Program-made: the position numbers and the translations under genes
Notes under the pieces: generated by a model
What the model was told of the DNA's origin: nothing
The model's database searches: none
What the model saw: the letters and a program-made list of their open reading frames with translations, nothing else
DNA from: Parabacteroides sp.
Lineage (GTDB): Bacteria; Bacteroidota; Bacteroidia; Bacteroidales; Tannerellaceae
NCBI GenBank assembly: GCA_022775005.1
Contig: JALFJR010000085.1
Span: 1-48,982 of the forward strand
Length of the DNA stretch: 48,982 bases
Direction of reading: 5' to 3'
Shown here: positions 1 through 48,982 of the stretch, in pieces
Layout: the number at the start of each line of letters is the position of its first letter
Position numbering within the stretch: position 1 is the stretch's first letter

Positions 1-439
1 GGGCAAAGTGCTCCTGCATACTCTCAAAGCTCTTCAGCACCCCTTCGCGTATGGCTATGCTGGGGACCACCACTACGAACTTTGTCCAGCCATAACGCTC
101 GTTCAGCTCGTACATGGTCTTGATATAGGTATAGGTCTTGCCCGTACCCGTTTCCATCTCGATGGTGAACGCCATGCCCACACCCTGCAAGTCTTGCAGG
201 TAATCGACAGGCTTCAAGCCCTGCTCGGTCTGCACGGCACGTACATTCTCGCAGACGGCTTCACGTGCGAGAACGACATGCTTGTTGCCGAAACCAGCGA
301 GAGCAAAAAGTCCCTTATTCTTGCCTTGGTCAACGGTATGGTCACTCATCCCGTCACTCTTCGGCTGCCCCGTGAAAGCGTTGGCGATAGCACGTGCGGC
401 TTCGGCTTGGAATCGCTGATGTTTATATCTTATCTGCAT
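1..439 (-). CDS. res: Type III restriction enzyme, Res subunit (N-terminal part, cut by window edge)
   Basis: This is the first 146 codons of the helicase/nuclease subunit of a type III restriction-modification enzyme; the rest lies beyond position 1. Read on the minus strand from the ATG at 437-439, it begins MQIRYKHQRFQ. Around residue 110 it carries a Walker A motif, METGTGKTYTY, followed by a strand ending VVVVPSIAIREG. Both are typical of the DEAD/DEAH translocase domain of Res proteins. In the family, Res translocates or slides on DNA and cleaves when Mod finds two unmethylated sites in inverted orientation. The start lies only 3 bp after the mod stop codon, so the two are very probably one transcript. 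The C-terminal PD-(D/E)XK nuclease cannot be seen here, so intactness is unknown. Confidence 0.9.
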   Translation of the reverse strand, partial: MQIRYKHQRFQAEAARAIANAFTGQPKSDGMSDHTVDQGKNKGLFALAGFGNKHVVLAREAVCENVRAVQTEQGLKPVDYLQDLQGVGMAFTIEMETGTGKTYTYIKTMYELNERYGWTKFVVVVPSIAIREGVLKSFESMQEHFA

Positions 440-442
440 GGC

Positions 443-2380
443 TTATATCACTCTGATGTTTTTGACTACCTCCTGATCGCTCCAGTCCAACAACTGCTTG
501 AAGGTCTCGTAGATATTGATCTTGTCGGCATCGCGCTCAAAGCAGCTGTCGCGGAAGATGACGCGCAGAGGTTGCTTCTCTGCCATGGTCCTCACCACAT
601 TGTCCGTCACCTTTTCGGCAAAGCAAGCCACCAGATCTCCTTCGTTGACGGTGTAGATCATCTTGCCATCCACTTCTTCAGTAGTCATTGGCAACGATAG
701 CTGTACGCCCCAGTTGAGCATGCAGCCAAACAGCAGGTCAAGGTCTGTGCGGTCTGCCTTGATGTTATTCAAGAAGAGGTCAAGTTGATCCTGATTCCAC
801 TCTTTTGGAGTATGCTCCACCTCTTCATAGTTGCTGCTATCCACACGGAAGACTCTGAAGCCTGTATCAAGGTCTTGTGCGGTCAGAGGGGACTCCTCCT
901 TGATTTTCTTTCCGGCACGGCGGATGCGCTCCTTGCCGATTTCGCAGATGTTCTTATAGCCTGCTTTGTAGGCTTCGCTGTCTTCTGGAGTTTCTTCTGG
1001 AAGCTGAACCAGAATGAACTTTCTATTCATTTGGTCTTCGGAATTACGTTGCATAATGGCATGAGCGGTTGTACCAGATCCTGAGAAGAAATCTAAACAA
1101 ACATCTTCTTTTGAGGAGAAAACCCGTGTAAAATAATGAATTAAAGACACTGGCTTCACATTCTCAAATACCCGATTCCCATCAAACAAATCCTGAACAT
1201 CCTGAGTGCCTTTATTATACATACTTATAATGTCTTTAGGCAATAGACTTGATGGGCATCCCAATCCATCACCGAAATACTTCTTAATAAAAATATTCCA
1301 CTTTGCAGGTTGCCCATTCTCATCTATCAGAGTGCTTGAATTTGATGTCGTCTTGAACAAAACGAGATTACTATTTTTTGCTTCCTCAAATGTTTCTGGG
1401 ACAAATCTATAAATATATCCTTGTCTTGGTTTTACCTTTGTACCATCAGGACAAGTAATCCAATATTTTTGATTCTCGTTCGTTGATGAATTTTTGAAAA
1501 CAAACTCTTTTGATCTAAAGAGTCCTTTCTCATCTTTTTCATTATACATTTTCTGCGCACCTTCAGAAAGAGGTGCCCAAAGCATAGGTATATTGTCTAT
1601 ATCTTTAGCGTAGGCAAAGATGTATTCATGTGTTTTACTTACATGCTTTGGCCTAATACCTCCAGCGGTAGAACAATTCCAGGCAAAAGTGGAAATCCGA
1701 TTTCTGCTACCATAAATTTCATCGCATATAGCTTTTATATGTTCTTGCTCACAATCATCAATACTTATGAGGATTACGCCATCATCACTCAAAAGACTTC
1801 TGGCAACCATTAACCTTGCATAAATCATTGAACACCATTCTGAATGGAATCTTCCATTAGCGTCAGTATTCTTTCTATATCGATTGCCTAATTCGTCTAT
1901 ATTACCTGCAGCCAAATCTTCTTCTTCCTGAGAACGACTACTGTCATCGTGATACACGAAGTCATTCCCCGTATTATAAGGCGGATCGATATAAATCATC
2001 TTCACCTTACCGAGATACGACTTTTGGAGCAGTTTCAGCACTTCGAGGTTGTCGCCCTCGATATAGAGGTTCTGCGTATTGTCCCAATCCACGCTATCCT
2101 CCTTGACAGGACGGAGCGTCTTGCGGATTGGGCGCAACACTTCGCCACGAGCCGCCTGCTTGCCCACCCAGTTGAACTCGTAGGCCTCAGGAGCATCCTC
2201 TACTGCATCATCGCCCAGTAACTGGCGCAAAACGTCAAAGTTAACAACACGCTTTACCTCCCCCGTTTTGGGGTCAGCTGCCTCCGTGAAGCACGAAGGA
2301 GCTATCTGATAGAGCGCATCAAGGTTGAGCTGCGCTCCGTCAGGAGTATTCAAATCCAAATGTCTAATGTCCTTGTTCAT
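443..2380 (-). CDS. mod: Type III restriction-modification DNA methyltransferase, Mod subunit
   Basis: A 645-residue adenine-specific DNA methyltransferase that provides both methylation and sequence recognition for a type III system. The catalytic motif DPPYNTGNDF is at about residues 132-141 and the SAM-binding motif FFSGSGTTAHA at about 431-441. Motif IV before motif I is the beta-class order normal for Mod. The stretch between them should contain the target recognition domain. The DNA encoding it (about 1,090-1,940) is clearly more AT-rich than either end of the gene, which suggests a swapped domain. Upstream is a terminator belonging to the toxin-antitoxin pair, so mod probably has its own promoter in 2,381-2,450, although I see no clear consensus there. 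Downstream, res follows after 3 bp. Confidence 0.95.
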   Translation of the reverse strand: MNKDIRHLDLNTPDGAQLNLDALYQIAPSCFTEAADPKTGEVKRVVNFDVLRQLLGDDAVEDAPEAYEFNWVGKQAARGEVLRPIRKTLRPVKEDSVDWDNTQNLYIEGDNLEVLKLLQKSYLGKVKMIYIDPPYNTGNDFVYHDDSSRSQEEEDLAAGNIDELGNRYRKNTDANGRFHSEWCSMIYARLMVARSLLSDDGVILISIDDCEQEHIKAICDEIYGSRNRISTFAWNCSTAGGIRPKHVSKTHEYIFAYAKDIDNIPMLWAPLSEGAQKMYNEKDEKGLFRSKEFVFKNSSTNENQKYWITCPDGTKVKPRQGYIYRFVPETFEEAKNSNLVLFKTTSNSSTLIDENGQPAKWNIFIKKYFGDGLGCPSSLLPKDIISMYNKGTQDVQDLFDGNRVFENVKPVSLIHYFTRVFSSKEDVCLDFFSGSGTTAHAIMQRNSEDQMNRKFILVQLPEETPEDSEAYKAGYKNICEIGKERIRRAGKKIKEESPLTAQDLDTGFRVFRVDSSNYEEVEHTPKEWNQDQLDLFLNNIKADRTDLDLLFGCMLNWGVQLSLPMTTEEVDGKMIYTVNEGDLVACFAEKVTDNVVRTMAEKQPLRVIFRDSCFERDADKINIYETFKQLLDWSDQEVVKNIRVI

Positions 2381-2451
2381 ATTCTTGTTTATCTATTTTT
2401 GTTTTCAGCCATTTCACTTTGTCCAATCACATGAATTACAAATACCGAAAA

Positions 2452-2486
2452 CAAAAATCCCGCAGGTGACATAAAGACCTGCGGGA
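2452..2486 (-). terminator. Rho-independent terminator after the YafQ-type toxin gene
   Basis: A perfect 10-bp stem (2458-2467 with 2477-2486, 9-nt loop) is followed on the minus strand by a T-rich tract, ATTTTTG. It begins 6 nt after the toxin stop codon, so transcription of the toxin-antitoxin pair should end before mod. Confidence 0.85.
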
Positions 2487-2492
2487 CGAGAA

Positions 2493-2768
2493 TTAAAATA
2501 CGTCTGAATGAGTTCCTGTATCAAGGAAGAGAAGCGTCATCGTGTCGTTTTCCTGAATCCAAACAAGAAGCCAGTCGGATTCTATGTGACACTCCCATTT
2601 TCCTGCATGTCTGCCGGAGAGGATATGAGGTCGGTATCTGGGAGGCAGCTCACCTTGGCTTTCAAGAATTGCGATGGCCTCCTTCAGTTTAGCCATATCG
2701 TAGCCTCGACGCTTACATAGTTTATATGACTTTTTGAATGTGCTGGAGTATTTGATCCTGTATTTCAT
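2493..2768 (-). CDS. Type II toxin, RelE/YafQ family mRNA interferase
   Basis: A 91-residue protein matching the YafQ branch of the RelE/ParE superfamily, which cleaves mRNA in the ribosome. The C-terminal half shows family signatures: RPHILSG around residue 45, then SDWLLVWIQ, and at the end the pattern LLFLDTGTHSDVF. Histidine and aspartate residues in these positions are associated with catalysis in YafQ. The start codon overlaps the antitoxin stop as ATGA (2765-2768), the usual translationally coupled antitoxin-first order. The pair sits between the DUF4391 gene and mod with its own promoter and terminator. Toxicity is inferred from family membership only. Confidence 0.93.
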   Translation of the reverse strand: MKYRIKYSSTFKKSYKLCKRRGYDMAKLKEAIAILESQGELPPRYRPHILSGRHAGKWECHIESDWLLVWIQENDTMTLLFLDTGTHSDVF

Positions 2769-2971
2769 TGTTCCAGTTGCTCAAACAGGTCGTCAACACT
2801 TTTTGCCTCATATACTCTGCCTGCCTTGATGTCGTCAAGAGCTCGGTCTATTCCACTTTTTAGTGGTCTTTTTATCGTCCACCCCATCTTTTTCGACAAT
2901 GTCCTGAGGAAGGAGAGGTCGCTAATGGGAATACTTATACTAACATTCTCAATATTTGCTGTTGTCTGCAT
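2765..2971 (-). CDS. Antitoxin of the YafQ-type pair (RelB/DinJ-like role)
   Basis: A 68-residue acidic protein directly upstream of, and overlapping by 4 bp, the YafQ-type toxin. The N-terminal part, ENVSISIPISDLSFLRTLSKKMGW, alternates as a beta strand followed by a helix, as expected for a ribbon-helix-helix DNA-binding and dimerisation domain. The C-terminus is charged (AKSVDDLFEQLEQ) and probably wraps the toxin. The identification rests mainly on size, position and fold pattern, since antitoxins diverge strongly. Family knowledge suggests it represses its own promoter (-7 element at 3007-3014). Confidence 0.85.
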   Translation of the reverse strand: MQTTANIENVSISIPISDLSFLRTLSKKMGWTIKRPLKSGIDRALDDIKAGRVYEAKSVDDLFEQLEQ

Positions 2972-3006
2972 AATTGTTTTCCCTTTCTTTAATTTTGTTT
3001 TTGCGA

Positions 3007-3014
3007 CAAAAGTA
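3007..3014 (-). promoter_or_regulatory. -7 promoter element for the toxin-antitoxin pair
   Basis: On the minus strand the sequence TACTTTTG fits the Bacteroidetes -7 consensus TAnnTTTG exactly and lies about 36 bp upstream of the antitoxin start. A TTGG about 19 bp further upstream may be the -33 element. Confidence 0.6.
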
Positions 3015-3070
3015 CAATAAAAATTGATTCCACCAAGTATTAGGCGGATTTCTCGTTATTTTCGGTATGT

Positions 3071-3120
3071 AATCAAGTCAAAGAGCGACGAGGCGAGCAG
3101 AGCAACAAGTTCGCTTGATT
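3071..3120. repeat. Inverted repeat of unknown role between the DUF4391 gene and the antitoxin
   Basis: AATCAAG (3071-3077) and CTTGATT (3114-3120) form an inverted pair around a purine-rich 36-nt spacer. The surrounding 3,060-3,183 has no convincing reading frame. It could be a remnant from insertion of the toxin-antitoxin cassette or a dispersed repeat; I cannot tell which. Confidence 0.35.
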
Positions 3121-3183
3121 GCTATGCCGAGCCGAGAATGCTGCTTCAGCGTGAGCTAAAGAGCTATTATTCTTGAGAAAAAG

Positions 3184-3864
3184 TCATTCCTGTCTGCACT
3201 TTTTCAGTTCTTCCTTCAGTCTTCCGATTTCTCTTTTCAGTGCCCTTGCCTCGGTGTTCATCTCCACTTGTCGGGCAAACTGCTTTTCTTTGCGGATTTT
3301 CTTTTGCAGTGCCTCCGCGAGCTTCTGCTTGGTTGCTATTTCATGCTCGATGGCAATGATGCGTCGAGTGTCGGCAGCAGTGTTGGTGCCAAAGCCGGAA
3401 ACGGAGCCAGCCATTGTTTCGTAGATAGCATCCATCGAAAGCCCATTGACTGGAAGCGTCAACTCGCTCTCGTTGAGCCAATCTGATGTAAAAGACTTGA
3501 CTATCTTGAAGGTGCCAGCCTTTTCGTCCAGCCATTCCTTATAGTTGAGCAGCAACTTTACCTTTCCCTCATATTCGAGCACGAACACCACATGGCGAGG
3601 CATGTGGGTGTCTATGAAGAGAAACACATCATCCGGACACTCTTTTGATTTGAGCTGCGCAGAGAAAAACACAATCTCATGCACCAGCTTGCCATCCTCC
3701 ACAGGAATAGTGGAGGGAGCCAGCTTGTAGAGCCAATGAATGCTTGCCACGTCATCCACGAAGTGCTGCTTCATCTTGGCATTCACTTCCAGATGCTTGT
3801 AGAAAGCCGTTTTAGGCACAGGCTTGTCCACTTTCGTGCTTGGAGGAAACTTTAGGTCGATCAT
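3184..3864 (-). CDS. DUF4391 domain protein of the defence locus
   Basis: A 226-residue protein that I assign to DUF4391, a family I know as a companion of SNF2-type helicases and type III-like methyltransferase/nuclease genes; its biochemical role is not established. It starts 3 bp downstream of the helicase stop codon, so the two are co-transcribed. The N-terminal 170 residues are mixed alpha/beta (for example HVVFVLEYEGKVKLLLNYKEW). The last 50 or so residues are a highly charged predicted coiled coil (KQKLAEALQKKIRKEK and beyond), possibly for docking to the helicase or Mod. No catalytic motif is evident. Confidence 0.8.
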   Translation of the reverse strand: MIDLKFPPSTKVDKPVPKTAFYKHLEVNAKMKQHFVDDVASIHWLYKLAPSTIPVEDGKLVHEIVFFSAQLKSKECPDDVFLFIDTHMPRHVVFVLEYEGKVKLLLNYKEWLDEKAGTFKIVKSFTSDWLNESELTLPVNGLSMDAIYETMAGSVSGFGTNTAADTRRIIAIEHEIATKQKLAEALQKKIRKEKQFARQVEMNTEARALKREIGRLKEELKKCRQE

Positions 3865-3867
3865 AAG

Positions 3868-6800
3868 CTATCGTATTATCAAGAAGGTGATTAACTCAAA
3901 ATCGTCCAACCCTTTGACCTCTCCCCAGAGGGCTGTTGTCTCGCCCACGGAGAAGAGCGAGTCGATGTCCGATTCCTCTTTGACCGTGATGATGCTGTCG
4001 ATGGCCTTGGCAAGAAGGTCGCTGTAGTGCTGCATCTTCCTGCCGTCGCACGTTTCCTTGTTGATGATGGCACAGCGTGCTTTGTCCGGCTTGTCCTGCC
4101 CTTTGCATACATGGCGCATCACGTCGAGCAGTTTCTTGGGCTGTAGATGGTCGCAAATGACTGTGCCATCGTCGGCCAGATAGACCATGTAGAACGGATG
4201 GAGGCGGTTCATCTTGTCGATATTGACACCTGCGTTCCTGTTCTTCAGAATGTATATCACACCGGGCTTTGCCAGGTCGGTAGGCCCGACCACGGCGTTC
4301 ATGCCAAACGGGGCATGTTCCACATCCGGATTCTCCTTGATATAGCTAAGCAGGTCGAGACGGAACTCATTAAGACCGAGGTCCATGATGTTGATACCCG
4401 TGTCCATGTCCTCGATGTCCACGACCTCCTCCTGTAGTTTCTTCAGCTGGTTCTTGCGGTATTCCAGATCGCCCTTTTCGGTTGCCGACAGCAGGTTGTC
4501 GTCGCCAGTGGATGTGAGCACAGTGGCCTTCATACGGCTTTCCACACGCCCTTTCAGCTCGATATACTTGTCCAGCTCGATGTCGGGCCAATAGTTCACG
4601 AGCTGAATCGCCTCGTTCTGGCTTCCGATGCGGTCGATACGTCCGAAGCGCTGAATGATGCGCACGGGGTTCCAATGGATGTCGTAGTTGATGAGATAGT
4701 CACAATCCTGCAGGTTCTGCCCCTCGGAGATACAGTCGGTAGCAATTAGCACGTCAATCTCCTCCGTAGCTTTTGGGAACAGTTTCGCTCGATCCTTTGA
4801 TCGGGGAGAAAAGTAGGTCAGCACATTGTTGAACGACATCGGGAACTTGGGGATGGTGCATCGGCCGTCGGTGGTTCCTGTGATCAAACCCACGTTCAGG
4901 CCTGTCTCCGCCTTGATGCGTTCGGCCAACTGCTCATAGAGATAGTCGGCCGTGTCGGCAAAGGCAGTGAAGATGAGCACCTTTTTGTTGCCTTCGTTAA
5001 TGGGACTTTGGAACTTCTGCTTCAAGTCCGAGACAAGCATCTGCAACTTGCAGTCGTGGGCAGGGGTGATATCCTTCAGCATCAGGAGCAGGAGTTTCAG
5101 AATCTCCAGGTCGTGACGCAGGTCGTTCGCCCAGCGCACCACATCGATATCCCTCAGGTTGATCTTCGAATTTTTGCCTACGAATGGGTCATTCTCGCTG
5201 TCAACACTGTCCAGGTCGTCGGTGAAAGAGGTCATGTCGATCGTTCCATGCTTTTCGTGTCGGTCAATGATTGCGAGCGTCTGCTCGATGTATTCGGTGA
5301 TTCGGGTCAATGTTAAGCGGAAAGAATTAACGCTGCTCTCCAAGCGTTTCAGGAGGTTTGTGGCCATCAATTTGCGCAATCCCTTCTCACGTCCGTCAAT
5401 AGAAAGACCGGATCCCTCCATGTTCATCTCATAGTCTTCCTTCACGCTGTCGAAGATATAGAGCGAAGGAGTATAGATACTCAGATTCAGGTTGTTGAGC
5501 TGTTCGGAAATGTCGCTGAAGGTGATGCTCTCGTTGAGGTCGGTGAGTTTCGGACGACGTGAGATGGGAGCCAGTCGAGTGGGGAACTTACCAATGTCTT
5601 TGGTGTCGTAATACTTCACGATATGGCTTCTGCTGCGGGCGATGGTGACAGCATCGAGCAATTCGAAGAAGTCGAAACTGAGCTCGTCGAGCAGCCTCTG
5701 CGTGGTGCGATGCTCGGGTTCGAGTCTTGACCATCGGTTGTAGGCATATTGCGCACTACGGAAGATGTCGTCGATGCTGCGGTCGATGTCCAGCGCTTCA
5801 TTGATCTGTTCGGCATGACCCTCGTAGGCCAGCTGCAGCTGGTTCTTCAGGTCGTTGAAACGGTTGTTGACGGGTGTAGCGCTGAGCATCAAGACCTTTG
5901 TCTTCACACCGGCACGGATGACCTTTTTCATCAACTTCTGATAGCGGTTTTCCTTGCGAGGTTCCCCGTTGTCGAGGTCCGAGTCAAGTTCCTCATCATC
6001 GACGTTTCCACCATTGCGGAAATTGTGGCTTTCGTCAATGACTATCAGGTCGTAGTTACCCCAGTTGATGCGTTCAAGGTCAATACCTGCCGACATGCCA
6101 CGCTCACGGCTGAGGTCGCTATGGAAAAGAATGTCATACCGCAGGCGGTCTGCCACCAGCGGATTGTTCTTGTAGTTGGTCTTGAAGGTGCTCCAGTTGT
6201 CGTAGAGCTTCTTCGGACAGAGCACAAGCACCGACTTGTTGCGGTTCTCGTAATACTTGATAACCGACAGGGCGGTGAAGGTCTTGCCCAGACCCACCGA
6301 GTCGGCCAGGATGCAGCCATTATACTTTTCGAGCTTGTTGATGATGGCAAGGGCGGCATCCTTCTGGAAATTATAGAGCTTGTTCCAGATGACGCTGTTC
6401 TTGAATCCCGTGGCCTCATTAGGCAGCACGTCTTCACTGATGTCTTCCAGAAACTCGTTGAAGATGTTGTAGAGCGTGATGAAGTAGATGAACTCGGGGG
6501 CATTCTCGTTATACACGGTTTCAATGTATTCCAGCACCTGACCGGTCACGTCCTTGAACTTGTCAGCGTTCTGCCATTGCTCGTTGAAAATTTTCAAGTA
6601 TTCCGCTGCAAGAGGCGATGGCATGACGTTGACCATCGAATAAACCGTGTTTCCACGCTCACAGCCTAATTCCGTCGTCGTAAACTCATTGAAGGGTACA
6701 TAGACAGATGGCTTGTCATTCTGCACATGCAGGAAACCACCCATGGCCTCCTGTGAGGCATTGGATTTGAATTTCACCTTTTGCCTGATCCAGTTGGCAC

Positions 6801-7119
6801 ACGCTTTGGCAATGGCTTTCTGCTCCAGTTTATTGCGCAGCTTGACTTCAAAGTCAGAACCATACAGATTACGCTCACGATTCAACTTGGGGATATAGAA
6901 CTCTCTCTTTTCCTTCTTAACCTTGTCTTTAATAAAAGTCGGTGAAGTGAAGATGAAACGTAGTTCATCTACCTGCTCCAGCTCTTCCTTCAAAGCCTCA
7001 AAGGCATAGATAGAGAACGAAGCGGCTGCAACTGACACCGTCGAGCCTTCAGACAACTTTGTCTGGAGGTCATCTATCACTCGCTCGGATATGTTATTGA
7101 TAACTTTGGGCAGTTCCAT
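3868..7119 (-). CDS. SNF2-family helicase with PLD-like N-terminal domain
   Basis: A 1,083-residue superfamily 2 ATPase related to HepA/SNF2 proteins. Residues 1-65 resemble the N-terminal domain of PLD-like helicase proteins (VAAASFSIYAFEALKEEL). The ATPase motifs are intact: GLGKT at 276-280 (Walker A), DESH at 362-365 (Walker B), SATPVNNR at 413-420 (motif III), and QRFGRIDRIGSQ at 823-834 (motif VI, with arginine fingers). A long helical insertion separates the two RecA lobes. Such enzymes translocate on double-stranded DNA. The gene is the first of the defence operon (helicase, DUF4391, then mod and res after the toxin-antitoxin pair). I infer a role in phage or plasmid restriction; it is not DISARM, because the drmA/drmB partners are absent from the window. 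Confidence 0.9.
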   Translation of the reverse strand: MELPKVINNISERVIDDLQTKLSEGSTVSVAAASFSIYAFEALKEELEQVDELRFIFTSPTFIKDKVKKEKREFYIPKLNRERNLYGSDFEVKLRNKLEQKAIAKACANWIRQKVKFKSNASQEAMGGFLHVQNDKPSVYVPFNEFTTTELGCERGNTVYSMVNVMPSPLAAEYLKIFNEQWQNADKFKDVTGQVLEYIETVYNENAPEFIYFITLYNIFNEFLEDISEDVLPNEATGFKNSVIWNKLYNFQKDAALAIINKLEKYNGCILADSVGLGKTFTALSVIKYYENRNKSVLVLCPKKLYDNWSTFKTNYKNNPLVADRLRYDILFHSDLSRERGMSAGIDLERINWGNYDLIVIDESHNFRNGGNVDDEELDSDLDNGEPRKENRYQKLMKKVIRAGVKTKVLMLSATPVNNRFNDLKNQLQLAYEGHAEQINEALDIDRSIDDIFRSAQYAYNRWSRLEPEHRTTQRLLDELSFDFFELLDAVTIARSRSHIVKYYDTKDIGKFPTRLAPISRRPKLTDLNESITFSDISEQLNNLNLSIYTPSLYIFDSVKEDYEMNMEGSGLSIDGREKGLRKLMATNLLKRLESSVNSFRLTLTRITEYIEQTLAIIDRHEKHGTIDMTSFTDDLDSVDSENDPFVGKNSKINLRDIDVVRWANDLRHDLEILKLLLLMLKDITPAHDCKLQMLVSDLKQKFQSPINEGNKKVLIFTAFADTADYLYEQLAERIKAETGLNVGLITGTTDGRCTIPKFPMSFNNVLTYFSPRSKDRAKLFPKATEEIDVLIATDCISEGQNLQDCDYLINYDIHWNPVRIIQRFGRIDRIGSQNEAIQLVNYWPDIELDKYIELKGRVESRMKATVLTSTGDDNLLSATEKGDLEYRKNQLKKLQEEVVDIEDMDTGINIMDLGLNEFRLDLLSYIKENPDVEHAPFGMNAVVGPTDLAKPGVIYILKNRNAGVNIDKMNRLHPFYMVYLADDGTVICDHLQPKKLLDVMRHVCKGQDKPDKARCAIINKETCDGRKMQHYSDLLAKAIDSIITVKEESDIDSLFSVGETTALWGEVKGLDDFELITFLIIR

Positions 7120-7150
7120 AAATTTGCCATTTCTGTGATATGTTTATGTG

Positions 7151-7158
7151 CAAAAATA
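7151..7158 (-). promoter_or_regulatory. -7 promoter element for the helicase-led defence operon
   Basis: The minus strand reads TATTTTTG, an exact TAnnTTTG match, about 31 bp upstream of the helicase start. No clear -33 element is visible, so activity may be weak or regulated. Confidence 0.5.
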
Positions 7159-7223
7159 CGAAATAAATGCGATAAGCGGAATTGTGTCGCAAAAATAACA
7201 AATTGTTCGGATTGCCCTGACAG

Positions 7224-7292
7224 CGGTTGAGCCGGGGAAATGTTGCCTTGTTACCTGTTACCCGCTTTGATTTTGCATATATCCCTGAAGGC
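7224..7292 (+). repeat. GTTACC-rich repeat element, copy A
   Basis: The 50 nt at 7243-7292 match 8701-8750 at 48 of 50 positions. The element contains tandem GTTACC hexamers followed by TTTTGCATATATCCCTGAAGG. It begins with GCGGTTGAGC, which recurs immediately in copy B. Confidence 0.85.
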
Positions 7293-7328
7293 GGTTGAGC
7301 GGAAATGTTGCCTTGTTACCCGTTACCT
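7292..7328 (+). repeat. GTTACC-rich repeat element, copy B (partial)
   Basis: This copy repeats the GCGGTTGAGC, GAAATGTTGCC and GTTACC portion of copy A in direct tandem but lacks the TTTTGCATATATCC half. It ends at a GC-rich near-palindrome (7340-7359, ATATCG arms around alternating GC). Confidence 0.8.
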
Positions 7329-7530
7329 TACTTTCAGTATATCGTGCGCGCGCGATATGTAGTAATACATATCCTTCCTAAAGAATAGATAGAGAAGAAG
7401 AGAGAGAAAGATAGAGAAAGAGGAAAAGGAAAAGGTGGGGTGGAGGTGGCCAATCCCGATCGACTCCTCCGCTAAAGGCCTATAGAGGGGAAGCAGATCG
7501 GGGGAGGTCAGCTCAGGGTGAAAAATCCGG
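7329..7530. other. Non-coding stretch with near-palindrome and purine tract
   Basis: No credible gene is visible. The stretch holds a near-perfect 20-bp palindrome at 7340-7359 (one T-G pair) and a run of roughly 60 nt that is almost all purine on the plus strand from about 7381. The only open frame (minus, 7323-7565) is low in complexity and runs through the repeats. Confidence 0.6.
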
Positions 7531-7577
7531 GTATATACAAAATTTAGGCGGGTAACAGGTAACAAGGCAACATTTCC
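7531..7577 (-). repeat. GTTACC-rich repeat element, copy C (inverted)
   Basis: The reverse complement reads GGAAATGTTGCC, tandem GTTACC, then a TTTTGTATATAC half. This matches copy A in inverted orientation, so copies A/B and C face each other across the purine tract. Confidence 0.85.
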
Positions 7578-7719
7578 ATTTTTTCCACGTGAGGGAAAAA
7601 TTTTTTCCTCCCCGTAGTAGGCGCTTTTCCCTTGCCAACCTTCCCCAAACCTGATGGAATGCTATAATGGCCTCTTCGAATTCTTTACGCCTCTTGTCCA
7701 GTTCTTTCTCCGTATGAGG

Positions 7720-8592
7720 TTATAGTTGAGCAATCTCCTCAGGGGAGAGGCCACTGTATTTCTGAATCAGCTCAATGGACATTCCATCCGCTTTCATGTT
7801 GCGAGCAATCTCTAAGCGTCCTTCTGCACGCCCTTTGGCCAATCCTTTGGCTAATCCTTCCTCACGCCCCTTCTTTAGCCCTCGTTGCTCAGCGCTTTCC
7901 AATACGCAGAGGGTGTCACGATACTTGCGGAGGGCCACATCGTAGTAGAGACGCTCCTCCTTGGTCAGCGAGCTGACATCCGCTATCTCTGCCAGCTTCT
8001 GAAATACTGAGTTTTGTGCCGCCCACGGCAATCGCTTTATCGTTTCCATATTCTTCAATACATAAATCCAACGATCAAAATCATTCTCACATTCATCCAC
8101 CCCTTTCTCGAAGAGGGGTAGCTGTAAATAGACCAGTCGGAGCTTATCGGAGAAAATCTCCTTGCTCTTCTTGTTCATCAGCATCACGTCCGTCCGGAAC
8201 TCCTCGCCGATATCCGGCCTTCGGAAATTCAGGAAGGCGATCAGATAGACACCCTTGATGTCATACTGCCATTTCGGTCCTTTCTCCCCTTGTCGGGCGA
8301 TGGCCTCCGAGACGTAGTAGATGCTCCTCCGCTTGAAGTAGGACTGCTCGCAGTTTTGCATTTCCACGATGATCTTCTCGTCGTCATCCAGTTCGCAATA
8401 GATGTCATAGATCAGCGAGCGGTCATCCACGAACACAGGAGGCAGTTCCTTGTCGAGGAACTTGAGGTTGACGATCCGCTTCTCGCCGATCAACAGGTTA
8501 TTCAGGAAGTCGATCAAAAGCGGCTTGGAAAGTTCCTGCCCAAAGATACGTTTGAAGCCAATGTCCGTAAAAGGATTGATGTAATTTGCCAT
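7720..8592 (-). CDS. Rpn family recombination-promoting nuclease / PD-(D/E)XK transposase-like protein
   Basis: A 290-residue protein of the Rpn (PD-(D/E)XK nuclease family transposase) group. The start is set at the ATG at 8590-8592 because the opening MANYINPFTDIGFKRIFG is the conserved N-terminus; a longer frame adds 17 atypical residues. The nuclease core is visible as DDRSLIYDIYCELDD followed by IIVEMQNCEQ, giving the D...E-x-Q catalytic pattern. The C-terminus has the typical tandem GLAKG-type charged repeats and ends SGLSPEEIAQL, as in many relatives. Known members are DNA endonucleases that stimulate RecA-independent recombination; some appear to act in phage defence. It is flanked by copies of the GTTACC repeat. 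The frame remains open after the stop codon (see findings). Confidence 0.92.
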   Translation of the reverse strand: MANYINPFTDIGFKRIFGQELSKPLLIDFLNNLLIGEKRIVNLKFLDKELPPVFVDDRSLIYDIYCELDDDEKIIVEMQNCEQSYFKRRSIYYVSEAIARQGEKGPKWQYDIKGVYLIAFLNFRRPDIGEEFRTDVMLMNKKSKEIFSDKLRLVYLQLPLFEKGVDECENDFDRWIYVLKNMETIKRLPWAAQNSVFQKLAEIADVSSLTKEERLYYDVALRKYRDTLCVLESAEQRGLKKGREEGLAKGLAKGRAEGRLEIARNMKADGMSIELIQKYSGLSPEEIAQL

Positions 8593-8700
8593 AGTTAATG
8601 AGTTTTGTTGGTTACGGTGGCAAAAGAACGAATTTTCCGCCACTTTTCCAAATGGCTACAGGAGAAAAGCAGGCGAGAAAGGTGGCCCCTTGCCGTGTAT

Positions 8701-8750
8701 GTTACCTTGTTACCTGTTACCCGCTTTAATTTTGCATATATCCCTGAAGG
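8701..8750 (+). repeat. GTTACC-rich repeat element, copy D
   Basis: Forty-eight of 50 positions are identical to copy A (7243-7292) in the same orientation. It lies between the Rpn gene and the HU-like gene, 50 bp upstream of the HU promoter. Confidence 0.9.
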
Positions 8751-8796
8751 GGGCGTGGCGATCTGGGACAAGAGCGCATCAAATGCGGGACAAGTA

Positions 8797-8827
8797 TTGG
8801 CGATGTGGGAAGGAGGTTGTATCTTTG
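8797..8827 (+). promoter_or_regulatory. Promoter of the HU-like gene
   Basis: A TTGG (-33) and TATCTTTG (-7, 8820-8827) separated by 19 bp match the Bacteroidetes consensus. The leader to the ATG at 8886 is about 50 nt and ends in a pyrimidine-rich tract. Confidence 0.7.
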
Positions 8828-8885
8828 CATTGTGATTGATTATCATCCTTTAATGTCTAACCCTTTAACTTTAACTTTTTCAGCT

Positions 8886-9371
8886 ATGAGTATCAAAGTG
8901 AAAGCGGTCGAGCGCAACGTGTCGTTCGACAAGAACGTGGAGAAGTGGGCCTATGTGATGCAGGCCGAGTTGTATAGCAAGCTCCCGCAGAGCAAGGTGA
9001 TCCAGGAGGCGGCCACCCGTAGCGGCATCGCCAAGGGGAGCATCAACGCGGCGTGGGAGGCGATCGGCGAGGTGATCAAGGCGTGGGCCACTGAGGGCCA
9101 TTCCGTGGCGATCCCAGGACTGGGCTGTATGCGCTTCGGCTTGCGTGCCACCTCGGTGAGCGACGTGAACTTAGTGGGATCGGGCCTGATCACGAGCCGA
9201 CGGGTGATCTTCACCCCGAACGTGGAGATTAAGAACGAGCTTGCCCGCACGGGTGTCAGCATCACCTGCTACGACCGCAACGGCAACATCGTGAAGCGTG
9301 TCACCTCTACGGACGAGGGCAACGTGGAGGAGCCTGAGCCTGAGGAGCCGTCTAACCCTGATGTCGTCTGA
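8886..9371 (+). CDS. HU-like DNA-binding protein (HU-HIG type)
   Basis: A 161-residue member of the HU/IHF superfamily as found in Bacteroidetes, longer than classical HU (about 90 residues). The start MSIKVKAVERNV is chosen over an upstream ATG because it matches the family opening and the promoter places transcription at about 8834. The core has the helix pair (KVIQEAATRSGIAKGSINAAW), the GHSVAIPGLGCMRFGLRA segment and a beta arm with the family-typical NLVGSGLITSRRVIFTP. The acidic tail EEPEPEEP is unstructured. Such proteins bend DNA; a specific target is unknown. The following small membrane protein starts 5 bp downstream. Confidence 0.88.
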   Translation: MSIKVKAVERNVSFDKNVEKWAYVMQAELYSKLPQSKVIQEAATRSGIAKGSINAAWEAIGEVIKAWATEGHSVAIPGLGCMRFGLRATSVSDVNLVGSGLITSRRVIFTPNVEIKNELARTGVSITCYDRNGNIVKRVTSTDEGNVEEPEPEEPSNPDVV

Positions 9372-9376
9372 CGGCC

Positions 9377-9616
9377 ATGCGGACGTTTCGACTGACGCTC
9401 GCTCTCTCGATCCTGCTCATCGTGGGTGGTTTCATCTGCCCGCCGATGGGCGTGATTGACGGGAGTGTCTTGACGGCCGTGGGGCTGCTGCTGGCTTTCG
9501 CCTCCCTCGCCCAGCTGCCGCTCTTGATCGAGGCGGCCAAGGGGGGCAGGCGGATCCGCCTGCAGAAGGGGGATTTCACGGCCGAGGTCTCGTCGGAGCC
9601 GGATGGCCCGCCTTAA
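9377..9616 (+). CDS. Small two-helix membrane protein of unknown function
   Basis: Encodes 79 residues with two hydrophobic segments (about 8-24 and 31-51) separated by a short loop, CPPMGVIDGS, and a basic, soluble tail (KGGRRIRLQKGDF). It starts 5 bp after the HU-like gene, so co-transcription is likely. I do not recognise a family. The tail is probably cytoplasmic on the positive-inside rule. No catalytic residues are apparent. Confidence 0.6.
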   Translation: MRTFRLTLALSILLIVGGFICPPMGVIDGSVLTAVGLLLAFASLAQLPLLIEAAKGGRRIRLQKGDFTAEVSSEPDGPP

Positions 9617-9665
9617 CACCTTACCACCTTACTTGCTTACTTTCGGTGGGGTGGTGGTGGTGTTT

Positions 9666-9846
9666 AGGGGAATTATCCGTACTTTTGCGGGCATAATTGC
9701 AAAAGAGATGAGAATAGAGCAGAATTATTCGTTGGCGGAACACAACACGTTCCACCTCCCGGTCAAGACTCGTTGGTTTATGGAGTATGCGACGGAGGAG
9801 GAATTAGGGCGCATCCTGAGGGATGAGTATTTCCAAGAGTGTTTCT
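9666..9846 (+). repeat. Left copy of 181-bp direct repeat (murB promoter and 5' end)
   Basis: Identical to 12380-12560 at 180 of 181 positions. The only difference is C at 9746 versus T at 12460, a silent change in an Asn codon. The repeat includes the -7 element TACTTTTG (9680-9687) and codons 1-46 of murB. Homology stops abruptly at both ends. Confidence 0.98.
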
Positions 9847-9965
9847 TCAAAATAATAAGTAACAATTATTTGTCTTTTTCTGTCATTTCTATTATTTTTG
9901 TTCATAAAATCAGTATGTATTATACACCTAATTATTATCTATATCATGAAAAAGACTTTTTTTAA
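9708..9965 (+). pseudogene. Truncated murB 5' fragment
   Basis: The frame opens exactly like murB (MRIEQNYSLAEHNTFHLP) and follows it for 46 residues. It then runs into unrelated AT-rich sequence for 39 codons before a stop. It lacks the FAD-binding and catalytic parts, so it cannot be a working reductase. It is the left half of the duplication around the inserted gene pair. The -33 region in front of this copy differs from that of the intact gene and is a poorer match. Confidence 0.93.
9869..9900 (+). promoter_or_regulatory. Promoter of the inserted gene pair
   Basis: TTTG (9869-9872) and TATTTTTG (9893-9900) are separated by exactly 20 bp, a full Bacteroidetes promoter. It lies just inside the insert, so the cargo has its own transcription signal. 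Confidence 0.75.
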
Positions 9966-10926
9966 AGCAGCTTTGCTATTTCTACTACTATTATTCTTTA
10001 TTCCTAAATCTTTGTCTGCGAAGGGAAAGAATGATTTGAGACTTGTCGGTGATGTGCCTTTCCCTGTAACAATTGTGGCGGGCACGGATGTCTATACAGA
10101 TGTCACTCTTCCTATTGATATTGATGTTAAAAAAGCGAAGTTTCTATTCATATACGCTCCTGGATATCGAGCACAGACTGTGAAACTTGAACGCTCTGGC
10201 CATAATGTTGTGGGTATGATGGCATTCGGAATAGCCGCTTATAAGAAGAGTAAGCTTTTAGCTACTGAAATTGATGTGACATTAGATCCTTCCGACATCA
10301 CAGAGAGGTATCTGACAGATATAGCAACCTTTTACTATGATAATGGAGAAAAAAAGGAGGCAGTTACCTATTTGAACAGCTTTTTGGATCTTTATCCCGA
10401 AGACTTAGAGGCAAATGGAATATTAGACCGGATGGCTGCGGATGAACAGGAAAAGGCGGAAAAACGGGAGAGGAGATATAATACATGGATGAATATCGGT
10501 AATGCGTTGGCTGCCGCAGGAAATGCCATGCAAGGTAATTCAGTTCCCGCTAACACCTCTTATTCAGCTACAGACCTGGATAATAGTGATACGAATAGCG
10601 CATATGCAGTGGAGGAAGAAACCGCTAATTGCCAATTCTATCAAGATTCCTATGCGCGGGCTGAACGCAATGCGAAATCATGCTATGAGGCATTGGCGAA
10701 TGCCGTTAGAGTGAAAAAGAATGGTCAGGATGTAGAAGGTGGGCGTCAAGTTGAGCTTGGGAATATAGTAACGACAAACAGGTTGCAAAAGAATCTGCGT
10801 GAAACGCAGAAAAGGATGCAAGAGATCAGAATGAAATCCGCCAGAAAAGGATGTTCTATACCCCAATCCAATTATGAGACAATCAGCGTTACGACGACTG
10901 GGGTTGATTTGAGAATGGATAATTAA
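9946..10926 (+). CDS. Exported protein of unknown function with TPR-like helices
   Basis: A 326-residue protein with a clear signal peptide (MKKTFFKAALLFLLLLFF, cleavage near SLSA/KG). The start at 9946 is preferred because it gives a normal signal peptide 46 nt after the -7 box. Residues about 30-115 are beta-rich and resemble an Ig/PEGA-like surface domain by pattern only. Residues 116-165 (TDIATFYYDNGEKKEAVTYLNSF) look like one or two tetratricopeptide helices, followed by a charged coiled coil. The second half is rich in polar residues with scattered cysteines. I do not recognise a named family. The codon and base composition is more AT-rich than the flanks, consistent with acquired DNA. 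The Sel1 protein gene follows 12 bp downstream. Confidence 0.75.
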   Translation: MKKTFFKAALLFLLLLFFIPKSLSAKGKNDLRLVGDVPFPVTIVAGTDVYTDVTLPIDIDVKKAKFLFIYAPGYRAQTVKLERSGHNVVGMMAFGIAAYKKSKLLATEIDVTLDPSDITERYLTDIATFYYDNGEKKEAVTYLNSFLDLYPEDLEANGILDRMAADEQEKAEKRERRYNTWMNIGNALAAAGNAMQGNSVPANTSYSATDLDNSDTNSAYAVEEETANCQFYQDSYARAERNAKSCYEALANAVRVKKNGQDVEGGRQVELGNIVTTNRLQKNLRETQKRMQEIRMKSARKGCSIPQSNYETISVTTTGVDLRMDN

Positions 10927-10938
10927 ATCAGATAGCTT

Positions 10939-12189
10939 ATGAAACACAATGTACTTCATCAGTTAGCCATCGGGTTTACCTTGTTCGTTTTGTCAAGTTT
11001 CGTTTGCCCGACGGTGACATTCTGCCAAATTGCAGGGATAGATTATATACAAAAAGCGCTTGAGGCAGACAAGCGGGGAGATCTCTCATTGGCGACCTCT
11101 TATTATCATATTGCGGCAGAAGCGGGGAATGCGGAATCGCAATATATGTTGGGCTGTCGCTATCTTTTGGGTAAAGGTGTGGCTGTGGATCATGCTGAGG
11201 GTGCTAAATGGATACGAAAAGCGGCCGAACAGGGATATCGCAGCGCTCAAAGCAGTATGGGCGTTTGTTATGAAAGTGGCATGGGGGTCCCACAAGACAA
11301 TAACGAAGCGATAAAATGGTATCGAAAAGCGGCCGCACAAGGTGATGCCAGTGCCATAAAAGCACTCCAGGAATTAGCCGATAGTGATGATGTGGTCAGA
11401 AAAGGTTTGGATGCATATAAAGCGAAGAACTATGCGGAGGCTGTAAAATGGCTTAGGCCTGCGGCTGAGCAGGGGAATGATGCCGCACAGGATGCACTGG
11501 GCATGTGTTATGAGTTTGGCAATGGTGTGGCCAAAGATCATGCGGAAGCTTTAAAATGGTATCGAAAAGCGGCCGCACAAGGAAATGTCAGCGCCCAAGA
11601 ATCTGTGAAAAAATTAACCGTCCAGGCAAAGAGCGCAGGGAATTCTTCGAAAGCGTCTGCGTCAACTCAGTCTAAGACAAATAACAGCAAAGAGAATTCA
11701 AAACCGACGAAGGGGACTGCGCCAAGAACATTCATTGGCTGCAAGTTGAGAGTATCCACGATCTCAGATGTGAAAGCTCAGTTGGCATTGCGATCGTTGA
11801 CTCCAACTGTGACTAAGGATGGTAGTTTATTCTTTTATTTCCGAAATGCTGATCATAAGAAGATTGATGAGATTATGCCTCAATTTTGTGGAACATGGTG
11901 GCAATCGGCTGCTTTTTCATTTTTAAACGATGGGAAACTTGACCAGATTAGAATGATGAATACATATTCCGATATTATGTATGCTGAAATTTATTATGAT
12001 ATTCTAAGAGATTATATTTTAGAGCATTATCATTTTGTTTCTAAATCCAAGAGTCCTCTTGCGAAAAAGAATGATTATGAAGAGTTAGGGCACTTATTCT
12101 TCAATGCGGGCGTTACAACTTATGTCTTAATATATGGTTATTCTTCAGGAAATCCATTTGTGTCTTTGAAGATCTCGCATACAGATTGA
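10939..12189 (+). CDS. Exported Sel1-repeat protein
   Basis: A 416-residue protein with a signal peptide (cleavage near TFCQ/IA). Two blocks of Sel1-type repeats span roughly residues 35-150 and 155-235, with the recurring pattern EAxKWYRKAAAQGxxxAQ. Sel1 repeats form helical solenoids used for protein-protein contacts. A 31-nt stretch encoding this motif is identical at 11312-11342 and 11552-11582, pointing to recent internal duplication. A linker rich in Ser/Lys/Asn leads to a C-terminal domain of about 150 residues (from FIGCKLRV) that I do not recognise. Together with the upstream exported protein it forms the cargo inserted at murB. The function is unknown; periplasmic location is inferred. 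Confidence 0.85.
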   Translation: MKHNVLHQLAIGFTLFVLSSFVCPTVTFCQIAGIDYIQKALEADKRGDLSLATSYYHIAAEAGNAESQYMLGCRYLLGKGVAVDHAEGAKWIRKAAEQGYRSAQSSMGVCYESGMGVPQDNNEAIKWYRKAAAQGDASAIKALQELADSDDVVRKGLDAYKAKNYAEAVKWLRPAAEQGNDAAQDALGMCYEFGNGVAKDHAEALKWYRKAAAQGNVSAQESVKKLTVQAKSAGNSSKASASTQSKTNNSKENSKPTKGTAPRTFIGCKLRVSTISDVKAQLALRSLTPTVTKDGSLFFYFRNADHKKIDEIMPQFCGTWWQSAAFSFLNDGKLDQIRMMNTYSDIMYAEIYYDILRDYILEHYHFVSKSKSPLAKKNDYEELGHLFFNAGVTTYVLIYGYSSGNPFVSLKISHTD

Positions 12190-12250
12190 GACATAAAATG
12201 ATCGTGTAAAATGAACTGTGTCATACATTATTTTCTGTAGAAAACTAACT

Positions 12251-12284
12251 GTAGAGACGTGCCACTACAGTGTGACGTCTCTAC
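12251..12284 (+). terminator. Palindromic hairpin after the inserted gene pair
   Basis: GTAGAGACGT (12251-12260) and its complement (12275-12284) form a perfect 10-bp stem with a 14-nt loop. There is no strong T run. The same arms occur at 19615 and 42639, so this is a member of a small palindrome family that may also act as a terminator. Confidence 0.6.
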
Positions 12285-12368
12285 TTATTCGGTGGGGGCG
12301 GTGATTGTTGTAGAGGATGGGCTTGCGAACGGGCCGTCCTCTTTTGCCGTTTATTTTAGGACGGTCGG

Positions 12369-12401
12369 TTGGTGGAAAGAGGGGAATTATCCGTACTTTT
12401 G
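12369..12401 (+). promoter_or_regulatory. Promoter of murB
   Basis: TTGG (12369-12372), a 21-bp spacer and TACTTTTG (12394-12401) match the Bacteroidetes consensus. The start codon follows 20 nt later. The -7 part lies within the 181-bp repeat, while the -33 part lies just outside it. Confidence 0.7.
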
Positions 12402-12560
12402 CGGGCATAATTGCAAAAGAGATGAGAATAGAGCAGAATTATTCGTTGGCGGAACACAATACGTTCCACCTCCCGGTCAAGACTCGTTGGTTTATGGAGT
12501 ATGCGACGGAGGAGGAATTAGGGCGCATCCTGAGGGATGAGTATTTCCAAGAGTGTTTCT
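12380..12560 (+). repeat. Right copy of 181-bp direct repeat (start of intact murB)
   Basis: Pairs with 9666-9846 (180/181 identity). This copy is continuous with the complete murB gene. The distance between copies is 2,714 bp. Confidence 0.98.
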
Positions 12561-13432
12561 CGCTGCATATAGGAGGGGGTAGTAATCTTTTATTTATCAA
12601 TGACTTCAATGGTATCGTGCTGCATTCGTGCATCAAGGGGATTACCTGCGTGAGGGAGACCGATTCCGAGGTCTTTTTGCGTGTGGGTGCCGCCGAGGTG
12701 TGGGACGAGGTGGTGGACTACGCCGTGGAGCGGGGCTGGGGAGGTATCGAGAACCTCTCGCTGATCCCGGGCGAGACGGGGGCGGCCGCCGTGCAGAATA
12801 TCGGGGCCTACGGGGTGGAGATCAAGGACGTGATCGAAAGCGTGGAGGCTTATAACCAGCTGACGTTCGAGAAGCGGGTGTTCAGCCGGGAGGAGTGCGC
12901 CTACGGCTATCGCGACAGCTTTTTCAAGGATGAGCAGCATGATCCTTATATCGTGACCTACGTGACGTTGCGCTTGGCTAAGCAGCCCGCTTACGTCTTG
13001 ACCTATGGGCAGTTGCGGGCGCGCTTGGGGGATGAGCCGGTGACGTTGAGCCGTGTGCGCAAGGCGGTGATCGCGATCCGGAAAGAGAAATTGCCCGATC
13101 CCGCTGTGCTGGGCAACGCGGGCAGCTTCTTCAAGAATCCGGTGATCTCGACCGCCCAATACGAGGAGCTGAAACGGCGCTATCCGGAGATGCCTGCCTA
13201 TGTGCTCTCAGAGCAGGAGGTGAAGGTGCCGGCGGGTTGGCTGATCGAGGCTTGTGGTTTCAAGGGCAAGCAGCATGGCCCTGTGGGGGTGTATGAGAAG
13301 CAGGCGTTGGTCTTGGTGAACTTGGGCGACGCCACGGGGCATGAGATCGCCTTGGTGGCGGAGAGCATCCGGGCGGCTGTCGATGACCGGTTCGGGATCG
13401 AGCTGATGCCGGAGGTCAAATATGTCAGTTAG
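12422..13432 (+). CDS. murB: UDP-N-acetylmuramate dehydrogenase
   Basis: A 336-residue FAD enzyme that reduces UDP-GlcNAc-enolpyruvate to UDP-MurNAc in peptidoglycan synthesis. The start MRIEQNYSLAEHNTF is set by the family opening; longer frames read through the promoter. FAD-binding signatures are present: LHIGGGSNLLF at about residue 48 and the IPGETGAAAVQNIGAYGVE block around 115. Near the C-terminus are GNAGSFFKNP (the catalytic Ser region) and the AGWLIEACGFKG segment. Length and order fit the long (type I) MurB form. The first 46 codons and part of the promoter are duplicated 2.7 kb upstream. The MBL-fold gene begins at the base directly after the stop codon. Confidence 0.97.
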   Translation: MRIEQNYSLAEHNTFHLPVKTRWFMEYATEEELGRILRDEYFQECFSLHIGGGSNLLFINDFNGIVLHSCIKGITCVRETDSEVFLRVGAAEVWDEVVDYAVERGWGGIENLSLIPGETGAAAVQNIGAYGVEIKDVIESVEAYNQLTFEKRVFSREECAYGYRDSFFKDEQHDPYIVTYVTLRLAKQPAYVLTYGQLRARLGDEPVTLSRVRKAVIAIRKEKLPDPAVLGNAGSFFKNPVISTAQYEELKRRYPEMPAYVLSEQEVKVPAGWLIEACGFKGKQHGPVGVYEKQALVLVNLGDATGHEIALVAESIRAAVDDRFGIELMPEVKYVS

Positions 13433-14194
13433 ATGAAAATCATTTTTTTAGGAACGGGCACCTCGACGGGTAATCCGGAGATCGGGTGCACCTGTGAGGT
13501 GTGTACCAGCAGCGATCCACGGGATTGGCGGCTGCGTGCCTCTGTCTTGGTGGAGGTGGCGGGGAAGCGGCTCTTGATTGATTGCGGGCCCGATTTCCGC
13601 TATCAGATGCTCCGGGCGAGGTGCTATCACTTGGATGCGGTGCTGCTGACGCATGAGCATTACGACCACGTCGGGGGGTTGGATGACCTGCGCCCCTATA
13701 GCCGGGAGAGGGATGTGGATATTTACACGGAGGCCAACGTGGTGGAGGCGATCCGGACTCGCATGCCCTACGTTTTCCGGGCGCATAAGTACCCCGGAGT
13801 GCCCAATTTGGTGCTGCATACCGTGGGTTTGGCCCCGTTTGAGGCGGCTGGTGTGCGGATTCAACCCGTCCGGGTGATGCATGCCAAGCTGCCGATCTTG
13901 GGTTTCCGCATCGGCGATTTTGCCTACTTGACCGATTTGAAATACCTCCCGGAGGAGGAGTTTGCGAAGTTAGCGGGGTTGGAGGTGCTGGTGATTGACG
14001 CCTTGCGACGGGGCACGCACCTCTCGCACGAGGGGTTGGAGGAGGCGCTCGTCAACATCGCCCGCATTCGCCCCAAGCTGGCCTATCTGACGCACATGTG
14101 CCATCGGATCGGATTGCATGAAGAGATTGAGAAGCAGCTTCCCCCGGGCGTGCATTATGCCTACGACGGGCTGGAACTGACACTGCCCGGATAG
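13433..14194 (+). CDS. MBL-fold metallo-hydrolase, PhnP-like
   Basis: A 253-residue metallo-beta-lactamase-fold hydrolase. It opens MKIIFLGTGTSTGNPEIGC with the GCTCEVC cysteine pair that binds a structural zinc in PhnP-like proteins. The two-metal motif is THEHYDHVGG at about residues 73-82; further metal ligands are VMHAK, LTDLKY and the C-terminal THMCHRIG. PhnP itself is a cyclic phosphodiesterase; in Bacteroidetes the physiological substrate of this branch is not known to me. The ATG abuts the murB stop with no gap, so the genes are co-transcribed and probably translationally coupled, but a link to peptidoglycan synthesis is not established. Confidence 0.9.
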   Translation: MKIIFLGTGTSTGNPEIGCTCEVCTSSDPRDWRLRASVLVEVAGKRLLIDCGPDFRYQMLRARCYHLDAVLLTHEHYDHVGGLDDLRPYSRERDVDIYTEANVVEAIRTRMPYVFRAHKYPGVPNLVLHTVGLAPFEAAGVRIQPVRVMHAKLPILGFRIGDFAYLTDLKYLPEEEFAKLAGLEVLVIDALRRGTHLSHEGLEEALVNIARIRPKLAYLTHMCHRIGLHEEIEKQLPPGVHYAYDGLELTLPG

Positions 14195-14202
14195 GAGCTT
14201 TT

Positions 14203-15090
14203 TTAGTGCGCCTTGAAGGCGAAATAGGCGCTTTTCTCTTCCTGGGTCGCTTCTAACTCGATCTGCACGCCGGGCAGCAGGGGCTGGAGCCGGAGGGAGA
14301 GGCTGTCTCGCAAGGGCTCCAACCAGTGGGTTGCCACGAGCGAGTCGGGCAGGGAAGTTGGCAAGGGCCACTCCTGGAAGCAGCACAGATTGCCCTCGTT
14401 GAAGAAGAAGGAGAGCGAGAGCCACCGACGGGCCGGGGCGGCCTCACGCAGCGCTTCGGCCGGGAACAGCCGTTCGGTAGGCAGGAGCAGCTGGAGAGGG
14501 ACTGTCGTGGAGGCGAGGGCTTGCAGCTCCGCTACCGCCGTGTCGGTCGTGCGCAAGCGCAGTTGTTGCTTGATGGTCTCTCGCACCAGCTGGCGGTTGT
14601 AGGAGGCCACGAAAATCCCTTGTTGATAATAGCAGCCCAAGAAGCGCTTGCCCCGCTCGGGGTAGTAGCGCACGGGGATGGTCAGCTCCGTCTGCTCCTC
14701 GGGGGCGAAGGAGTGGCTGGCGTCGAGCCGTTTCCACAGCTGTTTGGCTTCCCGCTCGGTGAGGGCGGCCATCCAGACTTCGCCTTCCGGATAATAGACC
14801 AACGTGAAGGGGAGCCATTCGCCGATGCGCTCGGGCTGGCAGAGCGGATTTTCTGGGAGGTAGGCCCGGAGCAGCCGTTCGACGGCTGGCAGCGAGGGCA
14901 TCATCAGCTGGAGGGTTGGCGGTTGGTGCAGGCGGAGCACCGCTTTGGGGGGCTCGATAATCAGCGCGATGGGATCTGCCCCGTCGATGGCTTGGGCCGT
15001 GCGGATCTTCTCCGACAGCGCACGGATGCCCATGAAGGCAACGGCTGCCAGCAAGAGGATCCAGGCCATGTCGCGGGGCGATCGTTTCAT
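14203..15090 (-). CDS. Membrane-anchored protein of unknown function
   Basis: A 295-residue protein with one N-terminal hydrophobic helix (WILLLAAVAFMGI, residues 10-22) and a long exported part. I recognise no catalytic motif. The remainder is a mixed alpha/beta domain that appears to contain two related halves, each with an aromatic strand pattern (LVYYPEGEVWMAAL and LSFFFNEGNLCCF). The start codon overlaps the nth stop as ATGA (15087-15090), so it is translated from the nth message. Orthology within Bacteroidales seems likely but is unverified. Confidence 0.75.
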   Translation of the reverse strand: MKRSPRDMAWILLLAAVAFMGIRALSEKIRTAQAIDGADPIALIIEPPKAVLRLHQPPTLQLMMPSLPAVERLLRAYLPENPLCQPERIGEWLPFTLVYYPEGEVWMAALTEREAKQLWKRLDASHSFAPEEQTELTIPVRYYPERGKRFLGCYYQQGIFVASYNRQLVRETIKQQLRLRTTDTAVAELQALASTTVPLQLLLPTERLFPAEALREAAPARRWLSLSFFFNEGNLCCFQEWPLPTSLPDSLVATHWLEPLRDSLSLRLQPLLPGVQIELEATQEEKSAYFAFKAH

Positions 15091-15728
15091 AGGGGATGCG
15101 TCAGGAAGTATTTACACCAGGGTTTCAATCCGCAGCTCTCGCACTTCGGCTTGCGGGCCAAGCAGACGTAGCGCCCATGCAGGATGAGCCAGTGGTGGGC
15201 GATTGGGATCAAGCGCTCCGGGATGTGTTTCACCAGTTCCCGCTCGGTCTCCAAGGGCGTCTTGCTGTTGAGGGTCAAGCCAATCCGGTTGGAGACCCGG
15301 AAGACATGGGTATCGACGGCCATGGCGGGTTTGTCGAACACGACGGAGGCGATGACATTAGCGGTCTTCCGTCCGACACCGGGCAGCTTCTGCAGCTCGT
15401 CCACGTCGGAGGGCACCACGCCCTGGAACTGCTCCACCAAGGTCTTGGCCATGCCGACCAGGTGCTTGGCTTTGTTGTTGGGGTAGGAGACGCTGCGAAT
15501 GTATTCATAAACCGCCTCCGGGGTGCTGGCCGCCAAGACCTCCGGGGTCGGGAAGGCCTCGAAGAGGGCGGGCGTGATCAGGTTGACCCGCTTGTCGGTG
15601 CATTGAGCGGAGAGGATGACGGCGATCAGCAGCTGATAGGGATTCTCGTAGTGCAGCTCCGTCTCGGCCACTGGCACGTTGGCTTGAAACCAGTCGAGCA
15701 CGCCTTTGTATCGTTCTTCTTTTCGCAT
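15087..15728 (-). CDS. nth: Endonuclease III
   Basis: A 213-residue DNA glycosylase/AP lyase that removes oxidised pyrimidines. The start MRKEERYKGVLDW is chosen over a longer frame because it matches the family N-terminus and the promoter. The helix-hairpin-helix LPGVGRKTANVI carries the catalytic lysine, and AMAVDTHVFRVSNRIGL the catalytic aspartate. The C-terminal iron-sulfur loop has the classical C-x6-C-x2-C-x5-C spacing (CLARKPKCESCGLKPWC). The next gene downstream overlaps by 4 bp. Confidence 0.97.
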   Translation of the reverse strand: MRKEERYKGVLDWFQANVPVAETELHYENPYQLLIAVILSAQCTDKRVNLITPALFEAFPTPEVLAASTPEAVYEYIRSVSYPNNKAKHLVGMAKTLVEQFQGVVPSDVDELQKLPGVGRKTANVIASVVFDKPAMAVDTHVFRVSNRIGLTLNSKTPLETERELVKHIPERLIPIAHHWLILHGRYVCLARKPKCESCGLKPWCKYFLTHPL

Positions 15729-15754
15729 GGTATTTTTGTCCGTTTTTAGCGTGC

Positions 15755-15785
15755 GAAAGGTAGGTCTTTTCAGCAAAATATGCAA
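15755..15785 (-). promoter_or_regulatory. Promoter of nth
   Basis: On the minus strand, TTG (15783-15785), a 20-bp spacer and TACCTTTC (15755-15762) give one mismatch to TAnnTTTG. The leader to the start codon is about 26 nt. Confidence 0.5.
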
Positions 15786-15805
15786 GTTTTCGGCTGTCTT
15801 GTCGC

Positions 15806-15832
15806 AAAAAATAGGGCTTCATACCCCTATTT
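15806..15832 (-). terminator. Terminator overlapping the crcB stop codon
   Basis: An 8-bp stem (15809-15816 with 15825-15832) with an 8-nt loop is followed by a T run on the minus strand. The upstream arm contains the crcB stop codon TAG. Confidence 0.7.
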
Positions 15833-16213
15833 CAGCAGGCCGACGCATTGCTTTCCGAGGGCCAATCCCGCGAAGACGGCGATCAACCCCAGTGCGTTGC
15901 TGGCCAGGATATTGAGCAGGGCTAACTTAGCTTCCCCGTTCCGCAAGAGGGCGCTGGTGTCGAGCGAGAAGGAGGAGAAGGTGGTGAAACCGCCAAACAA
16001 TCCGGTAAAGAGAAACGCCCTTGTCTGGACAGAAAAATGAAAGGCCTCTGCCATACTCCAGCAGAAGCCGATGAAAAAGGAGCCGATCACATTGACCGAC
16101 AAAATACCAAAAGGAAAGGAGTGAGGCATCGAATGCTGAACCCACGAGGAAACTCCGAAACGCAAGCCCGATCCGATCGCTCCTCCTACCATTAAAAAGA
16201 AAACCTTCACCAT
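15827..16213 (-). CDS. crcB: Fluoride channel CrcB/FluC
   Basis: A 128-residue four-helix membrane protein that exports fluoride as an inverted dimer. Family motifs are present: GGAIGSGLRF near the N-terminus, NVIGSFFIGF in helix 2, and GLFGGFTTFSSFS, the conserved sodium and fluoride pore segment. The length is normal. The gene lies 71 bp downstream of pheS in the same direction, with a hairpin between them; I see no fluoride riboswitch consensus there. It ends in its own terminator before nth. Confidence 0.95.
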   Translation of the reverse strand: MVKVFFLMVGGAIGSGLRFGVSSWVQHSMPHSFPFGILSVNVIGSFFIGFCWSMAEAFHFSVQTRAFLFTGLFGGFTTFSSFSLDTSALLRNGEAKLALLNILASNALGLIAVFAGLALGKQCVGLLK

Positions 16214-16231
16214 TGTTGGTTTGTGTGTTTT

Positions 16232-16258
16232 TCCCCGGACTGGGTTAGAGTCCGGGGA
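16232..16258 (-). terminator. Hairpin between pheS and crcB
   Basis: A perfect 10-bp GC-rich stem (16232-16241 with 16249-16258) with a 7-nt loop lies 26 nt after pheS. There is no T run on the minus strand, so it may be an attenuating or mRNA-stabilising structure rather than a strong terminator. Confidence 0.55.
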
Positions 16259-16284
16259 GATGGTAAATGATTTAGGTTTTCAAT

Positions 16285-17304
16285 TTAATTGGCAGACTCA
16301 AACTGCCTCAGGAAACGGATGTCATTTTCTGAGAACATGCGTAAGTCTTTTACTTGGTATTTCAAATTGGTGATACGCTCGATACCCATTCCCAATGCGT
16401 AGCCGGAATAAACTTTGCTGTCAATTCCGCAATTCTCTAACACATTCGGATCGACCATTCCGCAACCGAGGATCTCTACCCAACCGGTTCCTTTGCAGAA
16501 GGGGCATCCCTTGCCTCCGCAGATGTTGCACGAGATGTCCATCTCAGCGGATGGCTCCGTGAACGGGAAGTAAGAGGGGCGCAAGCGAATTTTTGTCTCC
16601 GGGCTGAACATCTCCTTGGCAAAGAAGAGCAAGGCCTGTTTCAGATCGGCGAAAGAGACGTTCTTATCGACGTAGAGCGCCTCCACCTGGTGGAAGAAGC
16701 AGTGCGCACGATAGGAGATGGCCTCGTTTCGATAGACACGTCCCGGACAGATGATGCGGATGGGGGGCTGTTGCTTTTCCATCACACGGGTCTGTACGGA
16801 TGAGGTATGTGTGCGAAGCAATACATCGGGGTTATGCTGGATGAAGAAGGTGTCCTGCATATCACGTGCGGGATGATCCTCGGCGAAGTTCAAGGAGGAG
16901 AAGACATGCCAATCGTCCTCGATCTCGGGGCCCTCAGCGATGCTGAATCCTAACCGACCAAATATATCGCAAATTTCTTTCTTGACAAGTGATAAGGGGT
17001 GACGAGTGCCCAACTCGATGGGATAAGCTGTACGGGTTAAATCAAGGTCATCGTTGATTGTCTGTACGTTCTCGAAGCTCGCTTTCAGTTCGTTGATTCG
17101 GTTTTGGGTAGTCTCCTTCAATTGGTTCAGGTATTTACCTACTTCCCGTTTTTGATCTGCCGCTACATTTCGGAAATCATTCATCAACGCAGAGATCTCG
17201 CCTTTCTTGCTGAGATACTTGATGCGCAAAGCTTCTAATTCCTCGGCATTCGCCGCTTTCATTTGCTCTACCTCTTGCAGTAGTGCGTTAATTTTGTCGA
17301 GCAT
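16285..17304 (-). CDS. pheS: Phenylalanine-tRNA ligase, alpha subunit
   Basis: A 339-residue class II aminoacyl-tRNA synthetase subunit that charges tRNA-Phe together with PheT (not in this window). The N-terminal 100 residues form the coiled-coil tRNA-binding arm (KINALLQEVEQMKAAN). Catalytic motif 2 surrounds RPSYFPFTEPSAEMD, and motif 3 is ALGMGIERI near the C-terminus. A Cys cluster (CNICGGKGCPFC) sits in the catalytic domain, as in other bacterial PheS of this type. The gene has a consensus promoter 28 bp upstream. Confidence 0.97.
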   Translation of the reverse strand: MLDKINALLQEVEQMKAANAEELEALRIKYLSKKGEISALMNDFRNVAADQKREVGKYLNQLKETTQNRINELKASFENVQTINDDLDLTRTAYPIELGTRHPLSLVKKEICDIFGRLGFSIAEGPEIEDDWHVFSSLNFAEDHPARDMQDTFFIQHNPDVLLRTHTSSVQTRVMEKQQPPIRIICPGRVYRNEAISYRAHCFFHQVEALYVDKNVSFADLKQALLFFAKEMFSPETKIRLRPSYFPFTEPSAEMDISCNICGGKGCPFCKGTGWVEILGCGMVDPNVLENCGIDSKVYSGYALGMGIERITNLKYQVKDLRMFSENDIRFLRQFESAN

Positions 17305-17331
17305 TTCTAATCAACTTTGTATTTAGTGTTG

Positions 17332-17361
17332 CAAAAGTACGTTTTCTTTTGGATATGGCAA
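17332..17361 (-). promoter_or_regulatory. Promoter of pheS
   Basis: Minus-strand TTG (17359-17361), a 19-bp spacer and TACTTTTG (17332-17339), an exact -7 match. Confidence 0.7.
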
Positions 17362-17406
17362 GGCTTTCTTATGGAAATTTGTAAAAATTTCCATCGATAA
17401 ACCAAA

Positions 17407-17448
17407 ACTTCCGAACCATCCCTCACGGAAGAGGGAAAGCCCGGAAGT
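17407..17448 (-). terminator. Terminator of the DUF1080-like lipoprotein gene
   Basis: The outer stem pairs 17407-17413 with 17442-17448 and the inner stem CCCTC (17420-17424) with GAGGG (17431-17435). On the minus strand it is followed by TTTTGG. It lies 26 nt after the stop codon. Confidence 0.65.
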
Positions 17449-17473
17449 AAATGGATGAAAGAGGGAGTTGCCC

Positions 17474-18913
17474 TTATTTCTTTCCGAAATGGTTGTAATC
17501 GACTGCCTGACGTTCGCGACGTACGCTCATCGTGGGGAACCACAGGTCGGCCGGGGTCAAGCCACAGGTCTGGATAGCCTCGATGGCATATTCCAGCTTG
17601 CCGAAGTTGGCATCGACATTGTTCGTGCCAAAGGTGAACTTCAAGCCCCGATCTTTCGCCATCTGGATGATCTTGAAGCTGGGAATCTTGTAGCGGGGGT
17701 TGATCTCTAAGGCGATGTGATTTTGCTCCATGACGTCGAGCACCTTGTTGATGCGCTCATCGGTCCAGTATTTGTCGTAGTCGGCCTGCATATCCTCGGG
17801 GATGTAGGTCGGGTTGGCATAGATGTCGGCCGGCTCGTTGGTCAGGATCTTCACGGTCTGATCCACGATCAAGTCCATGTATTGCTCTTTGCTGCGTCCG
17901 TCGTAATAGACCTCCTCGGCCCGATAGATACGGCTGATGCGTCCCTTATCGACAATCGTCATGCCATCGGTGAAAAGGTAGTCGAAGATGCCGAGCGCCT
18001 CCGGAGAGAACTGCGTGATCCAGCGACGGCCCTCACCCTGCACACCGAACAGGAAGGGGTGGTTCTTCACCTCATTGTGATAGTCATACACCTCTTGGTC
18101 GTTGGCCAGCATACGGCCCACACCGCCCTCGCCCGCGTTGGGGGCGACACCATAATTAATACCGTAGTTCATGGAGAGGCCATGCGCTTGCTCCTTGGTG
18201 AGGCCGCCCTTCAGGTGCACGTGCCAGTCGATCACCGGGAAGTCTTGCTGTTGCAAGCGGATGATGGCATCGTTTTGCTCGTCGATGGCGGGCAACGTGT
18301 CGTTCGGATTCGTGGCATCAGCGGGCAACGCTGTGACGTGTAGGTTCTTGAAGGCGGTCTTACCAGTTTTGCCCACTAAGGCAAATGCGCCCTTGCTCAG
18401 CAGCTGATCGGCATGCTCTGACGAGCGGTAAGGCGCAGCGGGCTCCGTGTAGCAAACCACATCTACCCCGTTGATGCTAACTGAGATGTTCTTGCCCCGC
18501 ACGGCCATCTCGAAGTCGAACCAAGCCGTGTCGGTCGCCAACGAGCGATAGAGGTTGCGCACGTGGCTCAAGCTGCCCGTCTTCGTGGAGCCGTCGATCG
18601 CCCCATTGTGAAACAAGAGCTCGTAGCCTCCCTTGCCCGCTTGGGTATGGAAGAGCAGTGCCGAAGTGGCTCCCGGCTCGGTGTAAGCCTGTCCGCTCAA
18701 CGTGAAATTGGTGTAATCGCCCTTGGCTAGCAGGGTGTCGCCAGCCAGTACGCTGACCTCCTCACCCGTGACGGTTGAGCCCTTTGCGCTGTCTTTCCAG
18801 CTGTCTAACGAACCGGTTTTTCCCTCCGATCCTCCGCAGGCCGTGAAGGCGCTGACGAGCAGGCCCAACGCCAATCCATAGAGCGGAGCCTTGATGTAAG
18901 CAGAATGTTGCAT
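17474..18913 (-). CDS. Lipoprotein with DUF1080-like and PHP/amidohydrolase-like domains
   Basis: A 479-residue protein with a signal peptide ending in a lipobox-like SAFTACGG. Residues about 50-195 look like a concanavalin-type DUF1080 (3-keto-disaccharide hydrolase/LamG-like) fold, with FHNGAIDGS and WFDFEMAVRGKNISVSINGVDV. From about residue 225 the sequence FPVIDWHVHLKGGLT supplies an HxH metal-binding motif at the start of a TIM-barrel metallohydrolase resembling PHP or amidohydrolase families; NHIALEINPRY and KFTFGTNNVDANF are later strands. It probably acts on a sugar or phosphate ester at the cell surface, but the substrate is not known. The promoter at 18951-18982 is a full consensus. 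The domain assignment is by pattern only. Confidence 0.75.
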   Translation of the reverse strand: MQHSAYIKAPLYGLALGLLVSAFTACGGSEGKTGSLDSWKDSAKGSTVTGEEVSVLAGDTLLAKGDYTNFTLSGQAYTEPGATSALLFHTQAGKGGYELLFHNGAIDGSTKTGSLSHVRNLYRSLATDTAWFDFEMAVRGKNISVSINGVDVVCYTEPAAPYRSSEHADQLLSKGAFALVGKTGKTAFKNLHVTALPADATNPNDTLPAIDEQNDAIIRLQQQDFPVIDWHVHLKGGLTKEQAHGLSMNYGINYGVAPNAGEGGVGRMLANDQEVYDYHNEVKNHPFLFGVQGEGRRWITQFSPEALGIFDYLFTDGMTIVDKGRISRIYRAEEVYYDGRSKEQYMDLIVDQTVKILTNEPADIYANPTYIPEDMQADYDKYWTDERINKVLDVMEQNHIALEINPRYKIPSFKIIQMAKDRGLKFTFGTNNVDANFGKLEYAIEAIQTCGLTPADLWFPTMSVRRERQAVDYNHFGKK

Positions 18914-18950
18914 GTGTATCGTTTTTTAATGATTATTCCATTCCTGACCG

Positions 18951-18982
18951 CAAAACTACACACAATTTTAGGAATCCACAAA
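18951..18982 (-). promoter_or_regulatory. Promoter of the DUF1080-like lipoprotein gene
   Basis: Minus-strand TTTG (18979-18982), a 20-bp spacer and TAGTTTTG (18951-18958). Confidence 0.7.
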
Positions 18983-19020
18983 GGATTTCATGGGTTTTAC
19001 AGCAGCTCTTTTTGCGGCGA

Positions 19021-19566
19021 TTACCCCTTGATGGATTTACCCATCTCATACGCCCCCTGTAAAGCGGAGTGGCCAGCGATGTCACCTCCATCTGTCACGC
19101 CACCTGCAAAGACGCTTCCTGCCAAATGGGTCTTGGGATAGCAGGCAATCCAGCCCCCCAATCCGTTGATCGCTCGCAGCGGTACTTCTGGCTCATTTTC
19201 AGCAGCAGCCGTCAGTATATAGATGTCACGGAAATGATAGTCCGATTCATAGAGTGCGTTGGCCCGGTCGAGCAGGGTTTTCATTTGGCCGCTCATCTCA
19301 TAATAATAGATCGGTGTGGCAAAGGCAATCACCTCTGCGTCGTGCATCTGCTGGATGATGGGGATCATGTCGTCCTTGATGGCGCAGGTTTTAAGCGTAT
19401 GGCAGGCTAAACATCCCCTACAAAAATGGATCTCTTTGCCTTTGAGTGAGATCTTCTCCACCTCGTGACCCGCCTCGGTCGCTCCCATCAGGAAGGCATC
19501 CGCCAAAGCCTCTGAATTACTTTTCACATGTAAACTCGTTGAGATTACCAATACTTTCTTGCTCAT
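19021..19566 (-). CDS. Flavodoxin-family NAD(P)H-dependent FMN reductase
   Basis: A 181-residue flavodoxin-fold protein of the NADPH-dependent FMN reductase/iron-sulfur flavoprotein type. It opens KKVLVISTSLHVKSNSEALA, the phosphate-binding loop for FMN. The segment CRGCLACHTLKTCAIKDDM carries cysteines in the position of the iron-sulfur flavoprotein cluster, and ATPIYYYEMSGQMKTLLDR is the second FMN-binding loop. The length is normal. It probably reduces quinones or flavins in the cytoplasm; the electron partner is unknown. It stands alone between two minus-strand genes. Confidence 0.85.
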   Translation of the reverse strand: MSKKVLVISTSLHVKSNSEALADAFLMGATEAGHEVEKISLKGKEIHFCRGCLACHTLKTCAIKDDMIPIIQQMHDAEVIAFATPIYYYEMSGQMKTLLDRANALYESDYHFRDIYILTAAAENEPEVPLRAINGLGGWIACYPKTHLAGSVFAGGVTDGGDIAGHSALQGAYEMGKSIKG

Positions 19567-19607
19567 CTTTCTTGCTGTTTGATTTCGGGTGCAATATTAC
19601 GATGAAT

Positions 19608-19638
19608 TAAAAAAAGAGACGTAGCACGCTACGTCTCT
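19608..19638 (-). terminator. Rho-independent terminator of the TIM-barrel isomerase gene
   Basis: An 11-bp perfect stem (19615-19625 with 19628-19638) with a 2-nt loop precedes a run of seven or more T on the minus strand. The arms AGAGACGTAGC belong to the palindrome family also seen at 12251 and 42639. Confidence 0.85.
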
Positions 19639-19665
19639 ACAATTATTTATGATGCGATTGGAGGA

Positions 19666-20706
19666 TTACCAAACGTAGTCTTGAGAAGCGAGGAACTGTG
19701 CGCTCTTCTCTACGCCCTCGAACTGCTTGCGGCCCTTCGGATCGCTCTCCAACTCTACGAAGAAGTGCTTGATGCCGACGGCTTTTGCACGAGTGAAGAT
19801 GTTCTTCCAGTTCATCATACCGCTGTCGCCAATGATCCAACGATCTTTGATGTGCAACAGTTTGATGCGATCAGAGTGCTCGGTGATCCACTCGCAAGGA
19901 TCTTGATCACCAATCATACACCAGTAAACATCCAACTGGAAGCATACCAACTCAGGATCGGTGTTGTCCATGTAGAGCTGCTCGTACATCGTGCCCGGAG
20001 CGTTGCGACGCATCATGCCGTTGATCATCTCGTCGGTCGGCTTCATCTGCGGGAAGCGCTTCTTCATCATCTCGATGATCTCCTCCCGCTTCTCCTTGAT
20101 CTGCTCGGGAGTAGCCAACTTGGTGAACTCGTTGTTGTGGTTGTGATAACCGAACTGGATGCCAGCCTCTTTACAGATCTTACCAGCCAAGTTGAAGCGA
20201 TCGCAAGCCTGCTTAACCTCGTCGATGGTAGCGCACTGCGGCATGCTGGGATCTACGATATAGGTACAGCCTAACGTTACGTGATCCTCTACGGTCTTCT
20301 TCCAAGCCTCCGTGAACTCAGCCTCCGGAGTCTTGTACTGTGAAGGTGTGCCCAGGTGAGCGGACAGGATGTTCAAGCCCAGGTCGTCGCACAGCTTCTT
20401 GTAATCAGCGGGTGCATAACCCTCGTCGCCGTCGCCATAACCTGCGTGGATGCGGCCGTTGTTATAGCCAGCGAGCTCCAAGTCGGTATAGCCGAAGGAT
20501 TTCACCTTAGCCAAGCCACCAGGTACGTCCGCTGCCAACTCAGCACCTAATGAATAGGTTTGCAAACCGATAAACTCTTTGGGTGCAGGAGCTGCTGCCT
20601 CTGCTGCTTTGTTCTCGTTGCCTCCCGCACAAGAGATGAGTGAGGGAAGGCTCATACCGCCCAATGTGAGGGCGGAGGTCTTAAGGAAATTTCTTCTTGA
20701 GATCAT
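19666..20706 (-). CDS. Tat-exported sugar phosphate isomerase/epimerase-like protein
   Basis: A 346-residue xylose-isomerase-like TIM barrel. It opens with a twin-arginine signal, MISRRNFLKTSALTLGG, followed by a lipobox-like LISCAGG, so it is folded before export and may be a lipoprotein. Barrel signatures include YTDLELAGYN, LNILSAHLG, IQFGYHNHNNEF (metal-binding His/Asn) and CFQLDVYWCMIG, ending with KHFFVELESDP, all typical of sugar isomerases/epimerases secreted by Bacteroidetes. The substrate is unknown. It has a strong terminator. Confidence 0.9.
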   Translation of the reverse strand: MISRRNFLKTSALTLGGMSLPSLISCAGGNENKAAEAAAPAPKEFIGLQTYSLGAELAADVPGGLAKVKSFGYTDLELAGYNNGRIHAGYGDGDEGYAPADYKKLCDDLGLNILSAHLGTPSQYKTPEAEFTEAWKKTVEDHVTLGCTYIVDPSMPQCATIDEVKQACDRFNLAGKICKEAGIQFGYHNHNNEFTKLATPEQIKEKREEIIEMMKKRFPQMKPTDEMINGMMRRNAPGTMYEQLYMDNTDPELVCFQLDVYWCMIGDQDPCEWITEHSDRIKLLHIKDRWIIGDSGMMNWKNIFTRAKAVGIKHFFVELESDPKGRKQFEGVEKSAQFLASQDYVW

Positions 20707-20809
20707 TTAAAACACGAATTAAGAAAATGAATAATGTTTTGTGTCATTTTTCGACACGCAAAAATACTTTACTTGTGTGAATTTGCCAACGATTTTTTGC
20801 TTTTATCTT

Positions 20810-20817
20810 ATCTTTGC
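20810..20817 (+). promoter_or_regulatory. -7 element of the acyltransferase gene
   Basis: TATCTTTG matches TAnnTTTG. A TTTG at 20783-20786 is a possible -33 with a slightly long 23-bp spacer. It lies 37 bp upstream of the chosen start. Confidence 0.55.
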
Positions 20818-20854
20818 TCCAATAATTATTGCATTCTATAAAACAATATGTACC

Positions 20855-21871
20855 ATGAACAAGATTCGTTCCTACGATTTAGACAATCTGAAAGTGTTTT
20901 TGACGGTGATGGTGATCTTCCACCATGCGGGGCAGGCGTATGGCAACGGAGGCGATTGGCCCTATCATCCCTCTAACCCTGCGGAGTATATGCCGGAGAT
21001 TTGGCGTTTCTTCTCGACCAATGCCGCCTATCTGATGGGACTTTTCTTTTTGATCTCGGGTTACTTTGTGCCGATCAGCTTCGATAAGCAGGGCTTCGCT
21101 ACTTTCATGCAGAAAAAGTTGGTGCGTTTGGGTATTCCTTTGGTGATCGTGACCGTTTTGCTTACGCTGATGGTAGGGCAATTAGAGATGGGAACGATGT
21201 GGTATGTCGAGATGTTGCTTTGCTTCTGCTTGGCCTATGGCCTGATCCGCTGTTGTGGGGTGCGATTTGCGGAAACTTCCCGGTTCTCTTGGTCGCTCGG
21301 GACGTTAGTGGGCATCGCCTTGGTGATGGGCGTAGGCTCTCATTGTATTCGGCAGTTCAGTCCGCAGGATCATTGGATCTGGGTGCTTTGGGTGATCCAT
21401 CTGGAACCTGCCCATTTGCTGCAATATGTGATGATGTTTAGCTTGGGTGTCTTGCTTTCTCGTTGGAAAGGATTGGAACCGCTGACGGATCGGACGGGAG
21501 CGGTCTCTTTGGGCATTGGCTTGGTGTTTGTCCTATTGAACTGGATCCGGACGGGAGCTATGCATGAGTTCATTCAATCCTACTTCGGTCTCTTTGAGTC
21601 TTTCCTTTGTCTCTTTTTGAGCGTAGGGATGTTGTGGCTGTTCCGAAAGGTGGCACATGGCTCGAATGGCTTCCTGCGTTGGTGCTCGGGGCAGGCCTAT
21701 GGGGCCTACGTGTTCCATCTGTTCATCCTGGTGGCACTTCAGCAGCTGATGGACAGCCTCGTGTTGGATGTGCACGCCAAGTTTCTGCTGCTCGGTCTTT
21801 TGGCTACGCTCTTGTCGTTCGGCTTCACTTGGCTGCTGAAATTGTTGCCGGGTGTGAAACGGGTGTTGTAA
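20855..21871 (+). CDS. Acyltransferase 3 family membrane protein
   Basis: A 338-residue integral membrane O-acyltransferase with about ten hydrophobic segments. The start MNKIRSYDLDNLKVFL is preferred because the promoter lies inside the longer frame. The family motif is the N-terminal YDLDNLKVFLTVMVIFHHAG, with the conserved histidine in the first helix. Family members transfer acetyl or succinyl groups to glycans, lipids or peptidoglycan; the acceptor here cannot be told. The MATE gene starts 22 bp downstream on the same strand, but with its own -7-like sequence. Confidence 0.85.
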   Translation: MNKIRSYDLDNLKVFLTVMVIFHHAGQAYGNGGDWPYHPSNPAEYMPEIWRFFSTNAAYLMGLFFLISGYFVPISFDKQGFATFMQKKLVRLGIPLVIVTVLLTLMVGQLEMGTMWYVEMLLCFCLAYGLIRCCGVRFAETSRFSWSLGTLVGIALVMGVGSHCIRQFSPQDHWIWVLWVIHLEPAHLLQYVMMFSLGVLLSRWKGLEPLTDRTGAVSLGIGLVFVLLNWIRTGAMHEFIQSYFGLFESFLCLFLSVGMLWLFRKVAHGSNGFLRWCSGQAYGAYVFHLFILVALQQLMDSLVLDVHAKFLLLGLLATLLSFGFTWLLKLLPGVKRVL

Positions 21872-21893
21872 TAAAAAGTGCTACCTTCGCGGC

Positions 21894-23258
21894 ATGGCAA
21901 AACAACATGATACTTTGACCTTGGGTACCGATCCGATAGGACGGTTGCTGACCCAATATGCGATCCCGGCAATCATTGCCATGACCGCCTCCTCCTTGTA
22001 TAATATGGCCGATAGCATCTTCATCGGGCAAGGTGTGGGTGCTTTGGCGATCTCTGGCTTGGCGCTGACCTTCCCGTTGATGAACTTGGCTGCGGCTTTT
22101 GGCTCGTTGGTAGGTGTGGGTGCCTCGACGTTGGTAGCGATGAAGTTAGGGCAGAAGGATTATGCCGGTGCGAACCATGTGCTGGGCAACGTGCTTGTGC
22201 TGAACGTGATCTTGGGTGTGCTCTTCATGGCGGTCTTTTTGCTTTTTCTCGATCCGGTGTTGATCTTCTTCGGTGGTAGTGAGCAGACGATTCCCTATGC
22301 CAAAGATTATATGCGGATCATTCTCTATGGCAATGTAATCACGCACATGTATTTGGGTCTGAATGCCGTGTTGCGCTCGTCGGGATTCCCTCGGATGGCG
22401 ATGTACACGACCCTGCTTTCGGTGGTGGTCAACTGTGTGCTCAATCCGATTTTCATCTTCGCTTGGGGCTGGGGCATCCAGGGTGCGGCATGGGCGACGG
22501 TCATCTCGCAGTCCATCTCGTTGGCGTTTCAGGTGGTTCACTTTGCGAAGCCAGAGAGTTTGCTCCATTTCCAAAAGGGCATCTGTCGCCTGAAGGCGGA
22601 GGTGGTGAAGGGGATTCTCTCGATCGGTCTTTCTCCTTTCCTGATGAATCTCTGTTCTTGCCTGATTGTCATCTTGATTAATCGCGGTTTGAAGGAGTAT
22701 GGCGGGGATATGGCAATTGGTGCGTATGGCATCGTGAATCGTATCGCTTTCCTGTTTGTGATGATTATCTTGGGCTTCAACCAAGGTATGCAGCCAATTG
22801 CGGGCTATAACTATGGCGCCCGGTTGCTGCCTCGTGTGTTGGAGGTGACCCGTCTGACGACCTATTGCGGAGTCTGTGTGGCTACGTTGGGCTTCGTGCT
22901 TTGCGAGGGCATTCCGGAGTGGATCGTGCGGATGTTTACGACGGATGCTGAATTGATAGAGAAGTCGGTCTATGGTCTGCGCATCGTCTTTGCGGTCTTT
23001 CCCTTGGTGGGTTTCCAGATGGTGGCGACCAACTTCTTCCTCTCCATTGGTATGTCGAAGAAGGCAATTTTCCTCTCCTTGACCCGTCAGATGCTTTTCT
23101 TGGTACCCAGTTTGTTGATCTTGCCCCCGTTGTTGGGCACATTGGGTGTATGGCTCAGTATGCCGATTGCCGATTTGGTGGCTTCGGTGGTGACCGCTTT
23201 TATGCTGCGCTATCAGTTTAGATTAATGAGGAATGCGGATTTAGGAGTGAGGAATTAG
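21894..23258 (+). CDS. MATE family efflux transporter
   Basis: A 454-residue, 12-helix multidrug and toxin extrusion transporter. It opens TDPIGRLLTQYAIPAIIAMT, followed by SLYNMADSIFIGQGVG, which is the diagnostic N-terminal half. The second half repeats the pattern at GIVNRIAFLFVMIILGFNQGMQPIAGYNYG. Such proteins export cationic drugs or metabolites in exchange for sodium or protons; the substrate is unknown. The gene is 24 bp upstream of aguA and may be transcribed with it. That would be compatible with, but does not show, a polyamine-related role. Confidence 0.93.
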   Translation: MAKQHDTLTLGTDPIGRLLTQYAIPAIIAMTASSLYNMADSIFIGQGVGALAISGLALTFPLMNLAAAFGSLVGVGASTLVAMKLGQKDYAGANHVLGNVLVLNVILGVLFMAVFLLFLDPVLIFFGGSEQTIPYAKDYMRIILYGNVITHMYLGLNAVLRSSGFPRMAMYTTLLSVVVNCVLNPIFIFAWGWGIQGAAWATVISQSISLAFQVVHFAKPESLLHFQKGICRLKAEVVKGILSIGLSPFLMNLCSCLIVILINRGLKEYGGDMAIGAYGIVNRIAFLFVMIILGFNQGMQPIAGYNYGARLLPRVLEVTRLTTYCGVCVATLGFVLCEGIPEWIVRMFTTDAELIEKSVYGLRIVFAVFPLVGFQMVATNFFLSIGMSKKAIFLSLTRQMLFLVPSLLILPPLLGTLGVWLSMPIADLVASVVTAFMLRYQFRLMRNADLGVRN

Positions 23259-23282
23259 AAATTAGGATTTATTATTTTGACA

Positions 23283-24311
23283 ATGAAAAAGAAAACGATA
23301 TTACCGGCAGAGTGGTATCCGCAGAGTGCGATCCAGCTGACTTGGCCGCACGAGGAGACCGATTGGGCTCCTATTTTAGACGAGGTGATCCCCTGTTTCG
23401 TGGCGATCGCCAAGGAGGTGATTAAACATGAGCTGTTGCTGATCGTCTGCCCGGACGAGCAGCAGGTGAGAGCGCAGTTGGGCGAGGTGGATGATACCCG
23501 GATCCGCTTTCGGGAGATAGAGACGAACGACACGTGGGCACGCGATCACGGTGGCATCTCGATCTTCGAGGAGGGCAAGCCGATGCTTTATGATTTCGTC
23601 TTCAACGGATGGGGTATGAAGTTTGCCGCTAACCTCGACAATCTGATCACCCGTCGGCTTTGCCAGATGCACACCTTCGCTGAGGAGGTGGTTCCCGTGA
23701 ATATGCAACCTTTCGTGTTGGAAGGGGGCAGTATCGAGTCGGACGGACAAGGTACTTTGATGACTACCGTGGAGTGCTTGGCGTCGGTCAATCGCAATGA
23801 ATATTTGGATCAGGAGGCGTTGGAGCATTACCTGAAAGGTATTTTTGGGTTGGATCGCATTCTTTGGATCGAGAGCGGTTATTTGGCTGGCGACGATACC
23901 GACAGCCATGTCGATACCTTGGCTCGTTTCTGTGATGCGCAGACCATCGCCTACGTGCGTTGTACGGATGAGGAGGATGAGCATTACGCCGAGTTGCAGC
24001 AGATGGAGCAGCAGATCCGCTCCTTCACGCAGGCGGATGGATCGCCCTATCGGTTGATCGCTTTGCCGATGGCCGACAAAGTGGAGTGGGAGGGCGAGCG
24101 TTTGCCCGCTACCTACGCCAATTTCTTGATCCTGAATGGGGCCGTCTTGCTGCCCTTCTATGATTCACCCAAGGATGAGGTGGCTCGTGCAGCCTTACAA
24201 GAGGCTTTCCCTGATCGGGAAGTGGTGGGCATCAACTGCTTGCCGTTGATCAAACAACATGGTTCGTTGCATTGCGTGACCATGCAATACCCTGAAGGTT
24301 TTATTCTTTAA
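23283..24311 (+). CDS. aguA: Agmatine deiminase
   Basis: A 342-residue enzyme of the guanidino-group-modifying superfamily that converts agmatine to N-carbamoylputrescine and ammonia. The ATG at 23283 is preferred to a TTG two codons earlier. Catalytic and binding segments are intact: NDTWARDHGG, VFNGWGMKF, LEGGSIESDG, AGDDTDSHVDTLAR with the catalytic His/Asp, and HGSLHCVTMQYP with the nucleophilic Cys close to the C-terminus. It precedes aguB by 13 bp. Together they give putrescine from agmatine. Confidence 0.97.
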   Translation: MKKKTILPAEWYPQSAIQLTWPHEETDWAPILDEVIPCFVAIAKEVIKHELLLIVCPDEQQVRAQLGEVDDTRIRFREIETNDTWARDHGGISIFEEGKPMLYDFVFNGWGMKFAANLDNLITRRLCQMHTFAEEVVPVNMQPFVLEGGSIESDGQGTLMTTVECLASVNRNEYLDQEALEHYLKGIFGLDRILWIESGYLAGDDTDSHVDTLARFCDAQTIAYVRCTDEEDEHYAELQQMEQQIRSFTQADGSPYRLIALPMADKVEWEGERLPATYANFLILNGAVLLPFYDSPKDEVARAALQEAFPDREVVGINCLPLIKQHGSLHCVTMQYPEGFIL

Positions 24312-24324
24312 TCGCAAAAGAGAG

Positions 24325-25203
24325 ATGAAAGTAGGATTAGTACAACAAGCCAATACAGCCGATCGATCGGCTAATATCGAGAAGTTGCAACGTCATATCT
24401 GTCAGGCCGCTGCCGAAGGGGCGGAGTTGGTGGTGTTGCAAGAGTTGCATAACGGACTTTATTTCTGTCAGACGGAAGATACGAATCTGTTTGATCAGGC
24501 GGAGCCGATTCCCGGTCCTTCGACCGAATTGTTCGGAGCGTTAGCGAAAGAGTTAGGTATCGTTTTGGTGCTCTCCCTTTTTGAGCGTCGGGCTCCGGGC
24601 TTGTATCACAACACTGCGGTCGTGTTGGAGCGGGATGGCTCCATCGCAGGTAAATACCGCAAGATGCACATCCCCGATGACCCCGCCTATTACGAGAAGT
24701 TCTATTTCACACCGGGCGATTTAGGCTTTGAGCCAATTGACACCTCCGTAGGTCGTCTGGGCGTGTTAGTATGCTGGGATCAATGGTATCCGGAGGCAGC
24801 TCGTTTGATGGCCATGCGAGGTGCGGAGATGCTGATCTATCCCACGGCCATTGGCTGGGAAAGCAGCGATACGGAGGAGGAGAAAGCACGTCAGTTAGGC
24901 GCTTGGGTGACGGTGCAGCGAGGCCATGCGGTGGCCAATGGTCTGCCGGTGATCAGCGTGAACCGTACGGGACATGAGCCGGATCCTTCGGGTCAAACCA
25001 ACGGTATTCAGTTTTGGGGAAATAGTTTCGTAGCCGGTCCGCAAGGCGAGCTGATCACGACGTTGCCCAATGACGAGGAGACTGTTCGAGTGGTCGAGGT
25101 AGATAAGCTGCGCAGCGAGCAGGTACGTCGCTGGTGGCCCTTCTTCCGCGATCGTCGGATAGATGCCTTTGAGGGGCTGACTCAACGTTTCTTGGTGAAG
25201 TAA
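24325..25203 (+). CDS. aguB: N-carbamoylputrescine amidase
   Basis: A 292-residue nitrilase-superfamily amidase that hydrolyses N-carbamoylputrescine to putrescine. The Glu-Lys-Cys triad is visible as VVLQELHNGLYF, GKYRKMHIPDD and GVLVCWDQWYPEAARL. The length is normal for AguB. It completes the two-step agmatine route with aguA directly upstream. Its stop codon lies 5 bp from that of the convergent recQ gene, leaving no room for a separate terminator. Confidence 0.97.
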   Translation: MKVGLVQQANTADRSANIEKLQRHICQAAAEGAELVVLQELHNGLYFCQTEDTNLFDQAEPIPGPSTELFGALAKELGIVLVLSLFERRAPGLYHNTAVVLERDGSIAGKYRKMHIPDDPAYYEKFYFTPGDLGFEPIDTSVGRLGVLVCWDQWYPEAARLMAMRGAEMLIYPTAIGWESSDTEEEKARQLGAWVTVQRGHAVANGLPVISVNRTGHEPDPSGQTNGIQFWGNSFVAGPQGELITTLPNDEETVRVVEVDKLRSEQVRRWWPFFRDRRIDAFEGLTQRFLVK

Positions 25204-25208
25204 GGATA

Positions 25209-26924
25209 CTACGTTCCCTTTCTTTCGTTCAGGCAATTGTCGCAGCAATGGCAGGGGGAGGAGGGAATTCCGAAGTAGTGGCTGATGAATGCTTGGCGGC
25301 ATTCCGTTGTCTCTAAGTAGGCGACAACTTGTTCGATGCGCGACCGGAAAGCCGCCAGACGTACGTCATAGGCTGAAGGGGTAATGCGAATACGTGAGGA
25401 GGGTGTACGCACTTGCAGGAAAGTGATGCGAGGCTCTTTCCGGGCAGGCACATAGAAAAAGCCAACGTTGCGCAAGTAGCTCAACAGCCGTGCTACTAAT
25501 TCAGGCTGTAATCCTGTACGTTTAGCCAAGAGATCAACCTGCACGAAGCAGCCGTCCGAGAAGAGGCCGGCATAGAGGCGTAGCACCTCCTCTGCTACTC
25601 GTGCCGCAGGTGAGTCGCTGCTTAGAAAATCATTCAGTGTCCAGCGAGGGGCATCGTATCGTAAGTAGGGCTGCGTGTTGGGATAGGGCTCGAACTTGAT
25701 GTAGCCGGATAGGGAGAGAATCTCTAAGGAGGTACGCAATCGACCTTTATCGAGGTGCCAATCCCGCAAGAAGGTCGGTTCATCCAAATAGACAGATACT
25801 CCTTGCCCATCTCCCTCCGCCAGCTGAAAACGGTTGCAGAGCGATTCATAGACCCTACAGATGTATTCGATGGAGGGGAAGGCATTGGCAGGTCTGCGTT
25901 TGATCTGGCTGATCTCCTGTGGCTCTAAGAGAGCGACAGCATACGCCCTTTTCCCGTCTCGTCCGGCACGACCAGCCTCTTGGTAATAGGCTTCTAACGA
26001 GTCGGGGAAATCGGTATGGATCACGATGCGCACATCTCCTTTGTCAATACCCATCCCAAATGCGTTGGTTGCGACTAACACACGTGTTAGCCCCTTTTGC
26101 CATTGCTGTTGCCGCTCATTTTTGAGCTGCGCATCCAATCCGGCATGGTAGTAATCGGTTGTGATACCTGCTGCACGCAGTTTCTTCGCATAGCTTTCAA
26201 CGCCTTGTCGCGTACGGCAGTAGATAATCGCCGACCCAGGAACGGCTTGGAGAATATGGCAGATCTCAGCCAATTTGTTGTCGGTCTTGCGCACGACAAA
26301 GGTCAGGTTGGGACGTTCGAAAGCCGCATGAAACACTTGGTAGCCTTTGCGGAAATGCAATTGCTCACAAATGTCAGCTACGACAGCGGCAGTGGCTGAG
26401 GCTGTGACAGCAATCACTGGTACTTCGGGTATCACATCGCGGATGTCGGCAATCAGGCGGTAGTCTCTCCGGAAATCGTTTCCCCATTGCGAGATGCAAT
26501 GGGCCTCATCCACGACCAAAAGATTTACTTTGTGTTTCAGTGCGGTCAGTTTGCTCTGGAACAGGTCCGACGAGATGCGTTCGGGAGAGATATAGAGAAA
26601 CTTATAGTCTCCTAATATGCAGTTTTCTAATTGCTGCAAGATCTCAGAGCGAGACATCTCTGAGCTGATAAGGGCGGCCCGTATGCCTCGTCGCAGCAGG
26701 TGGCTGACCTGATCTTTCATTAAGGCAACGAGCGGACTGATGACCAAGCCGATGCCCGGTCGTGCCAATGCGGGCACTTGGAAGGTGATTGATTTTCCTC
26801 CTCCAGTGGGCATTAAGGCTAAGGTGTCTGTTCCGGAGAGGACACTGCGTATAACCTCCTCCTGCCCGGGACGAAATCCCTCATAGCCCCAATAACGTTT
26901 GAGTATCTCAACCGGGCTGTCCAA
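25209..26924 (-). CDS. recQ: RecQ-family ATP-dependent DNA helicase (short form)
   Basis: A 571-residue 3'-5' DNA helicase. Motifs are intact: FRPGQEEVIRS (motif 0), MPTGGGKSITFQVPAL (motif I), VDEAHCISQWGNDFRRDY (motif II and the RecQ aromatic loop), TASAT (motif III) and YYQEAGRAGRDGKRA (motif VI). The usual mid-protein zinc cluster is replaced by a cysteine cluster at the very C-terminus (CHCCDNCLNERKG), and no HRDC domain is present. It is therefore a short RecQ paralogue rather than the full-length form. The gene follows queE by 5 bp in an operon with queD, probably co-transcription without a functional link. Confidence 0.9.
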   Translation of the reverse strand: MDSPVEILKRYWGYEGFRPGQEEVIRSVLSGTDTLALMPTGGGKSITFQVPALARPGIGLVISPLVALMKDQVSHLLRRGIRAALISSEMSRSEILQQLENCILGDYKFLYISPERISSDLFQSKLTALKHKVNLLVVDEAHCISQWGNDFRRDYRLIADIRDVIPEVPVIAVTASATAAVVADICEQLHFRKGYQVFHAAFERPNLTFVVRKTDNKLAEICHILQAVPGSAIIYCRTRQGVESYAKKLRAAGITTDYYHAGLDAQLKNERQQQWQKGLTRVLVATNAFGMGIDKGDVRIVIHTDFPDSLEAYYQEAGRAGRDGKRAYAVALLEPQEISQIKRRPANAFPSIEYICRVYESLCNRFQLAEGDGQGVSVYLDEPTFLRDWHLDKGRLRTSLEILSLSGYIKFEPYPNTQPYLRYDAPRWTLNDFLSSDSPAARVAEEVLRLYAGLFSDGCFVQVDLLAKRTGLQPELVARLLSYLRNVGFFYVPARKEPRITFLQVRTPSSRIRITPSAYDVRLAAFRSRIEQVVAYLETTECRQAFISHYFGIPSSPCHCCDNCLNERKGT

Positions 26925-26929
26925 CCTGC

Positions 26930-27475
26930 TTAAGGAATATGGATGAATTTATGGGTTTGCAAGCTGAGCCGCCACTCGGGATGCGAAAGGATGTATTGAA
27001 CCACTTCATCGGTGTTCTGCCCAGAGCAGGGTTGCAAAAAGTGGTGTTGGGCAGGGAGTGCCGCATAGTCGGCAAGCGATTGCCCGATGTAAACTACTTT
27101 CACCTCGTCGATGTGTGTCAAGACAACCGGGGCTCCCTTTTTGGGTGAGCAGGTCACCCAGTCGATGCCTGTTGGCAGGGGATGCGTGCCATTGGTCTCG
27201 ATGCAGACATATTTCCCGGCCTGATGCAAGCGTTCAATGAGCGTTTCGTCAATCCAGAGCGAAGGCTCTCCACCGGTGAGGATCACCATGCGACAAGGAT
27301 AAGCGGAGACAGCATCGATGAGTTGCTCATCACTCATCAACGTGCCCTCCTCATGGTGCGTATCACAGAAGGAACAGCGCAAGTTGCAGCCGGAAAAGCG
27401 GATGAATACGGCCGGCGTCCCGGTGTGGAACCCCTCACCTTGCAGGCTATAGAAAATCTCGTTAATCTTTCTCAT
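26930..27475 (-). CDS. queE: 7-carboxy-7-deazaguanine synthase
   Basis: A 181-residue radical SAM enzyme that makes CDG from carboxytetrahydropterin in queuosine synthesis. The start MRKINEIFYSLQGEGFHTG matches the family and overlaps the end of queD by 14 bp; a longer frame adds 21 atypical residues. The iron-sulfur motif is CNLRCSFCDTHHEEG (C-x3-C-x2-C when the GCNLRCSFC window is read), followed by LTGGEPSL for SAM binding. The short length is normal for the compact QueE branch. Confidence 0.95.
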   Translation of the reverse strand: MRKINEIFYSLQGEGFHTGTPAVFIRFSGCNLRCSFCDTHHEEGTLMSDEQLIDAVSAYPCRMVILTGGEPSLWIDETLIERLHQAGKYVCIETNGTHPLPTGIDWVTCSPKKGAPVVLTHIDEVKVVYIGQSLADYAALPAQHHFLQPCSGQNTDEVVQYILSHPEWRLSLQTHKFIHIP

Positions 27476-27794
27476 AGATAGCCGTGTTGCCTTCAGACTC
27501 TTGGACTTCCACCTTAAAACAGCAGGGTATTTGCTCACAGACCCAACGGGCGATATTCTCTGCTGTCGGGTTGAAAGGCAACACCTCGTTCAGGACTTGA
27601 TGATCTAATTTAGATTTGACCGCTTGTTTGACATGGCTGAAATCAACGACCATTCCCTCTGCGTTCAACTCCTTCGAACGGCAATAGACGGTGATCACCC
27701 AATTATGTCCATGCAGCTGTTCACATTTGCTGCGGTAGGAGAGGCAAAGCCGGTGTGCGGCTGAAATCTCCATTCGTTTGATGACGGTGTACAT
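27462..27794 (-). CDS. queD: 6-carboxy-5,6,7,8-tetrahydropterin synthase
   Basis: A 110-residue enzyme of the PTPS/QueD family that converts dihydroneopterin triphosphate to carboxytetrahydropterin for queuosine. The start MYTVIKRMEISAAHRL is used because upstream codons contain the promoter. Zinc-binding histidines are in SAAHRL and CEQLHGHNW. The catalytic Cys lies ahead of that loop and the C-terminal substrate-binding Glu is in VQESEGNTAIYE. It is the first gene of the queD-queE-recQ transcript. Confidence 0.96.
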   Translation of the reverse strand: MYTVIKRMEISAAHRLCLSYRSKCEQLHGHNWVITVYCRSKELNAEGMVVDFSHVKQAVKSKLDHQVLNEVLPFNPTAENIARWVCEQIPCCFKVEVQESEGNTAIYEKD

Positions 27795-27824
27795 GCTTTT
27801 TCCCTTATTACGCTTACAATGACG

Positions 27825-27832
27825 CGAAGATA
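27825..27832 (-). promoter_or_regulatory. -7 element of the queD operon
   Basis: Minus-strand TATCTTCG, one base off TAnnTTTG, 30 bp upstream of queD. Confidence 0.45.
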
Positions 27833-27841
27833 TTAAAAAAA

Positions 27842-27849
27842 TAGCTTTG
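27842..27849 (+). promoter_or_regulatory. -7 element of the GH51 gene
   Basis: TAGCTTTG is an exact -7 match. Transcription from about 27,856 would favour translation from the ATG at 27,893 rather than the one at 27,860. Confidence 0.5.
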
Positions 27850-27892
27850 CGGCTGAGTAATGTCATTTTTGATTAAGTTCGCGCTGAAAATA

Positions 27893-30412
27893 ATGAGTAG
27901 AATTGCAAAGGTGAGCATACAACTAACAAATACGAGCATAAAGGCGCTTTGGCGCTGTGTAGTCTGGGGAATACTGTGCTGTGTGGGAATAGGCTGTCAA
28001 TCAGAGTTGCCGATGAGTTCGTCGATTACCGTGCGGAATGATCGGCAAGAGGTGATTGTAAACCAGGAACTTTATGGCCTGACCTTGGAGGAAATCAATC
28101 ATGGCATTGACGGCGGACTCTATGCCGAATTGATTCAGAATCGCAGTTTTGAGGATGGCATGCCTCCCTTAAACTGTCCTTATGACGCTGTGCGCAATGT
28201 GTTGATCACCCCCAATGGCTGGGCTATTCCGTTTCTTCGGAGTGATTCATTGCCCGGTTGGAGGCGACTGAATCCAGCGGTGACGCAGCTTTACCCAGAC
28301 GTTCGGGAATTGATCAATGAGCGGAATCGCCGTTCACTTTTGGTGGCGGTGTCGGCTTCCGGAGAAAGTGGCCGGGGTGGCTTGGTGGCTGAGGGTTACC
28401 GAGGGATTCCGCTGCGGAAGGGGCAACGCTATCACTGCTCTTTTTTCGCCAAGGGAACAAGCCTGGTGCCGAAGACTGTGCGTGTGGGTTTGGAGGATGC
28501 TGAGGCATCGGAGCCTTTGAGCGAGGTGTATGAGGTAGCCCCAATCCCGGAATGGCGCCGTTATGAGCATACGTTCATCGCGACGGCTGACGTGCCTGAT
28601 GCGGTCTTGACCCTGACTTCCGACACGACAAATCTTTTTTGGGTGGATATGGTCTCTCTTTTTCCCGAGGCTACTTGGCAGGGTAGGAAAAATGGTTTGC
28701 GGCCAGACTTAGTGGCATTGATCGACTCGTTGGCTCCCCGATTTATTCGCTTTCCCGGCGGTAGTTTCGTGGAGGGTTATACAGCGGGAACTTTTCCTAC
28801 TTGGCGAGAGACAGTGGGCGATGTAGCCCATCGGAAAAGTTTCTGGAACGTTTGGGCGTATGGAACGACCAATGGCATGGGCTACCATGAGTATTTGCAG
28901 CTCTGCGAGGATATAGGAGCGGAGCCGATCTATGTGATAAACAGTGGTGTGACGAGCCAAAGTCGTCGTCCTCGTTATGAGGATATTACGGCAATGGACA
29001 AGTTGGTAGATGAGGCATTGGCTGCTATCGCCTATGCCAATGCGCCAGCTGACTCGGCGATGGGTGCTCTTCGGGCAGAACATGGACATCCGGCTCCTTT
29101 CGACTTGAAATATGTGGAGATAGGAAGCGAGAATTATGGATCGGAATATAAGCGTCGATTCAGCCTGTTTGAGGAGGCGATCAAGGCTGCTTATCCTGAG
29201 ATTACGGTGATCAGTAGTGCCGTGGTGAGCGATCGTCCCAATCGTTTAGCGTGGGTGGATGGTCATTTGTATGCGAATGAGCGTTTTTTCCTCTCCAATA
29301 CGTTACGGTTTGACAGCAAGTCTTATCCTCGTAAGCAGGCTCCCGCTTTTGTAGGGGAGATGGGTACCACGGAGCGGGAAGTGGCTGCCACGCTACGGGC
29401 GGCAATCGCTGAGGCCTGCTTCTTGGTCGGGGTGGAGAACAATCCGGAGCGAGTGCGTCGATTGGCCTATGCGCCTGTGTTGGGCAATGCAGGGTTCACG
29501 CTGCAACGGGAGCCTTTGATCCGTTTTTTCAGGGATAGTGTTGTGTGCTCGCCATCCTATTACGTGTGGCGGCTATTTGCTACCCATCGGGGAGACCGTC
29601 TGCTGCGTAGTGAGGTAGAAACCTATCAACGGTCGGGTGTGCGACAGGGAAGGCCGGGACTTTTTCTGTTTGATAATAGTTTTGAATTCGCTGAGGTACA
29701 GGTCGATGGACAGCCGGTGAGTCAATTGGATGTACTGAATGGTGGATGGCACTTGCCGGCGATGGGGCAGCCAGTGGCTGAAGCCAACCGCTGGAATCGC
29801 CTGTTGGTGGGCGACAGTAGCGTTTTCCAGGCGGAGTTCTCACTCAAGCTACGTCGTACAAAGGGAAGTGGCACGGTGCAGATACGCCTCTGTGACAATG
29901 GCCGGATAGGAGATGAGGCCGATTACATTTGCTTGGCCTTGGGGGGGGCACAGCCGGAGTTTTATCATCAGTCGGGCAGTGTGAAGCAGTCGTTGGGCGA
30001 TGTGGTTTCTTTGCCCTTCGAGAGCAATCGTTGGTATGTGGTACGTTTGACTTACGACTCGAATCGGATTGCCTGCTATGTGGATGACCAATTGTTGCAG
30101 GAGGTTGAGTGGCCGATGATCCCGGCCTTGGCCTGTGTGGCGACGGTGGATGAGGCTCATCACCAGCTCCTGCTGAAGGTGGTCAATACCACGTGGCACG
30201 AGGAGCGTACCGCCTTACATTTTGAAGGTTTAACCGTGTCTGGTGAGGGAGAGGTGATTCAGATCAAAGGTGACCCTGACGCACGCAATAGCTTTGCTGC
30301 GCCCTTTGTGGTGGAACCTCGTCACGGATCATTCACTTTCCCCATGGGAGGTGATCCCTATTACGTTTTTCCACCCAACTCTGTTACCCTGTTGAAGCTT
30401 CCGTTGGAGTAG
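27893..30412 (+). CDS. GH51 alpha-L-arabinofuranosidase lipoprotein
   Basis: An 839-residue exported glycoside hydrolase that removes terminal arabinofuranosyl groups from plant polysaccharides. The start MSRIAKVSIQ gives a signal peptide with lipobox CVGIGC; an upstream ATG at 27,860 would lie only a few bases from the transcription start. The enzyme opens LYGLTLEEINHGIDGGLYAE and continues through a carbohydrate-binding-like insert (about residues 110-240) and the barrel (APRFIRFPGGSFVEGY). The likely acid/base Glu is in VEIGSENYG (codon at 29,129) and the nucleophile Glu in AFVGEMGTTER (codon at 29,357). The C-terminal 200 residues resemble a LamG/concanavalin domain. It is a monocistronic gene outside any visible SusCD locus. 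Confidence 0.93.
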   Translation: MSRIAKVSIQLTNTSIKALWRCVVWGILCCVGIGCQSELPMSSSITVRNDRQEVIVNQELYGLTLEEINHGIDGGLYAELIQNRSFEDGMPPLNCPYDAVRNVLITPNGWAIPFLRSDSLPGWRRLNPAVTQLYPDVRELINERNRRSLLVAVSASGESGRGGLVAEGYRGIPLRKGQRYHCSFFAKGTSLVPKTVRVGLEDAEASEPLSEVYEVAPIPEWRRYEHTFIATADVPDAVLTLTSDTTNLFWVDMVSLFPEATWQGRKNGLRPDLVALIDSLAPRFIRFPGGSFVEGYTAGTFPTWRETVGDVAHRKSFWNVWAYGTTNGMGYHEYLQLCEDIGAEPIYVINSGVTSQSRRPRYEDITAMDKLVDEALAAIAYANAPADSAMGALRAEHGHPAPFDLKYVEIGSENYGSEYKRRFSLFEEAIKAAYPEITVISSAVVSDRPNRLAWVDGHLYANERFFLSNTLRFDSKSYPRKQAPAFVGEMGTTEREVAATLRAAIAEACFLVGVENNPERVRRLAYAPVLGNAGFTLQREPLIRFFRDSVVCSPSYYVWRLFATHRGDRLLRSEVETYQRSGVRQGRPGLFLFDNSFEFAEVQVDGQPVSQLDVLNGGWHLPAMGQPVAEANRWNRLLVGDSSVFQAEFSLKLRRTKGSGTVQIRLCDNGRIGDEADYICLALGGAQPEFYHQSGSVKQSLGDVVSLPFESNRWYVVRLTYDSNRIACYVDDQLLQEVEWPMIPALACVATVDEAHHQLLLKVVNTTWHEERTALHFEGLTVSGEGEVIQIKGDPDARNSFAAPFVVEPRHGSFTFPMGGDPYYVFPPNSVTLLKLPLE

Positions 30413-30586
30413 GGAGAGCTGCGGTTAGACATTACCAATGAATCAAGTTTCCTGATAGACTTGATTTTCTGGTCGCTTGCGGCTGTCTGTGTGGCGTTCG
30501 CTTCTACCTATCGTACCCGTCTGCGCCTCCGTAAGGAGCATCTGTTGTATGCCTGTGGAGTCGGTTGTTTCAGCACGCTGTTATGA
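30413..30586 (+). other. Possible short membrane-protein frame without an ATG start
   Basis: Directly after the GH51 stop and in the same frame, 57 codons remain open to the TGA at 30,584. They encode DLIFWSLAAVCVAFAS, which looks like a membrane helix, then a basic segment TRLRLRKEH and a second short hydrophobic stretch. There is no ATG in frame; TTG at 30,461 is the best candidate start. The stop is 15 nt upstream of the FHA gene, as in an operon. It could be a small gene with a rare start or a decayed one. Confidence 0.4.
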
Positions 30587-30601
30587 TGTGAGTGGGGCGA
30601 T

Positions 30602-31018
30602 ATGGAAAATGTGTCGCAATTGGTGCTGATGGTGCTGCCTTACTTAGTATTTGCGGGAGGTATCTCCTTGAGCATCGCTAAGGTGATGCCCTGTCGAGAG
30701 CATTATTTCCTGCATGTGTCTGGAGCCATCAAGGAGATGGATATTGCGCTCTACAAATGGTTGCGAAGCTCTCCTCATGCGGTAGTCACCATAGGAAAAT
30801 CGGTGAGCTGTTCCTTGCAGATCAGTTGGGATCTGCAGAGCGACATCTCTCCGGTGCAGGCTGAGATTCGTTTGGTGGGAGGGGTTCCTGCCCTGTTTGC
30901 GCTGGATGGACCGGTCTATCGGCAAGGCCAATCCTTAAGACCGCATAAGGCTTATCGGCTTCATCACGGCGACCTCTTCCAGATTGGCCAGACCCAATTC
31001 CGCTTCTTGGAATCTTAA
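30602..31018 (+). CDS. Membrane-anchored FHA-domain protein
   Basis: A 138-residue protein with an N-terminal transmembrane helix (VLMVLPYLVFAGGISLSI, about residues 7-24) and a C-terminal forkhead-associated domain. FHA features are VVTIGKSVSCSLQIS (the phosphate-binding loop region), ISPVQAEIRL in place of the usual SRxHxxI, and LHHGDLFQIGQTQFRF at the end. FHA domains bind phosphothreonine, but the substitution of the conserved Ser-Arg-His positions here may weaken that. The gene overlaps the 3' end of the convergent bactofilin gene by 4 bp. Confidence 0.75.
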   Translation: MENVSQLVLMVLPYLVFAGGISLSIAKVMPCREHYFLHVSGAIKEMDIALYKWLRSSPHAVVTIGKSVSCSLQISWDLQSDISPVQAEIRLVGGVPALFALDGPVYRQGQSLRPHKAYRLHHGDLFQIGQTQFRFLES

Positions 31019-31380
31019 GCTTTGACAGGATTCTCCATCCGGCAGGTGCCGTTGAGCTGCGCATTCGGCTCGATCTCTAACTGCCGGGAGGCGATGTCGC
31101 CCTTGATGGTGGCGGTGGCCTTGAGCACGAGCTTATTGTCCACCTGCACATTACCGGTGATCTGCCCTAATATCTCGGCGTTCTCTGCCGTGATATTGCC
31201 CGTGACGCAGCCTTTCGGTCCCACCACAATTTTTCCTTTACACCGGATGTCGCCCTCCACGGTGCCATCCAAACGGAAATCTGTCTCTGTGATAATGTTA
31301 CCTTTGATGATTGTTCCGGCGGCTAAGGCGTTGTGAAGACCTCCGGAGCTGTGTTCCTCTTTTTGCTTTATTCCCATCAT
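31015..31380 (-). CDS. Bactofilin (polymer-forming cytoskeletal protein)
   Basis: A 121-residue bactofilin. The start MMGIKQKEEHSS is chosen because the promoter lies just upstream (31405-31412) and the longer frame is atypical. From about residue 24 the sequence forms the right-handed beta-helix typical of the family, with hydrophobic residues every six or so: GTIIKGNIITETDFRLDG, then VEGDIRCKGKIVVGPKG and GNITAENAEILGQITG. Such proteins assemble without nucleotide into filaments that position cell-wall enzymes. It converges on the FHA gene with a 4-bp overlap at the 3' ends. Confidence 0.93.
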   Translation of the reverse strand: MMGIKQKEEHSSGGLHNALAAGTIIKGNIITETDFRLDGTVEGDIRCKGKIVVGPKGCVTGNITAENAEILGQITGNVQVDNKLVLKATATIKGDIASRQLEIEPNAQLNGTCRMENPVKA

Positions 31381-31404
31381 TGTCTCGTTTAATTTTAGGT
31401 GCGG

Positions 31405-31412
31405 CAAAAATA
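31405..31412 (-). promoter_or_regulatory. -7 element of the bactofilin gene
   Basis: Minus-strand TATTTTTG, exact consensus, 24 bp upstream of the start. It lies about 44 bp from the divergent folB -7 element. Confidence 0.6.
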
Positions 31413-31455
31413 CACAAAAAGCGAGGATTTGTATGCGGCTCACCTGAACTTTATC

Positions 31456-31463
31456 TATTTTTG
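31456..31463 (+). promoter_or_regulatory. -7 element of folB
   Basis: TATTTTTG, exact consensus, 28 bp upstream of the folB ATG. Confidence 0.6.
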
Positions 31464-31491
31464 TCCCTTCAAATAAAGAGCAGATACGGCG

Positions 31492-31851
31492 ATGACAACG
31501 AAAATCGAATTGAAGGCGATGCGCTTCTACGCCTATCATGGCGTGGCTGAACAGGAGCGACAAGTAGGGAATACCTTTCTGGTGGATTTGACATTGACTG
31601 CCCCATTGCAGCGGGCTGTGGAAAGCGACAATCTTGAGGATACGATCAATTATGCGGAGGTTTATGAAACAGTACGGGAAGAGATGCGTATCCCTTCCCG
31701 TTTGTTAGAGCATGTGGCCGGACGTATCTTGAAGGCTCTACACCACCGTTTCCCAACCTTACAAGCCGCTGAGATCACCCTGTCTAAACTGAACCCTCCT
31801 TTCGGGGGCGACCTCCATAGCGCCAGCGTGATCTTGCGTGTGGACTTTTGA
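31492..31851 (+). CDS. folB: Dihydroneopterin aldolase
   Basis: A 119-residue folate enzyme that cleaves dihydroneopterin to hydroxymethyldihydropterin and glycolaldehyde. Family features are MRFYAYHGVAEQERQVGNTF with the conserved Tyr, His-Gly and Glu, DTINYAEVYETV in the substrate pocket, LLEHVAGRIL, and the C-terminal LSKLNPPFGGDLHSASVIL with the catalytic Lys. The length is standard. Its stop is 2 bp from that of the convergent deacetylase-fusion gene. Confidence 0.96.
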   Translation: MTTKIELKAMRFYAYHGVAEQERQVGNTFLVDLTLTAPLQRAVESDNLEDTINYAEVYETVREEMRIPSRLLEHVAGRILKALHHRFPTLQAAEITLSKLNPPFGGDLHSASVILRVDF

Positions 31852-31853
31852 GC

Positions 31854-33722
31854 TTATAAGGCGGGGAGCAAATATTTCCAGATCAAGTTGATCTCTGCCT
31901 GCATATCCCCGATGTTGGCTGTCGTGACAATCACGGCATCCTTCTCCGGGAGCAGGATGATGTATTGGCCGTTGGCTCCATCCGCACGCACGCCGTTGTG
32001 CCGGCAACGCCACATCTGATAGCCATAACCTTGCAGCCAATCGCTATCCTTCACCTTCATGGTCTTGGCTACCGCCTCCGGGGTCATGCCTGCCGGACGG
32101 CATTCGATGTGCTTCGTTGTAGCTTCTTCCACCCAGCTGGCCGGGAGCAACTGCTGGCCGTTCCATTGCCCTTTCTGCAATAGGAACTGTCCCATCTTGG
32201 CCAGGTCCTCCGTCTTCACATAGAGCCCCCATCCACCGGTGCAAATGCCCTGCGGACTCTCGTCCCAATGAGCGCCGACAATGCCCAACGGACGGAACAG
32301 GCGGGGATAGAGATAGTCGATTACCTTCTCCCCGGTCACTTTCTGCACAATGGCCGACAGCATGTAAGTGCCCAAGCTGTTGTAGCAGAAATAGGTGCCT
32401 GGCTTATGCTTCAACGGAGCGTTGAGGAAGATTGCCGCCCAGTTCTTGTCTTTGTTCTCCGGGGTGCGCACCAAGGCGGTCGGGTCCACATCATGGCCGG
32501 ATGACATGGTGAGCAGATCTTGCACGGTCAAAGCCTGTAGGTGCTCGTCGGGGTTGGCGGGTGTCTCCTCGGGGAAGAAGCGGATCACCTTATCGGTCAG
32601 CTTCAGCTTACCCTCTGCGACGGCGAATCCTACGGCTGTGGCGGTGAAGGTCTTGCTGACGGAGTTCAGTACATGCGGGGTCTTGGCGTTGCCTTCGCTC
32701 AGCCATTGTTCCTTGAGCACCTTACCTCCCTGTAGCACCATCACGCTGTGCAGATCCTGCCCCGATTTCTCTACCGCTTTCAGGTAGGCATCAAACGCCT
32801 TGTCTAACTTCTTCGTGGCTGCGGCACGGGGGAGGGACTTCGTCAACTCATTATAGCTGATCAGCTCGATCCCCTTCTGTTCGATGGCCTGCTTCACCTT
32901 CGCACTCGTGAAGAGGTTGGTCACTCCCTGCCGATCCTTGGCTACATCCTCATAGCCGATGTGCCAAACGGCCTGCATCTCCTCGTTGTCTAAGCCCGGA
33001 TGATCCACGAACATATAGCGCTTGCCCGGTTGCAGCGTGTCGAGCATTTTCAGGAAGCTGGTCTCTTTCTCTGCAGCAGTCTTGGAGGGACCGTTGTAGC
33101 CCACGTAGTCAAAATGATAATGTTCCATGGCGGAGACGCGGTTGATGATGGGCAGGTGATACTCCTCTGCCAACCGGTTCATCAGTTCCACTACTGAAGG
33201 ATCAAATCCAGTTGAGCCCATGTGGCCGGAGATATGGCTGATCTGCGGGATATTGCGCAATGCCATCTCGATCTGCGCCCGTGCCTCCTGTTCTACCTCA
33301 GCTAAGTTCCATTTCCGTTCGGTGATCGCCATGCCGGGGTAGGCCTTGTGCGGCATCATCATTGGGAGGAAATAACCGTTCTCGTCACAGAGGCTTGGAC
33401 AGTGGGTCAACGGACGCCACTTCACGTTCTCCCACTCGCTGGTGAAGGTTAGGTGCAGACCTACGTCGATACCGGGATTCTCCTTCAGCAAACGGACAGC
33501 CTCCGGAAACCAAGCCGTGACTACCATCACCTCGATGTCCGTTTCGATTCCTTTTTGATATCCAGCCAGGCAGGCGATATTCGCTGCCCGGAAGGAGCCC
33601 ATATCATCCGCTCTGACGATTAACTGCGGATTCGCCTTTTGAGCAGATAAAGGCATAGCGGCTGCCAAACTGAGGCAGCCAATCAGCGGCAAGGCCGCTC
33701 TTCTTAAATGTTGAAAGTTCAT
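31854..33722 (-). CDS. Exported fusion: ChbG/YdjC-like deacetylase plus beta-lactamase-like serine hydrolase
   Basis: A 622-residue protein with a signal peptide (cleavage near PLSA/QK). Residues about 30-310 are a ChbG/YdjC-type carbohydrate deacetylase: LIVRADDMGSFRAAN supplies the metal-binding Asp pair, followed by IDVGLHLTFTSEW and ISHISGHMGSTGFDPS with the metal His residues. Residues about 330-620 are a class C beta-lactamase/DD-peptidase-like domain: NSVSKTFTATAVG holds the SxxK nucleophile, FCYNSLGTYML the YxN motif, and WRCRHNGVRADGANGQY the KTG-like region. Both active sites look intact. Substrates are unknown; an amidated or acylated glycan is a guess. It is the last gene of an operon with the EEP lipoprotein (11 bp upstream) and threonine aldolase. 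Confidence 0.85.
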   Translation of the reverse strand: MNFQHLRRAALPLIGCLSLAAAMPLSAQKANPQLIVRADDMGSFRAANIACLAGYQKGIETDIEVMVVTAWFPEAVRLLKENPGIDVGLHLTFTSEWENVKWRPLTHCPSLCDENGYFLPMMMPHKAYPGMAITERKWNLAEVEQEARAQIEMALRNIPQISHISGHMGSTGFDPSVVELMNRLAEEYHLPIINRVSAMEHYHFDYVGYNGPSKTAAEKETSFLKMLDTLQPGKRYMFVDHPGLDNEEMQAVWHIGYEDVAKDRQGVTNLFTSAKVKQAIEQKGIELISYNELTKSLPRAAATKKLDKAFDAYLKAVEKSGQDLHSVMVLQGGKVLKEQWLSEGNAKTPHVLNSVSKTFTATAVGFAVAEGKLKLTDKVIRFFPEETPANPDEHLQALTVQDLLTMSSGHDVDPTALVRTPENKDKNWAAIFLNAPLKHKPGTYFCYNSLGTYMLSAIVQKVTGEKVIDYLYPRLFRPLGIVGAHWDESPQGICTGGWGLYVKTEDLAKMGQFLLQKGQWNGQQLLPASWVEEATTKHIECRPAGMTPEAVAKTMKVKDSDWLQGYGYQMWRCRHNGVRADGANGQYIILLPEKDAVIVTTANIGDMQAEINLIWKYLLPAL

Positions 33723-33733
33723 AACAGTTTATT

Positions 33734-34507
33734 TTATTTAGTGGTCAATGTTAATTCAACAACTACCGGACGATGATCGGAGGCCATCGGCTCATCGACC
33801 ACTTGGGTACGCTTCACGTTGACCGGCAGTGTGCCCGTCCCGTAGATTGCAACATAGTCTAACGTGCGATTGGGGGTGTCGGCGGGGAACGTCAGCTGTC
33901 CTGGATCACTGAGCAAGGTGAACGATTGACGCAACTCCCCGATGAAGGAGGAATTGGGTGTGGCGTTCCAGTCGCCTGCGATGAAAAGTGGCTTGTTCGC
34001 CTTGGCTGCCTCTTGGTTCAACAGCGGCAGTGAGCGCAGCCGATCCTCCTCCGTCAGGGAGAGGTGGGTGCAGGCAAACAGGTAGCGGTCAAACTCCACC
34101 ACCAACAGCACCCGTTGCTCCTCCCGACCAGGCAGGGGAAGGGAGTAATAGCTCATAGGCTGCTCCTTACTCAGGATGCCCACTCCATATTTCCCACCAT
34201 CATAGTCGATGGCGGCGGCATAGGTCGGGTGCATCTGGGTCTCCGTGGCCAACAATCCCAACACATCGGTCTGTTCGCTACGCCCTGTGACGCTGTCCAC
34301 CTCCTGTACAGCCACGACATTCGGCTTTGTCTCGTTAATCACTCGGGCTATACGGCCTACATCTCGCACGTCATCCATTCCCCGCAGATTACGGATGTTA
34401 TAACTCATGATGCGCAGGGAATTTTCCTGCTGTTGGCAGCCCGTTGTCAGCCCTAAAAAGACCACCAAGAGGCAAAGCCAACCTGTCCAAGAAAAATGAT
34501 TATTCAT
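33734..34507 (-). CDS. Endonuclease/exonuclease/phosphatase-family lipoprotein
   Basis: A 257-residue protein with a signal peptide and lipobox (LGLTTGCQQQ), placing it in a membrane facing the periplasm or outside. The EEP fold is clear: LRIMSYNIRNL opens it, VVAVQEVDSVTG carries the metal-binding Glu, FIAGDWNATPNSS the Asp/Asn pair, and MASDHRPVVVEL the terminal Asp-His. Members hydrolyse phosphodiesters in nucleic acids, inositol phosphates or sphingomyelin; the substrate is not deducible. It lies between threonine aldolase (21 bp) and the deacetylase fusion (11 bp) in one operon. Confidence 0.9.
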   Translation of the reverse strand: MNNHFSWTGWLCLLVVFLGLTTGCQQQENSLRIMSYNIRNLRGMDDVRDVGRIARVINETKPNVVAVQEVDSVTGRSEQTDVLGLLATETQMHPTYAAAIDYDGGKYGVGILSKEQPMSYYSLPLPGREEQRVLLVVEFDRYLFACTHLSLTEEDRLRSLPLLNQEAAKANKPLFIAGDWNATPNSSFIGELRQSFTLLSDPGQLTFPADTPNRTLDYVAIYGTGTLPVNVKRTQVVDEPMASDHRPVVVELTLTTK

Positions 34508-34528
34508 GATAAATGGTTTAGTAGATAA

Positions 34529-35569
34529 TTATTGAATACCCTTTGAAGGGGCAAAACACTCCGCTAAGCTCTTCGCCAACCGGTCTATGTCTTCGTCTGT
34601 CGTGTCCCATGAAGTCACTAGGCGAGCCTCGTTTTTCGACTCATCCCACATGTAGAAGAAATACTCCTCTTGCAGGCGGTGCAAGGCCTCCGTCGGGAGC
34701 GTGAAGAAGAGCTGGTTGCTCTCCATCTGCTGCGTGAAGTGAATCTCCGGGTATTGCTTGAGGATCTGCTCCAACTTCTCCGCTTGCGCATTGGCGTGAC
34801 GTGCGTTCGTCAGCCAGAGATCGTTGCTCAAATAGGGGATGAACTGGCAGGAGAGGTAGCGCAGTTTAGAGGCCAATTGGGCAGATTGCTTACGGATGAA
34901 TGCCAAGTTCTCCGTGATCTCCGGGCGGAAGGAGACCACCGCCTCACCCATCATCATGCCATTCTTCGTGCCTCCAAAGCTGAGGATATCTACCCCTGCC
35001 TCTACGGTCACTTGCCGCATGGTGCAACCCAAATGGGCGCAAGCATTGGCCAAGCGAGCCCCATCCATGTGAAGATACATCTGGTGGGCGTGAAGCAGAT
35101 CTGCGATTGCCCGTACCTCGTCGATCGTATAGACTGTACCCAACTCAGACACCTGTGAGATATAGACAGCCTTGGGCTGTGAGTGATGGCATACCCCGAA
35201 ATTCTTCAGGTGCGGACGGATTAACTCCGGTGTCAGCTTGCCATCGGGGGTAGGGATGGGGATGACGGCGCAGCCCGTCATACGTCCCGGTGCCCCACAC
35301 TCATCGACGTTGATATGGGCCGTTTCCGCACAGAGAATACTATGGAAAGGACGGGTCACCGCTTGCAGTGCTACGGCGTTGGCTCCTGTTCCGTTAAAGA
35401 CGAAAAAGGGTTCAGCTTCTTCTCCCAACACCTCCTTAATCTGCTGTGTAGCGGCCGCTGTCCAGGGATCGTCGCCGTAGCCTACCGCATGGTTATCGTT
35501 TGCTTCCCGAATCGCATCCATCACCAGGGGATGCACGCCTGAATTGTTGTCACTTGCGAAACTTCTCAT
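34529..35569 (-). CDS. ltaE: Low-specificity threonine aldolase (beta-eliminating lyase family)
   Basis: A 346-residue PLP enzyme cleaving threonine or allo-threonine to glycine and acetaldehyde. It opens MRSFASDNNSGVHPLVMDAI, has LHMDGARLANACAHLG with the PLP-binding Asp and Arg, and ILSFGGTKNGMMMGEAV with the Schiff-base Lys. The fold and length match the Bacteroidetes threonine aldolase group. It leads the three-gene minus-strand operon; a -7 element lies at 35593-35600. Confidence 0.93.
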   Translation of the reverse strand: MRSFASDNNSGVHPLVMDAIREANDNHAVGYGDDPWTAAATQQIKEVLGEEAEPFFVFNGTGANAVALQAVTRPFHSILCAETAHINVDECGAPGRMTGCAVIPIPTPDGKLTPELIRPHLKNFGVCHHSQPKAVYISQVSELGTVYTIDEVRAIADLLHAHQMYLHMDGARLANACAHLGCTMRQVTVEAGVDILSFGGTKNGMMMGEAVVSFRPEITENLAFIRKQSAQLASKLRYLSCQFIPYLSNDLWLTNARHANAQAEKLEQILKQYPEIHFTQQMESNQLFFTLPTEALHRLQEEYFFYMWDESKNEARLVTSWDTTDEDIDRLAKSLAECFAPSKGIQ

Positions 35570-35592
35570 CTTTTTTTACGCTTTTGAATGCC

Positions 35593-35600
35593 CAAAAATA
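35593..35600 (-). promoter_or_regulatory. -7 element of the threonine aldolase operon
   Basis: Minus-strand TATTTTTG, 23 bp upstream of the start codon. It is back to back with the sigma-factor promoter at 35627-35659. Confidence 0.6.
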
Positions 35601-35626
35601 CAAAAAACAGTGGCTCAGAACAGGGT

Positions 35627-35659
35627 TTTGGGGCTACTTTGAAAAAAAATGTATCTTTG
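35627..35659 (+). promoter_or_regulatory. Promoter of the ECF sigma factor gene
   Basis: TTTG (35627-35630), a 21-bp spacer and TATCTTTG (35652-35659) match the housekeeping consensus. The start codon follows after 10 nt. This suggests basal expression of the sigma factor independent of its own activity. Confidence 0.7.
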
Positions 35660-35669
35660 CCCGCAAATC

Positions 35670-36248
35670 ATGGATGAGAAAGTGAAAAAGGAACGGGAGG
35701 ATTTTACGACGTTGTTCGAACGTTGTCGGAAGCCTTTTACGCAATTTGCCTACTCCTACATGCGGGACTGGGAGGTTGCGGAAGACATCTTTTCGGAGGC
35801 GATGGCCCAATATTGGATGAAGCGAGACGAGCTGGATGTCGATACCAATCCCCGTGCCTATATCCTAACCTTAGTCAAGCATCTTTCCCTGAATTACCTG
35901 CGGCATCAACAGGTTCGGATAACGGTGGAGGAGGAGCTGAGCCAGTCGATGGAGCGGGAGCAAGCATTTCGTATCCGTACCTTGCAAGACTGCGATCCGC
36001 AGGAACTCTTCTCGGAGGAGTTGCAACAGCTCGTTCGGCAAACTTTACAGCAATTGCCGGAGCAAACCCGCCTCATCTTTTTCAAGAGCCGTTTGGAGGG
36101 GAAACGCAATGGAGAGATCGCTGAGGAGATGGGATTGAGCGTCAAATCGGTTGAGTATCACATCACCCAAGCGTTGAAAGCGCTACGGAAACAGCTCAAA
36201 GACTACCTGCCCCTTTTCCTTTTGCTGTATGAATCGAAACTTTTTTGA
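35670..36248 (+). CDS. ECF sigma-70 factor
   Basis: A 192-residue extracytoplasmic-function sigma factor. The start MDEKVKKEREDF is preferred since the longer frame overlaps the -7 box. Region 2 spans about residues 12-80 (FAYSYMRDWEVAEDIFSEAM) and region 4 about 125-175 (NGEIAEEMGLSVKSVEYHITQALKALRK, the helix-turn-helix). Its position before fecR and susC matches the trans-envelope signalling arrangement of Bacteroidetes, in which ligand binding by SusC releases the sigma factor from FecR. The C-terminus is hydrophobic (LPLFLLLYES), which is common in this subgroup. Confidence 0.95.
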   Translation: MDEKVKKEREDFTTLFERCRKPFTQFAYSYMRDWEVAEDIFSEAMAQYWMKRDELDVDTNPRAYILTLVKHLSLNYLRHQQVRITVEEELSQSMEREQAFRIRTLQDCDPQELFSEELQQLVRQTLQQLPEQTRLIFFKSRLEGKRNGEIAEEMGLSVKSVEYHITQALKALRKQLKDYLPLFLLLYESKLF

Positions 36249-36334
36249 AAAATAATCCCATTTCTGTTTAGGGTAAATGCGCTGTGAGGTGTTGTTTATA
36301 ATGTAGGGGCAGAAAAGCCCGCTCGACAACACAC

Positions 36335-37270
36335 ATGGAAAAAGACTTATTACATAAATATTTCAAGGGTGAAACCCTTCCGGAGGAGGAGCAACGCATC
36401 ATGGATTGGGCGGAGGCTTCGCCGGAGAACTATCAAACCTTCTTGCGGGAACGTCGGTTGTGGAATGCTGCCCTGCTTTCCTACAGTCTGGGGCAGACTC
36501 AGACCGCTACTCGCAGTCGCTTCTTGTTCAACCGCTGGCAGATGATCAGTGTGGCGGCTACCATTGCCCTGCTCATCTCCCTTTCTTGGAATTTCCTCCA
36601 TACAAATACGACAGAGGCTGGCGAGCGTCAGCGGGTCTTCGTGCCGGTTGGGCAGCGTGTGCAACTCGACTTGGCTGATGGCACGAAGGTATGGCTCAAC
36701 TCCAACACGACATTTACCTATCCCGCCTCCTTTGGAGCGGATACCCGCGAAGTGGAGCTGGACGGCGAAGGCTATTTTGAAGTGGCGAAAGATGCGGAGA
36801 AGCCTTTTATCGTACAGACCAAGGCGTATGCGATCCGAGTGCTGGGCACCACATTCAATGTCTATGCGTATGCCGAGGAGATGGATCGCTTCGAGACCTC
36901 CCTGCTAAAGGGGGCAGTAGCAGTTTCGTCGCAGGATAATCCCGCACAGACCATTCGGTTGCTGCCCAATGAACAGGTAGTGGTCAGCGAGGGGAAACTC
37001 TTGAAGCAACCGATCACCGATGAGGCCCGTTTCCGCTGGATTGAGGGACTGCTTTGCTTGGATGATGTCCCCTTCGAGGATTTAGTTAAGCGGCTCTCCG
37101 CTTATTACGACACGCCGATCAGGATCTGGAATCAGCAGGTTTTAGACTATCGTTGCACCGGTAAGTTCCGCCAGATCGATGGCATCGACCATGCGCTTCG
37201 GGTATTGCAGAAAGATGTGCATTTTACCTATGAGCGCGATGAAGCCAATCAATGTATCATCATTAAATAA
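36335..37270 (+). CDS. FecR-family anti-sigma factor
   Basis: A 311-residue single-pass inner-membrane protein. The cytoplasmic N-terminus (about 1-67) should bind the ECF sigma factor; the transmembrane helix is about 70-87 (ISVAATIALLISLSW). The periplasmic part contains the FecR domain (RVFVPVGQRVQLDLADGTKVWLN, then REVELDGEGYFEV) and a C-terminal DUF4974 segment with the STN-like ending DVPFEDLVKRLSAYY. It senses the state of the TonB receptor through the STN domain encoded next door. An 86-bp gap separates it from the sigma gene. Confidence 0.95.
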   Translation: MEKDLLHKYFKGETLPEEEQRIMDWAEASPENYQTFLRERRLWNAALLSYSLGQTQTATRSRFLFNRWQMISVAATIALLISLSWNFLHTNTTEAGERQRVFVPVGQRVQLDLADGTKVWLNSNTTFTYPASFGADTREVELDGEGYFEVAKDAEKPFIVQTKAYAIRVLGTTFNVYAYAEEMDRFETSLLKGAVAVSSQDNPAQTIRLLPNEQVVVSEGKLLKQPITDEARFRWIEGLLCLDDVPFEDLVKRLSAYYDTPIRIWNQQVLDYRCTGKFRQIDGIDHALRVLQKDVHFTYERDEANQCIIIK

Positions 37271-37334
37271 CCTATATGTCTCATCTTAAAAACAGGTAAC
37301 TGTATGAATAGTCCATGAAAAGCTGGCAAAAAAA

Positions 37335-37364
37335 GTCCGAAAGATGTCCCCACATTCTTCGGAC
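37335..37364 (+). promoter_or_regulatory. Hairpin in the susC leader
   Basis: Arms 37335-37347 and 37352-37364 form a 13-bp stem with a central two-base mismatch and a CCCC loop. There is no T run. It lies between fecR and the chosen susC start, where it could limit read-through or protect the susC message. Its presence argues against starting susC at 37,315. Confidence 0.5.
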
Positions 37365-37428
37365 CACAGCTAATACAAAAACAATCAAATTATTCAGTAT
37401 TAACCTTTTGAAATTGGAATACAAAAGT

Positions 37429-40400
37429 ATGACAAAAAAAGAACATCTAATACCTGCATCAGGTATAAAATGTGCAAAACGGCACATGATGAACAGGCCG
37501 GTCGGTCTATTGTTGGGTCTCGGACTCACTTTCTACGCCGGCAGCGCATTTGCGCAAAATGAGAAGGTCTCGCTCAATCGCCAGAACGCGAAGACCATCC
37601 AAGTGCTCAACGACATCGAGAAGCAGACCAACTATCTGTTTGTCTATGACAAGAAAAATGTCGATACCAACCGGGCCATCTCGATCAACGCATCCAATCA
37701 GACAGTCGCCTCCGTGTTGCAACAGCTCTTTGCAGGGACAGGAGTCACCTACGAAATGGAGGGCAACAACATTGTGCTCACTCGCCAGACAGCTACGAAT
37801 GCCAGCACACAGCAAAGCAAGCGAGTAAATGGTACCGTAGTCGATAAGAACGGCGAGCCCATTATTGGTGCCAACGTGGTAGTCAAGGGTACGACCAACG
37901 GAACGATTACTGATATAGATGGTAACTTTACGTTAGAGGCTCCGGGTAATGCGCAACTGGCTATCTCCTATATCGGTTACGAGGCACAAGAGGTAGCTGT
38001 CAACAACCGCAGCCAATTATCCATCACGTTGGGCGAGGACTCACAAGCCCTGGATGAGGTGGTGGTGATCGGATATGGTACGGCTCGTAAGATCGACTTG
38101 ACCGGTGCTACCTCTTCGTTGAGTGGTGACAAACTGCGCATGAAGAACTCTCCGCAACTTTCCAGCCAGTTACAGGGACAGATGGCCGGTGTGCAAATCA
38201 CGCGCAGCAGTGGTGATCCCAGTGCCGGGTCAACGATTCGAGTGCGTGGTGTGACGACACTTTCTACAAACGATCCGTTAGTTATCGTGGATGGTGTGCC
38301 GGGTACGTTGATGGACATCGCACCGGAGGACGTGAAAGACATCCAAGTACTGAAGGATGCCGCCTCTGCTGCTATCTATGGTTCTCGTGCAGCGGCAGGT
38401 GTCATCTTGGTGACAACAAACCGGGCGAAAGACAAGGGTTTCCACCTCTCTTACAACTTTGAGTATGGTATAGACAAGGCCACCACGAGGCCGAAGTTCG
38501 TCAATGCGGTGCAATGGATGACCGGTCTGAATGAGTTGTTCTATAATGATGGTGCCTCTTCGCTCTTCTCGGCCTATTCGGAGGATATGATCAACAATTA
38601 TGCCTCTTTACACGCAGAGAATCCTGATCTCTATCCTGATACCGACTTCATGAGCGAGGGATTGAAAAATAGCACGAACCATCAGCGGCACTCTTTCTCG
38701 CTCAGCGGCGGTACGGAGAAGTTGAAGACTAACTTCAGCTTGAACTACTACGACGCAGATGCGCTTGTTTATAATAAGTCCTACGAGCGAATCAATGTCC
38801 GCTCAAACAACGATTATACCATCAACAACTGGATCCATGCCAATGCGGATGTCAACTTGATGTATTCAAAGAACATCGCACCGCACACAGGAGTGTCTCA
38901 CTTGGTGGAGCCTGCACCAATTTATAATGTCTATTGGTCGGATGGCACGTTTGCGGATGGTAAGGATGGTGACAACCCGATTGCCATGAATCAACTGAGT
39001 GGCACGGCCACGACGCAAAACTATCGTGTGGGTGGAAAGTTGCAATTGGATTTGACTCCGATCAAGGGACTGACTTTGACGGCGATCGCAGCTCCGCAAT
39101 ATACCTTCACGAAAGGAAAGGATCACAAGACGCGCTACGACGTCTATCGGATTGACGGCACGAAGATCCCCGGTTCTTTCTACGAGCATACCAGCTTGGA
39201 GGAGACTCGCAACGATTCACACAGCTTGACGATGCAATTCTATGGTAATTACAATATCAAGCTCAATCGACACAACATCAGTGCGATGGTCGGTTACGAG
39301 GACTATTCCTACGAATGGGAGAACGAGGGTGCTTCCCGTCTAAATTATTTATTGGATAACTTCCCCTACTTAAACTTGGGCCCGGCGGATTATCAATACA
39401 ACAGCGGTACAGCCGGACACAATGCCTATCGCTCTGTCTTCGGACGTATCATGTATTCTTGGGCCGATCGCTACATGTTGCAGGCGAACATCCGTTCGGA
39501 TGGTTCCTCTCGTTTCGCTGATGGTCATCGTTGGGGTACCTTCCCCTCCGTCAGTGCGGGATGGGTCATCTCCGAGGAGCCTTGGTTTAAGAAGAGTACA
39601 ATCAACTTCTTGAAACTGCGTGGCTCGATTGGTCAGTTGGGTAACGAGCGAATCGGCTCCGAGTTCCCTTATCAGGCGAAACTGCTGTTCGGCACCAACT
39701 TCCTCCCCAATGCGGCTACCGGATTGGCTGAGGCGGTACAGACTGCCTTTCAGTCGGACTATGCCTTCAACGACATCACTTGGGAGACTACGACCACTTA
39801 CGGCTTAGGTGCGGACATCACCTTGCTAAACAACCGCTTGCGCGGATCGTTGGATTGGTATTACAAGAAGACAACCGATATGTTGATGCAGGTCGGTTTC
39901 CCCTCTTACTTTGGTTATAACGCACCGCAGAATAATGCTGCCGACATGAATACGAAGGGATGGGATCTGGAGCTTTCATGGAGCGACCAGATTGGCGACG
40001 TGCGCTATGGCGTTAGCTTCAACCTCTCTGACTACCGTTCACGCATGGGCTACATGGCCGATCGCCAGAGCTTCGGGTCTAATACGATCACTGAGGAGGG
40101 ATCCTATTATAATGAATGGTATGGCTACCGGAATTTGGGTATCATCCTGAATGAGGCGGCAATGACCGATGCCAACGGCAACAAGATTGCGGTCTTGACC
40201 AACAATGACAAACAGGGTAACATCCGTTATGAGGACATCGACGGCGATGGCAAGATCACCGCTTCCAACGACCGGGTACGTCTGGGTAACTCCCTGCCGG
40301 AGTTACAGTATGGTGGATCGCTCTGGGCAGAGTGGAAGAACTTCGACTTTAACCTCTCGTTCCAAGGTGTAGGCCATCAGCTTTCCTACTGGGGTTGGCC

Positions 40401-40776
40401 GGGTACGCCTTATGCGTTCACAGCGTATGGCTGTCCGTTGAATCTCTACGAGAATCGTTGGAGCCCGACAGCTACCGATGCGGAGAATGCCAAGGCGAAA
40501 TACCCGAAGCTGACCACCAACTCAGCCAACATCTATGCGGGTAGCGATTTCTATCTCTTCAATGGAGCCTACATGCGTATCAAGAACATCACGTTGGGCT
40601 ATACGCTTCCGAAGGAGCTCACGCAGAAGTTCTTTGTCGATAAATTGCGTGTCTATTGCAGCGTGAACGATCTGCCTGCCTTCTCGAAGTATCCCGATGG
40701 ATATGATCCGGAGTGGAACCGCAGCAGCGATTTAATCATGTCTTCCTTTATCTTTGGTTTGAATGTTTCATTTTAA
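37429..40776 (+). CDS. SusC/RagA TonB-dependent transporter with STN domain
   Basis: A 1,115-residue outer-membrane transporter. The start at 37,429 is chosen because an upstream ATG would translate through a hairpin; the signal peptide follows (LLLGLGLTFYAGSAFAQ). In order: an STN signalling domain (about 45-105), a carboxypeptidase-regulatory-like domain with TVVDKNGEPIIGANVVVKG, the TonB box and plug (LDEVVVIGYG, then IRVRGVTTLSTNDPLVIVDG), and a 22-strand barrel ending SSFIFGLNVSF. The STN domain ties it to FecR and the ECF sigma factor. It works with the SusD-like lipoprotein downstream to import an oligosaccharide or glycoconjugate; no glycosidase lies nearby to reveal which. Confidence 0.96.
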   Translation: MTKKEHLIPASGIKCAKRHMMNRPVGLLLGLGLTFYAGSAFAQNEKVSLNRQNAKTIQVLNDIEKQTNYLFVYDKKNVDTNRAISINASNQTVASVLQQLFAGTGVTYEMEGNNIVLTRQTATNASTQQSKRVNGTVVDKNGEPIIGANVVVKGTTNGTITDIDGNFTLEAPGNAQLAISYIGYEAQEVAVNNRSQLSITLGEDSQALDEVVVIGYGTARKIDLTGATSSLSGDKLRMKNSPQLSSQLQGQMAGVQITRSSGDPSAGSTIRVRGVTTLSTNDPLVIVDGVPGTLMDIAPEDVKDIQVLKDAASAAIYGSRAAAGVILVTTNRAKDKGFHLSYNFEYGIDKATTRPKFVNAVQWMTGLNELFYNDGASSLFSAYSEDMINNYASLHAENPDLYPDTDFMSEGLKNSTNHQRHSFSLSGGTEKLKTNFSLNYYDADALVYNKSYERINVRSNNDYTINNWIHANADVNLMYSKNIAPHTGVSHLVEPAPIYNVYWSDGTFADGKDGDNPIAMNQLSGTATTQNYRVGGKLQLDLTPIKGLTLTAIAAPQYTFTKGKDHKTRYDVYRIDGTKIPGSFYEHTSLEETRNDSHSLTMQFYGNYNIKLNRHNISAMVGYEDYSYEWENEGASRLNYLLDNFPYLNLGPADYQYNSGTAGHNAYRSVFGRIMYSWADRYMLQANIRSDGSSRFADGHRWGTFPSVSAGWVISEEPWFKKSTINFLKLRGSIGQLGNERIGSEFPYQAKLLFGTNFLPNAATGLAEAVQTAFQSDYAFNDITWETTTTYGLGADITLLNNRLRGSLDWYYKKTTDMLMQVGFPSYFGYNAPQNNAADMNTKGWDLELSWSDQIGDVRYGVSFNLSDYRSRMGYMADRQSFGSNTITEEGSYYNEWYGYRNLGIILNEAAMTDANGNKIAVLTNNDKQGNIRYEDIDGDGKITASNDRVRLGNSLPELQYGGSLWAEWKNFDFNLSFQGVGHQLSYWGWPGTPYAFTAYGCPLNLYENRWSPTATDAENAKAKYPKLTTNSANIYAGSDFYLFNGAYMRIKNITLGYTLPKELTQKFFVDKLRVYCSVNDLPAFSKYPDGYDPEWNRSSDLIMSSFIFGLNVSF

Positions 40777-40791
40777 TTAGCGAATCCAATT

Positions 40792-42630
40792 ATGAGCAAA
40801 CTATATAAGTATATATTGGCAGGGGCGTTGGCATTTGGCTTGACCGCCTGTGCAGACCTGGACTTGAACCCGCTCTCCGAGGGGTCAAGCGAGAACTGGT
40901 ATCACGACGAGACGGAGATCGAGATGTCGCTCAACGACCTGTGGCGACCCGATTTCTTTCCGATCGACGATTTGGCATGGGATGATGACCTGTTGAACCG
41001 AAATGGTTCAAACGAGATTACCTTGGGTACGATGACTGCCCAGTCGGGTATTGCTTCGTCGCGTTGGTCTTCCCTCTATAAAGCGATCGCCCGTGCCACG
41101 AAGGTGATCGAGTCGTTGGACAAGGGCATGGCGACCGGTGTGAGCGCAGAGAAGGTGAATCAGTATAAGGGCGAGGCTTACTTCATGATTGGTTTTGCCT
41201 ATGGGGAGTTGGCCACCTATTTTGGCGATGCGGTGATTAATAAAGGTATGACCTTGGAGGAGGCTTACGAGGCGACCCGTTCGCCGAAGAACGAGGTCTT
41301 GGCCTATGCCTATGAGAACCTGGATAAGGCGGCCGATATGCTCCCTGCTTCTTATGCGACGCAACAACGCCCGACACGGGGTGCGGCTTTAGGCTTTAAG
41401 GCACGTTTTGCCCTCTGTGCGGGTGATTGGCAAACCGCAGCCGATGCGGCGGCACAGGTGATGAACTCAGGTGTGTATAGTCTGCACGACAATTATCGGG
41501 CATTGTTCACCGCCGATAGCTCACCGGAGTTGATGTTCTATTTCAAAGGCGATCTGAATCTGAAGATGGGATTTGGCCTCTTTGGAGGTGTTAAGAACTA
41601 TGTGATTCGTAAATTGGGTGGCTATGCCAATCAAGGCCCATCCTTGGAGTTGCTCTGCGCCTACACTTGTACGGACGGAAAGCCGATCGACCAGTCATCA
41701 CTTTACAACCCGAAGGATCCTTTTGCCAATCGTGATCCCCGTTTGGCGATGAACATCCAGCCTTTCAAGACGAAGTATTCCGCCGACTATGCCGAATATG
41801 AGGCATCCAAACTGGACGGTACCTTCCCCGAGAAATACCCGGACTACATCACATTGGGCTACGAGTACAATCCGAGTCCCTACGCCAACCGAGTCTATGA
41901 GGTGGCAACAGGGCAGATGGTGGTCAACAACGATGCGAAGGCCTCCAATCAGCACTCTGCCTACAACGGTTTGATGCTGCGTAAATATGTCAAGGATAAC
42001 TGGAAAGATTACAACACCTACGGAGGTGTTTCAGACAACTGCTATCCCTATTTGCGCTATGCAGAGATGCTGATGACCTACGTGGAGGCAAAGAACGAGA
42101 TGGGGCAATGCACGCAAGAGGATCTCGACAAGACAATCAACTTGGTGCGGGCTCGTGCCTACAACGGCAGCGGCATCGCCTATCCACGGGTGGAGGTGAC
42201 TTCGCAGGCGGCTTTGCGGAAGATCATCCGTATGGAGCGTCGCATGGAGTTCCCCTTCGAGAACATGCGCTATCGGGATCTGTTGCGCTGGCGCATTGCG
42301 GAGAAGTCGCACAACAAATCGATGTATTACCTGCCTCGTGCTTGGTCTGGTTCCGCCGATTGGAACGGCTTGACGGGCAGTGAGTCAAACATCGAGCTGC
42401 CCGCCGACTTCCTGACGCTGTTGAAGAATTGGGACGAGGGCAACTTCCCGATCGGTGGTGTTCCTGCGATTGATGAAGATGGTCTGCCCAACTTAGCTCC
42501 GATGGAGGCTGCTGGATACATTACGACCTTCTATAAGATGTCATTCGATCCAAAAAAGAATTATCTATGGCCCATCCCTGCCAACGATATTTTGGTCAAC
42601 GACAAATTGACGCAGAATGACGGGTATTAA
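40792..42630 (+). CDS. SusD/RagB-family nutrient-binding lipoprotein
   Basis: A 612-residue surface lipoprotein that forms the lid of the SusC transporter. The lipobox is FGLTACADLDLNP. TPR-like helices are visible (SRWSSLYKAIARATKVIESL, then KGEAYFMIGFAYGELATYFGD), and the C-terminal SusD signature ERRMEFPFENMRYRDLLRWR is intact. It starts 15 bp after susC, so the two are co-expressed. Confidence 0.96.
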   Translation: MSKLYKYILAGALAFGLTACADLDLNPLSEGSSENWYHDETEIEMSLNDLWRPDFFPIDDLAWDDDLLNRNGSNEITLGTMTAQSGIASSRWSSLYKAIARATKVIESLDKGMATGVSAEKVNQYKGEAYFMIGFAYGELATYFGDAVINKGMTLEEAYEATRSPKNEVLAYAYENLDKAADMLPASYATQQRPTRGAALGFKARFALCAGDWQTAADAAAQVMNSGVYSLHDNYRALFTADSSPELMFYFKGDLNLKMGFGLFGGVKNYVIRKLGGYANQGPSLELLCAYTCTDGKPIDQSSLYNPKDPFANRDPRLAMNIQPFKTKYSADYAEYEASKLDGTFPEKYPDYITLGYEYNPSPYANRVYEVATGQMVVNNDAKASNQHSAYNGLMLRKYVKDNWKDYNTYGGVSDNCYPYLRYAEMLMTYVEAKNEMGQCTQEDLDKTINLVRARAYNGSGIAYPRVEVTSQAALRKIIRMERRMEFPFENMRYRDLLRWRIAEKSHNKSMYYLPRAWSGSADWNGLTGSESNIELPADFLTLLKNWDEGNFPIGGVPAIDEDGLPNLAPMEAAGYITTFYKMSFDPKKNYLWPIPANDILVNDKLTQNDGY

Positions 42631-42638
42631 TTGGGGTA

Positions 42639-42667
42639 GTAGAGACGCGGCATTGCCACGTCTCTAC
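42639..42667 (+). repeat. Palindromic element after susD
   Basis: GTAGAGACG (42639-42647) pairs with 42659-42667, extended by GGCA/TGCC around one mismatch. It shares its arms with 12251-12284 and 19615-19638. A second partial palindrome, GGGACGCAACGTGTTGCGT, follows immediately (42678-42696). Confidence 0.7.
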
Positions 42668-42734
42668 CGAATAGGTAGGGACGCAACGTGTTGCGTGAAT
42701 GTTGAATGATAGAATAACAAATAAGGAGGATGCT

Positions 42735-45437
42735 ATGATAACACGAAGAGATTTCTTAAAGGTGACCGCAGCCGGAGGCGTATTGGCCTCGATGGGTAGC
42801 GTGGGCGAGGCGAGGGCCACGATGCGCACCGCTTTACCGGATGAGGCCTTTTGTCAGGAGGGCTCACGACAGATCCCGCTCTTGACGGAGGTGGACGTGG
42901 TGGTCGTGGGAGGTAGCTCACGGGCCGTAGCCGCTGCCACTGCCGCCGCGCGGGAGGGCTGCCGGGTCTATTTGGTTTGCGACTATCCCTATTTAGGGGA
43001 GGACATCTGTGGAGCGCACCTGTATGACCGCCTGCCGGACGAGGTTTTGAACACCGCCTTGGCGCAACGGCTGTTCAGTGACCGCAAGCGTCCGACCCCC
43101 TTGCAGATCAAGAAGGGACTGGAGGATGAGTTGATCGACCATGGGGTCGATTTCCTGTATAGCAGCTTGGTGACGAATGCCTTGGTGGATGCGTCTGGCC
43201 GACCGGCGGGCGTGGTGATCGCCAACCGATCGGGTCGGGAGGCGATTCGCTGCAAGGCGATCATTGACGCGACTTGGGAGGCACAGGTAGCCGCCTGCAT
43301 GGAGGCGGAGCGTAGCCCGTTCCAACCCGGAGCGCAGACCTTCTATTTCACGGTGATCGGCAACAGTCCCAAGCAGGGCGGTGCCATCGTGGGAGCGGAG
43401 CCTTGGAAGGAGCCGCTGCAGGTGGGCGATAAAACTTATCCCGCCACCCGCTATGCGATGCGCTATGAGGTAAAGGACAATGCCTACGGCACGTTAGCCG
43501 CTATCGAGCAGCAGATCCGCAGTGCGCTGTGGGATGTCGATCAGGTGGATAGCTCCGATTTCCTTTGGTATATCCCGACACAGTGCGTGCGTGGTGAGGA
43601 GAGCTGTGCCGATAAACCGGCCTCGCTCGATGCCTTGCCGAAAGGGGCGTTCCAGGCACGCCATATCCCCAACCTCTGGATATTGGGCCCGATGGCCGAT
43701 CTCTCCCGGGAGTGGGTGGGCGATTGGATGCGCCCAGTTCCTGCGATGCAACTGGGTATGATGGTCGGAGAGTGGGCAGCCGCCGTGGCCTTGACATGGA
43801 GTCCGTCCGACAGGGTGCAGGTGCGTCAGCCGAAGGTGGAGGCTTTCCCCTACGGCGAGATCCGGGAGTTGCTGCAACCCCTGCGTCCCTTGCGTCAGCG
43901 GGGAATGGTCGATTCACCCGCCGGGGCGTTGCCCGTCTTGGGACGCTATGAGGTGGTAGTGATGGGCGGCGGTACCGCCGGAGCCTCAGCCGGTATCTCG
44001 GCGGCTCGTCAGGGTGCGAAGACCTTGGTGCTGGAGTACCTGCATGGGTTGGGCGGACTCAGCACCTTGGGCATGATCGGTGTCTATTGGGACGGTTTCC
44101 GCGGCGGCTTTACCGCTGAGATGGATCGGGGCGTGAACGGTATGGCTCCGGCGGATCATCCTCGTCAGCTGAACAAGGATGGACATTTCTTGGCTGACTG
44201 GAAAATGGAGTGGCTGCGCCGGGAGCTGTTGCAGGCGGGTGGCTCGCTCTGGTTCGGTGTGATGGGCTGCGGAGCGTTGAAGGAGGGCAACCGGGTGAAG
44301 GGCTTGGTGGTGGCCACGCCTTTCGGACGGGGTGTTATCCTGGCCGACCTCGTGATCGACAGCACGGGTAGCGCCGACATCGCCATCGCCGCGGGGGCAG
44401 CTTACGAATATACAGGCGAGAAGAGCCTCGCTATCCAAGGAGCCGGTACCGGCAAGTGGGCACCGGGTGATCACTACAACAACAATGACTGGCTCTTCGT
44501 GGACGACTCGGACGTGCTCGACATCTCGCGGGCCTTCGTGCAGGCCAAGACGAAGATGCGGACGGAGTTTGACATCGTGAAGATGCCGCAGACCCGTGAG
44601 CGTCGTCGTGTGGTGGGTGACTATGCCGTGTCGGTCTATGACGTGATGGGGCATCGCCGCTATCCCGACACGATCTCCTACCACAAGAGCTCGTTCGATA
44701 CCCACGGTATGACGGTCAATCCCTATTTCACCTTGAACCCGCCAGAGCGGCAGCATAAGGTGTATGACGCGGATGTGCCCCTGCGCTGCCTCTTGCCGAA
44801 GGGCTTGGAGGGTATCTTGACAACCGGACTCGGAGCCAGTGCCCATCGGGATGCTATGCCGGTGATCCGTATGCAGGCCTGTCTGCAAAACCAGGGCTAT
44901 GCCGTGGGCTACCTGTGCGCTTGCTGCGTGAAACAGGGACGCTCACCCCGACAGATCGACCTGAAGCCGATCCAGCGTCATTTAGTGAAGAAGGGCAATT
45001 TGCCGGAGCGTGTGCTGACCGATAAGGCCTTCAAAGGGTATAGTCCGAAGGAGTTGAGGCAGGCGGCTCAGCAGGTGACCGATCACTATCAGGGATTGGA
45101 GCTGCTGTTGAGTGACCCGCAGCGCAGCTTGCCACTTGTACAGGCGGAATGGAAAAAGGCCTCGACGGAAGAGGCGAGGGTGCTGTTGGCTGGTATTCTG
45201 GGTATGATGGGCGACGCTTCGGCGGGCAGTTGTTTGGCAGAGGCCATCCGCAAGCACACCGCTTGGGACAAGGGTTGGCATTATACCGGTATGGGACAGT
45301 TTGGCGAATGCCTCAGCCGATTGGACGCATTGATCATGGCCTTGGGTGGCAGTGGCGATGCGCAGGCTTGGGAGGCAGTGGCGGAAAAGGCCAGCCTATT
45401 GCAGCCAGAAGATGCCTTCTCCCATTTCCGGGCGGTG
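42735..45437 (+). CDS. Tat-exported tandem FAD-dependent oxidoreductase (3' end lost at junction)
   Basis: 901 codons remain of an exported flavoprotein. The start is the ATG at 42,735, which is preceded by an unusually good Shine-Dalgarno AAGGAGG for this genome and opens with a twin-arginine signal, MITRRDFLKVTAAGG. Two FAD-dependent oxidoreductase units follow: VDVVVVGGSSRAVAAATAAA at about residue 45 and YEVVVMGGGTAGASAGISAA near 405, the latter with LEYLHGLGGLSTLGMIGVYW. The C-terminal part contains HEAT-like helices (DAFSHFRAV). At 45,437 the sequence changes to foreign DNA and a chance stop follows at 45,455. Substrate unknown; linkage to SusCD suggests oxidation of an imported sugar derivative. 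Confidence 0.88.
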
Positions 45438-45445
45438 GGTCCGTG
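45430..45445. other. Chimeric junction between Bacteroidales and Firmicutes-type DNA
   Basis: The FAD-oxidoreductase frame is family-like up to FSHFRAV (45,437). On the opposite strand the potD frame is family-like only down to INFIAGTDP (about 45,438). Both genes lose their ends at the same few bases. Base composition, start codons and Shine-Dalgarno use change at the same point. No transposon end, target duplication or tRNA is seen. Confidence 0.9.
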
Positions 45446-46293
45446 CCGGCGATGAAGTTGATCCACTCCTCAGCCTCTTCCTTGTGCTGGGCGTCCTTCA
45501 GCACGCACATGGCGTCCACAAACCAGTTGCTGCCCTCCTGGGGCACCACATAAGCGAGGTCGGGATTGTTCTCCAGCATGGTCAGGTAGTCACCGGCATA
45601 GTACATGGCGATGGCGGCGTTGCCGCCCTCCATCTTCTGGAACACCTCGTCCATGACAAAGGCCTGGTACACACCGGCGTTCTTGGCGCCGGAGAGCAGC
45701 TGGTAGGCCTCCCGGATCTGGGCTTCATCGGTGGTGTTGATGTCATAGCCCAGGTCCAGCAGGGCGGCGGCCAGGGCGTCCCGGGAGTTGCGGATCATCA
45801 GCACCTGTCCGGCGTACTTCTCGTCAAACATGGCGTCCCAGCTGGTGATGGGCTCGTCCACCATGGTGGTGTTGTAGATGATGCCCAGAGTGCCCCAGGT
45901 GTAGGGCACGGTGTATTTGTTGTCAGGGTCGTAGCTCAGGCCCTTGTACTGGTCGTCAATGAGGCCGAAGTTGGGGATGTTGCTGTAATCCAGCTCCGCC
46001 AGCATGTCCTCGGCGATCAGACGGCCGATCATATAGTCAGAGGGGACGATGACATCATAGTCGCCGGCACCAGTCTTCAGCAGGGAATAGAGGGCCTCGT
46101 TGCTTTCCGCGGTCTGATAGTTGACCTTGATGCCGGTTTCCTCCTCGAATTGATAAATCAAATCTTCATCAATGTATTCACCCCAGCTGCACACGTTGAC
46201 GACCCGCTCCTCGCTGCCGCCGCTTCCGCAGCCGGTCAGGAGCATCGTAGCTGCCATCATCATGGCAAGGGCCAAGGCAAGTGTCTTTTTCAA
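45438..46293 (-). CDS. potD: Spermidine/putrescine ABC transporter, substrate-binding protein (C-terminus lost)
   Basis: About 285 codons of a periplasmic-type polyamine-binding lipoprotein. It starts with TTG at 46,291-46,293 because GGAGG lies 9 nt upstream and the frame opens with a signal peptide and lipobox (TMLLTGCGSGG). PotD features follow: NVCSWGEYIDEDLIYQFEEETGIKV, VPSDYMIGRLI and VPYTWGTLGI. The natural protein should continue for some 50 more residues after WINFIAGTDP, but the sequence switches to the FAD-oxidoreductase gene. The gene is last in a potABCD operon. Confidence 0.93.
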
Positions 46294-46302
46294 TTGATCA
46301 TT

Positions 46303-46307
46303 CCTCC
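46303..46307 (-). promoter_or_regulatory. Shine-Dalgarno site deciding the potD TTG start
   Basis: Minus-strand GGAGG, 9 nt before TTG. The nearby ATG is followed by a stop after two codons, so TTG is the only sensible start. Confidence 0.75.
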
Positions 46308-46327
46308 AGTGTTTGTGTGAAATTCTA

Positions 46328-46351
46328 TTTCATGGCCCCAGGGCCGTGAAA
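46328..46351 (-). promoter_or_regulatory. Hairpin between potC and potD
   Basis: Arms TTTCATGGCC and GGCCGTGAAA pair over 10 bp (one T-G pair) in the 61-bp potC-potD gap. There is no T run on the minus strand. It is probably an intercistronic stem that sets different levels for the binding protein and the permeases. Confidence 0.5.
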
Positions 46352-46354
46352 CCC

Positions 46355-47227
46355 TCAGACGCGGTGAAGCTCCGCGGAGCGGCGGCGCTCCTGCCGGGCC
46401 TCCCGGATGTTGACGATAGCCAGCAGCACCAGCACCGTCACGAACAAAAGGGTGGAGATGGCGTTGATCTCCGGCGTGACCCGCTTTTTGGTCATGCCGT
46501 AAATGGTCATGGCCAGGGTGGAAGCGGAGGAACCGGCGGTGAAGTAGCTGATGACGAAATCGTCAATGCTCATGGTAAAGGCCGTCAGGGCGCCGGAAAC
46601 GATGCCGGGCTTGATCTCCGGCAGGATGACCTTCCGGAAAGCCTGCATCCAGGTGCAGCCCAGGTCCATGGCGGCGTCCACCAGATTTTTGTCCATCTGC
46701 CGCAGCTTGGGGCCAACGGACAAAATGACATAGGGGACGTTGAAGCAGATGTGGGCGATGAGCAGCGTGCCGAAGCCCATGGTCAGCCGGGTGGGCAGCC
46801 GGATAAGGTGCTGCAGGCCGTTGAACCAGGAGGCGAAATCGCTCCACAGGCCGAAAAACGCCACGAAGAACAGGCACAGCGACACACCGGTGACGATATC
46901 CGCGTTCATCATGGGGATGTTGTTGATGGTCATGAGGGGGTCCCGGAGCTTGCGGCGCATGGCGTAAAAGCCGATGGCGGCAAAGGTGCCGGCGACGGTG
47001 GCGACCAGGGTGGCCAGCAGGGACACCAGCAGCGTTGTGTACACGCTCTGCATGATGAGCCGGTCATGGAGCAGCTTGGCGTACCAGTCCAGGGAAAAGC
47101 CCTTCCAGACGGTATTGCTGTTGCCGGCGTTGAAGGAGAACACGATGAGCAGGATGATGGGCGCGTACAAAAACACGAACACCAATACCATGAACAGGCG
47201 GTTCAACAGGGAATTGTTCTTTTTCAC
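46355..47227 (-). CDS. potC: Spermidine/putrescine ABC transporter permease PotC
   Basis: A 290-residue inner-membrane permease with six helices, paired with PotB. The start is GTG at 47,225-47,227, overlapping the potB stop as GTGA. The cytoplasmic EAA-type loop, which contacts the PotA ATPase, reads DAAMDLGCTWMQAFRKVILPEI. Features match the PotC branch: SFNAGNSNTVWKGFSLDWY at the N-terminus and SIDDFVISYFTAGSSASTL near the end. Confidence 0.95.
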   Translation of the reverse strand: MKKNNSLLNRLFMVLVFVFLYAPIILLIVFSFNAGNSNTVWKGFSLDWYAKLLHDRLIMQSVYTTLLVSLLATLVATVAGTFAAIGFYAMRRKLRDPLMTINNIPMMNADIVTGVSLCLFFVAFFGLWSDFASWFNGLQHLIRLPTRLTMGFGTLLIAHICFNVPYVILSVGPKLRQMDKNLVDAAMDLGCTWMQAFRKVILPEIKPGIVSGALTAFTMSIDDFVISYFTAGSSASTLAMTIYGMTKKRVTPEINAISTLLFVTVLVLLAIVNIREARQERRRSAELHRV

Positions 47228-48078
47228 ATCATCACCGCCTGTTCTTCACCTTCGCCGAAGCGGTTCATGACCCACATGCACACCACCACGATGACCATCA
47301 TCACCAGGGAGATGGCGGCTCCCAGCTGTGGGTTATAGGCGCCGCCCAGGAACTGCTGCTCAATGAGGTCGCCCAGCATCATCTCCGTGCCGCCGCCCAG
47401 CATCTTGGAGATGGCGAAGGTGGACACGGAGGGGACGAACACCATGGTGATGCCGGAGAGCACACCGGGCAGGGAAAGGGGCAGGATGACCCGGCGGAAC
47501 ACGTTGAAGGTGTTGGCGCCCAGGTCGTGGGCCGCCTCAATAAGGGAGCGGTCCAGCTTGATGATGACGGAATAGATGGGCAGGATCATAAAGGGCAGGT
47601 AGTTGTACACCATGCCCAGCACCACGGCTCCCTGGGTGTTGATGAGCCGGAAATACTGAAGGTCCGTGCCGAAAACCTGATTGTACAGGGCAATGAGGCC
47701 AATCTTCTGGAACAGCTGGTTCAAAAGACCGTTATTCTCCAGAATGGACATCCAGGAGTAGGTCCGCAGCAGGAAATTCATCCACATGGGCAGCATGATG
47801 AGCACCATGGCGATCCGCTGGAACCGGGGGCCCTCCTTGCTCATGATATAGGACACGGGATAGCCGATGAGCAGGCAGATGATGGTGGCGATGATGGCCA
47901 GCTTGAAAGACCGGGTGAACACCACGGCGTAGGTGCCCATGCGGGCGAAATTCGCCAGGGTGAAGCCGCCGCTGGCGGAGGAAAAGGCGTAAATGACCAC
48001 GATGATGATCGGGGCCACCACGAACAGTGCCATCCAGATGACATAGGGGATGGCGAAGTGGGAGAGCTTATTCTTCAT
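47224..48078 (-). CDS. potB: Spermidine/putrescine ABC transporter permease PotB
   Basis: A 284-residue six-helix permease. The start [16 protein letters not shown] is chosen because a purine-rich Shine-Dalgarno (GAGGAGAGCGGGG) precedes it; it overlaps the end of potA by 11 bp. The EAA loop is [25 protein letters not shown]. The N-terminal [20 protein letters not shown] and [14 protein letters not shown] are PotB-like. Tight overlap with potA and potC shows one operon. Confidence 0.95.
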
Positions 48079-48982
48079 CCCCGCTCTCCTCCTCGTCCAG
48101 CGCAAGGCTGGCGTCGTCCAGCTCGTCGTACTCCTCGGAGAAGGAGGAATAGTCGCCGAACATGCCGGAGTACTGGCTCTTTTTCATGACGTGGATGCCG
48201 TCGGGGTCGATCTTGATGCCGATGCGGGCGCCCACAGGGGAGTGGTCCGTGGTCTGGATGAGCCACTTGAAGCCCCGGAAGTCCACGATGATGTCGTACT
48301 GCATCCCCTTGAAGGTCACGTTGGTGACGGTGCCCACCAGCTGGCCCTGCTCCACGGGGACGATGTCGATGTCCTCGGGACGGATGACCACGTCCACAGG
48401 CTCGTTTTCGCCGAAGCCGCCGTCCAGGCAGGCGAACTCCCGGCCGTACATCTTTACCACCTTGTCCCGGACCATGATGCCGTCGATGATGTTGGACTCA
48501 CCGATGAAATCCGCCACGAAGGCGTTTTTCGGCTCGTTGTAAATATCCTCGGGCGTGCCGATCTGCTGGATGCAGCCCTTGTCCATGACCACGATGGTAT
48601 CGGACATGGTCAGGGCCTCCTCCTGGTCGTGGGTCACGTAGATGAACGTGATGCCCACCTGCTGCTGGATGCGCTTGAGCTCGATCTGCATATCCTTGCG
48701 GAGCTTCAGGTCCAAAGCGCCCAGAGGCTCGTCCAACAGCAAAACCTTGGGCCGGTTCACCAGCGCCCGGGCGATGGCCACCCGCTGCTGCTGGCCGCCG
48801 GAGAGGGCGTCGGGCTTGCGGTGCTCAAAGCCCTTGAGGCTGATGACCTCCAGCATTTCCATGACCCGCTGGTCGATCTCCTCCTCGGGAATTTTTACCT
48901 TCCGCTTTCCGGTGGGGTCATTGGGGTCCGGCCGCCGCTGCATCCGCAGGCCGAACGCAATATTTTCATAGACGTTCAGGTG
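48068..48982 (-). CDS. potA: Spermidine/putrescine ABC transporter ATPase PotA (N-terminus beyond window)
   Basis: The last 305 residues of the ATP-binding subunit; the frame is open to the window edge, where it reads [17 protein letters not shown], so the Walker A region lies outside. Visible motifs are the ABC signature [19 protein letters not shown], Walker [13 protein letters not shown], and the switch [12 protein letters not shown]. The C-terminal TOBE domain ([17 protein letters not shown]) and a long acidic tail ([19 protein letters not shown]) follow. It powers polyamine import with potB, potC and potD. Confidence 0.95.

Follow-up and report, generated by a model that had tools for sequence, protein, structure and literature searches.

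In a Parabacteroides genome, the murB gene is preceded by a module of two genes that is bordered on both sides by the 5' end of murB itself, present as a direct repeat of 181 bp. We consider it probable, with moderate confidence, that the module was gained by homologous or illegitimate recombination with partial duplication of the target, and that the left copy of the repeat then lost a small segment. The arrangement resembles what ordinary recombination leaves behind more than it does a mobile element of a new kind. The locus lies in a stretch of DNA of 48,982 nucleotides, hereafter the window, and its features are collected in Table 1; none of the titles listed in our literature searches concerns this murB locus.

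The direct repeat and the genes between its copies

Both copies of the repeat start 42 bases before the ATG of murB and end at codon 46. They are identical at 180 of 181 positions, the sole difference being a silent one (C at 9746, T at 12460), exactly as the original prediction had described. The similarity exceeds chance by far (E 2.3e-88 in a self-comparison of the window), and all other direct pairs in the window at E <= 1e-5 are at most 55 bp long or lie inside the Sel1 gene. Within its own genome (3.14 Mb in 109 contigs), the 181-bp sequence matches just these two places.

Table 1. Coordinates of the features at the murB locus, in window positions
Feature	Position	Strand	Remarks
Left flank, 79-aa open frame	9377..9616	+	has a relative on the murB contig of G007, upstream of that gene
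G-rich junction between left flank and left copy	9643..9665	+	unmatched in G007
Left repeat copy	9666..9846	+	murB fragment truncated on either side: the 42 native upstream bases are missing, and it runs no further than codon 46
Fragment open reading frame (translation)	9708..9965	+	46 murB codons followed by 39 unrelated codons
Insert gene 1, 326 aa	9946..10926	+	hydrophobic stretch at the N-terminus; TPR-like match is weak
Insert gene 2, 416 aa	10939..12189	+	hydrophobic stretch at the N-terminus; carries Sel1 repeats
Inverted repeat after gene 2	12251..12284	+	single place in the genome at <=3 mismatches
murB upstream/promoter region	12338..12379	+	41/42 identical to the murB upstream region of G007; taken as native
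Right repeat copy	12380..12560	+	promoter part and first 46 codons of intact murB
murB, intact, 336 aa	12422..13432	+	Pfam MurB_C 7.5e-28; 94% aa identity to G007

An assembly or strain-mixture artefact is extremely improbable as the source of this layout. The genome is split into 109 contigs, which speaks for such an error, but the longest exact runs common to both copies measure 80 and 100 bases, so that a simple assembly collapse of two copies is unlikely, and words longer than the 100-base run separate the copies. Further, the sequences that border the two copies are distinct on either side, and the joint at 9846/9847 should accordingly rest on real reads.

The nearest relatives of this murB are found in genomes G007 (JAFBIR010000006, 94% amino acid identity) and G030 (contig CAMGEM010000143 of a metagenome-assembled genome, 93%), and the nearest among 36 named murB loci belong to Parabacteroides, with Tannerella and other names following at lower identity. 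Four bases that set the right copy apart from G007 are shared by the left copy, so the duplicate was made from this lineage's own murB. At the single position that separates the copies, G007 has T and G030 has C, and the polarity of the change is ambiguous. Judged from the 180/181 identity, the event looks recent. The left copy was originally predicted to be a dead fragment, and its truncation at both ends agrees with this; the open reading frame that begins in it runs 20 bases into the next gene and is probably a dead by-product.

The two insert genes resemble known families to very different degrees. The TPR-like Pfam match of gene 1 falls below the Pfam cut-off, while gene 2 matches Sel1 at E 1.8e-36, a repeat that is common in the family (54 of 122 other genomes). 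A scan against NCBI families gave solely matches below the curated cut-offs for both genes, and a scan for defence proteins gave one weak match to gene 1 (PDC-S11, E 0.0008, residues 164-253) and none to gene 2. Compared with solved structures, gene 1 resembled mostly designed TPR-like chains (best 3.3e-5), and the C-terminus of gene 2 gave weak matches (best E 0.055). Structure models from the single sequences were poor (mean pLDDT 53.8 for gene 1 and 59.5 for gene 2), with confidence confined to the Sel1 part of gene 2. The repeats, together with the signal-like N-termini, whose hydrophobic stretches were judged by eye, allow a guess at a role in the cell envelope. A scan for sigma-70-type sites did not confirm the promoter of its own that the original prediction gave the insert, and promoters of Bacteroidota are of a type other than sigma-70; both this promoter and the export of the two proteins are putative.

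Relatives of gene 1 are few. Among 392 other genomes of the order, 4 have longer frames with stretches that resemble part of it, namely residues 164-316, 164-317, 130-316 and 132-249 (the last at 23%), and three of these four matches extend through the C-terminal region, as far as residue 316-317. Gene 1 found no match in the 37 congeners, among them 25 genomes with a completeness of at least 90% and a contamination of no more than 5%, and the C-terminal 171 aa of gene 2 found no relative in the 392 other genomes of the order. Additionally, no relatives of gene 1 were found in plasmid or phage collections, nor in named-genome or viral contigs in a scan that finds close relatives only and may omit the window's own genome. 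The same gene pair at murB without any repeat, which the original prediction had named as its counterexample, was not seen, gene 1 being found in none of the 37 congeners.

The insert was probably acquired horizontally. Its genes have GC contents at third codon positions (GC3) of 37.9% and 39.6%, as compared with 77.4% for murB, 75.6% for the gene that follows it and 85.0% for the 79-aa frame to the left. This low GC3, combined with the lack of a gene 1 match in the 37 congeners, supports horizontal acquisition, and the AT-rich, foreign look ascribed to the insert in the original prediction is in line with the contrast of 38-40% against 76-85%. In total GC, the insert genes stand at 41.5% and 43.1% and murB at 57.8%; the minus-strand gene at 7720-8643, at 49.2%, is nearer to the insert genes than to murB.

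Flanks of the two copies and variation within murB

The region directly ahead of the right copy, 12338-12379, agrees at 41 of 42 positions with the bases directly upstream of murB in G007, and since murB in that genome is directly preceded by this counterpart, the right copy looks native and continuous. G007 alone among the 37 congeners matched the region (E <= 0.001; own-genome loci L001-L003, L033 and L034 were left out of the locus comparison), and the contig of G030 begins 20 bases before the murB ATG and cannot show it, so that the native look of the region is drawn from one relative. The wider stretch 12190-12379 also gave short matches in G004 (43 bp at 89%) and G011 (39 bp at 82%), which adjoin genes that by eye are unlike the insert genes.

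The left flank also has a relative on the murB contig of G007, where 9421-9642 matches the end of contig C65 at 92%. However, contig C21 of the same genome matches 9421-9617 better (96% vs 92%), and bases 9618-9644 have two places on contig C5 at 96%, as against 88% on the murB contig. The left flank thus belongs to a repeated family, and its orthology to the relative beside murB in G007 is likely but not certain. For the G-rich junction we found no counterpart in G007: with 9618-9680 as query, matches cover only the first 27 and the last 15 bases. In G007 there is a single murB 5' end, and some 490 bp of unlike sequence separate murB from the relative of the left flank. Taken together, native-looking sequence stands on both sides of the right copy and on neither side of the left copy.

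Two further sequence features at the edges of the insert were considered. The inverted repeat after gene 2 is perhaps a terminator; it was rejected as a dispersed repeat, having one place in the genome. A similarity between the left junction (approximately 9636-9661) and the spacer that follows the insert (approximately 12284-12308) scored 13, a value that 6 of 300 base-by-base shuffles reached, and it was treated as not significant.

Within murB, divergence from G007 is distributed unevenly, with 5 substitutions in 12338-12603 (266 bp), 84 in 12604-13231 (628 bp) and 0 in 13232-13461 (230 bp), gaps being uncounted and the limits of the tracts set by eye. In the last tract G030 differs from both the window and G007, and homologous exchange with a G007-like lineage is the simplest account of it; such signs of exchange at murB count in favour of a recombinational origin of the module. 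For the 5' tract such an exchange is suggestive only, and the low divergence could mean that the 5' end itself was imported from a G007-like donor. This tract and the repeat end at different points, the tract extending 43 bases farther.

Accounts of the origin of the module

According to the original prediction, the module resembles an element that inserts itself at the start of murB and brings along a substitute 5' end, the right copy thereby rebuilding the gene. The layout of repeat, insert and repeat is what such an element would leave, and the right 5' end, which up to 12603 diverges little from G007, might belong to an imported tract. We nevertheless regard this model as very unlikely. 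It predicts element-derived sequence upstream of the intact gene and the native upstream flank at the broken copy; as compared with G007, the reverse was seen, with the G007-like promoter flank at the right copy, and the model is therefore not supported. The notion that murB was rebuilt by the right copy fares no better, as this copy has both a native-looking promoter and a native-looking continuation. Moreover, the same alleles occur in both copies, which makes host and donor ends indistinguishable. No integrase lies between the repeats, where Pfam gives only the TPR-like and Sel1 matches; this absence had been correctly noted at the outset.

Recurrence would be expected of such an element, but neither a second murB 5' fragment nor a mobile relative of gene 1 came to light. 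In a comparison set of one genome per species, murB was matched in 37 of the 38 genus genomes (E <= 0.001), the exception being G010 (80% complete), and a second 5' fragment occurred in the window's genome alone. The 36 of the 37 congeners with a murB match showed none; an extra murB match in G014 is a distant homologue (27%). Gene order upstream of murB varies among the 27 loci that have an upstream frame, out of 30 of the 36 loci that were used (L087-L089, L092, L094 and L095 were left out, and the frame is missing at L062, L069 and L078). Together with the lack of relatives of gene 1 in plasmids, phages and viral contigs, these searches give no sign of a mobile family that uses murB. A reading of the repeat as an attachment site was rejected, given that it does not recur in congeners and no recombinase lies between the copies.

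A known parallel for a replaced 5' end is SXT, which reportedly integrates at the 5' end of prfC and supplies a new one. The murB locus resembles SXT-type elements in that the gene stays intact at one side of the insert, but here no integrase lies between the repeats, the repeat consists of 181 bp of host sequence, and the promoter of the intact gene looks native. A more novel reading, in which a non-autonomous cassette without a recombinase uses the murB promoter and first 46 codons as a homologous landing strip, is in our judgement highly improbable. If it held, RecA-dependent insertion and excision between the 181-bp repeats would always leave a complete murB, and the cargo could then spread among strains via transformation, its loss being reversible.

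Insertion with long target duplication, in which a target of 181 bp or more would have been doubled as the module entered, is a rather unlikely alternative. This mode of insertion is said to have been described by Nobusato et al. in 2000. The low-GC genes between long direct repeats of host sequence (181 bp, 180/181), with no transposase between them, are in its favour, and a single target lacking the insert is found in a relative, G007, which is another species. A one-step insertion, however, predicts that the single copy at the empty site is bordered by both outer flanks, and in G007, the one relative available for this comparison, murB adjoins the counterpart of 12338-12379 and 9643-9665 is unmatched. 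A longer original duplication and a later deletion on the left would be needed, and in that form the account is close in substance to the recombination that we favour. Because one of its features is absent, the locus is not a strict member of this class. In the available parts of the papers that use the concept for restriction-modification genes of Helicobacter pylori (PMC1643837, PMC2749054, PMC4978471, PMC3154945), the likeness to murB lies in accessory low-GC genes, a long direct repeat of host DNA and no transposase in between; the differences are that the cargo here is not a restriction-modification system, that the left copy is without its upstream flank, so that one step is insufficient, and that two species rather than two strains are compared here. 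Gene transposition with flanking repeats is also treated, for Arabidopsis, in the accessible part of a further paper (PMC2869330).

The main alternative without a second step is a templated patch. In this account, the 181-bp piece of murB would have been copied into the joint as filler during break repair, by template switching and without a crossover. A copied patch would be truncated on either side, as the left copy is, and the right copy is undisturbed, but 181 bp is long for templated filler and further patches in the joint were not noticed; we consider this account unlikely.

Recombination with partial target duplication, the reading that we favour, would proceed in two steps. The 5' end of murB would be copied to the left side of the module when the module entered or in a rearrangement soon after. 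In the first step, a crossover in the shared 5' sequence of murB would add the module together with the murB promoter and the start of the gene; the added DNA might have taken the form of a re-sealed circle or a tandem duplication, among others, and the joint at 9846/9847, at codon 46, would be a random end. The joint as observed fits such a random end, and relatives of gene 1 with their surroundings were not found. In the second step, a small deletion at the left copy would remove the upstream 42 bases and the native spacer and leave a fragment that is cut at both ends; the deletion is assumed because the left copy is without those 42 bases. We infer the crossover, the order of the steps and the left deletion from the present layout. 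murB would have stayed alive throughout because the right copy was never interrupted. An origin of the duplication type, which the original prediction had listed as its second option, thus fits best. Integration of a circle in one step, by a single crossover within the 181 bp alone, was rejected in view of the native-looking flank at the right copy.

A laboratory precedent is available from a conjugation assay in Escherichia coli, where the sequencing of 14 clones revealed partial duplications of the target, 109-950 bp long, which the part of the report available ascribes to single crossovers of circular molecules (PMC3240628), with some of the homologous end missing from the molecule. As described there, part of a target gene is doubled beside incoming DNA through host recombination, which is the likeness to murB; the difference is that those products arose in a laboratory assay and that the murB locus needs a further deletion on the left.

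Meaning for the gain of accessory genes

We file the locus under a broad kind of event, recombinational acquisition with partial target duplication, and regard it as an instructive but ordinary case of acquisition by recombination. It provides an example of how a gut bacterium may gain accessory genes right beside an essential gene while the gene itself remains undamaged, and of a gain with neither a transposase nor an integrase in the insert. Should this cargo prove, in further strains, to move between 5' repeats of murB, the locus would represent a simple RecA-dependent exchange cassette.

Rpn-family gene and repeated sequences left of the repeat

About 1 kb to the left of the murB 5' direct repeat lies an Rpn-family gene, surrounded by dispersed short repeats; it is a possible candidate for a part in the rearrangement. 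Close copies (93% and 90%) are present at other places in G007, one of the two nearest murB relatives among the congeners, and several places in that genome also hold bits related to the short repeats. The HU-HIG-like gene and the 79-aa frame flanking the left repeat copy each have several relatives in G007, where two contigs, C21 and the murB-carrying C65, terminate at the identical point of the 79-aa gene, as is expected for a repeated family.

Features left of the repeat and in loci of other families
Feature	Location	Strand	Evidence
Rpn-family recombination-promoting nuclease / PD-(D/E)XK transposase-like gene	7720-8643	-	TIGR01784 1.4e-32; PF12784 1.3e-60
Short dispersed repeats, 45-55 bp	7215-7327, 7529-7577, 8699-8753	both	window self-comparison
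HU-HIG-like gene	8805-9371
79-aa frame	9377-9616	+
Longer protein with gene 1 C-terminal region	L047 250-1986
Longer protein with gene 1 C-terminal region	L048 1495-3564

Possible exchange tracts at murB

A 230-bp stretch (13232-13461), which covers the murB 3' end and runs into the first part of the following gene, carries 0 substitutions against G007, compared with 84 differences in the preceding 628 bp; it appears to have been exchanged recently between species by homologous recombination. In two 60-bp bins (12578-12697), G007 and the other nearest relative, G030, differ at only 2 positions, with more differences elsewhere, which is perhaps another such tract.

C-terminal region of gene 1

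Two other families within the order have longer proteins that share the C-terminal region of gene 1, the first insert gene, and close with a similar ending (IPQSNYET, IAQSKWET); this region possibly represents an undescribed domain.
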